From Streptomyces flaveolus (GTDB lineage: Bacteria > Actinomycetota > Actinomycetes > Streptomycetales > Streptomycetaceae): a stretch of 64,000 nt of DNA. This document shows positions 1 to 64,000 of the stretch, one piece after another. Each line of letters opens with the position of its first letter. Positions within the stretch are counted from its first letter, which is position 1. The notes beneath the pieces are model-generated. The model saw only the letters and a list, made by a program, of their open reading frames with translations. It made no database searches and was not told the origin of the DNA. Location of the stretch: the NCBI RefSeq assembly GCF_000716535.1, contig NZ_JNWV01000026.1, positions 62,001 through 126,000 on the forward strand. Direction: 5' to 3'. Both the position numbers and the translations under genes were made by a program.

Positions 1-2
1 GC

Positions 3-1718
3 CGCGGCACCTTCAAGATGCGCGCGACGGTCTCGGTCGAGCCGGTCACCGCCCGCCGCAAGGGCCTGGTGGTCACCGAGCTGCCGTTCACGGTCGGCCC
101 CGAGAAGGTCATCGCGAAGATCAAGGACCTGGTCAACGCGAAGAAGGTCCAGGGCATCGCCGACGTCAAGGACCTCACCGACCGCGAGCACGGCCTGCGC
201 CTGGTCATCGAGATCAAGAACGGCTTCGTGCCGGAGGCGATCCTGGAGCAGCTCTACAAGCTGACCCCGATGGAGGAGTCCTTCGGCATCAACAACGTCG
301 CCCTGGTCGACGGCCAGCCGCTCACCCTGGGTCTGAAGGAGCTGCTGGAGGTCTACCTGGACCACCGCTTCGACGTGGTCCGGCGCCGCAGCGAGTTCCG
401 CCGCGGCAAGAAGCGCGACCGGCTGCACCTGGTCGAGGGCCTGCTCACCGCGCTGATCGACATCGACGAGGTCATCCGGATCATCCGGTCCAGCGAGAAC
501 TCCGCGCAGGCCAAGGAGCGCCTGATCGAGCGCTTCTCGCTGAGCGAGGTGCAGACGCAGTACATCCTCGACACGCCGCTGCGCCGGCTCACCAAGTACG
601 ACCGGATCGAGCTGGAGGCGGAGAAGGACAAGCTCACCGCGGAGATCGAGGAGCTGACCCGGATCCTGGAGTCGGACACGGAGCTGCGCAAGCTGGTCTC
701 GGCCGAACTGGCCGCCGTGGCGAAGAAGTTCGGCACCGACCGGCGCACGGTCCTGCTGGAGTCCGCGGGCGCCCCGGCGGCCACCGTCCCGCTGCAGGTG
801 GCCGACGACCCGTGCCGGGTGCTGCTGTCCTCGACGGGGCTGCTGGCCCGTACGGCGACCGACGAGCCGTTCCCGGAGGCGGCGGGCGCCAAGCGCGTCA
901 AGCACGACGTGATCGTGTCGGCGGTGCCGGCGACGGCGCGCGGAGTGATCGGCGCGGTGACCTCGGCCGGCCGGCTGCTGCGGATCAACGTGGTCGACCT
1001 GCCGCAGCTGCCCGAGTCGACGACCGCGCCGAACCTCTCCGGAGGGGCCCCGCTGGCGGAGTTCGTCTCCCTGGAGGACGACGAGACGGTGGTCTGCCTG
1101 ACCACGCTGGACGAGTCGTCCCCGGGTCTCGCGCTCGGCACCGAGCAGGGCGTCGTCAAGCGCGTGGTGCCCGACTACCCGTCCAACAAGGACGAGTTGG
1201 AGGTCATCACGCTCAAGGAGGGCGACCGGATCGTCGGCGCGGTGGAGCTGCGCACCGGCGAGGAGGACCTGGTGTTCATCACGGACGACGCGCAGTTGCT
1301 GCGCTTCCAGGCCTCCATCGTCCGCCCGCAGGGCCGCCCGGCGGGCGGCATGGCGGGCATCAAGCTCACCGAGGGCGCGAAGGTCATCTCCTTCACGGCG
1401 GTCGACCCGGCCGCCGACGCGGTGGTGTTCACCGTGGCGGGCTCGCGCGGCACGCTGGACGACTCGGTGCAGACGACGGCCAAGCTCACCCCGTTCGACC
1501 AGTACCCGCGCAAGGGCCGGGCCACGGGCGGCGTGCGCTGCCAGCGGTTCCTGAAGGGCGAGGACTGCCTGTCGCTGGCCTGGGCAGGGCCGGTGCCCGC
1601 GCTCGCGGCGCAGAAGAACGGCACCCCGGCGGACCTGCCGGAGCCGGACCCGCGCCGGGACGGCTCGGGCACGTCGCTGCCGAAGACGGTGGCGGTGGTG
1701 GCGGGGCCGGTGCTGTAG
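3..1718 (+). CDS. parC: DNA topoisomerase IV subunit A (ParC), 3' part
   Basis: Subunit A of topoisomerase IV, which cuts and religates DNA to unlink daughter chromosomes; works with the ParE encoded on the opposite strand at 18145-20268. The gene is open at the left edge, so the winged-helix domain with the catalytic tyrosine lies outside the window. What remains is the end of the breakage-reunion core, the tower and coiled-coil region (rich in charged heptads, about bases 420-720) and the C-terminal beta-pinwheel, with blade-like repeats such as GVIGAVTSAGRLLRI and EGDRIVGAVE. The tail after about base 1590 is Pro/Gly/Asp-rich and probably disordered. The A subunit of gyrase is the alternative; the short pinwheel and the nearby lone parE favour topoisomerase IV. 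Confidence 0.9.
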   Translation, partial: RGTFKMRATVSVEPVTARRKGLVVTELPFTVGPEKVIAKIKDLVNAKKVQGIADVKDLTDREHGLRLVIEIKNGFVPEAILEQLYKLTPMEESFGINNVALVDGQPLTLGLKELLEVYLDHRFDVVRRRSEFRRGKKRDRLHLVEGLLTALIDIDEVIRIIRSSENSAQAKERLIERFSLSEVQTQYILDTPLRRLTKYDRIELEAEKDKLTAEIEELTRILESDTELRKLVSAELAAVAKKFGTDRRTVLLESAGAPAATVPLQVADDPCRVLLSSTGLLARTATDEPFPEAAGAKRVKHDVIVSAVPATARGVIGAVTSAGRLLRINVVDLPQLPESTTAPNLSGGAPLAEFVSLEDDETVVCLTTLDESSPGLALGTEQGVVKRVVPDYPSNKDELEVITLKEGDRIVGAVELRTGEEDLVFITDDAQLLRFQASIVRPQGRPAGGMAGIKLTEGAKVISFTAVDPAADAVVFTVAGSRGTLDDSVQTTAKLTPFDQYPRKGRATGGVRCQRFLKGEDCLSLAWAGPVPALAAQKNGTPADLPEPDPRRDGSGTSLPKTVAVVAGPVL

Positions 1719-1743
1719 GGGGCTCCGGGCGGGCCCCAAGGGG

Positions 1744-1774
1744 CCGGCCGGAGGCTGTAGCGGTCTCCGGCCGG
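1744..1774. terminator. Bidirectional hairpin between parC and cobW
   Basis: Ten-base arms (1744-1753 and 1765-1774) are perfectly complementary around an 11-nt loop, in the 79-nt gap between two convergent genes. A GGCCCC/GGGGCC pair (1732-1745) overlaps its left side and could form a competing stem. No U-tract follows, as is usual for Streptomyces terminators. Confidence 0.6.
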
Positions 1775-1797
1775 GCTCCATGGGGCGGCCCGGGTCT

Positions 1798-2907
1798 CTA
1801 GGCGGGCGGTTCCTCCACGTCGGCTTCCGCTTCGTCCGGGCCCTGTACGTAGCGCAGGACGCCCCACATGCCGTGTTCGTCGGCGTGTGGGGCGTCGTCG
1901 CCGCACGCCTCCAGTTCCTTGCCGAGAGTGTCCGCGTCGATGCCGGCACCGATCAGCACGAGCTGGGTGAGGCGGTCCTCGCCGGGCGCCCAGGGCTCCG
2001 GGTAGAAGCGCAGGAACCGGCCGACGGCGTGCACGGCGTAGCGGTTGAGCGGGTCGTACGGCCCGAAGTCGACGTACCCCTTGATCCGGTACAGCCCCTC
2101 GGGCCTGCTGTCCAGGAACCGCATGAGGCGACGGGGCTCCAGGGGCACGCCGGAGGTGAAGGACAGGCTGTCGTAGCCGGTGTGCAGATGCCCGGCGTGG
2201 CCGTCGGTGCCGTGGCCGTCGCCGTCGTGGTCGTCGCCGTGGTGGTCGTCCAGGTCGTCGAAGGAGAGCTGCCCGAGGCGCTCCTCGCTCGGTCGGCAGT
2301 CGAAGAGGAACTCCGGGTCGATCCGCCCGTAGGTGGCGGGGACGACAGCGGCGCGGTCGGTGAGCGAACGGACGACCCCCAGGATCCGCTCGGCGTCGTC
2401 CGCGCGGTCCAGCTTGTTGACGACGACCAGGTCGGCGAGGGCCAGGTGCCGGTCGATCTCGGGGTGCTTCGCCCGGGTGCCGTCGAACTCGGCGGCGTCG
2501 ACGACCTCGACCAGGCCGCCGTAGACGATGCCCGGGTGCTCGCTGGCGAGCACCATGCGCACGAGTTCCTGGGGCTCGGCCAGCCCACTGGCCTCGATGA
2601 CGATCACGTCGATCCCGGCGCCGGGCGCGGCGAGCCGGTCCAGGTAGAGGTCGAGTTCGCTCGCGTCGACGGCACAGCACAGGCAGCCGTTGCCGAGCGA
2701 GACGGTCGAGTCGCCCAGGGCGCCGGCGACGGCCATCGCGTCGATCTCGATGGCCCCGAAGTCGTTGACGATGGCCCCGATCCGGCTGCCTCCGCTGCGG
2801 TGCAGCAGGTGATTGAGGAGCGTGGTCTTTCCGGAGCCCAGGAAACCGGCGAGCACGACGACCGGGATCTGCTGCGGACTGCCGCTGCGTGCCAGGCTGT
2901 TCCCCAA
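1798..2907 (-). CDS. CobW/P47K-family (COG0523) metal-chaperone GTPase
   Basis: SIMIBI-class GTPase of the CobW/zinc-chaperone family, which inserts a metal (zinc, cobalt or similar) into client proteins using GTP. Visible motifs: Walker A GFLGSGKTT at residues 21-29, the family metal site GCLCC at 74-78, and NKLD (guanine specificity) near 163. A His/Asp-rich loop (HHGDDHDGDGHG and following) at about 215-240 is a likely metal-collecting segment. The C-terminal CobW domain follows. I chose the TTG at 2905-2907 because AGAGAGG lies just upstream and the GTPase fold starts 15 residues later; a longer reading frame runs further upstream but crosses tandem repeats and is unlikely to be translated. 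Substrate metal is not decided by the sequence. Confidence 0.85.
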   Translation of the reverse strand: MGNSLARSGSPQQIPVVVLAGFLGSGKTTLLNHLLHRSGGSRIGAIVNDFGAIEIDAMAVAGALGDSTVSLGNGCLCCAVDASELDLYLDRLAAPGAGIDVIVIEASGLAEPQELVRMVLASEHPGIVYGGLVEVVDAAEFDGTRAKHPEIDRHLALADLVVVNKLDRADDAERILGVVRSLTDRAAVVPATYGRIDPEFLFDCRPSEERLGQLSFDDLDDHHGDDHDGDGHGTDGHAGHLHTGYDSLSFTSGVPLEPRRLMRFLDSRPEGLYRIKGYVDFGPYDPLNRYAVHAVGRFLRFYPEPWAPGEDRLTQLVLIGAGIDADTLGKELEACGDDAPHADEHGMWGVLRYVQGPDEAEADVEEPPA

Positions 2908-3020
2908 CGGGCGACCTCTCTGACGTACCGGAGCGCACCGGTTCGCGGCCGGTGCGCGGACGGGTATGGACTGCCCGTCAAGGATACGAGCGGGGCCGGG
3001 CCCGAAGGTGTGCGGCCGTC

Positions 3021-3100
3021 GGTGCGGGGACATGGCGGTCGGTGCCGGGACACGGCGGTCGGCACGGGGGCACGGCGGCCGACGCGAGGGCACGGTGGTC
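3021..3100. repeat. Four tandem ~20-bp repeats upstream of cobW
   Basis: Four contiguous 20-bp units of the type GGTGCCGGGACACGGCGGTC, each differing from the next at a few positions, fill the gap between the citrate synthase stop (3108) and the cobW leader. The period is not a multiple of three. Confidence 0.7.
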
Positions 3101-3107
3101 CGCCGTG

Positions 3108-4274
3108 TCACTCGGCGGCGGGCACCGCCGCCTGGGGCTCCGGTCCCACGTACCGCGCCACCGGGCGGATGATCTTCGGGTCGGCGGCCTGTTCCAGGAT
3201 GTTGGCGCTCCAGCCCACGACCCGCCCCGCCGCGAAGGTGGGGGTGAACATCTCCCGTGGCAGGCCGCACAGTTCCATGACCACGCCGGCGTAGAACTCC
3301 ACGTTCGTGTGGAGTTCGCGGCCGGGCTTCAGCTCGGCGAGGATGGCCTCCACGCGGCGCTCGACCTCCACCGCGAAGTCCACCCGCGGACCGCCGAAGC
3401 CGAGGGCGATCTCGCGCAGCATCCGGGACCGCGGGTCCTCCGTGCGGTAGACGGCGTGCCCGAAGCCCATGATCCGATCGCCGGCGAGCACCCGCTCGCG
3501 GATCCAGGCGTCGATCCGGTCGGGCGTGCCGATCGCGTCCAGGGTGTCCAGGGCCCGACTGGGCGCGCCTCCGTGCAGGGGCCCGGACAGGGCGCCGACG
3601 GCACCGGTCAGGCAGGCCGCCACGTCGGCGCCCGTGGAGGCGATGACGCGTGCGGTGAAGGTTGACGCATTGAATCCGTGATCAATGGTTGAGATCAGGT
3701 ATTGCTCGACCGCACGCGCCCGGCGCGGTTCCGGTTCCGAACCGGTCAACATGTACAGGTAGTTGGCCGCGTACGAGAGGTCCTCACGCGGCTCGACCGG
3801 GTCGAGGCCGCGACCGAGCCGGTACAGCGCGGTGAGCAGGGTGGGTACGGCCGCGCAGGCGGCCACGGTGTCGGCGCGGCGCCGGTCGGCGTCGATGTCG
3901 TACACCGGCCGGAAGCCCCGCGCCGCGCCGAGCAGGGACAGCGCCGTGCGCAGTCCGGCCAGTGGTCCGGAGCTCCGCCCGGCCGCGGCGATGGCGGGCA
4001 GGGCCGCGCGGACGTCATCGGGCAGGCCCCGCAGCGCGGCGGTCTCGGCGGCGAAGGCGGCACCGCGCCGGGCGTCCGGGAGGGTGCCGTGGACCAGGAG
4101 GTGCCAGACGTCCTCGAAGCTCCGGGTGCGCGCAAGGTCGACGGCCGGGTACTGGCGGTAGTGGTAGAAGCCCTCCCGGCCCCGGACGTCACCGATCTCG
4201 GTTTCGGTGACGACGACGCCGGCGAGTCCGCGCGGGGCGTCGATGAGCGGGGTGGCGGTCGTGTGGACGGCCAT
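3108..4274 (-). CDS. Citrate synthase family protein
   Basis: Citrate synthase-fold enzyme of 388 residues, condensing an acyl-CoA (acetyl- or propionyl-CoA) with an oxoacid. The family landmarks are in place: GPLHGGAPSRAL (first substrate histidine), MGFGHAVYRTEDPR (catalytic histidine and arginine), and the C-terminal ELHTNVEFYAGVVMELCG block with the catalytic aspartate position occupied by Glu (NVEFYAG rather than NVDFYSG). The ATG at 4272-4274 is preceded by GGGAGGG at good spacing; an in-frame extension upstream lacks a ribosome site. It is divergent from the HTH-citrate synthase at 4390 with a 115-bp shared control region. The main tricarboxylic-acid-cycle citrate synthase is normally elsewhere in Streptomyces, so this pair may serve a methylcitrate-like or specialised role. 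Confidence 0.85.
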   Translation of the reverse strand: MAVHTTATPLIDAPRGLAGVVVTETEIGDVRGREGFYHYRQYPAVDLARTRSFEDVWHLLVHGTLPDARRGAAFAAETAALRGLPDDVRAALPAIAAAGRSSGPLAGLRTALSLLGAARGFRPVYDIDADRRRADTVAACAAVPTLLTALYRLGRGLDPVEPREDLSYAANYLYMLTGSEPEPRRARAVEQYLISTIDHGFNASTFTARVIASTGADVAACLTGAVGALSGPLHGGAPSRALDTLDAIGTPDRIDAWIRERVLAGDRIMGFGHAVYRTEDPRSRMLREIALGFGGPRVDFAVEVERRVEAILAELKPGRELHTNVEFYAGVVMELCGLPREMFTPTFAAGRVVGWSANILEQAADPKIIRPVARYVGPEPQAAVPAAE

Positions 4275-4339
4275 GATTTCCCTCCCGGTTCTGTCTCTGA
4301 ACTTGATCCGACTGTCCATGCTTGACTGGTTCCGTGTCA

Positions 4340-4358
4340 ACGTTGATTGAATCAATGT
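4340..4358. promoter_or_regulatory. Near-perfect palindrome in divergent citrate synthase promoter region
   Basis: TTGATTGAATCAA (4343-4355) is a perfect odd-centre palindrome and extends to ACG...TGT (4340-4358) with one mismatched pair. A second, looser inverted repeat, TTGAC-N9-GTCAA, lies at 4322-4340. On the minus strand TTGACA (4335-4340) is a plausible -35. The site lies in the shared spacer of two divergent genes, one of which carries its own DNA-binding domain. Confidence 0.6.
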
Positions 4359-4389
4359 CTAGTCATCAAGGTGTGCAGAGGCGACTACG

Positions 4390-5655
4390 GTGACCCCCAT
4401 GCGCGATCACGACACCGCTCCCCACCGTCCCGGGCACCGGCTGAGCACCAAGGAGACCGCCGAACTGCTCGGCGTGAAGCCCGAGACGGTCTACGCGTAC
4501 GTGAGCCGCGGCCTGCTCAGCAGCAGACGCGAACCCGGCGGCCGGTCCAGCACGTTCGAGGCCAAGGAGGTGGAGGCCCTCGCCCGCCGCAACCGGCGCG
4601 AGGCGGCCGGGAGCCCGGGATCCGGCGGGGACCTGTCCGTCCGCACCCGGATCACGCTCATCGAGCAGGACCGGTACTTCTACCGGGGCGTGGACGCCGT
4701 CGACCTGGCCACCAGCCGCTCCTACGAGGAGGTCGCCGAGTGGCTGTGGACCGGCCGGCCGGCCCCCGGGGTGACGTTCTCCGCGCCCGCGGCCACCGTC
4801 GAGGTCGCCCGCCGCGCGGTGGACGCCCTGTCCGAACACGCCTCCCCGGTCGACCGGCTGCGGGTCGCCGCGATCGCCGCTGCGGCCGAGGACCCGCTGC
4901 GCTTCGACCTGTCCGAGGACTCCGTGCTGAACACGGCGCGCGTCCTCATCCCGACCCTCGTCGCCGCGCTCCCACCCGTCCGTGCCGACCACAAGGACGG
5001 CGGGCCGCTGGCGCAGCGCCTGTGGGGGCGGCTGACCGGCCACCCGGCCGACGAGGCCTCCCTGCGCGTCCTGGACACCGCGCTCGCGCTGCTCGCCGAC
5101 CACGACCTGGCCGCGTCCACGCTGGCGGTCCGGGTCGCCGCCTCGGCCCGGGCGCACGCGTACGCGGCCGTCTCCGCCGGGCTCGGCGTGCTGGAGGGCC
5201 CGCTGCACGGCGCCGCCAGCGGCCTGGCCCACCGGATGCTCCTGGACGTCCTCGACCAGGGCACGGCGGTCCCCGTGATCGCCGACGAACTGCGCGCGGG
5301 CCGCCGCGTCCCCGGTCTCGGCCACCGGCTGTACGCGGGCGAGGACCCCCGCGCGCGGGTCCTGTTCGGCCTCCTGGAGCAGGTCCCGCGCGCGGAGTCC
5401 GCGCTGCTCGCGGCCCGTGACATCGTCGCGACGACCGCCCGGCACACCCCGCTGCACGCCAATGTGGACCTGGCCCTCGCGGTGTTCACGGCGTCCAGCG
5501 GCATGCCGGCCACCGCCGGTGAGACGATCTTCGCCGTCGCACGGACCGCGGGCTGGATCGCCCACGCTCTGGAGGAGTACGGCGAGCGCCCGCTGCGCAT
5601 GCGCCCCAGCGGCCACTACGTCGGTCCGCGCCCGCCGCAGCCCCTGCCGGACTAG
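4390..5655 (+). CDS. Citrate synthase with N-terminal MerR/excisionase-type helix-turn-helix
   Basis: 421-residue fusion. Residues about 15-65 (LSTKETAELLGVKPETVYAY, then a Gly-Arg turn and an E-V-E-A-L helix) form a winged MerR/excisionase-like DNA-binding domain. Residues about 80-421 are a citrate synthase fold: GVLEGPLHGAASGL, VPGLGHRLYAGEDPRAR and the C-terminal PLHANVDLALAVFTASSG, where the catalytic Asp is retained. GTG at 4390 has AGAGG eight bases upstream; ATG at 4399 is the alternative. The enzyme domain is more divergent than its neighbour at 3108-4274. I infer that it senses acyl-CoA, oxaloacetate or citrate and controls the divergent promoter, as a trigger enzyme would; whether it still catalyses is open. 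Confidence 0.85.
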   Translation: MTPMRDHDTAPHRPGHRLSTKETAELLGVKPETVYAYVSRGLLSSRREPGGRSSTFEAKEVEALARRNRREAAGSPGSGGDLSVRTRITLIEQDRYFYRGVDAVDLATSRSYEEVAEWLWTGRPAPGVTFSAPAATVEVARRAVDALSEHASPVDRLRVAAIAAAAEDPLRFDLSEDSVLNTARVLIPTLVAALPPVRADHKDGGPLAQRLWGRLTGHPADEASLRVLDTALALLADHDLAASTLAVRVAASARAHAYAAVSAGLGVLEGPLHGAASGLAHRMLLDVLDQGTAVPVIADELRAGRRVPGLGHRLYAGEDPRARVLFGLLEQVPRAESALLAARDIVATTARHTPLHANVDLALAVFTASSGMPATAGETIFAVARTAGWIAHALEEYGERPLRMRPSGHYVGPRPPQPLPD

Positions 5656-5689
5656 GACACGGGCGGGCCGGAAGTCGCCCCGGGGAAAG

Positions 5690-5708
5690 TCAGGTTAGGC
5701 TCACCTCT
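5690..5708 (+). promoter_or_regulatory. DmdR/IdeR-type iron box
   Basis: TCAGGTTAGGCTCACCTCT matches the actinobacterial iron-box consensus TTAGGTTAGGCTCACCTAA at 16 of 19 positions. It covers a -10 hexamer TAGGCT (5696-5701) and ends one base before the GTG start of the next gene, so iron-loaded DmdR1 would block transcription directly. Confidence 0.8.
5696..5701 (+). promoter_or_regulatory. -10 element, probable leaderless start for the 5709 gene
   Basis: TAGGCT followed by 7 nt and then the GTG start. There is no Shine-Dalgarno sequence and no good -35; the predicted transcript begins at or next to the start codon. Confidence 0.5.
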
Positions 5709-6650
5709 GTGAGTAGGTGTGCGACCGTCTCCCGGAGCCTCGACGAGCCGGTGTCCGGTACGGCAGCGACGGCGACGACGTGGCTGCTGCTGGAGCAGCC
5801 CGGCCCCTGGGGCGCCAAGGCGCTCACGTCCAGCCACCTGGACCCCGCACTGGGCCGGGCGCTGGAGGCGGCGGCCGACGGAACCGGCGTGCGGATCGCG
5901 CTCATCCGGCGCCCCGGGCGCCACGCCGACCCCGGCACGCCCCCGGTCCGGCAGGTGTACGCCGCGCACACCGTGCCCGGTCGCGTGTGGCTGCGCGACG
6001 CCACCACGCGCGATCCGCGGCCGCTGCTCGACCTGGACTTCGCCGGCCTCGGGGCGGGCGACCACCGTTCCTTCGACACGGTGCTCGGCGGACGGCCGCA
6101 CCGGGGTGATCCGCTGGCGCTCGTGTGCACCAACGGCAAGCGCGACCGCTGCTGTGCCCTCCTGGGCCGCCCGCTCGCCACGGAGCTGGTCGCCTCGGGG
6201 GTGCGCGGCGTCTGGGAGGTCACCCATCTGGGTGGACATCGGTTCGCGCCCACGGTGCTCGTCCTGCCGTACGGCTACGCCTACGGCCGCGCGGAGGCGC
6301 ACACCGTCAAGGAGGCCCTGCACGGCGTCCAGGAGGGGCGCGTGGTCGTGGAGGGGTGCCGGGGGTGTTCGGCGTGGGAACGACCCGGCCAGGCGGCGGA
6401 GCTGGCCGTCCGGTCGGCGGCGGGCGAGTACCGGGCGGGTGTGCTCAGTGTCGTGCGGACCGACGACACGGCTCCGGGCTGGGAGGTCACCGTCCGGCAC
6501 GCCGACGGCCGCCGGTGGCGGGTCACCGTGGCGCGGGGGACGTCGCTGCCGCCCCGCCCGGAGAGCTGTGGCGCGGAGGTGCTCGGCGCGCCCGCGCGGA
6601 TGGACGTGGTCGAGGTGCGCGAGCTGAGGCCGACGGCGCTGGCGAGCTAG
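5709..6650 (+). CDS. Sucrase/ferredoxin-like (Apd1-type) iron-sulfur protein
   Basis: 313-residue member of the sucrase/ferredoxin-like family, whose studied relative, yeast Apd1, carries a [2Fe-2S] cluster on a thioredoxin-like fold with Cys and His ligands. Visible family blocks: CTNGKRDRCC at residues 140-149 and THLGGHRFAPT at about 171-181, followed by a PYGYAYGRA segment. Older annotations call it sucrase, which is not supported by the fold. It probably does redox chemistry, perhaps linked to iron release from siderophores. The start is the GTG directly after the iron box; no ribosome site exists, which fits a leaderless message. The iron box makes iron-starvation induction likely. Confidence 0.8.
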   Translation: MSRCATVSRSLDEPVSGTAATATTWLLLEQPGPWGAKALTSSHLDPALGRALEAAADGTGVRIALIRRPGRHADPGTPPVRQVYAAHTVPGRVWLRDATTRDPRPLLDLDFAGLGAGDHRSFDTVLGGRPHRGDPLALVCTNGKRDRCCALLGRPLATELVASGVRGVWEVTHLGGHRFAPTVLVLPYGYAYGRAEAHTVKEALHGVQEGRVVVEGCRGCSAWERPGQAAELAVRSAAGEYRAGVLSVVRTDDTAPGWEVTVRHADGRRWRVTVARGTSLPPRPESCGAEVLGAPARMDVVEVRELRPTALAS

Positions 6651-6707
6651 CCGGTGCGGGTGCCGTCGCCGGCGTGGGTGCCGTCCTGGGCATGGGCGGC
6701 GTCCACC

Positions 6708-6729
6708 CTTGATCAACGTATGGATCAAG
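6708..6729. promoter_or_regulatory. Inverted repeat upstream of the CitA-type kinase
   Basis: CTTGATC-N8-GATCAAG, perfect 7-bp arms, 57 bp before the kinase start, with TTGATCAA embedded in the left half. It is well placed for autoregulation by the response regulator encoded downstream. A -10-like TACGGT follows at 6773-6778. Confidence 0.5.
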
Positions 6730-6785
6730 AGATCCACACCACACCCGCTGGGGTGCGTCCGGCCGCCCCACGTACGGTCATGGGT

Positions 6786-8465
6786 ATGAGCCCCACTCCC
6801 CCCGCCCGCCGGCTGCGCCTCGGTCTGCCACGACGGATGTTCTCCCAGGTGCTGCTGATGCAGGTGGCGATCGCCGCGGGAGTCGCGGTGCTCGCGACCG
6901 GGCTCTTCCTCGCCCCGCTGAGCAAGCAGCTCGACCAGGAGGCGATGCGCCGCGCGCTGGCCATCGCCGAGACCACCGCCCAGGACCCGCAGATCGCCGA
7001 GGGCGTCCTGACCACCCCGCCGACCCGGAACGGCCCGGTGCAGGAGGAGGCCGAGCGGATCCGGCGGGCCACGCACGCCGAGTACATCGTGGTGCTGGAC
7101 CGGGACTGGGTGCGCTGGTCGCATCCCACGGCCTCGGAGATCGGCCGGCGCGTCTCCACCGACCCCACCGACGCCCTGGCCGGCCGGGAGGTCATGGAGA
7201 TCGACAGGGGCACCCTCGGACGCTCGGCGCGCGGCAAGGTGCCGCTGTACGACGCCGGTCACCACATCGTCGGCGCGGTCTCCGTCGGCATCGCCTACGA
7301 CAGCGTGCGGGCGCGGCTGATCAACGCGATCCCGGGCCTGTTCGCCTACGCCGGTGGAGCCCTCGCGGTGGGCGCGCTGGCCGCCTGGCTGATCTCGCGC
7401 CGGGTCCAGCGGCAGACCCGGGACCTGGCCTTCTCCGACATCTCGGCGCTGCTGGCGGAGCGCGAGGCGATGCTGCACGGCATCCGGGAGGGCGTGGTCG
7501 CCCTCGACCGGGGCGGCCGTGTCCGCCTGCTGAACGACGAGGCACGGCGGCTGCTGGGCATCGGCGACGAGGCCGTCGGACGGACCCCGGACGAGGCGCT
7601 CGGCGCGGGCCGTACGACGGACGTGCTGGCCGGCCGGGTGACCGGCACCGACCTGCTCACCGTGCGCGGCCATCGTGTCCTGGTCGCCAACCGCATGCCC
7701 ACCGACGACGGCGGCGCGGTGGCGACCCTGCGCGACCGCACCGAACTGGAACAGCTGGGACGCGAACTCGACTCCACGCGCGGGCTGATCGACGCCCTGC
7801 GCGCCCAGGACCACGAACACGCCAACCGCATGCACACCCTGCTGGGGCTGCTGGAGCTGGAGATGTACGACGACGCCGTGGAGTTCGTCGGCGAGGTGGT
7901 CGGGGACCACCGGGCCACCGCCGAGCAGGTCACGGAGAAGATCCAGGACCCGCTGCTGGCCGCGCTTCTGGTGGGCAAGGCGACCGTGGCGGCCGAGCGC
8001 GGGGTCGCCCTGTGGGTGTCGGAGCGCACCCGGCTCCCTGACCGGTTGATCGATCCCCGCGGCCTGGTCACGGTCATGGGCAACCTCGTGGACAACGCTC
8101 TCGACGCGGTCGCGGGCACACCGCACGCGCGCGTGGAGGTCGAGTTGCGCGCGGAGGGCCGTACGGTCGTCCTGCGGGTGCGCGACACGGGCCCCGGGAT
8201 CCCCGAGGACCAGCGGGAGCTGATCTTCACGGACGGGTGGTCCACCAAGAAGCCGCCCGCGCACGGCAAGCGGGGCATCGGGCTCTCCCTGGTGCGCCGG
8301 CTCGCCGAGCGGCAGGGCGGGAGCGCGACCGTGGGCGCGGCGGCCGGCGGGGGCGCGGAGTTCACCGTGGTCCTTCCCGAGGCGCTGACCGAGCCGGAGC
8401 TGGAACCGGCGGTGTCCGAGGGGTCCGTGCAGATTGCTGCCGTCGCCGAGGAGGAAGCGCGATGA
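6786..8465 (+). CDS. CitA/DcuS-type sensor histidine kinase
   Basis: 559-residue membrane sensor. It has a transmembrane helix at about 20-40, an extracytoplasmic Cache/PAS-like sensor to about 175, a second helix at about 180-205, a cytoplasmic PAS domain (about 215-320), and the dimerisation/phosphotransfer helix with RAQDHEHANRMH, where His343 is the expected phospho-acceptor. The ATPase domain follows: NLVDNALDAV (N box), DTGPGIP (G1) and GKRGIGLSLVRRL (G2). The family usually senses small carboxylates. ATG at 6786 is chosen because TACGGT (6773-6778) sits 7 nt upstream, typical of a leaderless start; ATG 6780 is equally in frame. Its stop overlaps the next gene's ATG by 4 nt, so the two are translationally coupled. 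Confidence 0.88.
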   Translation: MSPTPPARRLRLGLPRRMFSQVLLMQVAIAAGVAVLATGLFLAPLSKQLDQEAMRRALAIAETTAQDPQIAEGVLTTPPTRNGPVQEEAERIRRATHAEYIVVLDRDWVRWSHPTASEIGRRVSTDPTDALAGREVMEIDRGTLGRSARGKVPLYDAGHHIVGAVSVGIAYDSVRARLINAIPGLFAYAGGALAVGALAAWLISRRVQRQTRDLAFSDISALLAEREAMLHGIREGVVALDRGGRVRLLNDEARRLLGIGDEAVGRTPDEALGAGRTTDVLAGRVTGTDLLTVRGHRVLVANRMPTDDGGAVATLRDRTELEQLGRELDSTRGLIDALRAQDHEHANRMHTLLGLLELEMYDDAVEFVGEVVGDHRATAEQVTEKIQDPLLAALLVGKATVAAERGVALWVSERTRLPDRLIDPRGLVTVMGNLVDNALDAVAGTPHARVEVELRAEGRTVVLRVRDTGPGIPEDQRELIFTDGWSTKKPPAHGKRGIGLSLVRRLAERQGGSATVGAAAGGGAEFTVVLPEALTEPELEPAVSEGSVQIAAVAEEEAR

Positions 8466-9142
8466 TCGAGGTCCTGGTCGTGGACGACGACACCCGTGTC
8501 GCCCGGGTCAACGCCGCATACGTGGAGAAGGTACCCGGCTTCCATGTCGCCGGTGAGGCGCACAACGCGGCGGAGGCGCTGCGCCAGGTCGAGGCGCTGC
8601 CCCGGCTGGACCTCGTCCTGATGGACCACTACCTGCCCGACGACACGGGTCTCGCGGTGGTCCAGGAGATGCGCCGGCGCGGCCACCAGACCGACGTGAT
8701 CATGGTGACGGCCGCGCGGGACGTGTCGACGGTGCAGGCGGCCATGCGCCAGGGCGCGCTGCAGTACCTGGTGAAGCCGTTCGCCTTCGCCGGTCTGCGG
8801 GCGAAGCTGGAGGCGTACGCCGAGCTGCGGCGCACCCTGGACGGCGGCGGGGAGGCCGAGCAGGCGGAGGTGGACCGCATCTTCGGTGCCCTGTCGGCCC
8901 CGTCGGAGCCCGGGCTGCCCAAGGGCCACTCCCCCACGACGGCCGAGTTGGTGCGCCAGGCACTGCTGAACGCCGAACGCCCCCTGTCCGCACAGGAGAT
9001 CGCCGAGCGTACGGGGGTGAGCCGGCAGACCGCCCAGCGGTACCTGAAGCTCCTGGAGCGCACGGGCCGGGCCCGGCTGACCCTCAAGTACGGCGACGCG
9101 GGCCGCCCGGAACACCGTTACGTGTGGGCGACCCGCGCCTGA
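8462..9142 (+). CDS. CitB/DcuR-type response regulator
   Basis: 226 residues: an N-terminal receiver domain (VLVVDDD acidic pocket, phosphorylatable Asp in LVLMDHYLPD, Lys in YLVKPF) and a C-terminal winged HTH (LSAQEIAERTGVSRQTAQRY) typical of the CitB family. Coupled to the kinase by an ATGA overlap, so it is the cognate partner. It ends 24 nt from the convergent ABC substrate-binding gene. It is strikingly similar to the regulator at 12115-12807 over its whole length, including the linker phrase VDRIFGAL and the C-terminal LKYGD-GRPEHRY, so the two are recent paralogues. Likely target: the ABC importer between them. Confidence 0.9.
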   Translation: MIEVLVVDDDTRVARVNAAYVEKVPGFHVAGEAHNAAEALRQVEALPRLDLVLMDHYLPDDTGLAVVQEMRRRGHQTDVIMVTAARDVSTVQAAMRQGALQYLVKPFAFAGLRAKLEAYAELRRTLDGGGEAEQAEVDRIFGALSAPSEPGLPKGHSPTTAELVRQALLNAERPLSAQEIAERTGVSRQTAQRYLKLLERTGRARLTLKYGDAGRPEHRYVWATRA

Positions 9143-9166
9143 GCGCGCTTCACATCGATGCGGCGG

Positions 9167-10225
9167 TCACTTGACGGCCTTGACGAACTCCGTCGTGTAC
9201 GTCTTGCTCAAGTCGACCTTCGCGTTCTTGATGTTGGGGTTGAACGCCTTGAGGACCTTCTCGACGGTCTCGGGGCCGCCCTGGGGCATCACGCCGTCGT
9301 CGGTGAACATCGGGAGGGTGCTCTTGATGGCCTGCGCGTACAGCGCCTTGTTGCCCTGGGAGTAGTCGGCGGGCATCTTGGCGGCGATCTCGTCGGCGCT
9401 GTGCGTGGACATCCACTTGAGCGTCTTGACGAATGCGTTGACCAACTTCTGGACGGTGTCCTTGTGTCCGTTCACCCAGTCCGTCTGCATGTACAGACTT
9501 GACGAGGGGTACGGCCCGCCCAGCGCCTCCTGCGAGCCCTCGGGGGTGCGCATGTCGATGAGGATCTTCCCGGCCTTCTTGTCCAGGATCGTCGCGACGG
9601 TCGGGTCAGTGGTCATGCCGCCGTCGATCGCGCCCTTCTGGAGCGCCGCGATGAACGTGGGCCCGGCCCCGACCGCGACCGGCGTGAAGTCGCTGATCTT
9701 CACTCCGTTCTTGACCGCGAGGTACTTGGTGAGGAAGTCGGTCGAGGAACCGAGCCCGGTCACGCCCAGCTTGCGGCCCTTGAAGTCCTTGGGCGAGGTG
9801 AGGTCGCCGGCGGCCTTGTTCGAGACGACCTCGACCTCGCCGGGCGCGTGCGAGAACTGCACGACCGACTCCACCGACTTGCCCTTCACCTGGAGGTCCA
9901 GGGTGTGGTCGTAGAACCCGACCGCTCCCTGCACCTGGCCGGAGACGAGCGCGGTCTCGGCCTGGACCCCGGCGGGCTCGCTGAGGAGCTGCACGTCGAG
10001 CCCCTCCGCCTGGAAGTAGCCGAGGCGCTGGGTGAGCATCGCGGGCAGGTAGATGACCTTGTCCAGGCCGCCGACCATGATCTTGACCGACTCGCCCTTT
10101 CCGCCGCCCCCACCGCTGCCGGTGTCGGCCGTGGAGCTTGCCGCGTCGTTGGCGCAGGCGGTGAGCGAGGAGAGGGCGAGCAGTCCGGCGGCGGCCAGGG
10201 AGGCGTATCTGGCGGTCTTGCGCAT
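9167..10225 (-). CDS. ABC importer substrate-binding lipoprotein (SsuA/TauA/NMT1-like)
   Basis: 352-residue lipoprotein: signal peptide ending in lipobox LTAC with Cys24, a short Ser/Gly linker, then a type II periplasmic-binding fold of the NMT1/THI5 and SsuA group (YLPAMLTQRLGYFQAEGLDV near the N-terminus; DFKGRKLGVTGLGSSTDFL in the hinge area). It would capture a nitrate-, sulfonate-, taurine- or thiamine-precursor-like small molecule outside the membrane. The ATG at 10225 is preferred over the GTG at 10234 because AAGGA is then 10 nt upstream. It is the last gene of the minus-strand operon ATPase-permease-binding protein. Confidence 0.88.
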   Translation of the reverse strand: MRKTARYASLAAAGLLALSSLTACANDAASSTADTGSGGGGGKGESVKIMVGGLDKVIYLPAMLTQRLGYFQAEGLDVQLLSEPAGVQAETALVSGQVQGAVGFYDHTLDLQVKGKSVESVVQFSHAPGEVEVVSNKAAGDLTSPKDFKGRKLGVTGLGSSTDFLTKYLAVKNGVKISDFTPVAVGAGPTFIAALQKGAIDGGMTTDPTVATILDKKAGKILIDMRTPEGSQEALGGPYPSSSLYMQTDWVNGHKDTVQKLVNAFVKTLKWMSTHSADEIAAKMPADYSQGNKALYAQAIKSTLPMFTDDGVMPQGGPETVEKVLKAFNPNIKNAKVDLSKTYTTEFVKAVK

Positions 10226-10286
10226 GCGGGTCACGTCCTTGTGAGAGGGCTGTGCGGGAAGGAGCGGGGGGTGGCGAGGGGACCGG

Positions 10287-11150
10287 TCAGCTGTCGGAAC
10301 CGGTGGGCCTCCAGCGGAAGATGCGGCGCTCGGCGAAGGTCAGCAGCCCCTCGGCGACGAGGGCGACCACCGCGAGGATGACCATGGCGGCGTACACGCC
10401 GGCGGCGTTGAAGGTGTTCTGCGACTGCGAGACGAGCAGGCCGATGCCCTTGGTCGCGCCGATGTACTCGCCGACGATGGCGCCGATGAGCGCGAAGCCG
10501 AAGCTGACGTGCAGGCTGGTGAAGATCCAGGAGGTGGCCGACGGGATGACCACCTGGAGGGTCACCCTGCGGTCGCTCGCGCCCAGGATGCGGGCGTTGG
10601 CCACGAGGTTGCGGTCCACTTCGCGGGCGCCCTGGAAGGCGTTGAAGAACACCGGGAAGAAGACGAGCACCACGGCGGAGGCAACCTTGGAGGACGGCCC
10701 GAGTCCGAACCAGATCAGGAAGATGGGCGCCAGCACGATCCTGGGAATCGAGTTGAGCACCTTGATGTATGGACCAAGAACCTCGGCGAGCAATCTGATC
10801 CGCCCGAGCGCAATGCCGAGCAGCACACCGGCGACCACACCGATGACCCAGCCGAGCAGGGCCTCGTACAGCGTGTACCAGATCTGCTCGCCCAGGGAGC
10901 CGAGCGCTGTCCCGTGGGTCACCCAGGTCCAAATCTGGTCCCAGATCTTCGAGGGCATCGAGAAGTTGAACGGGTCGATGACCTTGGCGCGGGACAGCGC
11001 CTCCCACAGTCCGAGGACGGCCACCAGGAGCACCACGCGCACGACGTTGACGAGGATCTTGCGCCGGCGAGCGGCCTGGGCGCGGGTCCGCGCGCGATCG
11101 GGTGTCTTGACGGTGTCCACGACCGGGGTGCTGAGAACCTCAGGCGACAT
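10287..11150 (-). CDS. ABC importer permease (SsuC/TauC-like)
   Basis: 287-residue inner-membrane permease with six predicted helices and the BPD-transporter EAA-like loop (GASDRRVTLQVVIPSATSWI), which contacts the ATPase. A basic N-terminus (ARTRAQAARRRK) precedes helix 1. ATG at 11150 has GAGGGG at 8-nt spacing and overlaps the ATPase stop by 11 nt, so translation is coupled. It forms one transporter with the genes on either side. Confidence 0.9.
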   Translation of the reverse strand: MSPEVLSTPVVDTVKTPDRARTRAQAARRRKILVNVVRVVLLVAVLGLWEALSRAKVIDPFNFSMPSKIWDQIWTWVTHGTALGSLGEQIWYTLYEALLGWVIGVVAGVLLGIALGRIRLLAEVLGPYIKVLNSIPRIVLAPIFLIWFGLGPSSKVASAVVLVFFPVFFNAFQGAREVDRNLVANARILGASDRRVTLQVVIPSATSWIFTSLHVSFGFALIGAIVGEYIGATKGIGLLVSQSQNTFNAAGVYAAMVILAVVALVAEGLLTFAERRIFRWRPTGSDS

Positions 11151-11955
11151 GGGCGGCACCCCTCTCACGGGTGATGCGGACCTCTTCGCCGAGGGACTCC
11201 CAGATCTCGCGGTAGATCTCGATGAACCGCGGCTCCAGCCGCACCGACTCGACCTTGCGCGGGCGAGGCAGGTCGATGTCGAAGACCTGCTTCACGGTCG
11301 CGGGTCCGGCGGTCATCACGACGACCTTGTCGGCCAGCGCGATGGACTCCTCCAGGTCGTGGGTGACGAAGACGACCGAGGCGCCGGTGCCCTCCCACAG
11401 CTCCAGCAGCTCGTCCGACATCAGCGCCCGGGTCTGCACGTCGAGCGCCGAGAACGGCTCGTCCATCAGCAGGATCTCGGGGTCGTTGACGAAGGTGGCC
11501 GCCAGGGCGACCCGCTTGCGCTGGCCGCCGGAGAGCTGGTGCGGATAGCGGTCCTCGAAGGCGGCGAGTCCCACCCGCGCCAGCCAGTCACGGGCCCTCT
11601 GCTTGGCCTCCGCCTTGGGCACGCCCCGGAAGCGCGGGCCCGCCATGACGTTCGACAGCACGGTCCGCCAGGGGAAGGTGGCGTCCTGCTGGAAGACGAA
11701 GCCGACCTTGTCACCGACCCCGTCGACCGGTTCCCCGGCCACCAGCACCTCGCCCTCGGTGGGCTCCTCCAGGCCGCTGACCAGGGTCAGCGTGGTGGAC
11801 TTGCCGCATCCGGTCGGTCCTACGACGGCCACGAACTCGCCGCGCTCCACGGTGAGGTCCAGGCCGCGCACCGCCGTGTGCAGTCCCCCGGACGGGGTTC
11901 TGAAGATCTTGCTAGCGCCCCGCAGCTCGATGGCGGGGCTGGTGTGTGCGCTCAT
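11140..11955 (-). CDS. ABC importer ATP-binding protein (SsuB/TauB-like)
   Basis: 271-residue ATPase: Walker A VGPTGCGKSTT, Q-loop in FVFQQDATFPWRTV, signature LSGGQRKRVALAA, Walker B LLMDEPFSALD and switch histidine VTHDLEESI. It powers the importer encoded downstream. The ATG at 11955 has no ribosome site; TACCGT lies 8 nt upstream on the minus strand, so the operon may be leaderless. It is divergent from the second CitB-type regulator across a motif-rich 159-bp spacer. Confidence 0.9.
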   Translation of the reverse strand: MSAHTSPAIELRGASKIFRTPSGGLHTAVRGLDLTVERGEFVAVVGPTGCGKSTTLTLVSGLEEPTEGEVLVAGEPVDGVGDKVGFVFQQDATFPWRTVLSNVMAGPRFRGVPKAEAKQRARDWLARVGLAAFEDRYPHQLSGGQRKRVALAATFVNDPEILLMDEPFSALDVQTRALMSDELLELWEGTGASVVFVTHDLEESIALADKVVVMTAGPATVKQVFDIDLPRPRKVESVRLEPRFIEIYREIWESLGEEVRITRERGAAHVA

Positions 11956-11995
11956 GGGCCGGGACGGTAGGTGTGGCCCCGGCCACGGCAGGAGT

Positions 11996-12054
11996 CTTGT
12001 GAGCACAAGCCGTTCTTTTGCTCGCAAGAACCTGTTGTGCTCGTTTTGCTCGCG
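11996..12054. promoter_or_regulatory. Cluster of repeated TTnTGCTCG motifs between ABC operon and regulator
   Basis: Four copies of a TTKTGCTC-like motif sit within 60 bp: inverted at 12001-12009 (minus-strand CTTGTGCTC) and direct at 12015-12024, 12034-12043 and 12043-12052. They build two clear inverted repeats: CTTGTG-ag-CACAAG (11996-12009) and GTTCTT-N8-AAGAAC (12012-12031), the latter enclosing TTGC-tc-GCAA. The spacer is AT-richer than its surroundings. It lies between the ATPase start (11955) and the regulator start (12115) and is the obvious operator region for both. Confidence 0.65.
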
Positions 12055-12114
12055 CTACAACTGCGGAGCCGAAACACGGGCTGAACGCTCGCCGGCCTTG
12101 TGAGGAGAGGCCTG

Positions 12115-12807
12115 ATGATTGACGTCCTGGTGGTCGACGACGACTTCCGTGTCGCTGAGATAAACGCCAAGTACGTGGGAAAGGTTCCCGGCTTCCGGGT
12201 GGCCGCCCGCGCGCACAGCGCCGCCCAGGCCCTGGCCGCCGTGGAACGCGGCTCCATCGACCTGGTCCTGCTCGACCACTACCTGCCGGACCAGACCGGC
12301 CTCGAACTCGTGCACCGCATGCGCGAGCAGGGCCACGGCACCGACGTCATCATGATCACGGCGGCCAGCGATGTGACGACCGTCCAGCAGGCGATGCGCC
12401 TGGGCGCCCTGCACTACCTCGTCAAGCCCTTCACCTTCGCCGCGCTGCGGACCCGCCTGGACTCCTACGCCGCCCTGCGCCGCACGGTCGACCGGGTGGG
12501 CGGCCGGGGCCTGACGGGTCAGGAACAGGTCGACCGGATCTTCGGCGCCCTGCGCACCGCCCCCGCCCCTTCCGCGCCCGGCCTGCCGACCGGCCACTCC
12601 GAGCCCACGACCGACCTCATCTGCGGTGTCCTGCACCGCGCCGACCATCCGCTCTCGGCCCACGAGGTGGCCGCCCGCACCGGCCTGAGCCGCTCCACCG
12701 CCCAGCGCTATCTCCGCCACCTCGAACAGGCGGGCCGTCTCCGCCTCTCCCTGAAGTACGGCGACACCGGCCGTCCGGAACACCGGTACGCCTGGGTGGC
12801 GCCGTAG
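12115..12807 (+). CDS. CitB/DcuR-type response regulator, orphan paralogue
   Basis: 230 residues with the same architecture as the regulator at 8462-9142: receiver (VLVVDDD; Asp in LVLLDHYLPD; VKPFTF) and winged HTH (LSAHEVAARTGLSRSTAQRY). The start ATG follows GGAGAGG by 5 nt. No kinase is adjacent, and the phosphorylation residues are intact, so it may be driven by the CitA-type kinase 4-5 kb away or by a distant one. It is divergent from the ABC importer, whose promoter region carries repeated motifs, so it is the best candidate to regulate that operon. Confidence 0.88.
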   Translation: MIDVLVVDDDFRVAEINAKYVGKVPGFRVAARAHSAAQALAAVERGSIDLVLLDHYLPDQTGLELVHRMREQGHGTDVIMITAASDVTTVQQAMRLGALHYLVKPFTFAALRTRLDSYAALRRTVDRVGGRGLTGQEQVDRIFGALRTAPAPSAPGLPTGHSEPTTDLICGVLHRADHPLSAHEVAARTGLSRSTAQRYLRHLEQAGRLRLSLKYGDTGRPEHRYAWVAP

Positions 12808-12823
12808 CGGGTCCGCCGCCCGG

Positions 12824-14416
12824 CTACACGGCTCCGGCCCCGGTCAGCGAACGCACCTCCGTCTCTGCGTACTTGGCCTCGTCCGGAACCTCGTCCGAGG
12901 TCACCGTGCCCAGCCAGCCGGCGAGGAAGCCGAGCGGGATGGAGACGATGCCCGGGTTCTCCAGCGGGAAGTACTGGAAGTCGACGCCGGGGAACAGGGA
13001 TTCCGGACTGCCGGACACCACCGGGGAGAGCAACACGAGCCCGATCGCCGGGAGCAGCCCGCCGTACACCGCCCACACCGCGCCCCGTGTGGTGAAGCCG
13101 CGCCAGAACAGCGAGTAGAGCAGGACCGGCAGGTTCGCCGAGGCGGCGACCGCGAAGGCGAGGCCGACGAGGAAGGCCACATTGAGATCGCGGGCCAGCA
13201 GGCCGAGCCCGATCGCCACGACGCCGATGCCGACCGCCGCGCACCGGGCCACGGCCACCTCGCTGCGGGGCTTGCCGCGTCGGCGGCGCAGTGACGCGTA
13301 CAGATCGTGGGCCACCGAGGCCGAGGAGGCGAGGGTGATGCCCGCGACCACCGCGAGGATCGTGGCGAAGGCCACGGCGGCGACGACCGCGAACAGCACG
13401 GTGCCCCCGGTCGAGCCCGATCCGCCGCCCAGGTCGAGGGCGAGCAGAGGCACCGCCGTGTTCCCGGCCGCGTTGGATCCGCGTACGGTCTGCGGCCCCA
13501 CCACCGCCGCCGCCCCGAAGCCGAGGACGATCGTCATCAGGTAGAAGCTGCCGATCAGACCGATGGACCACACCACGGAGCGGCGGGCCGCCCGCGCGGT
13601 CGGCACGGTGTAGAAGCGGGACAGGATGTGCGGCAGCCCGGCCGTGCCCAGCACCAGCGCGAGCCCCAGGCTGATGAAGTCCAACCGGGCGTTCCAGTCC
13701 CCGCCGTACTTCAGCCCCGGCGCCAGGAACGCCCTGCCATGACCGCTGCGCTCCGCCGCCGTGAGCAGCAGCCGGTCGACATCGCCGTGGAAGCGCAGCA
13801 GGACCAGGACGGTCAGTACGACCGTCCCGCTCAGCAGCAGGACCGCCTTCACGATCTGGATCCAGGTGGTGGCCCGCATCCCTCCCAACGACACGTAGAT
13901 CACCATCAGCGCGCCGACACCGATGACCGTCCAGGCCTGTGCCGCGCCGCCCGTCCGCCCCAGCAGCAACGCCACCAGGCTGCCCGCGCCGACCATCTGC
14001 GCCACCAGGTACAGCACGGAAACCGTGACCGAGGACGCTCCCGCGGCGATCCGCACCGGCCGCTCGTTCATCCGCGCGGCCACCACGTCGGCCAGCGTGA
14101 ATTTCCCGCAGTTGCGCACCAGTTCGGCCACCAGGAACAGCACGACCAGCCACGCGACGAGGAATCCCACCCCGTACAGCAGCCCGTCGTACCCGTACAG
14201 CGCGATGAGCCCGCTGATCCCCAGGAAGGAGGCCGCCGACATGTAGTCGCCCGCGATGGCAAAACCATTTTCCATCGGGGAGAACAGCCGCCCGCCCGCG
14301 TAGAACTCCTCCGCCGAACCGTGCCGCCTGCGGCTCGCCCACGTCGTGATGCCGAGGGTGACCGCCACGAATCCGCTGAACAGCAGCAGCGCCAGAGTCT
14401 GATGGTCACCGGTCAC
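12824..14416 (-). CDS. Sodium:solute symporter, acetate/monocarboxylate type (ActP/MctC-like)
   Basis: 530-residue SSS-family transporter, about 13 membrane helices, importing acetate, pyruvate or similar with Na+ or H+. Family features: EEFYAGGRLFSPMENGFAIAGDYMSAASFLG at the N-terminus (residues about 30-60) and VSLGGMRATTWIQIVKAVLL near the middle. The GTG at 14416 overlaps the upstream DUF485 stop (GTGA) and is preceded by GGGAGGGG. DUF485-ActP pairs are standard in bacteria. It converges on the orphan response regulator with a 16-nt gap. Confidence 0.88.
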   Translation of the reverse strand: MTGDHQTLALLLFSGFVAVTLGITTWASRRRHGSAEEFYAGGRLFSPMENGFAIAGDYMSAASFLGISGLIALYGYDGLLYGVGFLVAWLVVLFLVAELVRNCGKFTLADVVAARMNERPVRIAAGASSVTVSVLYLVAQMVGAGSLVALLLGRTGGAAQAWTVIGVGALMVIYVSLGGMRATTWIQIVKAVLLLSGTVVLTVLVLLRFHGDVDRLLLTAAERSGHGRAFLAPGLKYGGDWNARLDFISLGLALVLGTAGLPHILSRFYTVPTARAARRSVVWSIGLIGSFYLMTIVLGFGAAAVVGPQTVRGSNAAGNTAVPLLALDLGGGSGSTGGTVLFAVVAAVAFATILAVVAGITLASSASVAHDLYASLRRRRGKPRSEVAVARCAAVGIGVVAIGLGLLARDLNVAFLVGLAFAVAASANLPVLLYSLFWRGFTTRGAVWAVYGGLLPAIGLVLLSPVVSGSPESLFPGVDFQYFPLENPGIVSIPLGFLAGWLGTVTSDEVPDEAKYAETEVRSLTGAGAV

Positions 14417-14961
14417 GGGGCCCCTCCCTGCGCTCCGCGGGCCAGTTCCTGGGTGTCCCAGCGCAGTTCCAGCGCGGCCCGGTCCCGGCGCAGCCGCGCG
14501 TGCCGGGCGTAGGCCCAGGTGAACAGGAACGTGGTGAGGAACTGTCCTAGCCCCGCGAGCATCGCCACGTTCACCGCGCCTACCACGGGCCGGGCCATGA
14601 GCCCCGGCGCGGTGGTCGCGGCGACCACGTACGCCACATACCACGCCAGGAAGGCCGTGACCCCAGGCACCACGAACCGCCGGTATCTGCCGCGCACTTC
14701 CTGGAACGCCTCACTCCGCTGAACCTCGACGTACACATCGCGGGCGCGCGCCGCCGCCGCGCCGGGCTCAGCGCGTGCGGGCGGCACGGCCGGCGCCGGC
14801 ATGCCCGCACTGTCCACCTCGCCCCAGCCCGAGGCCAACGTGTCGTCCCAGGGGTCCTCGTACGTCATGTCACGGGAGGGCGCGCCGTCGCCTTCCTGGT
14901 TCCCGGCCGATCTCTCGGGACCGTCCCCGACTCCACGAGGACGACCGTTGCTTGACTGCAT
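14413..14961 (-). CDS. DUF485 membrane protein, symporter partner
   Basis: 182-residue protein: a disordered acidic/Pro-rich N-terminal half (about 1-85), then the DUF485 core with two membrane helices (VPGVTAFLAWYVAYVVAATT and a second ending FLTTFLFTWAYARHA). DUF485 proteins accompany acetate permeases; their role is not settled. Coupled to the symporter by a 4-nt overlap. The start is uncertain: ATG 14961 has no good ribosome site; the later in-frame ATG (MTYEDPWDD) is possible. Confidence 0.75.
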   Translation of the reverse strand: MQSSNGRPRGVGDGPERSAGNQEGDGAPSRDMTYEDPWDDTLASGWGEVDSAGMPAPAVPPARAEPGAAAARARDVYVEVQRSEAFQEVRGRYRRFVVPGVTAFLAWYVAYVVAATTAPGLMARPVVGAVNVAMLAGLGQFLTTFLFTWAYARHARLRRDRAALELRWDTQELARGAQGGAP

Positions 14962-15030
14962 GCCCAAGGATGGACAGAACGGGGTGATCCCTGACTCTTC
15001 TTCTTCCGGCTCTTCACCCCATCAGGTGAT

Positions 15031-15720
15031 TCACCCGGTCGGTGGCCGCACCAGCCCCTTGCTGTAGGCGTACCGCACGGCCTGTGCCCGGTCCTTCAGC
15101 CCCGTCTTGGCGAAGAGGTTGTTGATGTGGGTCTTCACGGTCGCGGTCGACACATGCAGCCGGCGAGCGATCTCCTGATTGTTGAGACCTTCGCCGATCA
15201 GCACCAGGACCTCGGTCTCGCGCGTGGTCAGCCCGTCGGGCGCCTCGCCGGCCGCTGGCGCCGGCACGGGCTCGGCCTGAGACAGCCGTTCCAGCAACCG
15301 TCGCTGCACACTCGGCGACAGCCCCGCGTCCCCCGAGAGCACACTGTGCACGGCACGGACGATCTCGTCACCGCCCGCGTCCTTGGTCAGGTAGCCCCGG
15401 GCCCCGGCCCGCAACGCGGGGAACAGCGAATCGTCGTCCGCGTAGGTGGTGAGCACCACGACCTGCGTGCCCGGGTACTGCGACCGGATCCGCCGGGTGG
15501 CCTCCACGCCGTCGCAGCGGGGCATCCTGAGGTCCATCAGCACGACGTCCGGGGCGAGTTCCCCGACCAGCCGCACCGCCTCCTCCCCGTCACCCGCGGC
15601 CCCGACCACCTCCACGCCCGGCAACAGCCCGAGGAGCATCACGATGCCTTCACGGACCACGGTCTGATCGTCGGCCACCACCACCCGTGCGGGCTTCCGC
15701 TCCCCCTCCGTCTCCGTCAT
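15031..15720 (-). CDS. NarL/LuxR-family response regulator
   Basis: 229 residues: receiver domain (VVVADDQ; Asp in VVLMDLRMPRCDG; Thr in VVVLTTYAD; Lys in YLTKDAG) and LuxR HTH (LTTRETEVLVLIGEGLNNQEIARRL, then VSTATVKTHINNLF). A Pro/Ala linker joins them. Its ATG overlaps the kinase stop by 4 nt (ATGA), so it is the kinase's partner. Spaced 70 nt from the DUF485 gene on the same strand, so acetate-transport genes are plausible but unproven targets. Confidence 0.9.
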   Translation of the reverse strand: MTETEGERKPARVVVADDQTVVREGIVMLLGLLPGVEVVGAAGDGEEAVRLVGELAPDVVLMDLRMPRCDGVEATRRIRSQYPGTQVVVLTTYADDDSLFPALRAGARGYLTKDAGGDEIVRAVHSVLSGDAGLSPSVQRRLLERLSQAEPVPAPAAGEAPDGLTTRETEVLVLIGEGLNNQEIARRLHVSTATVKTHINNLFAKTGLKDRAQAVRYAYSKGLVRPPTG

Positions 15721-16868
15721 ACGGGCACCTTCAGTGTCACCGCGAACCCCTCCTCGTCCGGTCCCGCGTCCAGCGAACCGCCCAGCAGCTCGGCGCGCTC
15801 ACGCATGCCCAGCAGACCGTACCCGCCTCCGGATCCGTTCAGTTCGCCCGCTTCGCCGCCCGAGTCCCGGACGTTCAGCGTCACTTCGTGCTCGCTGTAG
15901 TCGAGCCGTACGGCCACTCTGGCGCCCTGCGCGTGCTTGCGGATGTTCGTCAGTGCCTCCTGGGCGACCCGCCGCACGGCCTGGGACACCTCGGCCGGCA
16001 GGGGTCTGCGTTCACCTGTGACGGTGACCCCGGCGCCGTCGGCCGCGCTGACGAGTTCGGTCAGGAACTCCTCCAGCGGGGTCAGCTCGCCCCGCAGCGC
16101 CGACAGCGCCTGCCGAGTCTCGGCGAGGCCGTCACGGGCCATGCCCCGGGCGGCCACCACCCGCTCCAGGATCCGCTCGCGATCCGCGCCGTTCTCGATC
16201 AGCAGGCGGGCCGCCTCCAGGTGCACCAGCTGCGCCGAAAGGCTGTGTGCCAGCACGTCGTGGATCTCCCGTGCGATGCGGGCCCGCTCGGCCAGTGCCG
16301 CGGACTCGGCCTCGGCCGCGCGGGCGGCCCGCTCCTGGGCGAGAAGCCGTTGCGCGTTGCCCCGGGCTTCCGCGTCCAGCCGCAGGACGTACCCGGCGAG
16401 GGCCATGCCGGCCACGGTGGCGGCCGTGGTGAGCCAGACGTCGTTGGTGAACGCGGAGTACGAGGCCAGGGCAACCGACGCGACGGGAACCGCCGCCCCT
16501 AGTGGCAGCCGCTCCAGCGCGCCGACCCCGCAACCGCACCAGATCACGAGCGCCGGCCCCCTGAATCCCGTGGCCTCGGCGGCGACCGCGATGCCCAGGA
16601 GCACACCGATGAGTGCGAGGGAGGGCACCAGCCGGTGCTCATAGGTGGTCCGGAAGAAGGCCCAGGAGACGAGAGCGGCGAGCAGGATCGCCGCCGCTGC
16701 CGCGAGTGCTTCCCAGAGACCGACGTGCCTCTGGCTGAAGGCACCCCACAGGAGCACGGCCAGCACGAGCAGTCGGACGGCCCAGACGAGCGTGCGCCGG
16801 GGAAAGGTGGTTCCCGAGCGGCCGAGCGCTTCGCGTGACGGCCAGCGTGTCCAGGCGTTCTCTGTCAC
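15717..16868 (-). CDS. NarL-type sensor histidine kinase (HisKA_3)
   Basis: 383 residues. The N-terminal third holds about five to six membrane helices with almost no extracellular loops, so it likely senses a membrane or intramembrane signal. The DHp helix has ERARIAREIHDVLAHSLSAQ with the phospho-acceptor His; the short HATPase_c domain at the C-terminus ends GGYGLLGMRERAELLGG. GTG at 16868 has AAGGAG 5 nt upstream and overlaps the preceding gene by 4 nt. Three-gene operon: membrane protein, kinase, regulator. Confidence 0.88.
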   Translation of the reverse strand: MTENAWTRWPSREALGRSGTTFPRRTLVWAVRLLVLAVLLWGAFSQRHVGLWEALAAAAAILLAALVSWAFFRTTYEHRLVPSLALIGVLLGIAVAAEATGFRGPALVIWCGCGVGALERLPLGAAVPVASVALASYSAFTNDVWLTTAATVAGMALAGYVLRLDAEARGNAQRLLAQERAARAAEAESAALAERARIAREIHDVLAHSLSAQLVHLEAARLLIENGADRERILERVVAARGMARDGLAETRQALSALRGELTPLEEFLTELVSAADGAGVTVTGERRPLPAEVSQAVRRVAQEALTNIRKHAQGARVAVRLDYSEHEVTLNVRDSGGEAGELNGSGGGYGLLGMRERAELLGGSLDAGPDEEGFAVTLKVPV

Positions 16869-17443
16869 ACGCGCTCCTTCCACGCCGACCGCTCGTCGTC
16901 ACCGTACGCCGGAGCGGGACGGCTCGGGACGGGGCGGCTCGGGGCGCCGACGGACTGGATCGGGGCGCCGCTGGACTGGCTGGGGGCGGCGATGGACTGG
17001 GCCCGCCAGGCCAGGATCCCGCCGCGGACCAACAGGGTGCCGGCGAGGCCGAGCATCAGCGCGGAGCTGTCCTGGTGCACGCCGAGAGCGGAGCCGAGGG
17101 CGAAGACGCCGACTCGCAGGGCTATGCCCACGATCCATACGGCGCCGCTCGCCTTGCTGCTCTTGGCCCATACGACGCCGTCCGGCGCGGTCCAGATGCG
17201 GGTGGTCCAGCCCCAGCCGATGCCGGTGACCAGGCCGATGAACAGCTCGACCACGAGCAGGCCGACGGATTCGGCGCGGTGGTGGGCGTCGAGGATGCCG
17301 GGCTCGCGCAGTGAGACGACGGCCAGGATCACCGGCAGCAGCCACCAGCGCCGGTCCGTGTCGATCGCCCGGGCGCGGAACTGCCGCGCGATCACTATGG
17401 CGACCACGGCAACGATCACCAGCGCGTTGACGAGCCCGGGCAT
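16865..17443 (-). CDS. Small multi-helix membrane protein (DUF1453/CcdC-like)
   Basis: 192 residues with four to five predicted helices (LVNALVIVAVVAIVIARQFR at the N-terminus, a WWLLPVILAVVS helix, then GLLVVELFIGLVTGIGWGW) and a cytoplasmic Ser/Pro tail. It resembles the DUF1453/CcdC-type fold, whose function is unknown. ATG at 17443 is preceded by GGAGGT at 4-nt spacing. Being first in the operon and overlapping the kinase gene by 4 nt, it is a candidate accessory sensor or target of that two-component system. Confidence 0.7.
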   Translation of the reverse strand: MPGLVNALVIVAVVAIVIARQFRARAIDTDRRWWLLPVILAVVSLREPGILDAHHRAESVGLLVVELFIGLVTGIGWGWTTRIWTAPDGVVWAKSSKASGAVWIVGIALRVGVFALGSALGVHQDSSALMLGLAGTLLVRGGILAWRAQSIAAPSQSSGAPIQSVGAPSRPVPSRPAPAYGDDERSAWKERV

Positions 17444-18144
17444 CTGGACCTCCGTGAGCGAGAGGGCTGTGCCGGAAGCGAGTGCTGCCGACGCCTTCGA
17501 AGCTACGGAAGTCCGCAGGCCAGGGGATCGGAGCAGGGGTGGATCACGGGTGGAACCTGGAATCGGCCCGCCTCCACCCAGGGGTGGAGAGATCCTCGGG
17601 GGCGGATGGTGGGTGGTCGTAAGGGGCGGGGTGGCGGTGGTGGTGACGGTGTTACCGGGCGGTGGGTCCGGACAGGCGGATCAGGCCAGTGGGGTTCGTG
17701 CTGAACAGGCGGGACACGGCCGGAGGGGCCGCCGTGCAGCAACTGGGCTGGGGGCAGCGTGGGCTCTCGTGGGGTAATCGGGCGGTGGCCGCTCGGGGTC
17801 GCCCCTGGGCCGCCGGCCGACGGACGACCCGCGGCCAGCGGTATTGGCGAGCTGGCGAGCTGGCAACAGCGGACACCCTGCCTCCCACCGGTCCACTCAC
17901 GCCGTCCGGCCCGGGGCTCATCCCGGAATGCCCCGGCAGGCGTCCACTCGGACGCCACCGGGCAAACCCTGACCCAGCCCCGGCCCGCCTGCCCGGCGGG
18001 ACCCGCTTCCAAGCGAGCCCCGCCTACGCCACTGCCCCGCCCGGCAACGGACACCCACACGGAACGCCTGCCCTGACCTAGACCGCATCCCGGACGACCA
18101 CCCCCATCGGCGGAAGCCCCGTCGGCCAAGGTCCAGCGCAGCGG
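17444..18144. other. 700-bp intergenic region
   Basis: No convincing gene: the open frames here have the low-complexity composition of GC-rich noncoding DNA. It holds GGGTGGA repeated at 17537-17543, 17548-17554 and 17582-17588, and a palindrome (listed separately), 75-150 bp upstream of the membrane-protein operon. No clear terminator for parE was seen. Confidence 0.6.
17572..17589. promoter_or_regulatory. Palindrome CTCCACCC-ag-GGGTGGAG
   Basis: Perfect 8-bp arms with a 2-bp centre, about 130 bp upstream of the operon that starts at 17443, with two further GGGTGGA half-sites nearer the operon. Possible operator for the operon's own NarL-type regulator. Confidence 0.45.
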
Positions 18145-20268
18145 CTACGCGTCGATGCGTGACCGGTCCAGCGTCGCCGCCGAGCTGGAGATGAACTCCT
18201 TGCGGGGTGCCACGTCGTTGCCCATCAGCAGGTCGAAGACCTGTTCGGCGGCCTCCAGGTCGGAGAGGTTGATGCGGCGCAGGGTGCGGTGACGCGGGTC
18301 CATCGTGGTCTCGGCCAGCTGGTCGGCGTCCATCTCGCCCAGACCCTTGTAGCGCTGGATGGAGTCCTTGTACCGGATGCCCTTGCTCTGGAACTCCATG
18401 AGCTTGTCGCGCAGCTCACGGTCGGAGTACGTGTAGACGTACTTCTCCTGCCCCTTCTTCGGCTGGATCAGCTCGATGCGGTGCAGCGGCGGCACGGCGG
18501 CGAAGACCCGGCCGGCCTCGACCATGGGCCGCATGTAGCGCTGGAACAGCGTGAGCAGCAGACAGCGGATGTGGGAGCCGTCCACATCGGCGTCGGTCAT
18601 CATGATGATCTTGCCGTAGCGGGCCTGGTCAATGTCGAAGGTGCGGCCCGAGCCCGCTCCTATGACCTGGATGATCGCGCCGCACTCGGCGTTCTTGAGC
18701 ATGTCGGTGACCGACGACCGCTGCACGTTGAGGATCTTGCCGCGGATCGGCAGCAGGGCCTGGAACTCGGAGTTCCGCGCCAGCTTGGCCGTACCCAGCG
18801 CGGAGTCGCCCTCGACGATGAACAGCTCGCTGCGGTCGACGTCATCGCTGCGGCAGTCGGCGAGCTTGGCCGGCAGGGAGGAGGACTCCAGGGCCGTCTT
18901 CCGGCGCTGAGCGTCCTTGTGCTGCCGGGCCGCGACCCGGGTGCGGGCAGCCGCGACCACCTTCTCCATGACCACCCGGGCCTGCGCGGCGGCATCCCGC
19001 TTGGTGGCCGTGAGGAACGCCTTCAGTTCCTTGCTGATCACGCTGTTCACGATCCGGCGGGCCGCCGAGGTACCGAGGACCTCCTTGGTCTGTCCCTCGA
19101 ACTGCGGCTCGGCCAGCCGGACCGTGACGACGGCGGTGAGGCCCTCCAGGGCGTCGTCCTTGACGATGTTGTCCTCGGCCACGCGCAGCAGCTTCTTGGC
19201 GCGCAGCACATCGTTCAGCGTCTGGGTGAGGGCCTGCTCGAAACCGGTGACGTGGGTGCCGCCCTTGGGGGTGGCGATGATGTTGACGAAAGACCTGACG
19301 GTCGTGTCGTAGCCCGTGCCCCACCGCATCGCGACGTCGACGCCCAGCTCGCGGGTGACCTCGGTGGGGGTCATCTGACCGTGTTCGTCCAGGACCGGGA
19401 CAGTCTCCTTGAAGGTGCCCTTGCCCGAGAAGCGGAGGACGTCGCAGATCGCCTTGTCGTTCGCCAGGTACTCGCAGAACTCGCTGATACCGCCGTCGAA
19501 GCGGAACGACTCCTCGCCCTTGCTGCCGCCCTCGCCCAGGCCGAACTCGTCACGGACGACGATGGTCAGGCCGGGCACCAGGAACGCGGTCTGCCGGGCG
19601 CGCTGGTGCAGGTTCTCCAGGGACAGCTTGGCGTCCCTGAGGAAGATCTGCCGGTCGGCCCAGTAGCGCACGCGGGTGCCGGTGCGCGTCTTGGGGATCT
19701 TCTTGGCCTTGCGCAGACCGCTCTTGGCCTCGAACTTCGCGTCGGCCCCCTCGGCGGCGAAGGCTCCGGGCACGCCGCGCCGGAAGCTGATGGCGTGCGT
19801 GTGGCCGCCCCGGTCCACCTCGACGTCGAGGCGGGCGGAGAGGGCGTTGACCACGGAGGCACCGACGCCGTGCAGACCGCCGGAGGCCGCGTAGGAGCCG
19901 CCTCCGAACTTGCCGCCGGCGTGCAGCTTGGTCATGACGACCTCGACGCCGGACAGGCCGGTCTTCGGTTCCACGTCCACGGGGATCCCGCGGCCGTTGT
20001 CGCGCACCTCGACGGAGCCGTCGTCGTGGAGGATCACCTCGATGTGGTCGCAGTAGCCGCCGAGGGCCTCGTCCACCGAGTTGTCGATGATCTCCCACAG
20101 GCAGTGCATCAGACCGCGGCTGTCGGTCGAACCGATGTACATACCGGGGCGCTTGCGCACGGCCTCAAGTCCCTCGAGGACGAGCAGGTGCCGCGCGGTG
20201 TAGTTGGAACCGTCCCGGTCTGCTCCTGCCAGCAGCGCTGTGGACGGCACGGACGTATCGGCGGTCAC
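18145..20268 (-). CDS. parE: DNA topoisomerase IV subunit B (ParE)
   Basis: 707-residue GHKL ATPase subunit of topoisomerase IV. ATP site: EIIDNSVDEAL, DNGRGIPVD and GGLHGVGASVVNALS. The transducer domain follows, then the TOPRIM domain with EGDSALGTAKLARN and TDADVDGSHIRCLLLTLFQR (metal-binding acidic residues), and the C-terminal PQRYKGLGEMDADQL-type block (here IQRYKGLGEMDADQLAETTM). The length is slightly above typical ParE and well short of insert-bearing gyrase B. The GTG at 20268 has GAGGAG 8 nt upstream. Partner parC lies at the left edge of the window on the other strand. Confidence 0.95.
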   Translation of the reverse strand: MTADTSVPSTALLAGADRDGSNYTARHLLVLEGLEAVRKRPGMYIGSTDSRGLMHCLWEIIDNSVDEALGGYCDHIEVILHDDGSVEVRDNGRGIPVDVEPKTGLSGVEVVMTKLHAGGKFGGGSYAASGGLHGVGASVVNALSARLDVEVDRGGHTHAISFRRGVPGAFAAEGADAKFEAKSGLRKAKKIPKTRTGTRVRYWADRQIFLRDAKLSLENLHQRARQTAFLVPGLTIVVRDEFGLGEGGSKGEESFRFDGGISEFCEYLANDKAICDVLRFSGKGTFKETVPVLDEHGQMTPTEVTRELGVDVAMRWGTGYDTTVRSFVNIIATPKGGTHVTGFEQALTQTLNDVLRAKKLLRVAEDNIVKDDALEGLTAVVTVRLAEPQFEGQTKEVLGTSAARRIVNSVISKELKAFLTATKRDAAAQARVVMEKVVAAARTRVAARQHKDAQRRKTALESSSLPAKLADCRSDDVDRSELFIVEGDSALGTAKLARNSEFQALLPIRGKILNVQRSSVTDMLKNAECGAIIQVIGAGSGRTFDIDQARYGKIIMMTDADVDGSHIRCLLLTLFQRYMRPMVEAGRVFAAVPPLHRIELIQPKKGQEKYVYTYSDRELRDKLMEFQSKGIRYKDSIQRYKGLGEMDADQLAETTMDPRHRTLRRINLSDLEAAEQVFDLLMGNDVAPRKEFISSSAATLDRSRIDA

Positions 20269-20709
20269 GCGGTTCGCTCCTCGCTGAATTTCAGGTGGCC
20301 CCCTTTTGGGTAAGGGGGCGGCTTCGGTCGCCGCACAGAGGGTACCGAGCCCTGGTAGAGCCGGTGTAACGCCACCCTCGTCGGCAAGTCAGACTAGTCC
20401 AGGCTCGTATGCACGTTCGATCCCTCGATGGAGTGAAGCACACATCACGTTCCCTTCGAGGCATGAACCATTTAGGCTCCGGGCACGTCCTCATGAACAA
20501 CCGGCAACCCGGCCGGGAGGACCGAGACAGCAAGACAGCGCGAACCCGTACGCATACAAGAGACGCAATACGGCACATTCGCCGCCAACCGGCAGCAGAC
20601 AGCCGCCCCGGAAAGATTTTTTCGAGGAAAAGCCACGAGCGGGAACGTTTTCGGGCTGGTTGGATGTTGACCCTGGTACGACAGCTCGTCGAGCTAGAGA
20701 AGAGGCGAC
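20269..20709. other. Divergent control region of parE and the 20710 gene
   Basis: 440 bp, richer in A/T than the neighbouring genes, with no credible coding frame. It holds the parE leader hairpin (20298-20319). On the plus strand, GGGAAC (20641-20646) followed by 19 nt and GTT resembles an ECF/sigma-R-type promoter, and TTGACC (20667-20672) could be a -35. None is certain. Confidence 0.4.
20298..20319 (-). promoter_or_regulatory. Hairpin in the parE leader
   Basis: GCCCCCTT-N6-AAGGGGGC, a perfect 8-bp stem with a 6-nt loop, 30 nt before the parE start and upstream of its ribosome site. It could act as an attenuator or an mRNA-stability element. Confidence 0.45.
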
Positions 20710-20940
20710 GTGACTACTGTTCTGACCCCCGCGAGCCCGTTGACGGCCGCCGATCGCTGCGACCGCTGCGGCGCCCAGGCATACCTGCGCGTCGTCCTGC
20801 TCAGCGGCGGAGAACTGCTCTTCTGCGCCCACCACGGTCGCAAGTTCGAGCCGGAACTCAAGAAGATCGCCGCTGAGATACAGGACGAGACGGAGCGGCT
20901 GACGTCCGTTCCGAACACCGTTTCCGACGAAGAGCGCTGA
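20710..20940 (+). CDS. DUF7455-type small zinc-knuckle-like protein
   Basis: 76 residues, no recognised enzyme domain. A Cys-x2-Cys pair (DRCDRCGAQAY, near 17-20) and a second Cys-x-x-His (FCAHHGRKF, near 39-42) suggest one zinc ribbon, followed by an amphipathic, acidic C-terminal helix. GTG at 20710 has AGAGG at short spacing. It sits between parE and hrdB in this window and is followed by a strong bidirectional terminator. Proteins of this kind are widespread in actinobacteria; function unknown. Confidence 0.8.
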   Translation: MTTVLTPASPLTAADRCDRCGAQAYLRVVLLSGGELLFCAHHGRKFEPELKKIAAEIQDETERLTSVPNTVSDEER

Positions 20941-20979
20941 ATCTCGCACCACGACGAGCCAGCCCCGGCACAGGCCGGT

Positions 20980-21019
20980 GCACGGGCGGCCGCTCCTCAC
21001 CAGGAGCGGCCGCCCGTGC
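20980..21019. terminator. Strong bidirectional terminator
   Basis: Perfect 18-bp G/C stem (20980-20997 with 21002-21019) and a 4-nt loop, between the convergent 20710 gene and the protease gene. Confidence 0.85.
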
Positions 21020-21039
21020 TCATACCCGCATACGCGCGC

Positions 21040-21894
21040 TTACGAGCTCGCGGAGGGCTGTGTCCCTGCGTCCGGCCGCAGCGCTCGTACGATCTCCGAG
21101 ACGCGCGTGTAGACGCCGGGGAGCCCGGGCTGCCCGCAGCCGCTCCCCCACGACACGAGACCGATCAGCCGTCCCCCGGCCACCAAAGGCCCGCCGCTGT
21201 CCCCCTGGCAGGCGTCGGGGCCGCCGCCGGCCTCACCGGCGCACAGCATGGTGGTGGCCCGGTAGGCGCCGTCGGGGCCACCGGGAAAGGCGCGGGCGCA
21301 CATCTCGTCGGGCAGTACGCGTACGCGCGCGGCATGGAGCCGGTGCGCGTAGGCGCCTCCGCCGGTCGTGTCCCCCCACCCGGACACCATGGCCTGCGTG
21401 CCCGGTGCGTACGCCGGATCGCCGGCGCCCGCCATGGCCACGACCGCACTCTGCGGCAGCGGTCCGGCGAGCCCGAGGACCGCGAAGTCCCCTGAGTTGG
21501 TCGTGACGTCGTACGCGGGATTCAGCCGGATCTCCCGCACGGCGATCTCCTCGCCCTGCTCCGACAGCAGGTCGGTGCGACCCGCGATGACCTTGAGGTC
21601 GCGCACACGGTTCGGCGGTGCCCCGAGGACCTCCTCGGACAGACAGTGGGCCGCGGTGACGACGGTCGTGCGCCCGACGGCCACAGCGCCGCAGAACTGG
21701 CCCGCCCTCATACCTCCGAACCGGTCACGGCTGGCCAGCGCCACCGTCCACGGAGCCTGGGAGACGTCGATCGGGAACCCTCCGACGACGACGCTGTCGG
21801 CGACGGCGGGAACCGCGCTCACCATGGGTATCGCGGTCACGGTGGCCGCCAGGGCCAGCGGCCGGATCAGTGCCCGGACAACGGAACGGCGCAT
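21040..21894 (-). CDS. Secreted trypsin-like serine protease (S1A)
   Basis: 284 residues. A signal peptide (basic [13 protein letters not shown], hydrophobic core, cleavage probably after VPAVAD or nearby) leads to a chymotrypsin-fold protease starting [17 protein letters not shown]. Catalytic triad: His in VVTAAHCL, Asp in GDFAVLGL, Ser in [10 protein letters not shown], with a DACQGD specificity pocket Asp typical of trypsin-like (Arg/Lys) cleavage. Six Cys residues can pair. ATG at 21894 follows GAGGAG. It follows hrdB on the same strand but is separated from it by a terminator. Confidence 0.9.
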
Positions 21895-21906
21895 GCATGC
21901 TCCTCA

Positions 21907-21933
21907 CTCTGGGTCCTCCAGGGACACCCAGAG
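21907..21933. promoter_or_regulatory. Inverted repeat before the protease gene
   Basis: CTCTGGGT-N11-ACCCAGAG, perfect 8-bp arms, starting 13 bp upstream of the protease ATG and overlapping its ribosome-site region. It could be an operator or an RNA hairpin that masks translation. Confidence 0.5.
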
Positions 21934-21963
21934 TCATCCACGTCACGAAAGCGCGCAGCACGA

Positions 21964-21995
21964 AGGCCCGGCCCCCACGAGGGGGACCGGGCCTT
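21964..21995 (-). terminator. hrdB terminator
   Basis: Stem of about 13 bp with one bulge (AAGGCCCGG-c-CCCC against GGGGG-a-CCGGGCCTT), loop ACGA, ending 21 nt after the hrdB stop. On the minus strand it is followed by a short CGTGCTTTCG stretch without a U-tract. Confidence 0.8.
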
Positions 21996-22016
21996 TCGCC
22001 GTCGGACGACCGCGAC

Positions 22017-23558
22017 CTAGTCGAGGTAGTCGCGCAGCACCTGCGAACGCGACGGGTGGCGCAGCTTCGACATGGTCTTGGACTCGATCTGGCGGATGCG
22101 CTCACGCGTCACGCCGTACACCTTGCCGATCTCGTCGAGGGTCTTCGGCTGACCGTCGGTGAGACCGAAGCGCATGGAGACGACGCCCGCCTCGCGCTCG
22201 GACAGGGTGTCCAGGACGGAGTGCAACTGCTCCTGCAGGAGCGTGAAGCTGACCGCGTCGGCCGGGACGACGGCCTCGGAGTCCTCGATGAGGTCACCGA
22301 ACTCGCTGTCGCCGTCCTCGCCCAGCGGGGTGTGCAGCGAGATGGGCTCGCGGCCGTACTTCTGGACCTCGATGACCTTCTCCGGGGTCATGTCGAGTTC
22401 CTTGGCCAGCTCCTCCGGGGTGGGCTCGCGGCCCAGGTCCTGGAGCATCTGGCGCTGCACGCGCGCGAGCTTGTTGATGACCTCGACCATGTGCACCGGG
22501 ATACGGATGGTGCGGGCCTGGTCGGCCATGGCGCGGGTGATCGCCTGACGGATCCACCAGGTGGCGTACGTGGAGAACTTGTAGCCCTTGGTGTAGTCGA
22601 ACTTCTCGACCGCGCGGATCAGACCGAGGTTGCCCTCCTGGATGAGGTCCAGGAAGAGCATGCCGCGACCCGTGTAGCGCTTGGCCAGGGAGACCACCAG
22701 ACGGAGGTTGGCCTCCAGGAGGTGGTTCTTGGCGCGACGGCCGTCCTCGGCGATGATCTCCAGCTCGCGCTTGAGCTTCGGGGCGAGCTTGTCGGAGTTC
22801 GCCAGCTTGTCCTCGGCGAACAGACCCGCCTCGATGCGCTTGGCCAGCTCGACTTCCTGCTCGGCGTTGAGCAGGGGGACCTTGCCGATCTGCTTCAGGT
22901 AGTCCTTGACCGGGTCGGCGGTGGCACCGGCCGCGGCGACCTGCTGCGCGGGCGCGTCGTCCTCGTCCTCGTCGGACAGGACGAAGCCGGCGCTCTCGGC
23001 GCCCTCGGGCTCGTCGGCGACCTTGGTGTCCTCGAGAACCTCTTCCTCGAGAATCTCGACGTCGTCCTTCTTGGCCGTGGTCTTCTTGGCGGCCGTCTTC
23101 TTCGCAACGGCTGCCTTCTTCGCGACCGTCTTCTTGGCGGTCGCCTTCTTGGCGACGGCCTTCTTGGGTGCGGCTTCTTCGGCGGAATCGGCTGCGTCCG
23201 GAGCGGCGGGCTCCGCGGGGGCGGCCGTGGTGGCGGTGGCCTTCCTGGTGGTCACCGTCTTCGCCGCGACCGTCTTGGTGGCGGTGCGCTTGGCGGGGCT
23301 CTTTGCTGCGACGCTCTTGCGGGTGCGCTTGGGCTCTGCGGCACTGACCATCAGCGTCACACCCTCTTCCTCAAGGATCTGGTTGAGGCTGCGCAGTACG
23401 TTCTTCCACTGAGTGGCCGGAATCTGGTCAGCTTCGAAGGCCCGACGCACATCGTCGCCGGCGATCTGCCCCTCAGCCTTTCCCCGCTCAATGAGCGCCA
23501 TGACAGAGACGGACTCGGCGATCTCCGGCGGGAGCGTACGGGATGTGCTGGCCGACAC
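22017..23558 (-). CDS. hrdB: RNA polymerase principal sigma factor HrdB
   Basis: 513-residue group 1 sigma factor that directs RNA polymerase to housekeeping promoters. After a conserved N-terminal segment comes a Lys/Ala/Thr-rich stretch (about 85-190) and an acidic patch, both typical of Streptomyces HrdB. Then region 1.2 ([16 protein letters not shown]), region 2 with the -10-binding helix ([20 protein letters not shown]), region 3 ([13 protein letters not shown]) and region 4.2 HTH ([20 protein letters not shown]). The GTG at 23556-23558 has GAGAGG 6 nt upstream and gives the N-terminus [20 protein letters not shown] known for HrdB; an in-frame extension upstream is not expected to be translated. 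It is flanked by whiH upstream, as in S. coelicolor. Confidence 0.97.
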
Positions 23559-23993
23559 GAACAACCTCTCGGAACGTTGGAAAACGGCTTCCGGCACCGT
23601 CCACTGCGGACAGGAGCCGACCACCGGCCTGGGGATGGGCCGACGGCGCGGGCGGGGGCCGGGAAGATTCACAGCGCCTGGATCGGCGTCCGTATTCCTT
23701 CCGCGGCTGTCACCTCTTAGGTCATCGCGCTGTCTCCACGAGCGTTACGCCCAATCTGCGTGGCCCGAGTCACACCCCGTATACGGTCAAAGGCGATCAG
23801 ACATGTGCAAATGAGATCGTCCTTGGCCTTCGGACCGGCCTCACCCACGACCAGGGCTTCCCGTCACCGCCGGACCCGGCCGGACTCCAGATGGTCCGGC
23901 GGGGTCCGGCGGCGGCCGGTACCCGGGCCTGGTGCCGCCACGAGTACCACGAGAACGCCGCACACCGGCGACCGCACCGCGTTCCTCGCGAGG
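23559..23993. other. hrdB promoter region and whiH 3' flank
   Basis: 435 bp with no credible gene. On the minus strand, GGAAT (23698-23694) followed by 18 nt and GCT resembles the sigma-R-type hrdB P2 promoter known in S. coelicolor, but the -10 match is imperfect. TTGACC (minus strand, about 23787-23792) next to GTATAC is a candidate -35 for the main promoter. Positions of start sites cannot be read with confidence. Confidence 0.45.
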
Positions 23994-24881
23994 TCAGTGC
24001 TCGCGCGGGGCGGGGACCACGCGCTCCACCTCGGGGTGGACGGTGAGGAGCTGGCGCATGGCGGTCTCCGCCGCCGTGCCGTCCCCGGTACCAAGCGCGT
24101 CGACGATCCGCGCGTGCTGCGCGAGGGACGCCTCGTTCGGCCGGTCACAGCCGGTGACCGGGCCGCCGGAGACCTGGAGCGCCGCCGAGACGATGCCGGA
24201 CAGGTGCTCCAGCATGCGGTTGCCCGCGATCTGGATGAGCAGCGCGTGGAACTCGGTGTCGGCCCGCGAATAGGTGAGCGCGTCACCCTGGGCCAGCGCA
24301 TGGCTCATGATCTCTACCATGTCGCAGAGGCGCTGCTGCACCTCCTCGCGCCCGTGTCCGGCGGCGAGACGGGCGGCGAGCGGCTCGATCGTCCAGCGCA
24401 GCTCGCTCAGTTCCCGGCGCTGGTCGTCGCGCTGCGGCCCGAAGGCCCGCCACTCGATGATGTCCGGGTCGAGAAGGTTCCAGTCGCTGACGGGACGCAC
24501 GCGCGTGCCGACGTTCGGACGGGCGCTGACCAGGCCCTTGGCCTCCAGGACGCGGAGGGACTCGCGGACGACGGTGCGGGAGACCTCGAAACGCTGGCCG
24601 ATCTCCTCCGGCACCAGCGGGCGGTCGGCGCCCAGGTCACCGGAGACGATCATCTGTCCCAGCTGCTGTACGAGTTGGCCGTGCAGTCCGCGTCCGCGGC
24701 TGCCCGAGGCCCGCCTGCCGACACGGCCCAGTTCGGGATCCCCGCCGTCCCAGGCGGGCGCGCCGACGCGGTCGGCCACCGGGGCCTCGGCGTAGGGGTA
24801 GCGGTCGAGTTCGCCCGGGCCGGCCAGACCAGAGTCTGCGGAGCGGGCGGCGGTCATCATGGTGTGCGCAAGGGTACTCAC
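23994..24881 (-). CDS. whiH: Sporulation regulator WhiH (GntR/FadR family)
   Basis: 295-residue transcription factor required in Streptomyces for septation of aerial hyphae. Residues about 66-130 are the GntR winged helix (LHGQLVQQLGQMIVSGDL, then VPEEIGQRFEVSRTVVRESL); residues about 160-285 are an FCD ligand-binding domain of the FadR group, suggesting a small carboxylate ligand. GTG at 24881 has AAAGGA nearby and gives MSTLAHTMMTAARSADSGLA. The long frame upstream is not expected to be translated. Position next to hrdB and the upstream sigma-WhiG-like promoter support the identification. Confidence 0.93.
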   Translation of the reverse strand: MSTLAHTMMTAARSADSGLAGPGELDRYPYAEAPVADRVGAPAWDGGDPELGRVGRRASGSRGRGLHGQLVQQLGQMIVSGDLGADRPLVPEEIGQRFEVSRTVVRESLRVLEAKGLVSARPNVGTRVRPVSDWNLLDPDIIEWRAFGPQRDDQRRELSELRWTIEPLAARLAAGHGREEVQQRLCDMVEIMSHALAQGDALTYSRADTEFHALLIQIAGNRMLEHLSGIVSAALQVSGGPVTGCDRPNEASLAQHARIVDALGTGDGTAAETAMRQLLTVHPEVERVVPAPREH

Positions 24882-24973
24882 GGATCCTTTGTCGGCGCCC
24901 CCTCCAACTCCCTTGAGGTCTTTGGTGAAAAGCACACGAAAGGGTGATCGCTCACGGCGTCGCAATTGACGCC

Positions 24974-25000
24974 TTATCGAAAAGAAATGGGCTTTCTTCG
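24974..25000 (-). promoter_or_regulatory. Candidate sigma-WhiG promoter of whiH
   Basis: On the minus strand CGAA, a 15-nt spacer, then TTCGATAA, against the FliA/WhiG consensus TAAA-N15-GCCGATAA: 6 of 8 match in the -10 and the spacer is exact. Distance to the whiH GTG is about 90 nt. whiH is a known WhiG target. Confidence 0.6.
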
Positions 25001-25043
25001 AGGAGTTGTGCACACAGGGAGAACGGAAGCGTACGGACGGTTG

Positions 25044-27752
25044 TCATCGGAACCGGGTGCGCAGCGCTGTGAGCAGGTACGCGCAGAGCAGCGCCGCCAG
25101 CGACAACGCCAGTGCGCCCCCGACGGGTTGAGCGAGCACCCGCGCGGCCGCGACCAGGTACCGCTCCCCTCCGAAGGGCCACTGCAGCAGGAAGACCTCC
25201 CGCATCCGCACCGGGAAGTCGGCCGCCATCCTTACGGCCGGGCCCTGCAGCGCCTTGTGCACGAGGGGCACGACGAGGACGGGCACGGCGAGGACGGCGG
25301 CCAGCCCGGCCGTCGTGGACCGGAACACACCGGCCGCCAGCACACCGGCCCAGGCGCAACCGACGACCAACCCGAACCAACTCGCGGTCAGCGAAAGCCA
25401 GTCCGTGGGAACTTGCGTCAGCTCCCGTCCGTAGACGATGTAGAGCACTTCGGCGTCGCAGCCCACGGTGAGGAAGGCGAGCAGCACCGCGGTGGCTCCG
25501 GAGACGAGCAGTTTCGCGGTGAGCAGCCCCAGCCGGCGGGGGACGGTGCCGCGGTCCGCCGCCAGGGCGGGGTGGCGGAACTCGTCCCCGAAGGCCAGCG
25601 CACCGAGCAGCCCGGCCGCGAGCGCCGCGGGCGGCAGCGGCAGCTCCCGTGGCCACGCAGCGAACAGCCGCGCCTGTGGGGTGTGACCGAGGCGCGCCAG
25701 GAGTACGGCGGTGAGCGCTGACACCACCAGTACGGCACCGCAGGTGAGGAAACCGGTGCCGATTCCGGCGGCGCGCCGGATCTCGTACCGCAGGGGGCGG
25801 AGAGGACTGCGGGCGGGGCGGACTCCGTCGGGCCGGGCGGCGCGGCCGGTCTGCTGCCGGGCGCCCGCATTTCTGGCCCCGGGGAGGAGGGTACGGGGGC
25901 CGGCGACGGTCGTCGTGGATGTGCGGGTACTTCCGGTCTGCGGTCCGCAGGCCGTGGCGACTCCGCCGAGGCCGGTGTCCAGGGTGGACGCCGCGTCGGT
26001 GGACCGGCCGCCGGTGGCCCTGGCCGGCGCATCTCCGGCGTCGGCACCGGCCGTCCTCTTCTCGCCGGATGCGGCGCCTCCGTCCTGGTCGCGGGTGCCG
26101 TCGTCGGCTGAACCGGCCGACGGCGCGTCGTGCGCCGTAGCACCGGAGATGATCAGCGGACGTTCCGCCGCGCTGCCTTGGTCAAGGCCGTGGCCGGGCG
26201 CGGTCCGCTCGCCGTCGGCGGTCCGCGCGCGTTCCCGCGCCGCAAGCCCAGGGGCCAATTGGCCTGCACGGAGCGGGGAGAAGCCGACCACGGCCCGCTC
26301 GGACTCCGGTGCCGAGGAGTCGAGGGGGTGTTCCCGGCGCCCCGACGGCCGCCCGGCGATGGTCGTGTCGACCGACGAGTGCCCGGGCGACGCGGTGTCC
26401 GGCTCGGTCTCGGATCGGGTGGGGGTCGTCGCGCGGGATGCGGCCGTTGCCGCATCGGTCGCCGGAGCGCGTGACCCCGTCGGCGGCTCCATTGCGCGCG
26501 AGTCCGCCGCGTGGGGGTGAAGCGTCGCGGTCTCCTCGAACACCGTCGGCCTCGCGTGTTCGGGCGCCGTCGGTGATTCGTCCACGGCTTCGCCCGGGTT
26601 CTCCGGTGGGTCGCCGGGCGTGGCCGAGCCGGATCCCAGTGGGGAGCCCGAGGCGGGCTCCGGCGCTGAGAAGTCCGGCACGGTGCGTCGGCGGCGCGCC
26701 CACGAAGGGCCTGTCGAGGCCTGTCCCGGCTCCTCGCGCGGGGCGTGGGGCGCCTCCGGTTCCGGTCCGGCCGGGCTGTGGTCCTGCCGGGGATCCTGGT
26801 CTGCCGACGGTGAGTCCACGACGACCGGGAGGGGCTCGGTGGAGCACATCCCCGCATCGACCTCAGGACCGGCTCCCGGCCCCATGTCGCCGACTTCGTC
26901 AGCCAGTTGGTGGACGAGGATGCCGTGACGGAACGCGATCTCGCCGACGTCGGCGGTCGTGCTGCCGTACACCGAAAGGCGGTTGCCACCCTCGCGTACG
27001 ACCTCGACGGAGCGGCGAGCCGTGCGCGCGTCTTTGGTGAGCAGAGCCGCGAGGCGTGCGGCGTGGGGGCTGCGGACGACCACGCGGGGGCGTAGCCGGG
27101 TACGGGCGAACGCCCGTGCTTCCTGGTCCGCGACGACTCTGCCGGCGTCGAGCGTGACGACCCGGTCGGCGGCGCGCGCGGCCTCCTTCGTGTCGGCCGT
27201 GGTGTACAGCACCGTGCCGCCCTGGGCGGCATGGGCCCGCAACATGCTGTGCAGCCACTGGGCCTCGCGCGTGGAGAGGCCGTCGGCGGGTTCGTCCAGG
27301 ACGAGCGTGTGCGGGTCGGGCAGCAGGGCGCAGGCCAGGCCGAGTCTGCGGTCCATGCCGCGCGACAGCGTGCCGAGGCGCTCCTCACGGAGGCTGACGA
27401 GGCCGACCACTTCGAGGACCTCGTCGGCTCGCCGCGCGGGAACTCCCGACGCCGCGCACAGCATGCGCAGATGGCCACGGACCGAGCGGGACGGGTGGCC
27501 CGGTACGTCGCCGAGGAGCACGCCGACTTCCCGCGACGGATGCGCGATCCGGTGCAGGGGGCGCCCTCTGAAGTAGGTGATGCCGCGCCCGGATTGGAGC
27601 TCAAGCATCAGTTTGAGCGCCGTCGTCTTGCCCGCACCGGCGGCCCCGAGGAGCGCGGTGACATGCCCGGCGCGCGCTTCGAAGGAGACGTCGTCGACAG
27701 CGGGCGGATGCGCCTTGCGGGGGTTGCTGGTCAGTCCGAAGGCCTGGATCAC
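25044..27752 (-). CDS. ABC transporter: ATPase fused to membrane domain by a long disordered linker
   Basis: 902 residues in three parts. Residues 1-300: an ABC ATPase (Walker A GAAGAGKTT at 36-44, signature-like LSRGMDRRLGLACALL, Walker B HTLVLDEPADGLS). Residues about 300-655: a Pro/Ser/Thr/Glu-rich segment with no visible fold. Residues about 655-902: five to six membrane helices of the ABC-2/exporter type. The start GTG at 27752 lacks a ribosome site, but TATCTT lies 7 nt upstream, so the message may be leaderless; the much longer open frame above it overlaps the Nudix gene antisense-free region and is not credible. It lies between whiH and a Nudix regulator; a substrate cannot be named. 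Confidence 0.8.
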   Translation of the reverse strand: MIQAFGLTSNPRKAHPPAVDDVSFEARAGHVTALLGAAGAGKTTALKLMLELQSGRGITYFRGRPLHRIAHPSREVGVLLGDVPGHPSRSVRGHLRMLCAASGVPARRADEVLEVVGLVSLREERLGTLSRGMDRRLGLACALLPDPHTLVLDEPADGLSTREAQWLHSMLRAHAAQGGTVLYTTADTKEAARAADRVVTLDAGRVVADQEARAFARTRLRPRVVVRSPHAARLAALLTKDARTARRSVEVVREGGNRLSVYGSTTADVGEIAFRHGILVHQLADEVGDMGPGAGPEVDAGMCSTEPLPVVVDSPSADQDPRQDHSPAGPEPEAPHAPREEPGQASTGPSWARRRRTVPDFSAPEPASGSPLGSGSATPGDPPENPGEAVDESPTAPEHARPTVFEETATLHPHAADSRAMEPPTGSRAPATDAATAASRATTPTRSETEPDTASPGHSSVDTTIAGRPSGRREHPLDSSAPESERAVVGFSPLRAGQLAPGLAARERARTADGERTAPGHGLDQGSAAERPLIISGATAHDAPSAGSADDGTRDQDGGAASGEKRTAGADAGDAPARATGGRSTDAASTLDTGLGGVATACGPQTGSTRTSTTTVAGPRTLLPGARNAGARQQTGRAARPDGVRPARSPLRPLRYEIRRAAGIGTGFLTCGAVLVVSALTAVLLARLGHTPQARLFAAWPRELPLPPAALAAGLLGALAFGDEFRHPALAADRGTVPRRLGLLTAKLLVSGATAVLLAFLTVGCDAEVLYIVYGRELTQVPTDWLSLTASWFGLVVGCAWAGVLAAGVFRSTTAGLAAVLAVPVLVVPLVHKALQGPAVRMAADFPVRMREVFLLQWPFGGERYLVAAARVLAQPVGGALALSLAALLCAYLLTALRTRFR

Positions 27753-27915
27753 CTGCAGCAAGATAGCGCGAGATGTCCGCTTTTCCCGGTATAAGACGAC
27801 TTGCGCAAACATGCCGCGTGGTCTAGCCCCGATCTTGTCCGCCGTTCGATGGAGTCGAGGCTGACTACGGGCAGCCGGCGCGCCGGTCGCCCTGAGGGGC
27901 GGTCCGCCCCTGGTC

Positions 27916-28674
27916 TCACACCTCGGGGCGCAGCATCGGCGGGTTGAGCAAGGTGGCACCGCCCGCTCGGAAAAGCTGGGCCGGCCTGCCGCCCTGTCGT
28001 GTGGTCGTACCCCCTGTGGGGACGAGAAATCCGGGGGTTCCGGTGACCTTGCGGTGGAAGTTGCGCGGGTCGAGGGCCACGCCCCACACCGCCTCGTACA
28101 CCCGGCGCAACTCTCCGACGGTGAACTCGGGCGGGCAGAAGGCGGTGGCCAGAGACGAGTACTCGATCTTGGAGCGGGCGCGTTCCACACCGTCGGCGAG
28201 GATCTGCGCGTGGTCGAAGGCGAGTGGTGCCACGGGTTCGCCGTCACGGCCATAGCCACCCTGCTGGAGCAGTTCCTCGACCGGGGCCCAGCGCGCGTTG
28301 CTGGCGTCGCCGCCGGCGCGCGGCGCCGGCAGGTCGGGCGCGAGCGCGAGATGCGCGACGCTGACCACACGCATGCGCGGGTCCCGCTTGGGATCGCCGT
28401 AGGTGGCGAGCTGCTCCAGGTGAGCCCCGTTGTCCTGGGCCGGGGTCGCGGGGTCATGAGCGCACAGCCCGGTCTCCTCGGCCAGCTCGCGCGCCGCCGC
28501 CTGGGACAGATCCTCGTCGGCCCGTACGAAGCCGCCGGGCAGCGCCCAGCGCCCCTGGAAGGGCGGCTCCCCCCTGCGGACCGCCAGCGCGCACAGGGAA
28601 TGGCGGCGCACGGTCAGCACGACCAGGTCCACGGTGACGGCGAAGGGCGGAAAGGCTGACGGGTCGTAGGGCAT
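27916..28674 (-). CDS. Nudix-domain transcriptional regulator (NrtR-like)
   Basis: 252 residues: an N-terminal Nudix fold (about 5-150) with a Nudix box GGFVRADEDLSQAAARELAEE that keeps the Glu residues, and a C-terminal winged helix (about 165-235: YSSLATAFCPPEFTVGELRR, then VWGVALDPRNFHRKV). This is the NrtR arrangement, whose members bind ADP-ribose and repress NAD-related genes. ATG at 28674 has TATGAT 6 nt upstream and no ribosome site, so it is probably leaderless. An inverted repeat at 28688-28702 lies just upstream of that -10, pointing to autoregulation. A plain Nudix hydrolase is the alternative. Confidence 0.82.
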   Translation of the reverse strand: MPYDPSAFPPFAVTVDLVVLTVRRHSLCALAVRRGEPPFQGRWALPGGFVRADEDLSQAAARELAEETGLCAHDPATPAQDNGAHLEQLATYGDPKRDPRMRVVSVAHLALAPDLPAPRAGGDASNARWAPVEELLQQGGYGRDGEPVAPLAFDHAQILADGVERARSKIEYSSLATAFCPPEFTVGELRRVYEAVWGVALDPRNFHRKVTGTPGFLVPTGGTTTRQGGRPAQLFRAGGATLLNPPMLRPEV

Positions 28675-28687
28675 GCCGCGATCATAG

Positions 28688-28702
28688 TCGTCTTCCTGAC
28701 GA
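28688..28702. promoter_or_regulatory. Inverted repeat TCGTC-N5-GACGA, probable NrtR-like operator
   Basis: Perfect 5-bp arms located immediately upstream of the Nudix gene's -10 (28681-28686). The 9-mer AAGACGACT in its minus strand (28686-28694) recurs at 27793-27801, upstream of the ABC fusion gene. Confidence 0.55.
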
Positions 28703-28826
28703 TAAACACTCCCTTCGCCGGTCGCGGCGATGGTGATTCCCCTTCGTTCCGGTACGGGGCGCGGGACCGGCTCGCCGTCCGTCGATCCAGTGGTGTCGTA
28801 CGAGGTCACCGCCTGTTCCGCGAGTG

Positions 28827-31022
28827 TCAGGCTCCCAGTTGCAGACCGTCCGCCGCCTCCTCCACCATGGCCAGTCCCAGTCGGCTGATCCGCACGGCGA
28901 AAGGGGCGCCCGCGACGCGCAGGCCGCTGAGTCCGAGTTCGCCGAGCGGGGCGCTGCGGACGGGGCGCAGGGTGACCGTGCGGGCGGGGGCGTCGGGACG
29001 GATGCCTGCGAGAGCGGTGAGCAGCAGGACCACGGAGGCAGCGGCGGTGGCCGCCGGACGGCAGGCGGCGGGGTGCGGGAGGGGCGCCGTGCCGGCGGAG
29101 CGTTGTTCGCCGGCGAACATCTCAGGCAGGCGGTGACCGAAGTGTTCCGCCGCTTCCAGCAGCCCGTTCAGCAGTCCGGCCGCTTCCTTCTCGTATCCGG
29201 CGGACGCCAGCCCGGCGACCGCGAGCGCGGTCTCCTGGACGCGCACGGCTCCGGTCCGGTGGCCGAACGGATTGTGTGCCGTCTCCTTGGTGCCGAGGCC
29301 GCGCAGTCCCCAGCCCGCGTCCATGGCGGGGGTGCCGAGCAGACGGGCGAGGTGTGCGGTGTGCACCTTGTCGAGCAGGCCCGGTGCGAACATGCCGGCG
29401 CCGAGGAGACCGGTGTCGAGGAGGTGGACGGCCGTGGCGGCCAGGTGGGGAACGGGTCGGCCGTCCGGTGTCAGGGCCATGGCCGGGCGCCCACCTCCGC
29501 GGTCCTCCACCCAGAAGTCGGCCCGGAAAGCCGACCTCAGGGTCTGGGCCCACTGGCGCAGTTCCGTGGCGCCCGGTCTTTCGTAGGCGTCGAGAAGGTC
29601 GGCACCGAGCAGGGCGGCGCGATGCGCGTGGGCCTGGGTCTCGCAGCGGACCGGTCCTGCGGGGTGCGGGTCGGAGAGGTAGGTGCTGTCGCGGACGGTG
29701 GTCCGGAGCCAGGTCAGACAGCGCTCGGCCGCGGGGAGCAGTTCCTGTGTCTCCTGGTCGGGCAGCCCCCAGCGGCGGGCCTCGGCGAGCAGGACGGGGA
29801 AGAGCAGTGTGGCCTCCGTTCCCGTGCAGCTCGGCGGGAGGTGCGGGCCGGCGTCGCGTCGCGGGCCGGGGATCATGCCGGCCCGGAGGCCCGGACCCGG
29901 GAGCTGGGTACGGGCCAGAGCGCGCAGGGTGCCCGCGGCCAAGCGGGTGCCCAAGGGCAGCGCCATGCGGGCGGCGGCGAGCGCTTCTGCCGGGGCCATC
30001 CCGCAGCGCCAGGGGGCACCCGCCGCGAGGTAGGTGTCGGAGGGGTGTGCGGTGTCACGCAGGAGCAGTGCCTGGAGGTCGGCGACGGCCGAGTGCAGCA
30101 GCGGGCCCACCCGGGGGTCGTCGCCCGTAGCCCGGGCCGGGGCGAGAGGGCTGGTGGCGGTGTGTCCCGCGGCCCGCAGGGGGCCCGTGCCATCGGGCCG
30201 TACCCGCAGTTCCACGGCTGCCGTCCCGCCCGGTGGCAGTTCCAGCTCCCAGCGCAGCAGTCCGGCGGACGCCAGGGCGTCGGCGGGCGGCGGGTCCGCG
30301 GTGACGCAGGCGGCGGCGTCGGCCTTGGCCCACCGCAGACCCGAGTCGTGGACGCTGGCCGGGAGTTCGGGGCCTGCCGCCCCGGCGGCGATGGTGCCGA
30401 GCTCCGCCAGGTCGCTGCCGAGGGCGACCTCGACGGGCAGGCGCAGCGGACGCGGAGCCGCGTTGCGGAATGTGATCCTTTCGGTTCCGTCGGCGTGGCG
30501 TGTCCGTTCGACGACGACATCGGGATCGGGGCCGGCGGCCGGTGAAGTGCGCAGCGTCCCCACGAAGCGGGCGCTGTCGGCTCCGGTCATCCTGGCCTGC
30601 ACCGGCAGCGGTTCGCGGCCTGCCACGCGGACCTGGCACCGGGAGAGCAGCCGCCTGCCGCCTCGGTAGAACCCGTCCAGTCCCCGGCCGGCCAACTGCC
30701 CCGGCTCGCCCGAGATGGCGAGGCCTGGCAGGGCCACGCAGATCAGCGCGCTGTGCGTGGGCGGCAGCTCCGGCACCGGGCGGCTGACCGGAGGTGTGCG
30801 GGGCGGCGCGGCCGCGGCGGGGCGGCGGGGACGGGCGGTGACGGGGGACGGGGGGCTGCCCTGGATGGCCGCGGCGAGGGGACGGATGTCCGCGGAGGGG
30901 GCCGGTCGCAAGTCGGCTGTCTTCGGTGTGCGGGGACCCGCGCCGTCCGTCAGGAACGGCTCGGGCCTGCTCCGGGGCGGACGTTCGCCGGCGGCGGAGG
31001 GCGGAGTCGGCTGCTGGTGCAT
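28827..31022 (-). CDS. Glycogen-debranching-enzyme-like protein, degenerate active site
   Basis: 731 residues. Residues 1-110 are Pro/Arg-rich and probably disordered. Then a beta-rich N-terminal domain of the GDE_N type (GRGLDGFYRGGRRLLSRCQV, VERTRHADGTERITFRN), and an (alpha/alpha)6-barrel C-terminal part. The barrel block that normally reads like YHNGSVWPHD is here NPFGHRTGAVRVQETALAVA, so the W-P-H-D stretch is lost. It may not cleave alpha-1,6 bonds; a binding or regulatory role is possible. The ATG at 31022 has AGAAGAAG upstream; the start is moderately sure. The same-strand neighbour at 31364 is 341 bp upstream. Confidence 0.7.
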   Translation of the reverse strand: MHQQPTPPSAAGERPPRSRPEPFLTDGAGPRTPKTADLRPAPSADIRPLAAAIQGSPPSPVTARPRRPAAAAPPRTPPVSRPVPELPPTHSALICVALPGLAISGEPGQLAGRGLDGFYRGGRRLLSRCQVRVAGREPLPVQARMTGADSARFVGTLRTSPAAGPDPDVVVERTRHADGTERITFRNAAPRPLRLPVEVALGSDLAELGTIAAGAAGPELPASVHDSGLRWAKADAAACVTADPPPADALASAGLLRWELELPPGGTAAVELRVRPDGTGPLRAAGHTATSPLAPARATGDDPRVGPLLHSAVADLQALLLRDTAHPSDTYLAAGAPWRCGMAPAEALAAARMALPLGTRLAAGTLRALARTQLPGPGLRAGMIPGPRRDAGPHLPPSCTGTEATLLFPVLLAEARRWGLPDQETQELLPAAERCLTWLRTTVRDSTYLSDPHPAGPVRCETQAHAHRAALLGADLLDAYERPGATELRQWAQTLRSAFRADFWVEDRGGGRPAMALTPDGRPVPHLAATAVHLLDTGLLGAGMFAPGLLDKVHTAHLARLLGTPAMDAGWGLRGLGTKETAHNPFGHRTGAVRVQETALAVAGLASAGYEKEAAGLLNGLLEAAEHFGHRLPEMFAGEQRSAGTAPLPHPAACRPAATAAASVVLLLTALAGIRPDAPARTVTLRPVRSAPLGELGLSGLRVAGAPFAVRISRLGLAMVEEAADGLQLGA

Positions 31023-31363
31023 GGGCTGGCTTCTTCTGCGCTCGGTGTGCCTCGGACGTGCTGGGCGGCCGGACGGTCGCCCCGGAGGACAGGGGAGGTG
31101 CGGCGGCAGAGCCCGTCCAGGCTTTCCGCCACTCAGGTGAACGGAAGGGGACTCGTCCGGGTCACGGCTCGCCCCGATGAAGCCGACCGAATGGTGACGC
31201 GACCGGTCGGCAGGGGTGGCCGTCAGGGCGCCCGAAGCCGATCGGCTCCGGTTCCTCGCCGGGAGTGCACGCCTACGGTGTCCGGAGCCTCCGTTCAGGC
31301 CCGGTGGATCGGCGGCCGTACCCGTGCGGGCCGGTGCCTGCCCGGTCTCACACCGGTCGGCGC
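31023..31363. other. 341-bp gap between two minus-strand genes
   Basis: No gene, terminator or clear promoter recognised; open frames here have the composition of noncoding GC-rich DNA. Confidence 0.5.
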
Positions 31364-32947
31364 TCACCCGTTCTCCTCGGGCTGCGGACGCCCGGTGTCC
31401 GAACGGGCACCACCGTTCGTGGCCTCACCTGACCCCGCCGCACGCGTGCGCGTGGTGATCCGGCTGTGGGTCCCGGGCCCGGAGGCCTCGGTGGCGGACG
31501 GCCGGGGGCGGGTGTCGGTCGGCCTCCGTCGGCCTCCCTTCGCGCGGGCCGCCTGACGGCCGTCGTCGCCGCCCGCGTTGCGCACCCGGCGCCGTCGTTG
31601 CCTGCCCGTCCGGGAGCCGGGCTCGGCGCTCGGTTCGTCCGCCTGGATGCCGGCTGCGGGTGCCGGGGTCGGAGCCTGCGGGGGTTCGGTGAGGGCGGTC
31701 CGCGGGGGGTCGGTGAGAGCGGTCCGCGGTGCCGGATCCGTTCGCTCCGTGGCCCCCGTCGTCGTGTGCCGTGCGCTCTCCGTGCGCAGGCAGCGGCGGA
31801 CCGCCTCGGGGTCGAGCCCCTCGTTGCAGGCCTGGTGCAGCAGGCGGGCGAAGAGGTACTCGGGATCGGCAGCCAGGGCCATGGCCAGCGCCTCCCTCGC
31901 CTCCAGTTCGTCCCCCATGGACCAGGCGACCCAGCCCGCGAGGGTCAGTGGTGCGGCGGCGTGCTCACCGTAGGGACCGACGCAGCGGCGGGCCAGGGCG
32001 CGCCAGAGCCGGAGCGCCGGACCGGCCTCGTCCCCTTCCATCCAGGCGGCGGCCTTGTCGCGGGTCGTACGGTCCTGGAGCCCGAGGATCAGGGTGGCCG
32101 CCTCGTCGTGCGCGAGGAGGTTGTCGTCGCGCACGTCCGCCGGATGCGCGCCGGAGACCGGAGCCGCTGTGCCGTAGCGACGAATGATCCGCTCGGCCAG
32201 GTCCAGGGTCTCCTCCGCCACCTCCTGGCGGGCCGTCTCGTCCAGGAGGCGGGGCACCAGGCTCATGCCGGCCGCGTCCAGGGCGATCTCCTGCTCCAGC
32301 GCCGCGGTGCTCTCCCACGGCTGCAACCTGGCGCGCAGCTCCCGGAGTGTGCCGCGCACCTGGATGCCGGCGTAGGTGGCTGCCGCGGCGAGCACGGACG
32401 TGCCGGGAAGGCCCATCGGCGAGCCGTCTTCGGGGCAGCAGCCCTTGACCGGGCAGCAGTACGACCAGTAACGGCCGTCGGAGATGCACAGGGCTTCGAT
32501 GACCGGCACGTCGAGGTTGCCGCACTCGACGCGCATCAGGTGGGCCAGCCTCTCCAGCCGCCGTTTGACGTCCCGGCCGGACTCTCCCGGGCCCGGTTCC
32601 TGGCACACGTAGGCCACCATCCGCTCGGGCCGGGCACCGCGCCGTTCGCTGCCCGTGACCAGGCCACGGGCCAGCTGCCGGGCGGCGGCTTCCCAGTCCT
32701 CCTCATGCGCGGGGATGCCGAGCCGGGCCCGGCCTCCGAACCTGCCGCGGCCCGCGTGGTCGTGCAGGGCGACGAGCACCATGCTGTCCTCCGGGCGGTA
32801 GCCGAGGAGGTAGGGCAGGGCGTCGGCCAGCTCGGCCGGGGTGCGCAGCGTGACCTGCGTGGCGTGGTCGGACGGTCCGATCGACGGCTCCTGCCCCGAG
32901 ATGTCGTTGCTTTCGAAGGGTCCTGTGGTTTCGCTGTGATTCGTCAT
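31364..32947 (-). CDS. DUF4192 domain protein
   Basis: 527 residues. The DUF4192 region (about 30-380) starts VTLRTPAELADALPYLLGYR and contains a Cys-rich WSYCCPVKGCCPEDGSPMG segment near 165 that could bind metal. The C-terminal 130 residues are low complexity, including a duplicated TALTDPPR/TALTEPPQ octapeptide encoded by a 24-bp repeat (31683-31731) and a basic tail (RQRRRRVRN). Function unknown; the family is confined largely to actinobacteria. ATG 32947 chosen because DUF4192 begins soon after. It is divergent from recQ across 143 bp. Confidence 0.75.
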   Translation of the reverse strand: MTNHSETTGPFESNDISGQEPSIGPSDHATQVTLRTPAELADALPYLLGYRPEDSMVLVALHDHAGRGRFGGRARLGIPAHEEDWEAAARQLARGLVTGSERRGARPERMVAYVCQEPGPGESGRDVKRRLERLAHLMRVECGNLDVPVIEALCISDGRYWSYCCPVKGCCPEDGSPMGLPGTSVLAAAATYAGIQVRGTLRELRARLQPWESTAALEQEIALDAAGMSLVPRLLDETARQEVAEETLDLAERIIRRYGTAAPVSGAHPADVRDDNLLAHDEAATLILGLQDRTTRDKAAAWMEGDEAGPALRLWRALARRCVGPYGEHAAAPLTLAGWVAWSMGDELEAREALAMALAADPEYLFARLLHQACNEGLDPEAVRRCLRTESARHTTTGATERTDPAPRTALTDPPRTALTEPPQAPTPAPAAGIQADEPSAEPGSRTGRQRRRRVRNAGGDDGRQAARAKGGRRRPTDTRPRPSATEASGPGTHSRITTRTRAAGSGEATNGGARSDTGRPQPEENG

Positions 32948-33090
32948 GCGCCGACGATCTCGCGGATCTTGAGATTCCGGTTGAGCCTGTGGATAAGTCG
33001 AATCAGGGACACGACAAAGCCGCCCCTCGTTGTCCACAGCCTCGGCCCGGGCCCGCCCGTTTGTCGGTCCCGTCCTGTTGTATGGGTCGC

Positions 33091-35256
33091 ATGGAGCACA
33101 CGAGCAACGCGGATCTCCGGGCACAGGCGGACGCCGTCCTCGCCCGGCTCGTCGGGGATGCCACGGGCGCGGCCCGGCTGCGCGAGGACCAGTGGCGGGC
33201 GATCGAGGCACTGGTCGCGGACCGGCGCCGCGCCCTGGTCGTGCAGCGCACGGGATGGGGCAAGTCCGCGGTGTACTTCGTGGCGACCTCGCTGCTGCGG
33301 GCCAGAGGAAGCGGGCCGACGGTGATCGTCTCGCCGCTGCTCGCGCTCATGCGCAACCAGGTGGACGCCGCCGGCCGGGCCGGTATCCACGCCCGGACCA
33401 TCAACTCGGCCAACACCGAGGAGTGGGAGGCCGTCCAGGCCGAGATCGCGGCGGGCGACGTCGACGTGTTGCTCGTCTCGCCGGAGCGGCTGAACAATCC
33501 CGACTTCCGTGACCAGGTCCTGCCCAAGCTGTCCGCGGCCACCGGCCTGCTCGTCGTGGACGAGGCCCACTGCATCTCCGACTGGGGCCACGACTTCCGA
33601 CCCGACTACCGCCGGCTGCGCACCATGCTCGGCGACCTCCCGCCCGGGGTCCCCGTATTGGCCACCACCGCCACGGCCAACGCGCGAGTGACCGCGGACG
33701 TCGCCGAGCAGCTCGGCACGGGCGGCACGTCCGACGCGCTGGTCCTGCGCGGCCCGCTGGACCGGGAGAGTCTGAGCCTCGGCGTGCTGCGGCTCCCGGA
33801 CGCCGCGCACCGGATGGCCTGGCTCGCCGACCACCTGGACGACCTGCCGGGCTCCGGCATCATCTACACGCTCACCGTGGCCGCCGCCGAGGAGGTCACC
33901 GCCTTCCTGCGGCAGCGCGGGCACGCCGTCGCCTCGTACACGGGCAAGACGGAGAACGCCGAACGGCAGCAGGCCGAGGACGACCTGCTCGCCAACCGCG
34001 TCAAGGCCCTGGTCGCCACCTCGGCGCTCGGCATGGGCTTCGACAAGCCGGATCTCGGTTTCGTGGTCCATCTCGGCTCGCCCTCCTCCCCCATCGCCTA
34101 CTACCAACAGGTCGGCAGGGCCGGCCGTGGTGTCGACCACGCGGAGGTACTGCTGCTGCCGGGCAAGGAGGACGAGGCGATCTGGCAGTACTTCGCCTCG
34201 CTGGCCTTCCCCTCCGAGGATCTGGTCCGGCGCACCCTGGATGTCCTCGCCCGGGCGGACGGGCCCCTGTCCCTGCCCGCTCTGGAACCGCTGGTCGAGC
34301 TGCGGCGCTCACGCCTGGAGACCATGCTGAAGGTCCTCGACGTGGACGGAGCGGTGCGTCGCGTCAAGGGCGGCTGGATCGCGACCGGGCAGCCGTGGTC
34401 CTACGACGCCGAGCGCTACGCGTGGGTGGCCCGGCAGCGAGCGGCCGAACAGCAGGCGATGCGCGAGTACGCGACCACCACCGAGTGCCGGATGGAGTTC
34501 CTGCAACGCCAACTGGACGACGAGGGCGCCAAACCCTGTGGCCGCTGTGACAACTGTGCCGGTCCGCGCTTCACCTCCGGTCTGTCCCCTGCGGCCCTCG
34601 ACGCGGCGCGGAGCGACCTGGGCCGCGCCGGAGTGGAAGTGGAGCCCCGCCGCATGTGGCCGACCGGCCTCCCGGCCATCGGCATCGACCTCAAGGGACG
34701 CATTCCGGCCGGGGAACAGGCCTCGCCCGGGCGGGCGCTGGGGCGTCTGTCGGACATCGGCTGGGGCAACCGCCTGCGTCCGCTGCTCGCGCCCCAGACG
34801 CCGGACGCCACGGTGCCGGACGACGTGGCGCGAGCTGTGGTGGATGTCCTGGCCGACTGGGCCCGAGGACCGGGCGGCTGGGCCTCCGGTGCGTCAGACG
34901 CCCCGCCCCGGCCGGTCGGCGTCGTCACCGTGGCCTCGCGCAGCCGGCCCCGGCTGATCCACTCCCTGGGTGCCCGGATCGCCGAGGTCGGCAGGCTCCC
35001 CCTGCTCGGCTCCGTGGAGTACGCCGGGGACGTTCCTCGGTCCTCACGCAGTAACAGCGCGCAGCGGCTCAAGGCCCTCGACGGCGCATTGACGGTGCCG
35101 CCCGAACTGGCGTCGGCACTCACGGAGGCGAACGGTCCGGTGCTGCTGATCGACGACTTCACGGAGACGGGCTGGACACTCGCGGTCGCGGCACGCCTGC
35201 TCCGGAAGTCCGGGGCGCGCGGGGTGTTGCCGCTGGTCCTCGCGGTTCAGGGGTGA
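33091..35256 (+). CDS. RecQ-family DNA helicase with C-terminal phosphoribosyltransferase-like domain
   Basis: 721 residues. Helicase core: Walker A RTGWGKS at 53-59, DEAH box VVDEAHCISDWGHDF near 155, motif III ATTATAN, motif V/VI ATSALGMGFDKPD and QQVGRAGRG. A zinc site follows: one Cys near 466 and CGRCDNC near 482. There is no HRDC domain. Residues about 560-721 instead resemble a PRTase fold, ending with the PRPP-type loop VLLIDDFTETGWTLAVAARL near 683. It unwinds DNA in repair; the PRTase part may bind a nucleotide ligand. ATG 33091 has no ribosome site; ATG 33082 is nine bases upstream. Similar fusions are known in actinobacteria. Confidence 0.88.
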   Translation: MEHTSNADLRAQADAVLARLVGDATGAARLREDQWRAIEALVADRRRALVVQRTGWGKSAVYFVATSLLRARGSGPTVIVSPLLALMRNQVDAAGRAGIHARTINSANTEEWEAVQAEIAAGDVDVLLVSPERLNNPDFRDQVLPKLSAATGLLVVDEAHCISDWGHDFRPDYRRLRTMLGDLPPGVPVLATTATANARVTADVAEQLGTGGTSDALVLRGPLDRESLSLGVLRLPDAAHRMAWLADHLDDLPGSGIIYTLTVAAAEEVTAFLRQRGHAVASYTGKTENAERQQAEDDLLANRVKALVATSALGMGFDKPDLGFVVHLGSPSSPIAYYQQVGRAGRGVDHAEVLLLPGKEDEAIWQYFASLAFPSEDLVRRTLDVLARADGPLSLPALEPLVELRRSRLETMLKVLDVDGAVRRVKGGWIATGQPWSYDAERYAWVARQRAAEQQAMREYATTTECRMEFLQRQLDDEGAKPCGRCDNCAGPRFTSGLSPAALDAARSDLGRAGVEVEPRRMWPTGLPAIGIDLKGRIPAGEQASPGRALGRLSDIGWGNRLRPLLAPQTPDATVPDDVARAVVDVLADWARGPGGWASGASDAPPRPVGVVTVASRSRPRLIHSLGARIAEVGRLPLLGSVEYAGDVPRSSRSNSAQRLKALDGALTVPPELASALTEANGPVLLIDDFTETGWTLAVAARLLRKSGARGVLPLVLAVQG

Positions 35257-35653
35257 CAGACGTGTCGGCACCGGTTCTCGTCGTCCCGGGGTACAGACGT
35301 GCCGCGGCCCCTTCTCGTCGTCCGGGGGTAAAGACGCGTCACGACCACCTGTCACCGTCCGGGGGCATACAGACGCATCACGACCACTTGTCGCCATCCG
35401 GGGGCACCGACGCGTCACAACCACTTCTCGCCATCCGGGGACACAGAGGCCCCACAACCCCTGTCGCCATCCGGGGGTACAGACACCCCACGACCACTTC
35501 TCGCCCTCCGGGGACCCCGACGTACCGGTGTTACGTCTCGCCGGCCAGGGATGAGCGTGGTGTCGCCACCGATTTTCGCCATCCGGGGATGACCGACGTG
35601 CCACCGCCCGCTCTCGCCTCCCCGGGCTGATCGGCGTGTTGCCACCGGACTCC
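35251..35653. repeat. Minisatellite: ten ~37-bp units plus a partial eleventh
   Basis: Direct, contiguous, imperfect units of 36-39 bp, each beginning with GGGG and ending near CGCCATCC; the centre reads ACAGACGCGTCACGACCACT in the best copies. Units: 35251-35287, 35288-35323, 35324-35360, 35361-35399, 35400-35436, 35437-35472, 35473-35509, 35510-35546, 35547-35584, 35585-35623, then part. The first unit contains the recQ stop codon. Lengths that are not multiples of three argue against coding; no spacers, so not CRISPR. Beyond it, 35654-35934 holds only the leader of the next gene. Confidence 0.85.
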
Positions 35654-35934
35654 ACAGCTCAGGAACGTCCGCGCAGCTCTCACGGCGGCCCGGCAGGCGG
35701 CGGCCGGACACCTCGGGCGTCATCAGCCGAACCTTTGGGTAGGGATATAAGCCACGCACCACCAGATAACAGTCGGCGGTGCCAATTGCTCGTTGCCGCA
35801 GCCAAGTTCGACAGGAAGAATTGAGGTCCGCTCCCCGCACGGCTCGTCCGTGGTCCGGTTGGGCTCCGCTGCGGTGCGCGCTCCCCCGAATCCGACCTCG
35901 CCCGCAGTGTGGGCGCGTAGCCGAAGGGAGGAAC

Positions 35935-36555
35935 GTGACCTTCGGATTCGCCTCGTCCTCGGCGGCCTCGTTGTCGACGTCCACGTCCACCACTTCCGCC
36001 AGTCGCCTGCTCGAGCCGGCCGAGTGGGCCGCTGCCGGTATCCCTCTGCTGCGCAACCCCCGTGAGGTCGTCAGCGGGCTGCACGCCCGCCATCATCCGA
36101 AGCCGCTCACGGCGATCGTGGCGGTTCTGGACCCGGACGAGCGGCTGCGGGCCAGCGCCTCGTTCATACGCCGTCCGGCTGCTGCCGACGGCTGGATGTT
36201 CCGCAACGCGCTGCTGGCGCAGTTGCGCCGGGTGATTCCGCACGACCTCCGCCGCCGCACCCCCGTGCGCACGGCCGTCCTGCTCTACTGCCGTGAAGGC
36301 GACGCGCGTTGGACCGAGGAGGACGGCGCCTGGATGTGGGGGCTGCGCGATGCCTGCACACTGCACGGGCTGCGCTGCGGGGCGTACATCACGCTGACGC
36401 ATGACGGCTGGCAGGTGCTCGGCGAGGGGCGCGGCGGACGCCGGCCCAACGCGCACTCGGCACCCGAGCCCTTCGCCACGTCGGAGGCCCCGCCGCTCAT
36501 ACCGCGCAGCGGTGGCCCGGTCTCCGAGGTGCTGCGCCGAGCTGCGGCTCGCTGA
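35935..36555 (+). CDS. Conserved-looking protein of unknown function
   Basis: 206 residues, not recognised. A Ser/Thr-rich N-terminal 20 residues, then an alpha/beta domain: DPDERLRASASFIRRP, VRTAVLLYCREGDARWTEEDGAWMWGLRDACTLHGLRCG and AYITLTHDGWQVL, ending in a Pro-rich tail. The pattern of alternating strands and helices suggests a compact fold of about 140 residues; no catalytic motif is evident. GTG at 35935 is preceded by GGGAGG at 3-nt spacing, and third-base composition supports translation. It stands alone between the minisatellite and a repeat-rich gap. Confidence 0.7.
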   Translation: MTFGFASSSAASLSTSTSTTSASRLLEPAEWAAAGIPLLRNPREVVSGLHARHHPKPLTAIVAVLDPDERLRASASFIRRPAAADGWMFRNALLAQLRRVIPHDLRRRTPVRTAVLLYCREGDARWTEEDGAWMWGLRDACTLHGLRCGAYITLTHDGWQVLGEGRGGRRPNAHSAPEPFATSEAPPLIPRSGGPVSEVLRRAAAR

Positions 36556-37176
36556 GTTCGACTGCGCCGTGCGCCGGCGGCGGTTTGACGGTTCCTGCCG
36601 CCGACCGGAACGGCACGAACGTACGACAGCCGGGGCGCCCGATCGCCGTGACCGACCGGGCTTCACGAACGCCACATCCAGCCGGGCCGCACCAACGCAA
36701 CGGCCGGCCGGGCCGCACGAAGCATGTGACCTATCGGCAGTCGGTGCGCAGAGTGCCCAGGATGCCCGAGGTGCGATGCCCGAGCCGAGCCGTCGGCCGT
36801 CGCATGCGGTGCCGAGAACACACGCGGGCCACGCGTTGAGCCGGGGCACACGAGGCCCACTCCAGCCGGATCAACTGCAGGAGCAGCCCGGCGCGGTCGC
36901 CTTGGCCACGGCTACAGCCTCGGCCACGGCTACGGCCACACAGGCCGGAACGCGCCGTCCGACCTACATGCGTCCGCCGCTGTGACGACCTGGACCAGGC
37001 ATGCCGGACCCTCCGCGCCCCTCTCTGGCGTGCCCCGCCCTCAAGCGGTCACCCGGAGAGCCGCGCCGTCAGTAGCGCCGCCGCGGCCCGCCCGCGGGCA
37101 CGCCAAATGCCGCACCGTGCGGATCCCGCCGGAGCGGCCCCTCGGCACCCTGGTGCCCTGAGGTGCCGGACGCGGC
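36556..37176. other. 621-bp intergenic region with short tandem repeats
   Basis: No credible gene. Imperfect 26-bp units beginning CCGGG(C) run at 36630-36732 (clearest at 36656-36681 and 36682-36707), and CGGCCACGGCTAC is repeated near 36900-36935. No terminator is evident for the 35935 gene. Confidence 0.55.
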
Positions 37177-37809
37177 TCAGACGCCGGTGCCCAGCACCGA
37201 GTTGATCTGCTGCGGGTCGCCGCAGACGACCAGCAGGGCACCGGCCCGGGAGTGGGCCAGCGGAAGGGCGGTCGCAGCGGCGGAGGCGGGTCCTCCGTTG
37301 ACGGCCACGACGACCACCGGGCGGGACGCGGCGCGGGAGGCCACGGTGGCATCCGCGTAGAAGACGTCGTCACCGGCGTCATGCTGCGCCCAGTAGGACG
37401 TCTCGCCGAACGACAGCTCGTGCTCGGCCCACGGATGCTGGGCACCAGTGGTGATCACGAGCACGTCGCCGGGGGCACGGCCCGAGTCCAGGAGCAGGTC
37501 CACGGCCTCCTCCGCGGCGTCGAGCGCGCCCTCGGCCGAGGCCGGGATCAGCTGGATCTGGGGGCTCGCCGCGGTGGCGGCGGGAGCGGCCGGGCCGGAG
37601 GGGCCAGGCTTGGCCGGAGCCACGTCACGCGGCGTGCGCTGCACCGGCGGCGTGGGCCGCAGAGGGCCGGGACGACCGGGGCGGGACGGAGCCGCGGGGC
37701 GGGGGCCGGGTACGGGGCGGGGGGTCGGCGCGGTACGGCCGCTGGCCGGAGTGGCGCGGGGACCCTGGGCACTCTCGTGAATCTGAGGCTCCTCGGGAAT
37801 GAGAGGCAT
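37177..37809 (-). CDS. Protein of unknown function with Pro-rich N-terminus
   Basis: 210 residues. Residues about 15-85 are Pro/Arg/Ala-rich and disordered. The C-terminal 125 residues form a folded-looking unit: LIPASAEGALDAAEEAVDLL, PGDVLVITTGAQHPWAEHEL, RPVVVVAVNGG and a final HSRAGALLVVCGDPQQINSV. The last block faintly resembles the C-terminal strand-helix unit of UvrD-like helicases (SRA-x-LLVV-G-D), without any ATPase core. ATG 37809 has no ribosome site; the adjacent TGATAAATATCA element may be its promoter or operator. It precedes no gene in an operon; rnhB upstream is 68 nt away on the same strand. Confidence 0.65.
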   Translation of the reverse strand: MPLIPEEPQIHESAQGPRATPASGRTAPTPRPVPGPRPAAPSRPGRPGPLRPTPPVQRTPRDVAPAKPGPSGPAAPAATAASPQIQLIPASAEGALDAAEEAVDLLLDSGRAPGDVLVITTGAQHPWAEHELSFGETSYWAQHDAGDDVFYADATVASRAASRPVVVVAVNGGPASAAATALPLAHSRAGALLVVCGDPQQINSVLGTGV

Positions 37810-37813
37810 GAGC

Positions 37814-37825
37814 TGATATTTATCA
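37814..37825. promoter_or_regulatory. AT-rich palindrome TGATA-tt-TATCA
   Basis: Perfect 5-bp arms, 5 nt before the start of the 37177 gene, in an unusually AT-rich patch for this genome. It likely contains the -10 of a leaderless promoter and may also be an operator. Confidence 0.45.
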
Positions 37826-37877
37826 AACGTTGGTGCGGTGCGGATGACCGGGTGGCACATCAGTGCGAGCGGAACCG

Positions 37878-38579
37878 TCAGAATTCGAGAGCGAGCTGGC
37901 CCTCGATTTCCGGAACGCTTCCGTCCGCCCAGCTGCGGACCTTCTTGAGGTGCCGCCACTGAGGCAACGCATCAAGATACGCCCACGACAATCGGTGGTG
38001 CGGGGTGGGCCCCCACTCCTCCAGTGCGGCCTTGTGCACGGGCGACGGATACCCGGCGTTGTCCGCGAATCCGAAGTCTGCATGGTCGATACCCAGTTCG
38101 GCCATCATTTTGTCGCGCTGGACCTTGGCGATCACCGACGCCGCCGCGACGGCCACACACGACCGATCACCCTTGATCACCGTGCGTACCTGCCAGGGGT
38201 CGCCGAGGTAGTCGTGCTTCCCGTCGAGGATCACGGCGTCGGGTCGGACAGGCAGGGCGTCCAGGGCGCGGATCGCGGCGAGCCGCAGCGCGGCCGTCAT
38301 CCCCAGGTCGTCGATCTCCTCCGGGGAAGCATGCCCCAGCGCGTAGGCCGTCACCCATGACTGCAGGATCAGGGCGAGTTCCGTACGCCGCTTGATGGTC
38401 AGCAGCTTGGAGTCCGTCAGCCCCTCGGGCGGTCGGCGGAGTCCGGTGATCGCCGCGCAGACGGTGACGGGCCCGGCCCAGGCGCCGCGCCCCACCTCGT
38501 CGACACCGGCAATGACCTTCGCTCCGGTCGTGGCGCGCAGGGAGCGCTCGACGGTGTGAGTAGGTGGTTCGTACGGCAT
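37878..38579 (-). CDS. rnhB: Ribonuclease HII
   Basis: 233-residue enzyme that removes ribonucleotides from DNA and RNA from hybrids. Active-site acidic residues: Asp and Glu in AGVDEVGRG, Asp in [11 protein letters not shown], with TDSKLL and [14 protein letters not shown] as further family blocks. ATG at 38579 has AAGGG 4 nt upstream; a longer in-frame start is unnecessary. It sits with the other DNA-maintenance genes of this window. Confidence 0.93.
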
Positions 38580-38660
38580 GGCGCCCTTAGCGTACGCCGC
38601 CGGGATCGCCTCGCGACACCCCGGCCCTCCGGCCGACACCGGGAGTACCGACGCGGCGGC

Positions 38661-39284
38661 TCAGGCCTTGTAGGGCCGCAGCAGCGGGAGCATCAACTGG
38701 TCGATCATCTCTTCCAGATCTCCATCACTCCATTCGCTGGCGCACATCTTCGACCGGTACATCATCATGGCCGGGATGGCATCGAAGACGTACCCGTTGG
38801 CCGCGTCCGATCGAACCTCCCCTCGCTCTATTCCACGAGTGATGACCTCGCGGAGCAGCTTGACGGTCGGCTCCACCACGGTCCCGACGATCACTCCTTC
38901 GAAGCGCCCCACCTGCACGTGATCGCACTCGTGAATTACCGAGCGCAGCGCGAGGCCGGGCCGCGAGTACATGATCTGCCGCACCAATCGGCACAGGGTG
39001 AGCAGGTCCTCGCGCACGCTCCCGAGGTCCGGGGCCTTCTCCACCCGGGGCAGTCCGGACACCAGGGCGTCGGCGACCAGATCCTCCTTGGAGGGCCAGC
39101 GGCGATAGACCGCGGCCTTGCCGGTCTGGGCGCCGGCCGCGACGCCCTCCATGGTCAGCCCCTTCCAGCCGACCGTGCTGAGCTGCTCCAGAGCGGCGTC
39201 CAGGATCGCGCGCTCCAGCACCGCACCGCGCCGACGAGGGGAAGCCGTCCGGTCAGGGGCGGCCGTCCAGCGCGAGGTAACCAT
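38661..39284 (-). CDS. TetR-family repressor
   Basis: 207 residues: HTH at about 20-65 (AILDAALEQLSTVGWKGLTM, then AQTGKAAVYRRWPSKEDLVA) and a ligand-binding domain with a C-terminal TetR_C-like region ending LPLLRPYKA. ATG at 39284 follows TTGGAG at 8-nt spacing. It is divergent from the MFS exporter, and the 186-bp spacer contains two identical-type 20-bp palindromes, so it very probably represses both genes and is released by an exporter substrate. Confidence 0.9.
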   Translation of the reverse strand: MVTSRWTAAPDRTASPRRRGAVLERAILDAALEQLSTVGWKGLTMEGVAAGAQTGKAAVYRRWPSKEDLVADALVSGLPRVEKAPDLGSVREDLLTLCRLVRQIMYSRPGLALRSVIHECDHVQVGRFEGVIVGTVVEPTVKLLREVITRGIERGEVRSDAANGYVFDAIPAMMMYRSKMCASEWSDGDLEEMIDQLMLPLLRPYKA

Positions 39285-39379
39285 CTGAGTTTCTCCAACA
39301 TGCAAGGGAAGCGGGGGGTTCCGGGGGGAGTGACGCCACACCGCAGCAACAGGGGGACGCGGAACGTGGCTCACGATTA

Positions 39380-39399
39380 AGTGAACGCTTGCGTTCACT
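39380..39399. promoter_or_regulatory. TetR operator 1
   Basis: AGTGAACGC-tt-GCGTTCACT: perfect 9-bp arms. It covers the -35 (TTGCGT, 39390-39395) of the exporter promoter. Confidence 0.85.
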
Positions 39400-39418
39400 G
39401 TTGGGGACTCACTACCGT
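39390..39418 (+). promoter_or_regulatory. Promoter of the MFS exporter
   Basis: TTGCGT, 17-nt spacer, TACCGT (39413-39418). The -35 lies inside operator 1, and operator 2 follows the expected start site (about 39425). Confidence 0.6.
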
Positions 39419-39427
39419 GGACGCGGA

Positions 39428-39447
39428 AGTGAACGCATGCGTTCACT
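39428..39447. promoter_or_regulatory. TetR operator 2
   Basis: AGTGAACGCATGCGTTCACT, a fully symmetric 20-bp palindrome, centred 48 bp from operator 1 and 24 bp before the exporter GTG. Confidence 0.85.
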
Positions 39448-39470
39448 AAAGCCTTTATGGGGGATCCACA

Positions 39471-41021
39471 GTGACGACCTCTCAGCTGCTCAAAGACGAT
39501 CAGAAACCGGGCGTGGCCCGCCGGGAGGGGCATCCCGGCATCGCACTCACGGTCATCGCGGCTTGCCAACTCATGGTGGTACTCGACGCGACGATTGTGA
39601 ATATCGCGCTCCCACACATTCAAGAAGCGCTCAAGTTCAGTACGACGGACCTGACTTGGGTGGTCAGCGCCTACACGCTCACGTTCGGTGGTCTGCTGCT
39701 GCTCGGTGCGCGGGCCGGTGACATCCTCGGCCGCCGCCGGGTGTTCATGGCCGGCATCCTGCTGTTCACCTTCGCGTCGCTGCTGGGCGGACTGGCCCAG
39801 GAGCCCTGGCAGCTGCTGGCCGCACGGGCCCTGCAGGGCGTGGGTGGGGCGATCGCATCGCCCACATCGCTGGCCCTGATCACCACGACCTTCCCCGAAG
39901 GACCCGAACGGAACCGGGCTTTCGGAGTCTTCGCCGCCGTCTCCGCGGGCGGTGGCGCCATCGGCCTGCTCGCGGGCGGCATGCTCACCGACTGGCTCGA
40001 CTGGCGGTGGGTGCTGTTCGTCAACGTGCCCATCGGTGTGCTGATCGCCTCGCTCGCACCGCTGTACATCAACGAGTCCGAGCGGCATCCCGGACGCTTC
40101 GACCTCACCGGCGCGCTGACCTCCACGCTCGGCATGGCGTCGCTGGTGTACGGGTTCATACGCGCCGCGGAGGACGGCTGGCGGGACGGCCTCACCCTGG
40201 GCTCCTTCGGCGCGGCCGTGGTCCTCCTGTTCGCCTTCGTCTTCACCGAGATGCGGGCGAAGGAGCCGATCACCCCGCTCAGGATGTTCGCCGACCGCAA
40301 CCGCTGGGGCACGTACGTGATCATGCTGAGCCTGGCCGCGGCGATGTTCGGCATGTTCTTCTACATCGTGCTGTTCGTGCAGAACGTGCTCGGCTACAGC
40401 GCCATCAAGGCCGGTCTCGCCTTTCTTCCCGTGACCGTCGCGATCGCGGTGGGGGCGGGCCTGTCCCAGCGCCTCCTGCCGGTGCTCGGCCCCAAGCCGT
40501 TCATGATGGGCGGTTCCGCGCTGGTGGTCGTCGGGCTGGTCTGGCAGACCTTCATCCGGCCCGAGAGCACCTACGTGGGCGGGGTGCTGGGTCCCATGCT
40601 GGTGTTCGGCTTCGGCATGGGCCTGAACTTCGTGACGGCCACCGTCACCGCCGTGTCGGGTGTCGCCCCGCACGAGGCGGGAGCGGCTTCCGGGCTGCTC
40701 AACGCGATGCAGCAGGTCGGCGGTTCGCTCGGGCTGTCCATCCTGACGACCGTCTTCGGATCGGCCAGCACGGACGAGGCGAAGAAGCAACTGCCGAAGT
40801 TCCTCACCGACGCCTCGCCCGAGCAGAAGGCTGAGTTCGCCAAGACCCACCAGCTGCCCGCGCCCTGGGGTCACGACGTGCTCGCCCACGGCATCTCCAC
40901 GGCCTTCATACCGGCCGCGGCGATGGCCGCACTCGCCTTCCTCACCGCTTGGCTGGTACTCAGGGTGCGCAAGGAAGACCTCGACTCGCTCGCGGGCACG
41001 GCGGGGCCGCACCTCGGCTGA
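39471..41021 (+). CDS. MFS multidrug exporter (DHA2, EmrB/QacA type)
   Basis: 516 residues, 14 predicted helices, proton-driven drug exporter. DHA2 features: VVLDATIVNIALPHIQEAL in helix 1, LGARAGDILGRRRVF (motif A), LLAARALQGVGGAIASPTSL (motif B) and an antiporter motif C-like GGGAIGLLAGGMLTDWLDWRW. GTG at 39471 has GGGGGA upstream. Control by the divergent TetR repressor is strongly indicated by two palindromes. Substrate unknown. Confidence 0.9.
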   Translation: MTTSQLLKDDQKPGVARREGHPGIALTVIAACQLMVVLDATIVNIALPHIQEALKFSTTDLTWVVSAYTLTFGGLLLLGARAGDILGRRRVFMAGILLFTFASLLGGLAQEPWQLLAARALQGVGGAIASPTSLALITTTFPEGPERNRAFGVFAAVSAGGGAIGLLAGGMLTDWLDWRWVLFVNVPIGVLIASLAPLYINESERHPGRFDLTGALTSTLGMASLVYGFIRAAEDGWRDGLTLGSFGAAVVLLFAFVFTEMRAKEPITPLRMFADRNRWGTYVIMLSLAAAMFGMFFYIVLFVQNVLGYSAIKAGLAFLPVTVAIAVGAGLSQRLLPVLGPKPFMMGGSALVVVGLVWQTFIRPESTYVGGVLGPMLVFGFGMGLNFVTATVTAVSGVAPHEAGAASGLLNAMQQVGGSLGLSILTTVFGSASTDEAKKQLPKFLTDASPEQKAEFAKTHQLPAPWGHDVLAHGISTAFIPAAAMAALAFLTAWLVLRVRKEDLDSLAGTAGPHLG

Positions 41022-41402
41022 TGCAGGCCGCGCCGCGCGATGCCGCGGCCGACCGGACCGTCGCCAGGAGACCGATGGCGCACACGGCGATCCGGTCGGC
41101 CGCAGCCCGGCCATCAGCATCCCGGGCAGGCCGAGAAACAGGACGAACAGAGCCAGAGCCGGAACCAACTCCGGCACGGACATGGGCACCGGCACCAACG
41201 AAGCGAACGCCATCTCCCACCCCTCCGCCCCTCCTCGTCACGGTCACGCCTCCGCCCGCCCACCCGGCCACAGACAAGGTGGACGACGGATAACGGAAGA
41301 ACGGACGACGGTCACGCAGAGTTCCCGGCGAGCACGGAGAGTCTCCGCAGGCCAGCAAAAGCCAGCGGAAGCCGCTGGACGGAAGGCACCTGACGGGAGC
41401 TG
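41022..41402. other. 381-bp gap with a possible remnant of a small membrane-protein gene
   Basis: On the minus strand, ATG 41213 after GGTGGGAG opens a frame encoding one hydrophobic helix (LVPALALFVLFLGLPGMLMA). A second hydrophobic stretch (RIAVCAIGLLATV) continues only in another frame about 41100. This could be a frameshifted small gene or chance. No terminator seen for the exporter. Confidence 0.3.
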
Positions 41403-42308
41403 TCAGCCGCCCGTCGGCACCCAGTCCGGCAGTGCCTCGGTGTGTCGCACCCACTCCGCGGGCGGCGCCCCGGCCTTGCCGGCGGCCAGCACGCCCCCCA
41501 CGATCGCGCAGGTCGTGTCGACGTCCCCGCCGACCTGGGCGGTGGTCCAGAACGCCGATGCGTAGTCACCGAGGGAACGCGCGGCGGACCAGAGGGCGAA
41601 GGGAACGGTGTCATGGGCCGTCGTACGGCGCCCGCAGCCCAGGACGGCGGCGACGGTGGCGGCGTCACCGTAGTCGAGCATGTCGCGGGCGCGGCGCAGA
41701 CCCTGGCCGACCGCGCTCTTCGGGACGAGCGCGATGACGCCGTCGAGGAGTGCCTCCGGGGCGGGCGGACCGTCGGGCGAGCCCACCATGGCTGCCGCCG
41801 CGGCCACGGCCATGGCCCCGACCACGGCCTCCCGGTGCTGGTGCGTGGTGTAGGCCGAGATCTCCGCCTGGTGGGTCGCCTGCTCGGGGTCGTCCGCGTA
41901 CCAGGCGCCCAGAGGCGCGATCCGCATCGCCGCGCCGTTGCCCCAGGAACCCTGGCCGTTGAAGAGACCGGCGGCCAGCCGGCGCCAGTCCTCGCCCTCC
42001 CGGACGAGGCGCAGCAGCCGGTTGACCGCGGGGCCGTACCCCCGGTCGAAGTCGTGGTGCTCGGCGAAGGAGCGGGCGAGCGCGTCTTGGTCGATGCGGT
42101 GATGGGCGGCGAGAACGGCGACCACGGAGCAGGCCATCTCGGTGTCGTCCGTCCACTGCCAGGGGCCCGCGGGCAGCTCGCGGCGCTTCAGCAGGGGGTA
42201 GTTCACGGGAACGAAGAACTGGGAGCCCAGCGCGTCCCCCACGGCCAGTCCGCGCAGGCTCGCCAGGGCGCGTTCCAGACGTACGAGGAAAGAGGAGTCA
42301 GCGGTCAT
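41403..42308 (-). CDS. ADP-ribosylglycohydrolase family protein
   Basis: 301-residue all-helical hydrolase that removes ADP-ribose from a protein, nucleic acid or small molecule using two Mg2+. Motifs: GLAVGDALGSQF at the N-terminus, WTDDTEMA near 54 and GGDVDTTCAIVGGVLAA near 255, the two metal sites. DraG-type enzymes and ARH3 share these. Length is typical. Start ATG 42308 lies 12 nt after the histidine-phosphatase stop, so the two form an operon. Confidence 0.9.
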   Translation of the reverse strand: MTADSSFLVRLERALASLRGLAVGDALGSQFFVPVNYPLLKRRELPAGPWQWTDDTEMACSVVAVLAAHHRIDQDALARSFAEHHDFDRGYGPAVNRLLRLVREGEDWRRLAAGLFNGQGSWGNGAAMRIAPLGAWYADDPEQATHQAEISAYTTHQHREAVVGAMAVAAAAAMVGSPDGPPAPEALLDGVIALVPKSAVGQGLRRARDMLDYGDAATVAAVLGCGRRTTAHDTVPFALWSAARSLGDYASAFWTTAQVGGDVDTTCAIVGGVLAAGKAGAPPAEWVRHTEALPDWVPTGG

Positions 42309-42320
42309 CGCTCTGCCACT

Positions 42321-42980
42321 CTATCCGTTCGCCCAGTACGGCAATGGTTTCCGCCAGCGCTCGAAGGGCCGGTCGAGTGTGTACTTGTCGTCCTCCCCCA
42401 GAACGAGCATCCGCATCTCGGCGTTCCCGGGGTTGGCCAGCGACTCGAATTCCGCGACCGTCCAGTGGAACCAGCGCATGCAGAACAGCCGCATCGCCAG
42501 CCCATGGGTCACCAGAAGGACGTTCGGCGGGTGGTCGGGGGCCTCGAAGCTGCGGAACAGGCTCTCCAGGAAGCCGCCGACCCGGTCGTACACGTCGGCG
42601 CCGGACTCGCCCTGCGGGAACCGGAAGAAGAAGTGGCCGTACGCGTCGCGGTAGGCCTTCTGCAGGCGTACGTCGTCGCGGTCCTGCCAGTTGCCCCAGT
42701 CCTGCTCCCGCAGTCTGGGTTCCTCGCGGACGCGTATGAGATCGGGGTCGAGGTGGAAGGCGCGGAGCGTCTCGTGGGTGCGGCGGTAGGGGGAGACGTA
42801 CACGCTCACGCGTTCCCGGCCGAAGAGCTCGCGGAGCCGCTTGCCGGTCTCCTCGGCCTGCTGCCAGCCGCGCTCGGTCAGCGCGAGGGCGTGGTCGGGC
42901 TCGCGCTCGTACACGGAGTCGTCGACGTTGCCCGTGGACTCGCCGTGCCGGACAAGGACGATGCGCCGTGGTCGTGCCAT
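42321..42980 (-). CDS. Histidine phosphatase family protein (phosphoglycerate-mutase fold)
   Basis: 219 residues. Catalytic RHG at 11-13 (LVRHGESTGN), phosphate-pocket Arg in YVSPYRRTHETL, and second His in LLVTHGLAMRL. Substrate undetermined. There is no ribosome site before ATG 42980, but TAGGGT lies 6 nt upstream, fitting a leaderless start; AGTTCGAACT (42992-43001) sits just above. First gene of an operon with the ADP-ribosylglycohydrolase. Confidence 0.88.
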   Translation of the reverse strand: MARPRRIVLVRHGESTGNVDDSVYEREPDHALALTERGWQQAEETGKRLRELFGRERVSVYVSPYRRTHETLRAFHLDPDLIRVREEPRLREQDWGNWQDRDDVRLQKAYRDAYGHFFFRFPQGESGADVYDRVGGFLESLFRSFEAPDHPPNVLLVTHGLAMRLFCMRWFHWTVAEFESLANPGNAEMRMLVLGEDDKYTLDRPFERWRKPLPYWANG

Positions 42981-43128
42981 GCCAAAACCCTAGTTCGAAC
43001 TGTGGAGAGTCGAGCACTCATGGGGTCCTGTACGGCGTAGGTCACACGCCTGCCGTGTCCATGGCCGCTTTCCGGACCCGCCGCACCGGGGCGGCTTCAA
43101 GCTGTGCGCTGGCTGTCGGAGTACCACG

Positions 43129-43734
43129 TCAGACCGTCCAGGACGGCTCCAGGTCCACGATGTCACCGGAGAGCGCCGCGACGTCCGCCTCGGTCTGGGC
43201 ACGCAGGGCGAGGCGCTCCACACGCTCCGTGCGGTACTTTCCGTGCTCGGCCGCCTGCCGCCACATCGACAGAATCAGGAACTCCTGCTCCGGAGCCTCC
43301 GCGAACATGCCGCGGATCATCCCGGGCGAACCGGCCATCGCGGGATTCCAGACCTTCTCCTGCATGAGCGTGAAGTGCTCCACGCGCTCCTCGTGGACCC
43401 GGCACAGGGCCACGCGGATCAGATCGGCGTCGGTGAACCGCGGCTCGAAGCCCGTCTTCACGTCGAAGCGGTACTCGAACAACTTGACCTGGGTGTCCTT
43501 GAACGTGCCGGACTGGGTGGCGGCCAGGCGGTCGTGGGAACGCGCCATGAAGGAGTCGTAGAAGGCACGGCTCTCCCAGAAGGTGAAGGTGTGCGCCACC
43601 CCCGCCCGCTGCCGGCTCCAGCCCCCGCCCTGTCCCCGAAAACCCGGCTCCCCCAGAAGCCCCGCCCATTTTCGCTGTCCCCGCTCGAACCCCCGGCGGT
43701 CCACCACGGTGCAGCGAATCCACTTGACCAGCAC
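43129..43734 (-). CDS. YdbC/DUF4937-type protein
   Basis: 201 residues, probably two ferredoxin-like (ABM/dimeric alpha-beta-barrel) halves: the first VKWIRCTVVDRRGFERGQRK...VAHTFTFWESRAFYDSFM, the second DLIRVALCRVHEERVEHFTL...EFLILSMWRQAAEHGKY. Function unknown; such folds often are small monooxygenases or binding proteins. GTG at 43734 has TACGAT 6 nt upstream and no ribosome site, so it looks leaderless. Divergent from terD. Confidence 0.75.
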   Translation of the reverse strand: MLVKWIRCTVVDRRGFERGQRKWAGLLGEPGFRGQGGGWSRQRAGVAHTFTFWESRAFYDSFMARSHDRLAATQSGTFKDTQVKLFEYRFDVKTGFEPRFTDADLIRVALCRVHEERVEHFTLMQEKVWNPAMAGSPGMIRGMFAEAPEQEFLILSMWRQAAEHGKYRTERVERLALRAQTEADVAALSGDIVDLEPSWTV

Positions 43735-43889
43735 CGCGCCATCGTAAGGCCACCGGGCGTGGCGCCGGTCTCGCTCCGGCGGAGATCGCCCGCGCACGCG
43801 CCCCCGCGCGCGTGGGACGATGGACGGCAAGGAACCCCGGCCCATGGGGAGTTGGGGTCGAGCGAGCCACAGGGGGAAGGGAAGGCCTG

Positions 43890-44423
43890 GTGACCGGCTT
43901 CAGCAAGGGAATCCGCAAGGTCGAGGTCGCGCTCAAGTGGGACCCCAGTCCGGCGGGTCGGCCGCCGACGGATCTGGACATCGTCGCCGCGACGTTCGTG
44001 ACGGGCGCCCCGTACGGGGATCCGGCCTATCTGGTGCACTTCGACAGTCGCTCGCCGGACGGGACGATCCTCCTCAACCGGGACAGCACGGACGGCAAGG
44101 GCTTCGGCTGGGACGAGGTCATGACGCTCGAACTGGACCGCCTCAGCGACCGCTACGCGCGCGTGGTGGTGGGTGTCGTCATCCAACAGCGCCCCGGACA
44201 CAAGACGTTCGCCCACGTGCTGAATCCCGCCGTACGCATCCGCGAGGGGTACACCGTGCTCGCCGAGGACGGCTTCGCCTCGGTCCTCGGGTCGACGGCC
44301 GCCACGATCGCCGAGTTCGTCCGGGACGACTCGCAGGAGTGGACGTTCCGTCCCGGCGTGCGCGGCTTCGAAGAGGACCCGGCCACCTTCACCCGGGTGA
44401 TGGGCCGGGCACACCAGTCCTGA
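43890..44423 (+). CDS. TerD-family protein
   Basis: 177-residue TerD beta-sandwich, a Ca2+-binding fold linked to tellurite resistance and stress responses. KGIRKVEVALKWDPSP at the N-terminus and LDIVAATFVTGAPYGDPAYLVHF show the core; the usual DxDxxS-like calcium motif is only partly present (PPTDLDIVAATF). GTG at 43890 follows GGAAGG. A single-copy TerD gene outside a ter cluster, typical for Streptomyces. Ends in a strong terminator. Confidence 0.85.
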   Translation: MTGFSKGIRKVEVALKWDPSPAGRPPTDLDIVAATFVTGAPYGDPAYLVHFDSRSPDGTILLNRDSTDGKGFGWDEVMTLELDRLSDRYARVVVGVVIQQRPGHKTFAHVLNPAVRIREGYTVLAEDGFASVLGSTAATIAEFVRDDSQEWTFRPGVRGFEEDPATFTRVMGRAHQS

Positions 44424-44443
44424 GGGCCCTGGGGACCGCACGG

Positions 44444-44478
44444 GTAAGGGGCGCCGGCCATGGGCCGGCGCCCCTTAC
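44444..44478. terminator. Bidirectional terminator between terD and nrdJ
   Basis: Perfect 16-bp stem (44444-44459 with 44463-44478), 3-nt loop, between convergent genes. Confidence 0.9.
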
Positions 44479-44496
44479 TTCAGGAACGGCGTGTCA

Positions 44497-47382
44497 TCAG
44501 CTGCAGCCGCTGGTCGAGCCGCAGCCCTCGCAGATGTAGCAGGAACCGGCCCGCTGCATCTTCGTACCGCAGGAGAAGCACAGCGGGGCGTCGGCCTGGA
44601 TGCCCAGCTGCATCTCCACCAGCTCGGCGCTGGTGTGCGCCTGCCGCGGCGCGGGCTTGGCCGCCTCGACCTCGGCCTTCGGCGTGGCGACCGCCTTCAG
44701 CTCCTGGGCGCGCGGGGCCGACTGGGCCAGGCCCTCGACGTCGACCTCGTCCTCGGACGGCTCGTAGGAGCCGGTCTCCAGGTGCCGCTGGCGCTCCTCG
44801 GCGGAGTGGATGCCGAGCGCGGAGCGGGTCTCGAAGGGCAGGAAGTCCAGCGCCAGGCGGCGGAAGATGTAGTCGACGATCGACTGCGCCATCCGCACGT
44901 CCGGGTCGTCCGTCATGCCGGCCGGCTCGAAGCGCATGTTGGTGAACTTGGAGACGTACGTCTCCAGCGGCACGCCGTACTGCAGACCGACGGAGACGGC
45001 GATGGAGAAGGCGTCCATCATGCCCGCGAGGGTGGAACCCTGCTTGGACATCTTCAGGAAGACCTCACCGAGACCGTCGTCCGGGTAGGAGTTGGCGGTC
45101 ATGTAACCCTCGGCGCCGCCGACGGTGAAGGACGTGGTGATGCCGGGACGTCCCTTCGGGAGGCGCTTGCGGACCGGGCGGTACTCGACGACCTTCTCGA
45201 CCTTGGGCTCGACGGCCGCGGTCTCCTCGGGCTTCTTCTCCGTCTCCTTCTTCTTGGCGGAGAGCGGCTGGCCGACCTTGCAGTTGTCGCGGTAGATCGC
45301 GAGCGCCTTGACGCCCAGCTTCCAGGCCTCGAAGTAGATCTCCTCGACCTCCTCGACGGTCGCCGTCTCCGGCATGTTGACCGTCTTGGAGATGGCGCCG
45401 GAGATCCACGGCTGGATCGCGGCCATCATGCGGACGTGGCCCATCGGGGAGATGGCGCGCTCGCCCATGGCGCAGTCGAACACCTCGTAGTGCTCGGGCT
45501 TGAGGCCGGGGGCGTCGATCACATTGCCGTGCTCGGCGATGTGGGCGACGATCGCCTCGATCTGCTCCTCCTGGTAGCCCAGGCGGCGCAGGGCCTGCGG
45601 GACGGTGCCGTTGACGATCTGCATCGAGCCGCCGCCGACCAGCTTCTTGAACTTCACCAGCGCCAGGTCGGGCTCGACACCAGTGGTGTCGCAGGACATC
45701 GCGAGGCCGATGGTGCCGGTCGGCGCGAGGACGGACGCCTGGGAGTTACGGAAACCGTTCTTCTCGCCGAGACGCAGGACGTCCTGCCAGGCCTCCGTGG
45801 CGGCGGCCCACACCGGGGTGTCCAGGTCGTCCATGCGGACGGCCGTGCCGTTGGCGTCGGCGTGCTGCTTCATGACGCGGTTGTGGGCGTCGGCGTTGCG
45901 GGCGTAGCCGTCGTAGGTGCCGACGACCGCGGCCAGCTCGGCGGAGCGGCGGTAGGCCGTACCCGTCATCAGGGAGGTGATGGCACCGGCCAGGGCGCGG
46001 CCGCCGTCGGAGTCGTAGGCGTGGCCGGTGGCCATCAGCAGGGCGCCGAGGTTGGCGTAGCCGATGCCGAGCTGGCGGAACGCGCGCGTGTTCTCACCGA
46101 TCTTCTGGGTCGGGAAGTCCGCGAAGCAGATCGAGATGTCCATCGCGGTGATGACCAGCTCGACGACCTTCTGGAAGCGCTCGGTCTCGAAGGACTGGTT
46201 GCCCTTGCCGTCGTCCTTCAGGAACTTCATCAGGTTCAGCGAGGCCAGGTTGCAGGACGTGTTGTCCAGGTGCATGTACTCGCTGCACGGGTTCGACGCG
46301 GTGATCCGGCCGGACTCGGGGCAGGTGTGCCAGTTGTTGATGGTGTCGTCGTACTGGATGCCCGGGTCGGCGCAGGCCCAGGCGGCCTCGGCGATCTTGC
46401 GGAACAGGGCCTTGGCCTCGACCTCTTCGATGACCTCGCCGGTCATACGGGCGCGCAGGCCGAACTTGCCGCCGTTCTCGACCGCCGTCATGAACTCGTC
46501 GTTCACACGGACCGAGTTGTTGGCGTTCTGGTACTGGACGGACGTGATGTCGTCGCCGCCCAGGTCCATGTCGAAGCCCGCGTCGCGCAGGACGCGGATC
46601 TTCTCCTCTTCCTTGACCTTGGTCTCGATGAAGTCCTCGATGTCGGGGTGGTCGACGTCGAGCACGACCATCTTGGCGGCGCGGCGGGTGGCACCACCGG
46701 ACTTGATGGTGCCGGCGGAGGCGTCGGCGCCGCGCATGAAGGAGACCGGACCCGAGGCGTTGCCGCCGGAGGAGAGCAGCTCCTTGGAGGAGCGGATGCG
46801 GGAGAGGTTCAGACCTGCGCCCGAACCGCCCTTGAAGATCATGCCCTCTTCCTTGTACCAGTCGAGGATCGACTCCATGGAGTCGTCGACGGACAGGATG
46901 AAGCAGGCGGAGACCTGCTGGGGCTGCGGGGTGCCGACGTTGAACCACACGGGGCTGTTGAAGCTGAAGATCTGGTGCAGGAGGGCGTACGCCAGCTCGT
47001 GCTCGAAGATCTCGGCGTCGGCGGGCGAGGCGAAGTACTTGTAGTCCTCACCGGCCTTCCGGTACGTCTTCACGATGCGGTCGATCAGCTGCTTGAGGCT
47101 GGTCTCGCGCTGCGGGGTGCCCACGGCGCCCCGGAAGTACTTGCTGGTGACGATGTTGACCGCGTTCACCGACCAGAAGTCGGGGAACTCGACGCCACGC
47201 TGCTCGAAGTTGACCGAGCCGTCGCGCCAGTTGGTCATGACGACGTCACGGCGCTCCCACGACACCTCGTCGTACGGGTGCACTCCGGGGGTGGTGTGGA
47301 TGCGCTCGATACGCAGTCCCCTGGTGGCCTTGGCGCCCTTCGCTCGGGAACCTCGTGCCGGACCGCTCGCCGTCTCTGTCAT
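44497..47382 (-). CDS. nrdJ: Class II (B12-dependent) ribonucleotide reductase
   Basis: 961 residues; makes deoxyribonucleotides using adenosylcobalamin, without oxygen or a small subunit. The ten-stranded barrel has the catalytic NPCSEYMHLDNTSCNLASLN block and GSGAGLNLSRIRSS near the substrate site. The C-terminal CSCGTKMQRAG-type Cys pairs (FSCGTKMQRAGSCYICEGCG) carry the redox-active and probable zinc cysteines. ATG at 47382 follows GGGAGG by 4 nt. Same strand and 164 bp downstream of nrdR, with which it forms the nrdRJ operon; NrdR boxes lie upstream of nrdR. Confidence 0.95.
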   Translation of the reverse strand: MTETASGPARGSRAKGAKATRGLRIERIHTTPGVHPYDEVSWERRDVVMTNWRDGSVNFEQRGVEFPDFWSVNAVNIVTSKYFRGAVGTPQRETSLKQLIDRIVKTYRKAGEDYKYFASPADAEIFEHELAYALLHQIFSFNSPVWFNVGTPQPQQVSACFILSVDDSMESILDWYKEEGMIFKGGSGAGLNLSRIRSSKELLSSGGNASGPVSFMRGADASAGTIKSGGATRRAAKMVVLDVDHPDIEDFIETKVKEEEKIRVLRDAGFDMDLGGDDITSVQYQNANNSVRVNDEFMTAVENGGKFGLRARMTGEVIEEVEAKALFRKIAEAAWACADPGIQYDDTINNWHTCPESGRITASNPCSEYMHLDNTSCNLASLNLMKFLKDDGKGNQSFETERFQKVVELVITAMDISICFADFPTQKIGENTRAFRQLGIGYANLGALLMATGHAYDSDGGRALAGAITSLMTGTAYRRSAELAAVVGTYDGYARNADAHNRVMKQHADANGTAVRMDDLDTPVWAAATEAWQDVLRLGEKNGFRNSQASVLAPTGTIGLAMSCDTTGVEPDLALVKFKKLVGGGSMQIVNGTVPQALRRLGYQEEQIEAIVAHIAEHGNVIDAPGLKPEHYEVFDCAMGERAISPMGHVRMMAAIQPWISGAISKTVNMPETATVEEVEEIYFEAWKLGVKALAIYRDNCKVGQPLSAKKKETEKKPEETAAVEPKVEKVVEYRPVRKRLPKGRPGITTSFTVGGAEGYMTANSYPDDGLGEVFLKMSKQGSTLAGMMDAFSIAVSVGLQYGVPLETYVSKFTNMRFEPAGMTDDPDVRMAQSIVDYIFRRLALDFLPFETRSALGIHSAEERQRHLETGSYEPSEDEVDVEGLAQSAPRAQELKAVATPKAEVEAAKPAPRQAHTSAELVEMQLGIQADAPLCFSCGTKMQRAGSCYICEGCGSTSGCS

Positions 47383-47546
47383 GCCGCCTCCCTGTACGGG
47401 CAAAAACGCCCTGAAGTGCCCATTTATTCCCATGGGCACGTGTTTCTGTCATACGTTGCGGGCACCCTCAGCTACGCCCGCAACAGGTCTTCGTTCGCCG
47501 CCTCCCGGCCGGAACCCGGGTCTCCTCCCGGTTTCCGGCCCTCCGG

Positions 47547-48098
47547 TCAGTCGGCGGCGCGGGCGGGCACGGGGACCTGAGTGGTCCCGCCGGGCCCGCG
47601 ATCGTCTTCCTGGCTCCCGGTTCCCGCGTCTTCCTCGTGCACGCCGGGGCCTCCCGTCGCCTCCCTCAGCTCCGCGATGGCGGCCTCGAAGTCGTCGAGC
47701 GAGTCGAACGCCCGGTAGACGGAGGCGAACCGCAGATAGGCGACGAGGTCGAGCTCCTGCAACGGGCCGAGTATGGCCAGACCCACGTCATGGGTGGTCA
47801 GCTCGGCGCTTCCGGTGGCACGCACCGCCTCCTCGACCCGCTGGCCGAGCTGGGCGAGCGCGTCCTCGGTGACAGGCCGTCCCTGGCACGCCTTGCGCAC
47901 ACCGTTGATGATCTTCGTACGACTGAAAGGCTCGGTGACCCCGGACCGCTTGACCACCATCAGCGAGCACGTCTCCACGGTCGTGAAACGACGGGAGCAG
48001 TCGGGGCACTGGCGGCGCCTGCGGATGGACGTGCCGTCGTCGGTCGTCCGACTGTCGACCACACGGCTGTCGGGATGCCTGCAGAAGGGGCAGTGCAT
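47547..48098 (-). CDS. nrdR: Transcriptional repressor NrdR
   Basis: 183-residue repressor of ribonucleotide reductase genes. Zinc ribbon with Cys3, Cys6, Cys31 and Cys34 (MHCPFC ... CPDC) for DNA binding; ATP-cone at about 46-136 ([20 protein letters not shown]) senses ATP/dATP. The C-terminal 35 residues are acidic and Gly-rich, an extension typical of Streptomyces. ATG 48098 follows GGAG by 3 nt. It likely represses its own operon through the paired boxes at 48205-48251. Confidence 0.96.
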
Positions 48099-48204
48099 GT
48101 TCTCCAACCCTCCTCACAGCAGACTCGTCGGCCTCACTGGACCCACAGGCCCCGCGAAGCAGCCCTAAGCATAGGGGATCGCCGAGGCGTCTTGGACCCG
48201 GGGG

Positions 48205-48251
48205 ACCACAACTTCTGGGCTGCGGTAGCCATCCAACCACTAGATGTGGGG
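48205..48251 (-). promoter_or_regulatory. Tandem NrdR boxes upstream of nrdR
   Basis: Two 16-bp boxes, ACCACAACTTCTGGGC (48205-48220) and ACCACTAGATGTGGGG (48236-48251), each with a CCAC-N5-(G/C)TGG core, separated by a 15-bp linker: 31-bp spacing, three helical turns, as known for NrdR sites. On the minus strand TTGGAT (48236-48231), 17 nt and AGTTGT (48213-48208) form a promoter whose -10 lies inside the first box. Confidence 0.75.
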
Positions 48252-48586
48252 ATTGGCTCATACAGCGAGGCAGATACGCGTGTCGCGCCGGAAGGCCGGC
48301 CCCGAGCGCCGCGGGCGACCGGCGGGGACACGCGGGCGCCGGGCAGTGTCGCCGCGGCGCTTGCGGGGATACCGTGGGCGCCACAGGGAGGAGACGTGGC
48401 ACTCCCGCGCAGAAAGGGCCCCGGATCCCGGACCGCGGGATTCCGGATGGCAGACTGGGGCGCGGCCCACGAGGCCGACGCACTCCGGCGGTGAAGAGTA
48501 CAACAATGGGCGCTTTTGTCCGCCAAGTGTCGCGTTAGCAATACACCCAGACACATGATCGCGTCAGGCGAAACGCACTTTTTCAC
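48252..48586. other. Spacer between the nrdR and lexA control regions
   Basis: 335 bp of noncoding sequence between divergent genes. Apart from an AT-rich patch at about 48500-48545, I see no repeat, hairpin or credible small gene. Confidence 0.5.
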
Positions 48587-48602
48587 TCGAACGTGTGTTT
48601 GG
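48587..48602 (+). promoter_or_regulatory. LexA (SOS) box
   Basis: TCGAACGTGTGTTTGG matches the actinobacterial SOS box TCGAAC-N4-GTTCGA at 10 of 12 specified positions. A -35-like TTGGCG (48599-48604) overlaps it, and TACCGT (48623-48628) follows at 18 nt, giving an autoregulated lexA promoter. Confidence 0.8.
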
Positions 48603-48661
48603 CGCAACCTTTCGAAAGCAACTACCGTTGTCCAGCAGGGAGACCATCGAGAGGGGCCGAC

Positions 48662-49441
48662 GTGACCACCACCGCAGACAGTGCCACCATCACCGCCCAG
48701 GACCGCTCCATGGGCCGAGTCGAGCCGGTACACGCGATGAACGAAGCCACGAATCCCGAGGGACACAAGCGCTCCCTGCCGGGACGACCTCCAGGCATCC
48801 GGGCGGACAGTTCCGGACTCACCGACCGGCAGCGCCGGGTGATCGAGGTCATCAGGGACTCCGTACAGCGGCGCGGTTACCCGCCGTCGATGCGGGAGAT
48901 CGGCCAGGCCGTCGGCCTCTCCAGCACGTCCTCGGTCGCCCATCAGCTGATGGCGCTGGAGCGCAAGGGCTTCCTGCGCCGCGACCCGCACCGCCCGCGC
49001 GCGTACGAGGTGCGCGGATCCGACCAGGCCGTCACCGTGCAACCCACGGACACCGCCGGCAAGCCCGCCGCGTCGTACGTCCCGCTGGTCGGCCGCATCG
49101 CCGCCGGTGGCCCGATCCTCGCGGAGGAGTCCGTCGAGGACGTCTTCCCCCTCCCCCGCCAGCTCGTCGGTGACGGCGAACTGTTCGTCCTCAAGGTCGT
49201 CGGCGACTCGATGATCGAGGCCGCGATCTGCGACGGCGACTGGGTCACCGTCCGCCGCCAGCCGGTCGCCGAGAACGGCGACATCGTCGCCGCCATGCTC
49301 GACGGCGAGGCCACCGTCAAGCGCTTCAAGCGCGAGGACGGCCACGTATGGCTCCTGCCGCACAACGCGGCCTACGAGCCGATCCCCGGCGACGACGCGA
49401 CCATCCTCGGCAAGGTCGTCGCCGTGCTGCGCCGCGTGTGA
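48662..49441 (+). CDS. lexA: SOS repressor LexA
   Basis: 259 residues. N-terminal winged HTH ([20 protein letters not shown], then [20 protein letters not shown]) and C-terminal S24 self-cleavage domain: scissile Ala148-Gly149 in GRIAAGGP, nucleophile Ser183 in VVGDSMIEA, general base Lys220 in ATVKRF. The N-terminal extension before the HTH (about 50 residues) is usual for Streptomyces. GTG at 48662 follows GAGAGGGG. Represses DNA-damage genes until RecA filaments trigger cleavage. Confidence 0.97.
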
Positions 49442-49480
49442 CAGCCGCGGCGGGCGGGCCGGCCGGCTCGCTCCCTGACC

Positions 49481-49514
49481 GGGCCCCGGAACCCCTGCGC
49501 CGGTTCCGGGGCCC
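49481..49514 (+). terminator. lexA terminator
   Basis: Perfect 13-bp stem (GGGCCCCGGAACC at 49481-49493 with its complement at 49502-49514) and an 8-nt loop, 40 nt after the lexA stop. Imperfect ~18-22-bp repeats containing GGCCCTG(C/T)G follow to about 49615. Confidence 0.8.
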
Positions 49515-49640
49515 TGCTTATGTCCGGGGCCCTGTGCGTGTACGGCCCGAGGCCCTGCGCGTGTCCGGCAGCCCCGGGTAGGTCCGGCAACCCTGCGTGT
49601 GGTCCTGGGCACCGGGGATGGCCATGGGGCCGGATCGCAT

Positions 49641-49680
49641 CGCGGGGTGGTCCGACCGGCGCCGGCCGGACCACCCCGCG
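49641..49680. terminator. Terminator at the 3' end of the dinG-like gene
   Basis: 40-bp near-perfect palindrome: 14-bp outer arms (49641-49654 with 49667-49680) and an inner CCGGC-GCCGG, ending one base before the dinG stop codon at 49682. Confidence 0.85.
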
Positions 49681-49681
49681 A

Positions 49682-51673
49682 TCACTTGGCCGCAGCCGGC
49701 TGCGCCTCCGCCTGCTTCGCCACCGCGTCGATCGCCGCGAGCGACTTGCGGACCTGGTTACGGTCCGTGGTGTACCAGAAGTCCGGCAGTGACGCCTTCA
49801 GATAGCCGCCGTAGCGCGCGGTTGCCAGCCGCTGGTCCAGTACGGCGACCACGCCCCGGTCGCCGGACGCCCGGACTAGACGGCCGGCGCCCTGGGCCAT
49901 GAGCAGGGCCGCGTGGGTCGCGGCCACGGCCATGAAGCCGTTGCCTCCCGCCTCCTCCACCGCCTTCTGGCGCGCGCTCATCAGCGGATCGTCGGGGCGC
50001 GGGAACGGGATCTTGTCCATGACGACCAGCTGGCAGCTGGGGCCCGGGACGTCGACGCCCTGCCACAGCGAAAGCGTGCCGAAGAGACACGTCTTCGGGT
50101 CGGCCGCGAAGTTCTTGATCAGTTCGCCGAGCGTCTCCTCGCCCTGCAGCAGGATGGGGAACTCGGGGATCCGGGAACGCAACTCCTCCGCGGCGAGCTG
50201 AGCGGCCCGCATGGACGAGAACAGGCCGAGGGTCCGCCCGCCGGCCGCCTGGATCAGCTCGGTCAGCTCGTCCAGCATGTCGGAGCGCTCGCCGTCACGC
50301 GCGGGCCGCGCCAGATGCTTGGCGACGTACAGGATGCCCTGCTTGCGGTAGTCGAAGGGCGAACCGACGTCGACGCCCTTCCACTTCGGCAGGTCCTCGC
50401 CCTCCACGCCCTCCGGGCCGAGCCCCAGGGATGCGCCGACACCGTTGAAGTCGCCGCCCAGCTTGAGCGTCGCCGAGGTGAGGACCACGGCCCGGTCGGC
50501 GAACAGCTTCTCCCTGAGCAGACCGGAGACCGACATCGGGGCGACACGAAGGGACGCGCCGAAACGGTCGTGCCGTTCGTACCAGACGACGTCCCACTCC
50601 GAGCCGTTCACGACCCGCTCCGCCACGTCGTGCACCGTCTCCACCGAAGCCAGCGCCTGCTTGCGGACCGCGTCCTCGTCCTGGACGGACTTGTCGCGCG
50701 TCGCGCCGATCGCGGAGATCACCGTGCGGGCGGCGTCCCGCAGCGCCATCAGGGCATAGCCGAGGTCTTCCGGGATCTCCTCCAGGCGGCCCGGCAGCGC
50801 GAGCTCCATGAGCCGCTCGAAGCCCTCGGCGGCGGTCTGGAGCTGATCGGCGGCCTTCTCGTTGACCAGCTTGGCGGCACGGCGCACCGCGCGGTTGACC
50901 TGGCCGGGCGTGAGTTCGCCGGTCGCGACGCCGGTGACCCGGGAGACGAGTTCATGTGCCTCGTCCACGATCAGCACCTCGTGCTGGGGCAGCACCGGGG
51001 CGCCCTCGATGGCGTCGATGGCCAGCAGTGCGTGGTTCGTGACCACCACCTCGGCGAGCTTGGCCCGCTCACGGGCCATCTCCGCGAAGCACTCGGCGCC
51101 GTACGCGCACTTCGACGCGCCCAGGCACTCGCGCGACGACACGGAGATCTGAGCCCAGGCACGGTCCGAGACACCGGGAGTGAGATCGTCCCGGTCACCG
51201 CTCTCCGTCTCGTCGGCCCAGTCGCGCAGTCTCAGCAGGTCCTGGCCCAGCTTGCTGGTGGGCGCCGCCGCCTCGAACTGGTCGAAGAGCCCCTCCTCCT
51301 CGTCCTGCGGCATGCCCTCGTGCAAGCGGTGCAGGCACAGGTAGTTCGACCTGCCCTTGAGCATTGCGAACTCCGGGCGGCGACGCAGCAGCGGGTGCAA
51401 GGCGTCGACCGTGCGCGGCAGATCCCGCTCGACGAGCTGGCGCTGCAGGGCGAGCGTGGCCGTCGCGACGACCACCCGTTCTCCGTGCGCGAGCGCGGGC
51501 ACGAGATAGCCGAGCGACTTTCCGGTGCCGGTGCCGGCCTGGACCAGCAGGTGGGATCCGTCGTCGATCGCCTCGGCGACCGCTTCGGCCATGGTGACCT
51601 GGCCGGGGCGCTCCGTGCCGCCGACCGCGGCTACGGCGGCATGCAGGAGTTCGGGGAGGGAGGGCTTCGTCAT
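49682..51673 (-). CDS. dinG: DinG-type ATP-dependent DNA helicase
   Basis: 663-residue superfamily 2 helicase of the XPD/DinG group. Walker A QAGTGTGKSLGYLVPAL near 40, DEAH box IVDEAHELVSRV, motif VI QGAGRLVRASGDRG near 610. Four Cys in the span ECLGASKCAYGAECFAE and just upstream are positioned as the Fe-S cluster ligands of this family (SSRECLGASKCAYGAECF), though the fourth ligand is less clear. It unwinds RNA:DNA hybrids and damaged DNA. ATG 51673 has AGG two bases upstream. Convergent with lexA; no SOS box was found upstream. Confidence 0.88.
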   Translation of the reverse strand: MTKPSLPELLHAAVAAVGGTERPGQVTMAEAVAEAIDDGSHLLVQAGTGTGKSLGYLVPALAHGERVVVATATLALQRQLVERDLPRTVDALHPLLRRRPEFAMLKGRSNYLCLHRLHEGMPQDEEEGLFDQFEAAAPTSKLGQDLLRLRDWADETESGDRDDLTPGVSDRAWAQISVSSRECLGASKCAYGAECFAEMARERAKLAEVVVTNHALLAIDAIEGAPVLPQHEVLIVDEAHELVSRVTGVATGELTPGQVNRAVRRAAKLVNEKAADQLQTAAEGFERLMELALPGRLEEIPEDLGYALMALRDAARTVISAIGATRDKSVQDEDAVRKQALASVETVHDVAERVVNGSEWDVVWYERHDRFGASLRVAPMSVSGLLREKLFADRAVVLTSATLKLGGDFNGVGASLGLGPEGVEGEDLPKWKGVDVGSPFDYRKQGILYVAKHLARPARDGERSDMLDELTELIQAAGGRTLGLFSSMRAAQLAAEELRSRIPEFPILLQGEETLGELIKNFAADPKTCLFGTLSLWQGVDVPGPSCQLVVMDKIPFPRPDDPLMSARQKAVEEAGGNGFMAVAATHAALLMAQGAGRLVRASGDRGVVAVLDQRLATARYGGYLKASLPDFWYTTDRNQVRKSLAAIDAVAKQAEAQPAAAK

Positions 51674-51754
51674 AGCCTGACCACCCTACGACCCTGCACT
51701 GACAAACGGGGGGTCGTCGCCGGGACAGGGGGAGGGCTCACGAGCGGGGCTCCT

Positions 51755-51777
51755 GGGTCGGGTGGGGTGGGGTGGGG
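51755..51777 (+). other. G-quadruplex-forming sequence
   Basis: Five runs of three or four G separated by one or two bases (GGGTCGGGTGGGGTGGGGTG and on) lie 80-105 bp upstream of the dinG-like gene. Sequence meets the usual G3+N1-7 rule for a stable quadruplex. Confidence 0.6.
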
Positions 51778-51968
51778 CCGAGTTCAGGGATCTGCGTCGG
51801 GCTGGGCCGGGGGTGGGCACCGGGCGCGAGTGGGAGCGGGTGGTCGGCACCGGGTCGCAACGGTCCCGGCGTCGGGGTGGCGCGGTCGCCCACGAACTTT
51901 TTTCTTCGACGCGGGAACACCACGGATCCGCCACTCGTATCTATCTGTGAGCGTCCGATCACGTGGCG

Positions 51969-52742
51969 CTACAGAACATCGCGCAGGACTCGGTCCCGGA
52001 TCATGAGGGCGGCCCGCTTGCCGGGCAGGTCGACCTCCGCCGCGTACCGGAAGCCCGCGCTCAGGAACGCGGCGACGGAGGGGGTGTTGCGAAGATCGGG
52101 TTCCGCCACGACACGTGCACACGTGGGACGCCGGTCGAGGATCAGGTCGGCCACGGCTCGGAGCAGGACGGATCCCAGCCCTCGCCCTCGGTCGGTGGCG
52201 TCACCGACGAGGAGGTGGATTCCGGTGTCGTGCGGACGGACCGGGTGGTGACGGGCCAGTGGATCCAGGTCCGCACGGTAGATCTCCCAGTAGCTCATCG
52301 GGTTGCCGTCGAGTACGCCGAGGCACGGCACGCTGCGCCCGTCACCGTGGAGTTGCGTCCGTAGGTGCTCCTCCGTCCGGTCCCGGGGCCCGGCCAGCTC
52401 CCAGAACTCGGCGACGGCGGGGTCGTTCATCCAGCGGTGCACGAGCGGAAGGTCCTGATCAAGGCGTACGGGCACCAGCTGGAAGGAGCCGGCGGGGGTC
52501 GCGACCGGGCCCCACGTGGCGAGTCGGCCGAGGAGGCCGGTCGTCGCCCCGGCCGCGCAGAGGGCGACGAACTCCGCGGGCAGGCACAGCTCAAGCGTGT
52601 CCTCGCTGTCCGGGTCCTCGTCCTCGACGCTGAACCGCCCGAAGGAAGAGTTCCGGGGCCCCGCGATGGCCGCGTGGGGGGCGGCGCTGCCCGGCTGGGC
52701 GGGGACGGGGCCGGTTCCGGCGCTCGCGTCGGTGGGAGGCAC
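51969..52742 (-). CDS. Siderophore-type acyltransferase (GNAT, IucB/RhbD-like)
   Basis: 257 residues: a variable N-terminal 85 residues, then an AlcB/IucB-like GNAT domain (FQLVPVRLDQDLPLVHRWMN, PMSYWEIYRADLDPLARHH and an acetyl-CoA loop DATDRGRGLGSVLLRAV). Such enzymes acylate the hydroxylamine made in hydroxamate siderophores. GTG at 52742 follows GAGAGGAG. It is the third gene of a minus-strand siderophore group with 108 bp to the synthetase. Confidence 0.8.
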   Translation of the reverse strand: MPPTDASAGTGPVPAQPGSAAPHAAIAGPRNSSFGRFSVEDEDPDSEDTLELCLPAEFVALCAAGATTGLLGRLATWGPVATPAGSFQLVPVRLDQDLPLVHRWMNDPAVAEFWELAGPRDRTEEHLRTQLHGDGRSVPCLGVLDGNPMSYWEIYRADLDPLARHHPVRPHDTGIHLLVGDATDRGRGLGSVLLRAVADLILDRRPTCARVVAEPDLRNTPSVAAFLSAGFRYAAEVDLPGKRAALMIRDRVLRDVL

Positions 52743-52850
52743 GGTGCGCTCCTCTCAGGAGACGTGGTGGGTCATGTTCCTCGGATGTGCGGAGGTGGTG
52801 TGCGGCTCGCTGAGGGCGGTCCGCTCAGGTGGTGCGCAGAGGTACTTCGC

Positions 52851-54935
52851 TCAGGAGTGGAGGGGGTTGGCGATGGTGACGTAGACGGACTGGGTCTCGA
52901 CCGGGCCGACGAGTTCGTCGAGACCTTGCAGCCGGGTCAGCAGGTTGGCCTTGCAGCGCAGTACGGGTGAGTCGAGGAGGCGGCCGGGCAGGGAGGTGCG
53001 CAGCGGGGCGGGCCCCGAGGCGAGGTCGGTGAGGAAGCGGCGGAAGCCCGCGAGCAGCAGCCGCTCGTCGGCGAGGCGCTGGGAGCCGAAGGCACCGATC
53101 AGGCCGAGCACGTTGTTGACGGCGAGGTAGTAGGTGAAGCGTTCGTCGGTGACCTCGTCCGGGACGAAGGTGTCGCTGTGCTCGCCGATGCCGGGCAGTC
53201 GCGCGGTCAGTTCGGCTCGCCGGGACTCGCGGAAGTAGTACCCCTGGTTGTCGCGGTAACGGCCGCCGACGGGCCAGCCGTCACCGTCGAGCAGGACCAG
53301 CGTGTTCTGCTGGTGCGCTTCGAGGGCGATGCCCGCCTCGCTGTCCAGCCACAGGACGGGCCGGACGACCTGTTCCAGGTAGCGCAGGAACCACTCGACG
53401 GCGACGGCGGCGGCGGGTCGGCCGGTGCGTACGGCGAGGCGTGCGACGAGGTGGGCCAGCCGGGACCGCATCGGCCGAGTGGGGTGGTGCGGCGCGGTGC
53501 CGGCGGGCGGCTGGGGGAACGGGCGAAGGGCGACCAGTCCGGCGACGCAGCCGACGTCGTCGGCAGGGGTGAACGGATTGTGCCGGATCACCACGTCGAG
53601 TCCCGGCAGGGGCAGACCGTCCGGGCCGTCGACGGCGAGCCAGGCCGGGTCGCGGACGATGTCGAACCCGGGGTGCGCGGCCTGCCACCGGGGGGCGAGA
53701 CCGGTGCGCAGGAGCCGGTGCACCTCGACTCCGCGGTGGAGTTCTTTGCGGAGGTTCTCACGGCGGGAGTTGGTGATGCGCAGGGCCAGCGACAGCTTGA
53801 GCATCGCGGGGGCACCGGATCGGTGCACGGTGCGTACGGAGGAGGTGGGGTACCAGGGAGCGCCCAGGGGACCGAGGTCGCGGAGGAGTCCGGAGTCGAG
53901 CAGCGCGGTGACGGGCGCGCGGTGCCGGACCTCGCGGGCTTGCCAGGGGTGCAGTGGCAGGGCGGTGTAACCGTCGGGCAGCGGCAGTCCGGTGCCGGCG
54001 AGGCGGCGGGCGAGGTGGCCGGCGGGCACGGGACGGCCACGCTCGGTCCAGGCCGAGTCGGTCGCGAGGAGAGAGGGGGCGACGGCCAGCCAGTGCAGGG
54101 CGAAGGAGCCACGCGACTCCGGTGAGTACCGGTCGGCTTCCGCTTCGGTCAGGCCTTCCCGGCTCTTCGGGGTCGGGTGCAGGGGGTGTCCGAGGAGGAG
54201 GGCCTGTTCGGCGCTGAGGAAGAGGTCGGAGGTGTCGGTGGGGTGCTCGCGCCGGTGCCGGATGAAGGCCGCGGTACGGCGGACGGAGTCGGCGACTCTG
54301 GCCACGACGTCGGGGCCGTCGGCTCGGTCACCGACGCCGGTGTCGGAACGGGGGCCGGTGTCATGGCGACTGGGGCTGTGGGGACCGGTGTCGACAGGTC
54401 CGGTGCCGGTGGGATCGGTGCCGATGGGACCGATCCGGGTGAAACCGGTGCTGTTGGGACCGGTGCCGTCACCGGAGCCTGTTGAGGTGCGGGGCGAGGG
54501 GGCGTTGATGTCGGCCCGCTCGGTGGCGGTTTCCCTCGCGAGGAGGGCCGCGAGAGTGACGGCGTCGAGGGGTGGCGCCGTGTCGGGCGCGTCGGCGAGG
54601 CGCGGAAGGCCGAAGCGGTGCCAGCCCGTCGGGGACCAGTGGTGGACCGGTGCAATCAGGGCGGCGCCGCTGGCGGGCAGCGGAATGCGGAGGCTGCCGG
54701 TCGTGGGAGCGGTGAGGCCGGTCTCGCGGACCCAGCACCGCAGGAGGTTCTCGACGGCGGCGGCCTGGGCCGCGGCGCGGGGATCGGGGTGCTCCAGCGG
54801 ATCGGCGCCGGGAGCTGTCCGCCGGACGGGATCCGTCTCCCGCTTCTTCTGCCGCGGGACCGACTCGATGAGCGGTGCGACAGAGGACGGGGCGCCGGAT
54901 CCTCCCTGGTCGTCGGGGGTGCGGGTGGCGTTCAT
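52851..54935 (-). CDS. NIS siderophore synthetase (IucA/IucC family)
   Basis: 694 residues; ATP-dependent condensation of citrate or a carboxylate with a polyamine/hydroxamate arm. ATP-grasp-like motifs: GYTALPLHPWQAREVR, SVRTVHRSGAPAMLKLSLAL, LRITNSRRENLRKELHRG and the C-terminal EAHQQNTLVLLDGDGWPV with the RDNQGYYF block. Residues about 155-185 are a 5-residue tandem repeat (DGTGP-type), unrelated to the fold. ATG at 54935 follows AGAGGAG. Works with the aminotransferase upstream and the acyltransferase downstream. Confidence 0.88.
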   Translation of the reverse strand: MNATRTPDDQGGSGAPSSVAPLIESVPRQKKRETDPVRRTAPGADPLEHPDPRAAAQAAAVENLLRCWVRETGLTAPTTGSLRIPLPASGAALIAPVHHWSPTGWHRFGLPRLADAPDTAPPLDAVTLAALLARETATERADINAPSPRTSTGSGDGTGPNSTGFTRIGPIGTDPTGTGPVDTGPHSPSRHDTGPRSDTGVGDRADGPDVVARVADSVRRTAAFIRHRREHPTDTSDLFLSAEQALLLGHPLHPTPKSREGLTEAEADRYSPESRGSFALHWLAVAPSLLATDSAWTERGRPVPAGHLARRLAGTGLPLPDGYTALPLHPWQAREVRHRAPVTALLDSGLLRDLGPLGAPWYPTSSVRTVHRSGAPAMLKLSLALRITNSRRENLRKELHRGVEVHRLLRTGLAPRWQAAHPGFDIVRDPAWLAVDGPDGLPLPGLDVVIRHNPFTPADDVGCVAGLVALRPFPQPPAGTAPHHPTRPMRSRLAHLVARLAVRTGRPAAAVAVEWFLRYLEQVVRPVLWLDSEAGIALEAHQQNTLVLLDGDGWPVGGRYRDNQGYYFRESRRAELTARLPGIGEHSDTFVPDEVTDERFTYYLAVNNVLGLIGAFGSQRLADERLLLAGFRRFLTDLASGPAPLRTSLPGRLLDSPVLRCKANLLTRLQGLDELVGPVETQSVYVTIANPLHS
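54382..54471 (-). repeat. Six tandem 15-bp repeats inside the IucA/IucC gene
   Basis: Contiguous 15-bp units (GGACCGGTGCCGTCA-like on the plus strand) encode six pentapeptides of the type D-G-T-G-P. The frame is kept because the period is a multiple of three. Confidence 0.85.
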
Positions 54936-55158
54936 GACGGCTCCTCTGGGGCTGGAGTGAGGTGGTGCGGGCTCGTTCCGTCGTCCGCTCGAGTGCCGTT
55001 CCTTCGTGGTCGGCGGTCGGTGGGGCGGGATGGCGATGAGGTGGTGGTCGGCGGTGGTGGTCGTCGGCCTGGGTGCCAGGAAAGGGGGTTGAACGGTGAG
55101 GGGAAGCGGTGTTCGTCCACAGCCCGGCGCCGGGGGCCGGGTCCGGCGCGGGTGGTGT

Positions 55159-56691
55159 TCAGCCCGCGTGCTGGGCCGGGCAGGGCTGGCGTTGCTGGTG
55201 TGGGCCATGGGATGGGTGGTGGCGCACGGCCGCCGCCACCGCGTCGGTCAGCCGGTCGAGTACGGCCGTCGCCTGTTCGTCGCTGATCGTGAGGGGCGGA
55301 AGCAGCCGGACCACGGACGCGTGCCGGCCGCCGAGTTCGACGATCAGTCCGCGCTGGAGGCACTCCCGCTGCACGGCGGCGGCGAGTTCGGGAGCGGCCG
55401 GACACGGCGTGCGCCTGGGCTCCGGCCGGGCCGCCGTGCCACTGAGGCCACCCATGCCACCGTCATCGACGTCAGCAGCGTCACCGATATCACCGACGCC
55501 ACCCACGCCACCGGCAGGGCGTCCCGGGCGAGGCGCGGTGTGGTCGGCGTCGGGGTTCACCAGCTCGACCCCGATCATCAGTCCGCGCCCCCGGACGTCT
55601 CCCACGCAGGGGAACGCGCGGGTGAGTTCGGCGAGTTGGTTCAGCATGCGGGAGCCGAGGGCGGCGGCGCGTTCGGCGAGGGCGTTCTCGCGGACGTAGG
55701 CGAGGGTGGCGGTGCCCGCGGCCATGGCGAGCTGGTTGCCGCGGAAGGTGCCGGCGTGGGCGCCGGGTTGCCAGACGTCGAGATCGTCGCGGTAGACGAT
55801 CACGGCCAGTGGGAGGCTGCCGCCGATGGCCTTGGACAGGACCATGACGTCGGGGGTGACGCCGCTGTGGTCGACGGCCCAGAAGGCGCCCGTGCGGCCG
55901 ACTCCGGTCTGGATCTCGTCGGCGATCAGCGGGATGGACCGGTCCGCCGTGAGGCGGCGCATGCAGCGCAGCCAGTCGTCCGGCGCGGGGATCACTCCAC
56001 CCTCGCCCTGGACGGGTTCGAGGATCATCCCGGCCGGCAGCGGGACGCCGGATTTGGGGTCGTCGAGGAGGGACTCGGTCCAGCGGGCGGCGAGTTCGGC
56101 GCCGTACGGTCCGCCGACGCCGAAGGGGCAGCGGTAGTCCTGTGGGTAGGGCAGGCGGGCGACCTGGACGTCGGGGGCACCGCCGGAGGCGGCCAGGGCG
56201 CCGGCGGTCATGCCGTGGTAGGCGCCGGTGAAGGCGAGGATGCCGGTGCGGCCGATGGCGGTCCTGACCAGTTTGAGGGCGGCTTCGACGGCGTCGGTGC
56301 CGGCCGGCCCGCAGAACTGGACGCGGGCGCGGTCGGCCAGGCCGGGCGGGAGCGTGCGGAACAGCTCGGTGACGAAGGCGTCCTTGACGGGGGTCGCGAG
56401 GTCGAGGACGGAGAGGGGGGCGCCGGAGTCGAGGACCCGGCGGACGGCTTCCAGCACGACCGGGTGGTTGTGGCCGAGGGCGAGGGTGCCGGCGCCGGAG
56501 AGGCAGTCCAGGTAACGGCGGCCGTCGGCGCCCTCGATGGTGAGCCCTCGCGCCCGGACGGGCACGATGGGCAGGGCCCGGGCATAGGTGCGTGCCGAGG
56601 ACTCACGCGCCGACTGGCGTCTGAGGATCCCCTCGTGCACGGCCCGCGCTTCCCCGGACGTGCCTCCGGCCATCGACTCCGTAACCGCCAC
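55159..56691 (-). CDS. Class III aminotransferase (diaminobutyrate--2-oxoglutarate type)
   Basis: 510 residues, PLP enzyme. FTGAYHGMTAGALAASGG (cofactor phosphate site), LIADEIQTGVGRTGAFWA (Asp) and VLSKAIGGSLPLAV (Schiff-base Lys near 286). In NIS siderophore clusters the enzyme makes 2,4-diaminobutyrate for 1,3-diaminopropane. A Gly/Asp/Val-rich insert, VGGVGDIGDAADVDDGGMGG, at about 395-420 interrupts the C-terminal domain and is absent in ordinary members. GTG at 56691 has GGGGAGGA nine bases upstream; ATG 56673 is possible. First gene of the cluster; no iron box was found upstream. Confidence 0.85.
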   Translation of the reverse strand: MAVTESMAGGTSGEARAVHEGILRRQSARESSARTYARALPIVPVRARGLTIEGADGRRYLDCLSGAGTLALGHNHPVVLEAVRRVLDSGAPLSVLDLATPVKDAFVTELFRTLPPGLADRARVQFCGPAGTDAVEAALKLVRTAIGRTGILAFTGAYHGMTAGALAASGGAPDVQVARLPYPQDYRCPFGVGGPYGAELAARWTESLLDDPKSGVPLPAGMILEPVQGEGGVIPAPDDWLRCMRRLTADRSIPLIADEIQTGVGRTGAFWAVDHSGVTPDVMVLSKAIGGSLPLAVIVYRDDLDVWQPGAHAGTFRGNQLAMAAGTATLAYVRENALAERAAALGSRMLNQLAELTRAFPCVGDVRGRGLMIGVELVNPDADHTAPRPGRPAGGVGGVGDIGDAADVDDGGMGGLSGTAARPEPRRTPCPAAPELAAAVQRECLQRGLIVELGGRHASVVRLLPPLTISDEQATAVLDRLTDAVAAAVRHHPSHGPHQQRQPCPAQHAG

Positions 56692-57169
56692 GGCGCGCTG
56701 TCCTCCCCGCTGCTCAAAGGCGAGTTGATCGTCGGGGACCGGACATTGGCAGCAGGCCCCACCGGCTACAACAGCGGACCGTTCGGGCGGTTACGGGCTC
56801 GCCTGGAGAACCTTGGCCGGGCGGCACGGGGACGCGCTCCTCCGGCCCACGCACTGCACGGTGTGTCCCGCCGCACCGCCCCAGTGGGCACGCGTGCAAG
56901 ACCCGGAGGGCGACGCCGGGTGACAGGTCGTCGGTCGTCACGGATCGCCGTGGACGGTGAGGCGAACCTCGGACCGGCCGACGCTCGTTGCCTGTTCAGA
57001 CGCCCTGTGACGGAACCGTTGCCCTCCCGTCGGAACTCCCCCACGGCGACGGCATAGTGTGTGATGCCGTTCCCAGAAGGTCGTGAGACCGGCATGAACC
57101 TTCCATGAGTTCGCCGCCGGTGTCGGGGCCGAAGCGCCGAGTTCCTTTCACAGCAGGGGGAGTCACAAC
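56692..57169. other. Divergent region between aminotransferase and peptidase genes
   Basis: 478 bp with no credible gene. No match to an iron box or other site I recognise; GGGGGAG before 57170 is the peptidase ribosome site. Confidence 0.5.
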
Positions 57170-58387
57170 ATGCGATCCATACGGCCGTCGTTCACCGCTC
57201 GGCGAGGAAGGGGTGGTCGTCGCACCTCCACCTCGTTGACGGCGGTCGCCCTCGTGTCGGCGCTGGCGCTGACCGCCACCGCCTGCAACGGCGACGGTGA
57301 CGACAACGCCGACGGCAAGCCGTCCGCGGTGAGCACCGGCGACGGAAAGATCACGATCCCGGGCGACCTGAAGCACAGGCTCAAGGAACACGGGATCGAC
57401 ATCGACAAGTGGAAGAACGGCGCCTGGAAGAACTGGAACCGGGACGACTGGCTGCGCGAGGCCAACGACTTCATCAACCCGATCATCAAGGGCCTGTGGG
57501 ACCCGGACCGGATGCGTGGCGCCGACGACCCGGACCAGGGCGTCGACGACAACGACATCTCCGGTGACCAGGGCGTGACGGACCCGACGCCGCAGCCGGT
57601 GCAGGCACGTGCGGTCACCCCGCCGTACCACACCAGCGCGGCCACCTCGGGCAAGCTGCTCTTCGACGCTCCCGGGGGCACCATGGTCTGCTCCGCGACG
57701 GTGGTGGCGGACCCGGCGCACCCGGGCAAGTCCAACCTCGTCTGGACGGCGGGGCACTGTGTGCACGCCGGCAAGAAGGGCGGCTGGTACCGCAACCTCG
57801 CGTTCGTGCCGTCGTACAACGACCAGGGCAAGTCGTCGGCCGAGCTGGAGAACGCGAGCCGGTCCGAGATCGCGCCGTACGGCGTGTGGTGGGCCGACGC
57901 GGCGAAGACCTCGCAGCAGTGGATCAGCAAGGGGGGCGAGACGGGCGGTGACGGAGCGTCGTACGACTTCGCCGTCATCCACGTGACGCCCGAGCAGGGC
58001 AGCGGCGGGAAGTCGCTGGAGGAGACCGTCGGCGGGGCGCTGCCGGTGAACTTCGACGCGCCGGCCGTGCCCCAGGTGAAGAGCATCACGGCGTCCGGTT
58101 ACCCGGCGGCGGCGCCGTACGACGGTCAGCTGCTGTACCAGTGCCAGGACAAGCCGGGCCGGCTCTCCATCGAGCAGTCCGACCCGACGATGTACCGGAT
58201 CGGCTGCACGATGACCGGTGGCTCCTCCGGAGGCGGCTGGGTGGAGACGGGCGCGGACGGCAAGCCCGCGCTGGTGTCGAACACGTCCATCGGCCCGGTG
58301 CGTTCCGGTTGGCTCGCCGGTCCCCGGCTGGGTGAGGTGGCCAAGAGCGTGTACGAGTCGGTGAGCAAGCAGTTCGCCGGACGGTGA
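57170..58387 (+). CDS. Secreted trypsin-like serine peptidase, probable lipoprotein
   Basis: 405 residues. Signal peptide with basic start and lipobox LTATAC (Cys39), then an acidic linker and a chymotrypsin-fold peptidase at about 155-400. Triad: His in VWTAGHCVHA, Asp in SYDFAVIHV, Ser in MTGGSSGGGWV (GGSSGG rather than the usual GDSGG). The oxyanion motif suggests a glutamyl-endopeptidase/V8-like subgroup. Region 45-150 contains Trp- and Lys-rich helices (KWKNGAWKNWNRDDWLREAN) of unknown role. ATG 57170 follows GGGGGAG. Confidence 0.85.
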   Translation: MRSIRPSFTARRGRGGRRTSTSLTAVALVSALALTATACNGDGDDNADGKPSAVSTGDGKITIPGDLKHRLKEHGIDIDKWKNGAWKNWNRDDWLREANDFINPIIKGLWDPDRMRGADDPDQGVDDNDISGDQGVTDPTPQPVQARAVTPPYHTSAATSGKLLFDAPGGTMVCSATVVADPAHPGKSNLVWTAGHCVHAGKKGGWYRNLAFVPSYNDQGKSSAELENASRSEIAPYGVWWADAAKTSQQWISKGGETGGDGASYDFAVIHVTPEQGSGGKSLEETVGGALPVNFDAPAVPQVKSITASGYPAAAPYDGQLLYQCQDKPGRLSIEQSDPTMYRIGCTMTGGSSGGGWVETGADGKPALVSNTSIGPVRSGWLAGPRLGEVAKSVYESVSKQFAGR

Positions 58388-58403
58388 GCACGCGGGGGGC
58401 ATG

Positions 58404-58442
58404 ACGAGGGCCCGCCACCCGAACGGGGTGGCGGGCCCTCGT
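58404..58442. terminator. Bidirectional terminator between the peptidase and hflX
   Basis: Perfect 17-bp stem (58404-58420 with 58426-58442), 5-nt loop, between convergent genes. Confidence 0.9.
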
Positions 58443-58453
58443 GACGGGGTGGG

Positions 58454-59944
58454 TCAGCCCGCGGAGACCGGTACGTACGGCGCGAGGTCCGCCGCCAGCT
58501 CCTCGTGCACCCGGACCTTGAGCAGGGTGCCCTCCGCGGTGTGCTCCTCGGAGATCACCTCACCCTCGGTGTGGGCGCGGGCGACGAGCTTGCCGTGGGT
58601 GTACGGCACGAGGGCCTCGATTTCGACCGAGGGGCGGGGCAGCTCGTCGTCGATCAGGCCGAGCAGCTCCTCGATGCCCTGGCCGGTGCGTGCCGAGACG
58701 GCGATCGAGCGCTTCTCGACCCGCAGCAGCCGCTGGAGGACCAGCGGGTCGGCCGCGTCCGCCTTGTTGATGACGACGATCTCGGGCACGTCGGTGGCGC
58801 CGACGTCCCGGATCACCTCGCGTACGGCGGCGAGCTGCTCCTCCGGATCGGGGTGCGAGCCGTCCACCACGTGCAGGATCAGGTCGGAGTCGCCGACCTC
58901 CTCCATGGTGGAGCGGAACGCCTCGACCAGGTGGTGCGGCAGGTGCCGGACGAAGCCGACGGTGTCCGCCAGGGTGTAGAGCCGGCCGCTCGGGGTCTCG
59001 GCCCGGCGGACGGTCGGGTCCAGGGTCGCGAACAGCGCGTTCTCCACCAGGACGCCGGCGCCCGTGAGGCGGTTGAGCAGGGAGGACTTGCCGGCGTTGG
59101 TGTAGCCCGCGATGGCGACGGAGGGCACCTTGTTGCGCCGGCGCTCTTGTCGCTTGATCTCGCGGCCGGTCTTCATCTCCGCGATCTCCCGGCGCATCTT
59201 GGCCATCTTCTCGCGGATCCGGCGCCGGTCCGTCTCGATCTTGGTCTCACCGGGACCACGCGTGGCGAGGCCGCCGCGACCGCCACCCATCTGCCGGGAC
59301 AGCGACTGACCCCAGCCGCGCAGCCGCGGCAGCATGTATTGCATCTGCGCGAGCGCGACCTGCGCCTTGCCCTCTCGGGACTTGGCGTGCTGGGCGAAGA
59401 TGTCCAGGATCAGGGCCGTACGGTCGATGACCTTGACCTTGACGACGTCCTCCAGCTGAATCAGCTGGCCGGGGCTCAGTTCACCGTCGCAGATGACGGT
59501 GTCCGCGCCCGTTTCGATGACGATGTCGCGCAGCTCGGCGGCCTTGCCGGAGCCGATGTAGGTGGCCGCGTCGGGCTTGTCACGGCGCTGGATCACGCCG
59601 TCGAGCACGAGCGCGCCCGCGGTCTCCGCGAGGGCGGCCAGCTCCGCGAGGGAGTTGTCGGCGTCCTGCGCCGTGCCGGTGGTCCACACGCCGACGAGCA
59701 CGACCCGCTCCAGGCGGAGCTGTCGGTACTCGACCTCGGTGACGTCCTCGAGCTCGGTGGACAGGCCCACCACGCGGCGCAGGGCCGCGCGCTCGGAGCG
59801 GTCGAACTGGTCGCCGTCCCGATCGCCGTCGATCTCGTAGCTCCAGGCGACGTCCTCTTCCATCAGGGCATCGGCCCGAAGACCCTCGGGATAGGCGTGC
59901 GCGAGGCGCTTGGTGTCCTGGGAAGGGGAAGAAGAGGAGGTCAT
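58454..59944 (-). CDS. hflX: Ribosome-associated GTPase HflX
   Basis: 496-residue GTPase that splits stalled or hibernating ribosomes. N-terminal HflX domain (AATYIGSGKAAELRDIV, ILDIFAQHAKSREGKAQV, GRGGLATRGPGETKIETDRR), a coiled-coil linker, and a G domain: G1 AGYTNAGKSSLLNRL near 280, G3 DTVGFVRHLP, G4 INKADAAD. ATG at 59944 follows AAGGA. A 70-residue acidic N-terminal extension is common in actinobacteria. Confidence 0.95.
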   Translation of the reverse strand: MTSSSSPSQDTKRLAHAYPEGLRADALMEEDVAWSYEIDGDRDGDQFDRSERAALRRVVGLSTELEDVTEVEYRQLRLERVVLVGVWTTGTAQDADNSLAELAALAETAGALVLDGVIQRRDKPDAATYIGSGKAAELRDIVIETGADTVICDGELSPGQLIQLEDVVKVKVIDRTALILDIFAQHAKSREGKAQVALAQMQYMLPRLRGWGQSLSRQMGGGRGGLATRGPGETKIETDRRRIREKMAKMRREIAEMKTGREIKRQERRRNKVPSVAIAGYTNAGKSSLLNRLTGAGVLVENALFATLDPTVRRAETPSGRLYTLADTVGFVRHLPHHLVEAFRSTMEEVGDSDLILHVVDGSHPDPEEQLAAVREVIRDVGATDVPEIVVINKADAADPLVLQRLLRVEKRSIAVSARTGQGIEELLGLIDDELPRPSVEIEALVPYTHGKLVARAHTEGEVISEEHTAEGTLLKVRVHEELAADLAPYVPVSAG

Positions 59945-60122
59945 TGGATCCTTACGTCGATGAGATACGTCGGTGAGAGTGCCGTCACGGCGTCGGCGTC
60001 ACGGCCTCGGCACGGCGGGCGGTCGCCCGCACTGCTCACGGTCTTCAACGCACGAGTGCCCCGGGAGATTCCCGTGTCCCGTGCGCGCCCACCCCTAGAT
60101 GGTCGCACGGTACGACGCGTCT

Positions 60123-60164
60123 CGTCACCGGGTTATCGCCAGGCGTCACCGGGTCATCGCCGGG
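60123..60164. repeat. Direct repeat of 21 bp at the 3' end of the M1 peptidase gene
   Basis: CGTCACCGGGTTATCGCCAGG (60123-60143) is followed at once by a copy with two differences (60144-60164); the second copy contains the peptidase stop codon (60154-60156). Confidence 0.7.
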
Positions 60165-61677
60165 CGCGGGGCGGGGTGGGCTGGGCCGACGCCGTCTGCT
60201 TCCAGTCCGGGTGGCCGGGCATCGGCGGGGTCTTCTCGCCGTACAGCCAGGCCTTGAAGAAGCCGCTCAGGTCGCGGCCGGCGATGGCCGAGGCCAGCCG
60301 GACGAAGTCGGCGGTGGTGGCGGTGGCGTCCTGGTGCTCCCGGACCCAGATCCGCTCCAGCCGCTCGAAGGCCGGCCGGCCGATCTCCTGCCGCAGGGCG
60401 TAGAACACGAGGGCGGCGCCGTCGTAGATGCTGGGCCGGAAGATGCTGATCTTCTGGCCCGGGACGGGCGGCTTGGGCCTGGCGGGCGGGCCGCCGGCCT
60501 CGCGCCAGCGGTCGGACGCGCCGTAGGCGGCCTTCATCCGGTCCTCCATCGGCCGGTGCGCCGTCTCCTCGGCGTACAGCGTCTCGTACCAGGTGGCGTG
60601 GCCCTCGTTCAGCCAGACGTCGGACCAGTCGCGGGGGGTGACGCTGTCCCCGAACCACTGGTGGGACAGCTCGTGGACCATGATCGACTCGATGTACCAC
60701 TGGGGGTAGGCGGGCTCGGTGAACAGGCCTTTCTCGAAGAGTGAGAGGGTCTGTGTCTCGAGTTCGAAGCCCGTGGAGGCCTGGGCCATGAGCAGGCCGT
60801 AGGTCTCGAACGGGTACCGGCCGACCTTGCTCTCCATCCAGGCGATCTGGTCGGGCGTCTTCGCGAGCCACGGTTCGAGGGCCTTGCGGTCGCTCGCGGG
60901 TACGACGTCCCGAACGGGCAGGCCATGGGGTCCCTCGCGGTGCAGTACGGCCGAGCGGCCGATCGAGACCTGGGCGAGTTCGGTGGCCATGGGGTGCAGG
61001 GTGCGGTAGGTCCAGGTCGTGGTGCCGCCGACCTGGTCGGCGCCGCCGGGCAGGCCGTTGGCCACGGCCGTGTAGCCGTTCGGCGCGGTGATCCGGAAGG
61101 TGAACATCGCCTTGTCGGACGGGTGGTCGTTGCACGGGAAGACCAGGTGGGCGGCGTCGGCCTGGTTCGCCATGGCGAGGCCGTCGGAGGTGCGCACCCA
61201 GCCGCCCTGCTGGTCCTTGCCGTAGACGGGGTCACTGGTGTGACGCACGGTGATCCTGGTCAGGCTGCCCTCGTCAAGGGGGTGCTCCGGGGTGACGACC
61301 AGATCCTCGCCGGCGCTGGTGAAGTCCGCGGGACGACCGTCGACCTCGACCGACCGCACGGTGCCGTGCGCGAAGTCGAGGTTGAGGCGCTCCAGGTCGT
61401 CGGTGATCCAGGCGTCGATGGTGGTGACGGCCTGGAGCGGCTTGTCGTTGGTGCCGGGGTAGGTGAGGGACAGGTCGTACGAGGCGACGTCGTAGCCAGG
61501 GTTGCCCAGGTACGGGAAGAGCCGGTCGCCGACGCCGAGGGGTACAGGCGGCGCCGCGGCGGCCAGGAGGCAGACGGAGACGGCGGAGGCGAGCAGGGCC
61601 GCCTTCCGGTGCCGGGAGACCTTGCGCGTGGTCCGGGGGCGGGCGGTCCGGGGCCGGGAGCGGGGGGTGAGCAGCAT
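60154..61677 (-). CDS. M1-family zinc metallopeptidase, secreted
   Basis: 507 residues. A long basic N-terminus and a hydrophobic helix (AALLASAVSVCLLAAAAPP) direct export. The aminopeptidase N-like beta-sandwich (DVASYDLSLTYPG) precedes a thermolysin-like domain with HELSHQWFGDSVTPRDWSDV and NEGHATWYE (zinc ligands His, His, Glu). The usual substrate-binding GAMEN is replaced by a QASTGFELETQTL stretch, as in many actinobacterial members. ATG 61677 lacks a strong ribosome site; TAGCGG is nearby. Confidence 0.85.
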   Translation of the reverse strand: MLLTPRSRPRTARPRTTRKVSRHRKAALLASAVSVCLLAAAAPPVPLGVGDRLFPYLGNPGYDVASYDLSLTYPGTNDKPLQAVTTIDAWITDDLERLNLDFAHGTVRSVEVDGRPADFTSAGEDLVVTPEHPLDEGSLTRITVRHTSDPVYGKDQQGGWVRTSDGLAMANQADAAHLVFPCNDHPSDKAMFTFRITAPNGYTAVANGLPGGADQVGGTTTWTYRTLHPMATELAQVSIGRSAVLHREGPHGLPVRDVVPASDRKALEPWLAKTPDQIAWMESKVGRYPFETYGLLMAQASTGFELETQTLSLFEKGLFTEPAYPQWYIESIMVHELSHQWFGDSVTPRDWSDVWLNEGHATWYETLYAEETAHRPMEDRMKAAYGASDRWREAGGPPARPKPPVPGQKISIFRPSIYDGAALVFYALRQEIGRPAFERLERIWVREHQDATATTADFVRLASAIAGRDLSGFFKAWLYGEKTPPMPGHPDWKQTASAQPTPPRARR

Positions 61678-61798
61678 GGACCACCGCTACCAGTGGCCAC
61701 CCGCCCCGCGGCGGCGACGCGCGACCGGCCCACCCGAACGGGTAAGCCGGACGCCTTCGACAGGACGACCGTAGTGAGGACGCCCGTGGACGCCGTCG

Positions 61799-64000
61799 TC
61801 AGGACGCCCTCGGCTGGTGCTGCGCCCTCCTCACGTCGTACACACCCGGCACGTCCCGCATGGCGCGCATCAGGGCCGGGAGGTGGGCCGCGTCGGGTAG
61901 CTGGAGGGTGTAGGTGTGGCGCACCCGCTGCTGGGTGGGCGGTTCGACGGTGGCGGAGACGATCTCGACGCCCTGCACGGCGATCGCCTCGGTGAGGTCG
62001 GCGAGGAGATGGGGGCGGCCGAACGATTCAGCGACCAGCGTGACCCGGCACTCGGCGGTCTCCCCCCAGCGCACGCCGATCTCCGCGCGCCCCCTGCTCT
62101 TCATGTGCGCCACCGCCGCGCACTCCACGCGGTGCACGGTCACCACTCCCCCGCGCACCGCGAACCCGGTGATCTCGTCCGGCGGCACGGGCGTGCAGCA
62201 CCCGGCGAGCCGTACGGCGGCTCCGGGCCGGTCCGCGAGGACGTCGGCGCGCCGGGACCGCGGGGCGGCGGCACCGGTGGCCGGGCGCGCCGATGCAGCG
62301 CCCGGGGCGGCCTGGTCGGCCGGGAGGCGGGGGGCGGAAGGGTCTGAGGGGCGTGGGCGGGAGGAGTCCGCGGGGCGGGTGCCGGACGGCCCGGCGGGAC
62401 GGGCCGCGGAGGGGTCCGCCGGACGGGCGGTGGTGGCTGCGGGGCCGACCGAGAGGGCCTCGCCGGTCCGTGCCGACGCCGTGCGGGGCTCGGTGGTGGC
62501 CTCGGTTGACCCGGTGGCCTCGGTGCTCCCGGCGGTGGCCCGGGCGGCCTCGGCGCGGGTGTCGCCCGGCTCGGCCGGCTCGGACTCGTCGGTGCCGCAG
62601 GCGGGGTGGGTCGCCAGCCAGCGCTGGATGGCGATGCGGGCGGCCGGGGTGTGCGCGTGCTCCAGCCATTCGCGGGAGGGTTCGGAGGCCGGGTCCTGCC
62701 CCATCAGCAGCTGGACCGTGTCGCCGTCGCGCAGGACCGTGCTGAGGGTGGCCAGCCGGCCGTTGACGCGGGCGCCGATGCAGGCGTGCGCGTCCTCGCC
62801 GTACTGCGCGTAGGCGGCGTCCACGCAGGTGGCGCCCTCGGGCAGGCCGAGCGCGCCGCCGTCGGGGCGGAAGACGGTGATCTCGCGGTCCTGGGCGAGG
62901 TCCTCGCGCAGGGTGGACCAGAAGGTGTCGGGGTCGGGGGCTGCCCGCTGCCAGTCGAGGAGGCGGGAGAGCCAGCCGGGGCGGGTGGGATCGGCGCGCT
63001 CGCCGTCGGCCAGGGCGCCGGAAGAGGGGGCGTTGGCCGCGGAGCCACCGGCCGTGGCGGTGTCGGACGCGGGGGCGTCGGCGGCGGGTGCGTAGGGGTT
63101 GCCGAGGGCCACGACACCGGCCTCCGCCACCTTGTGCATCTGGTGGGTGCGGATGAGGACCTCGACCACCTGGCCGTCGGGGCGGGCGACGGCGGTGTGC
63201 AGGGACTGGTAGAGGTTGAACTTCGGTACGGCGATGAAGTCCTTGAACTCCGAGACCACCGGCGTCATGCACGTGTGCAGTTCACCGAGGACGCCGTAAC
63301 AGTCCGCGTCCTCGTTCACCAGCACCAGCAGGCGGCCGAAGTCGGTGCCGCGAAGCTGTCCGCGTTTGCGGGCCACTCGGTGGACGGAGACGAAGTGCCG
63401 GGGGCGGATGAGCACTTCGGCCGGGATGCCGGACTCGCGCAGCACCCCGCGCACCTCGTCGGCGACCTCGGCGAGGGGGTCGCCGGGGCGGGCGGCGTTC
63501 TCCGCGATGAGTTCCCTGGTGTGCTCGTACTCCTCGGGGTGGAGGATGGCGAAGACCAGGTCCTCCAGCTCTGTCTTCAGGGCCTGCACACCCAGGCGTT
63601 CGGCGAGCGGGATGAGGACGTCACGGGTGACCTTGGCGATCCGCTCCTGTTTCTCGGGGCGCATCACGCCGAGGGTGCGCATGTTGTGCAGGCGGTCGGC
63701 GAGTTTGATCGACATCACGCGCACGTCGTTGCCGGTGGCGACGAGCATTTTGCGGAAGGTCTCCGGCTCGGCGGCGGCTCCGTAGTCGACCTTCTCCAGT
63801 TTCGTGACGCCGTCGACCAGATAACGAACCTCCTCTCCGAACTGTTCCCGCACCTGATCCAGCGTCACCTCGGTGTCCTCGACCGTGTCGTGCAGCAGAG
63901 AGGCCGTCAACGTGGTGGTTTCGGCGCCGAGTTCGGCGAGGATGAGGGTCACGGCGAGCGGGTGCGTGATGTACGGCTCACCGCTCTTGCGCATCTGGCC
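61799..64000 (-). CDS. RelA/SpoT homologue (RSH), 5' end outside the window
   Basis: At least 731 residues, continuing past the right edge. HD hydrolase domain with ASLLHDTVEDTEV and KLADRLHNMRTL; synthetase-like domain with RPRHFVSVHRVAR, DFIAVPKFNLYQSLHTAV; then a TGS domain (REITVFRPDGGALGLPEGAT), a 100-residue Ala/Pro/Thr-rich insert, a Cys-containing conserved block (GCCTPVPPDEITGFAVRGG) and a C-terminal ACT domain. Several synthetase residues differ from RelA (IR-V replaced by GRLLVLV, AAHW by VALG). From position it corresponds to rshA rather than the main relA; probably a (p)ppGpp hydrolase with weak or no synthesis. Confidence 0.88.
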   Translation of the reverse strand, partial: GQMRKSGEPYITHPLAVTLILAELGAETTTLTASLLHDTVEDTEVTLDQVREQFGEEVRYLVDGVTKLEKVDYGAAAEPETFRKMLVATGNDVRVMSIKLADRLHNMRTLGVMRPEKQERIAKVTRDVLIPLAERLGVQALKTELEDLVFAILHPEEYEHTRELIAENAARPGDPLAEVADEVRGVLRESGIPAEVLIRPRHFVSVHRVARKRGQLRGTDFGRLLVLVNEDADCYGVLGELHTCMTPVVSEFKDFIAVPKFNLYQSLHTAVARPDGQVVEVLIRTHQMHKVAEAGVVALGNPYAPAADAPASDTATAGGSAANAPSSGALADGERADPTRPGWLSRLLDWQRAAPDPDTFWSTLREDLAQDREITVFRPDGGALGLPEGATCVDAAYAQYGEDAHACIGARVNGRLATLSTVLRDGDTVQLLMGQDPASEPSREWLEHAHTPAARIAIQRWLATHPACGTDESEPAEPGDTRAEAARATAGSTEATGSTEATTEPRTASARTGEALSVGPAATTARPADPSAARPAGPSGTRPADSSRPRPSDPSAPRLPADQAAPGAASARPATGAAAPRSRRADVLADRPGAAVRLAGCCTPVPPDEITGFAVRGGVVTVHRVECAAVAHMKSRGRAEIGVRWGETAECRVTLVAESFGRPHLLADLTEAIAVQGVEIVSATVEPPTQQRVRHTYTLQLPDAAHLPALMRAMRDVPGVYDVRRAQHQPRAS

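Follow-up and report, generated by a model that had tools for sequence, protein, structure and literature searches.

What does a citrate synthase do with a DNA-binding domain, and is it the protein that reads the palindrome beside its own gene? This question is raised by a 64,000-nucleotide stretch of the Streptomyces flaveolus genome (the window, whose first letter is position 1 in the coordinates below), in which a gene for a helix-turn-helix (HTH) domain fused to a citrate synthase is divergent from a second citrate synthase gene. A first-pass annotation of this DNA had seen here an autoregulated trigger enzyme, in which acyl-CoA or oxaloacetate binding to the citrate synthase fold would control DNA binding. 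From comparison with related genomes, we consider it probable (at roughly 0.77) that the fusion protein is a transcription factor reading TTGAT-n3-ATCAA with its active-site residues intact, that is, a trigger enzyme built on citrate synthase. Carbon becomes committed to the citrate cycle at the citrate synthase step, and a version of this enzyme with a DNA-binding domain, an operator, and a target in trans would link central carbon flux directly to transcription. Such a regulator might help explain the several citrate synthase genes in Streptomyces (four in the window's genome), and the family would offer candidate sensors of acyl-CoA or oxaloacetate.

Results

The fusion gene (SCO5831-like, 'citA3'; 4399..5655, plus strand) encodes 418 amino acids. 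Residues 15-66 (4441..4596, plus strand) form a winged HTH of HTH_17/MerR type, as judged by Pfam, alignment, and structural model, and Pfam and alignment place a citrate synthase domain at residues 80-403 (4636..5607, plus strand; Citrate_synt, PF00285, E 3.6e-62). The partner (SCO5832-like, 'citA4'; 3108..4274, minus strand, 388 amino acids) is Citrate_synt from end to end (E 9.9e-111), and domains and strands agree with the divergent arrangement described earlier. The earlier description of the HTH as a complete domain of the MerR/excisionase type holds: the match to HTH_17 (PF12728; E 1.9e-8, 34.9 bits, cut-off 27) is clear, but that of nearly the same residues to MerR (PF00376; E 1.3e-6) is marginal, at 28.6 bits just past a cut-off of 28.2. 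The Citrate_synt domain together with His270, His309, and Asp357 (codons 5206-5208, 5323-5325, and 5467-5469, plus strand), which we take to be the catalytic His, His, and Asp of citrate synthase, places the fusion in the citrate synthase/2-methylcitrate synthase family; its score stays below the curated cut-offs of all NCBIfam citrate synthase models listed. The architecture itself is already in the databases, as precomputed Pfam pairs and under names such as citrate synthase and helix-turn-helix domain-containing protein.

According to two papers, SCO5831 of Streptomyces coelicolor adjoins the sucrase/ferredoxin-like gene SCO5830 and the two-component system SCO5829/SCO5828 (PMC9739823) and has a common intergenic region with SCO5832 (PMC12323332). 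Because the neighbors and the intergenic region match these accounts, we take the window's genes to be the same pair as SCO5831/SCO5832 (citA3/citA4), which are annotated as citrate synthases. Expression, proteomics, and MtrA binding have been reported for these two genes in PMC12323332, PMC9739823, PMC8981147, and PMC7324645, whose accessible text makes no mention of an HTH, a palindrome, or a regulatory role of SCO5831.

The spacer between the two genes measures 124 bp (4275-4398) rather than the 115 bp first counted from a GTG at 4390, because the fusion start kept in relatives, and the likelier one, is ATG 4399 (beginning MRDH or MRDQ). The GTG falls within a conserved box, TACGGT (4386..4391, plus strand), which we read as the -10 box of a fusion promoter with a probably leaderless transcript. 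Both repeats that had been singled out in the spacer are present: a near-perfect 19-bp palindrome, P2 (ACGTTGATTGAATCAATGT, 4340..4358, with the core TTGATTGAATCAA at 4343-4355), which is the proposed operator of the fusion protein, and an inverted repeat, P1 (TTGAC-N9-GTCAA, 4322..4340). A partner promoter can be inferred on the minus strand from TTGACA (-35, 4340-4335, common with the right arm of P1), an interval of 18 bp, and GACAGT (-10, 4316-4311, conserved as ACTGTC). The conserved element TTGATCCGACTGTCCA (4303..4318) is the counterpart of an MtrA site predicted in S. coelicolor.

The first-pass annotation had suggested comparing the palindrome among related genomes, and it proved to be conserved where the gene pair is conserved. 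Among 80 named Streptomyces loci, the best 80 of 481 relatives, TTGA[TC]nnn[AG]TCAA is found within 260 nt upstream of the fusion in 74 (65 of them with exact TTGATnnnATCAA), against 3 of 4000 mononucleotide shuffles; TTGA[CT]-N8..10-GTCAA, the form of P1, occurs in 73 of the 80. These loci overlap with the Streptomyces genome set used below, and the two sets are not independent. The palindrome is also present in 24 of 27 further Streptomyces spacers, mostly those of more divergent fusions. Both groups of spacers are divergent apart from the conserved parts. The 76 loci with GTCAAnnTTGA give the consensus ACTTGATtcGACTGTCCATGcTTGACtnantnncTGTCAATATTGATTgAATCAAT, with conservation dropping sharply toward the fusion, and the distance from palindrome to fusion ATG ranges from 41 to 101 bp across loci. 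These distances (4343-4399 in the window, and counterparts in L005-L084) fall into groups near 43, 55, and 65, spaced about 11-12 bp apart, which at most hints that helix face matters; as the loci are related, we draw no inference from it.

The window's own 10.3-Mb genome has two exact occurrences of TTGATNNNATCAA and 20 sites with at most one mismatch to it, against 5 for a reversed-pattern control. Among those with a single mismatch is G000:C6:433524, which ends at -18 relative to the start of a class III CoA-transferase gene (PF02515, E 1.6e-50); this gene lies on another contig than the fusion and, in genomes assembled as one contig such as G079 and G013, more than 4 Mb from it. The same order of palindrome, CATAGT-like box, and ATG is found at the CoA-transferase gene in other genomes. 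At L156:1131-5734, two tandem genes that by eye resemble those of subtilisin-type peptidases adjoin the CoA-transferase gene on the same strand, the nearer of which stops 36 bp before the palindrome. Fifteen of the 20 sites were compared for further targets: L094 is the window's own site, L101 lies in a peptidase frame, and of the 13 others, one (L100) is the CoA-transferase site, seven lie inside a long high-GC3 frame, four lie in no such frame and have no start of one within 150 nt, and L103 is 29 bp before a predicted start. The recurring TTGATGCGATCAA was rejected, being found in five dissimilar contexts in five loci.

The distribution of the CoA-transferase site was compared with that of the fusion in 150 Streptomyces genomes. 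The fusion has matches in 103 of these (E<=1e-30), 96 of which were counted as true fusions (including one cut by a contig end, in G111, and four in pieces, in G101, G019, G136, and G148); G143 was counted as fusion-less, though a C-terminal remnant of the fusion remains. The CoA-transferase is present in 95 of the 150 (E<=1e-60), and its site was scored as the best match to ten fixed bases within 90 nt before the start, fragments in G111, G074, and G019 being excluded. Only these 90 nt were counted because in the window's own genome matches to TTGATCAAGTCAA sit in the peptidase coding region; G116 has a match of this form plus a 9/10 site in the promoter. Where the CoA-transferase is at least 70% identical (51 loci), at least nine of the ten fixed bases are present in 23 of 35 fusion-bearing genomes and in none of 16 fusion-less ones (Fisher p 6e-6, with relatedness ignored). 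The fusion-bearing G139 and G140 also carry TTGATTCCGTCAA at this promoter, giving 25 of 35 in all, and with these two counted in, 10 of the 35 have no 9-of-10 site; the fusion-less G066 and G021 score 8/10. At loci below 70% identity, the site is absent from all 20 fusion-bearing and all 21 fusion-less genomes, and the CoA-transferase is therefore a candidate target in part of the genus only. CATAGT or CACAGT is retained before the CoA-transferase ATG in 13 of the 16 fusion-less genomes, which indicates that the gene and its start were kept and the palindrome is gone. In a tree of 30 CoA-transferase proteins, five fusion-less genomes are scattered (5 changes), all five without the site; a tree-based pair test gave 3 to 5 independent losses with a median p of 0.5, these being too few pairs to reach significance.

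Genomes in which the fusion and the partner have come apart bear on which of the two the site follows. Across 392 Streptomyces genomes, the partner is found in 234 (E<=1e-120) and the fusion in 244 (E<=1e-60). Partner without fusion is seen in two, G026 and G111, and as the fusion of the latter is cut by a contig end, this case amounts to a single genome. In G026, the partner promoter retains GACTGTCCATG and the ACTGTC box, and both repeats are lost. Twelve genomes have the fusion only, ten of which were compared at both promoters (G687 and G101 have no CoA-transferase match). The palindrome, with 9 or 10 of the ten bases, is present at -30 of the CoA-transferase ATG in nine of the ten, and in four of these nine (G013, G106, G109, and G646), the fusion's own promoter is without it. 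G701 is a fusion-only genome without the CoA-transferase site; its spacer block at the fusion is intact, as is much of the block in G717 and G760, and the partner may thus have been missed or recently lost there. The CoA-transferase site thus follows the fusion rather than the partner or linkage, and this presence and absence supports the earlier idea that the fusion is the factor belonging to the palindrome. That the fusion is autoregulated is only partly supported: four of ten partnerless fusion genomes lost the site at the fusion's own promoter and kept that of the CoA-transferase. Autoregulation thus looks optional, and targets in trans seem to matter more.

Traces of rearrangement are visible at several of these loci. 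In G012 and G094 (L279, L284, L278, and L283), the partner match lies elsewhere with its first 88 and 36 residues missing, and the 5' coding end of the partner remains beside the fusion, as expected of rearrangements that cut the partner. An open reading frame of G143 (L340:6550-7158, minus strand, contig C42) begins like the antisense of the partner 3' end and continues into the C-terminal region of the fusion, apparently the scar of a deletion that removed the divergent promoters; G143 is also without a palindrome at the CoA-transferase gene.

Across 33 aligned proteins, with identity to the window's fusion down to 33%, His270, His309, and Asp357 are invariant, which argues that catalysis or ligand binding is under selection, and catalysis by the fusion is likely on this ground. 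The same 33 proteins share the HTH residues T30, Y32, and Y34-V35-S36-R37-G38 without exception. It had been noted that the partner has Glu in place of the catalytic Asp, and this is the case; the inference that roles are split between the two enzymes was dropped, as alignments place the same Glu in the solved structures 2c6x (Bacillus subtilis), 8gi7 (CitA of Mycobacterium tuberculosis), and 8gmf, and the change is, on these alignments, ordinary. A second HTH-citrate synthase in G003 (L147:722-1981, minus strand, contig C22) has lost the histidine of GPLHGG (GTAPGAA), so that the active site is not always kept; it may be a fusion-type protein that only regulates, and no TTGA-n2..12-TCAA repeat was found in its 3.5-kb locus.

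The structural model of the fusion (mean pLDDT 83) comprises a winged HTH at residues 14-70, a stretch at 68-81 with pLDDT below 50, and then the citrate synthase. This model and the two Pfam matches above cut-off agree on a complete DNA-binding domain on the enzyme, and the low-confidence linker gives no direct support for tight coupling of ligand and DNA binding. The nearest structures to the HTH model in a Foldseek search are RacA, Xis, BldC, and SoxR, several of them solved on DNA, although no match reaches E 0.001; the HTH alone found weak matches among PDB sequences, the best at E 0.016. MerR proteins have a dimerizing coiled-coil helix after the HTH. In the fusion, a helix at 55-70 is followed by the low-confidence stretch into citrate synthase, and with no coiled coil in this place, we do not file it as a classical MerR protein.

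Fusions of this kind extend beyond Streptomyces. Among 396 Actinomycetota genomes, 111 have a match of any kind (E<=1e-30), and HTH-aligned fusions are found in families of other classes; a protein 62% identical to one of these (query L317) belongs to an uncultured Rubrobacteraceae bacterium. In 12 other-class genomes, a second citrate synthase is divergent beside the fusion, with 28-681 bp between the matches. Upstream of 19 other-class fusions (37-50% identical to the window's; a partial match, L323, is left out), TTGAT-n3..7-ATCAA occurs in 13, and either this repeat or TCAAyrTTGAT lies within 200 nt in 15, against 0.16% of 3800 dinucleotide shuffles; 13 of the 19 loci come from one family (f18), so that these are not counts of independent cases. 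The repeat is also found in f29 (TCAACGTTGATCGAATCAACGTTGA, L319) and f20, and the half-site of P2 is conserved in these other classes. Its spacing is n3 in Streptomyces; of the 11 f18 loci that have the repeat, 10 show n6 and 1 shows n7.

Discussion

Comparison of these genomes brings out co-conservation of the fusion with its putative site, a candidate target in trans, and conserved active-site residues, and these suggest the following model. The MerR-type winged HTH of the fusion would bind TTGAT-n3-ATCAA as a citrate synthase dimer with two-fold symmetry. Within the window, it would sit on P2, and possibly on P1, next to and across the partner -35 box and so set expression of the partner; with the palindrome near the fusion's own promoter, it may regulate itself as well. 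In many Streptomyces, it would also control the class III CoA-transferase gene in trans, from a palindrome that fills the presumed -35/-10 interval and starts at position -30 relative to an ATG whose transcript is probably leaderless. Binding of oxaloacetate, acyl-CoA, or product in the active site probably alters DNA binding, which is a guess from the kept active site, and flux into the cycle or acyl-CoA supply would then set expression of the other two enzymes. In its full form, this proposal holds that a citrate synthase with catalytic activity has acted as a sequence-specific transcription factor from a time before several actinobacterial classes diverged and that its turnover or occupancy switches a small TTGAT regulon (the second citrate synthase, the CoA-transferase, and often itself) with no separate sensor; we offer this broader claim tentatively, at somewhat less than even odds.

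Other proteins could read the palindrome. It might be the site of the neighboring CitA/DcuS-type two-component regulator (SCO5828-like) or of some other, unlinked regulator, in which case the fusion would be only an enzyme, its HTH a relic. The genes for the kinase and the regulator are found about 1 kb downstream of the fusion, and PMC9739823 suggests that the two-component system might repress SCO5831. However, the histidine kinase is found in 135 of the 150 genomes (E<=1e-100), including 15 of the 16 fusion-less ones (all but G129), which all lack a 9-of-10 palindrome at the CoA-transferase, and, conversely, G100 has the fusion and the CoA-transferase site and G134 a site at the fusion, each with no kinase match. 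On this comparison of kinase and site distributions, we rejected the two-component system as reader of the palindrome, and the invariant HTH residues argue against a relic, which would not be expected to keep them; the explanation as a whole is unlikely. A regulator elsewhere in the genome whose loss always accompanied that of the fusion, or that was lost with the pathway, could mimic part of the pattern. A further alternative, that the spacer is mainly a control region of MtrA (or GlnR) and the repeats are part of it, draws on the report that a probe carrying a predicted site from the region between SCO5831 and SCO5832 was bound by MtrA and that both genes are higher in an mtrA mutant at late times (PMC12323332). 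The site predicted in S. coelicolor, TTGACTTAACTGTCCA, lies at -16 of the SCO5832 start (PMC12323332) and agrees in 12 of 16 bases with window positions 4303-4318; it thus corresponds to that element and not to the palindrome. Moreover, the part ACTGTCCATG stays in G026, where both repeats are lost, and the CoA-transferase promoters have the palindrome without an MtrA-like element. Since MtrA binds the spacer probe and lowers both genes, part of the spacer conservation may be MtrA's, but as an account of the palindrome we regard it as very improbable.

Two other readings accept that the fusion binds the palindrome and differ on how it acts. Binding could be constitutive, with the citrate synthase part providing only the dimer and no metabolite control, as the low-confidence linker and the G003 protein without the GPLHGG histidine would allow; against this stands the invariance of the three active-site residues down to 33% identity, and we find a merely structural role doubtful. 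The other reading makes the fusion an activator. The MerR operator dyad sits between -35 and -10, and relative to the putative promoters, the palindrome has this position at the CoA-transferase gene and not at the partner or the fusion. The start of the site at -30 in 9 of 10 CoA-transferase promoters and the poor -35 there recall MerR-activated promoters, and at the partner, the palindrome is just upstream of the inferred -35. On the other hand, the retention of CATAGT or CACAGT in fusion-less genomes, with no new -35 by eye, suits the removal of a repressor, and the variable distance at the fusion promoter also speaks against activation. Repression by the fusion therefore seems to us the somewhat likelier direction, and activation a possibility of lesser weight.

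There are precedents for a metabolic enzyme acting on transcription. Class II biotin protein ligases of the BirA type (see PMC3048393) carry an N-terminal winged HTH, act at a palindrome to regulate the genes of their pathway, and use the enzyme part as sensor; ligand coupling is established for BirA. The fusion resembles BirA in combining an enzyme, an N-terminal winged HTH, and a palindrome, but differs in enzyme fold and HTH family, and its ligand coupling is only proposed. MocR/GabR regulators join an HTH to the complete fold of a metabolic enzyme, an aminotransferase (PMC6917764); these belong to a GntR subfamily with another HTH and another enzyme, and the fusion keeps three catalytic residues. 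CitA of Caulobacter is a moonlighting citrate synthase that acts on CtrA control with its catalysis dispensable (PMC7083601), and it shares with the fusion the enzyme and a regulatory role, proposed in the latter case, whereas the accessible text of PMC7083601 describes no DNA-binding domain on it. Our search, which was weak in subscription journals and saw some sources only in part, found no literature on an HTH-fused citrate synthase as a regulator or on its operator.

Two response regulator genes lie further along the window, one at 8462-9142 (DcuR-like) and one at 12100-12807 (similar by eye), the latter with no kinase gene beside it in the list of open reading frames. Together, they flank a probable ABC transporter of the taurine/nitrate type.
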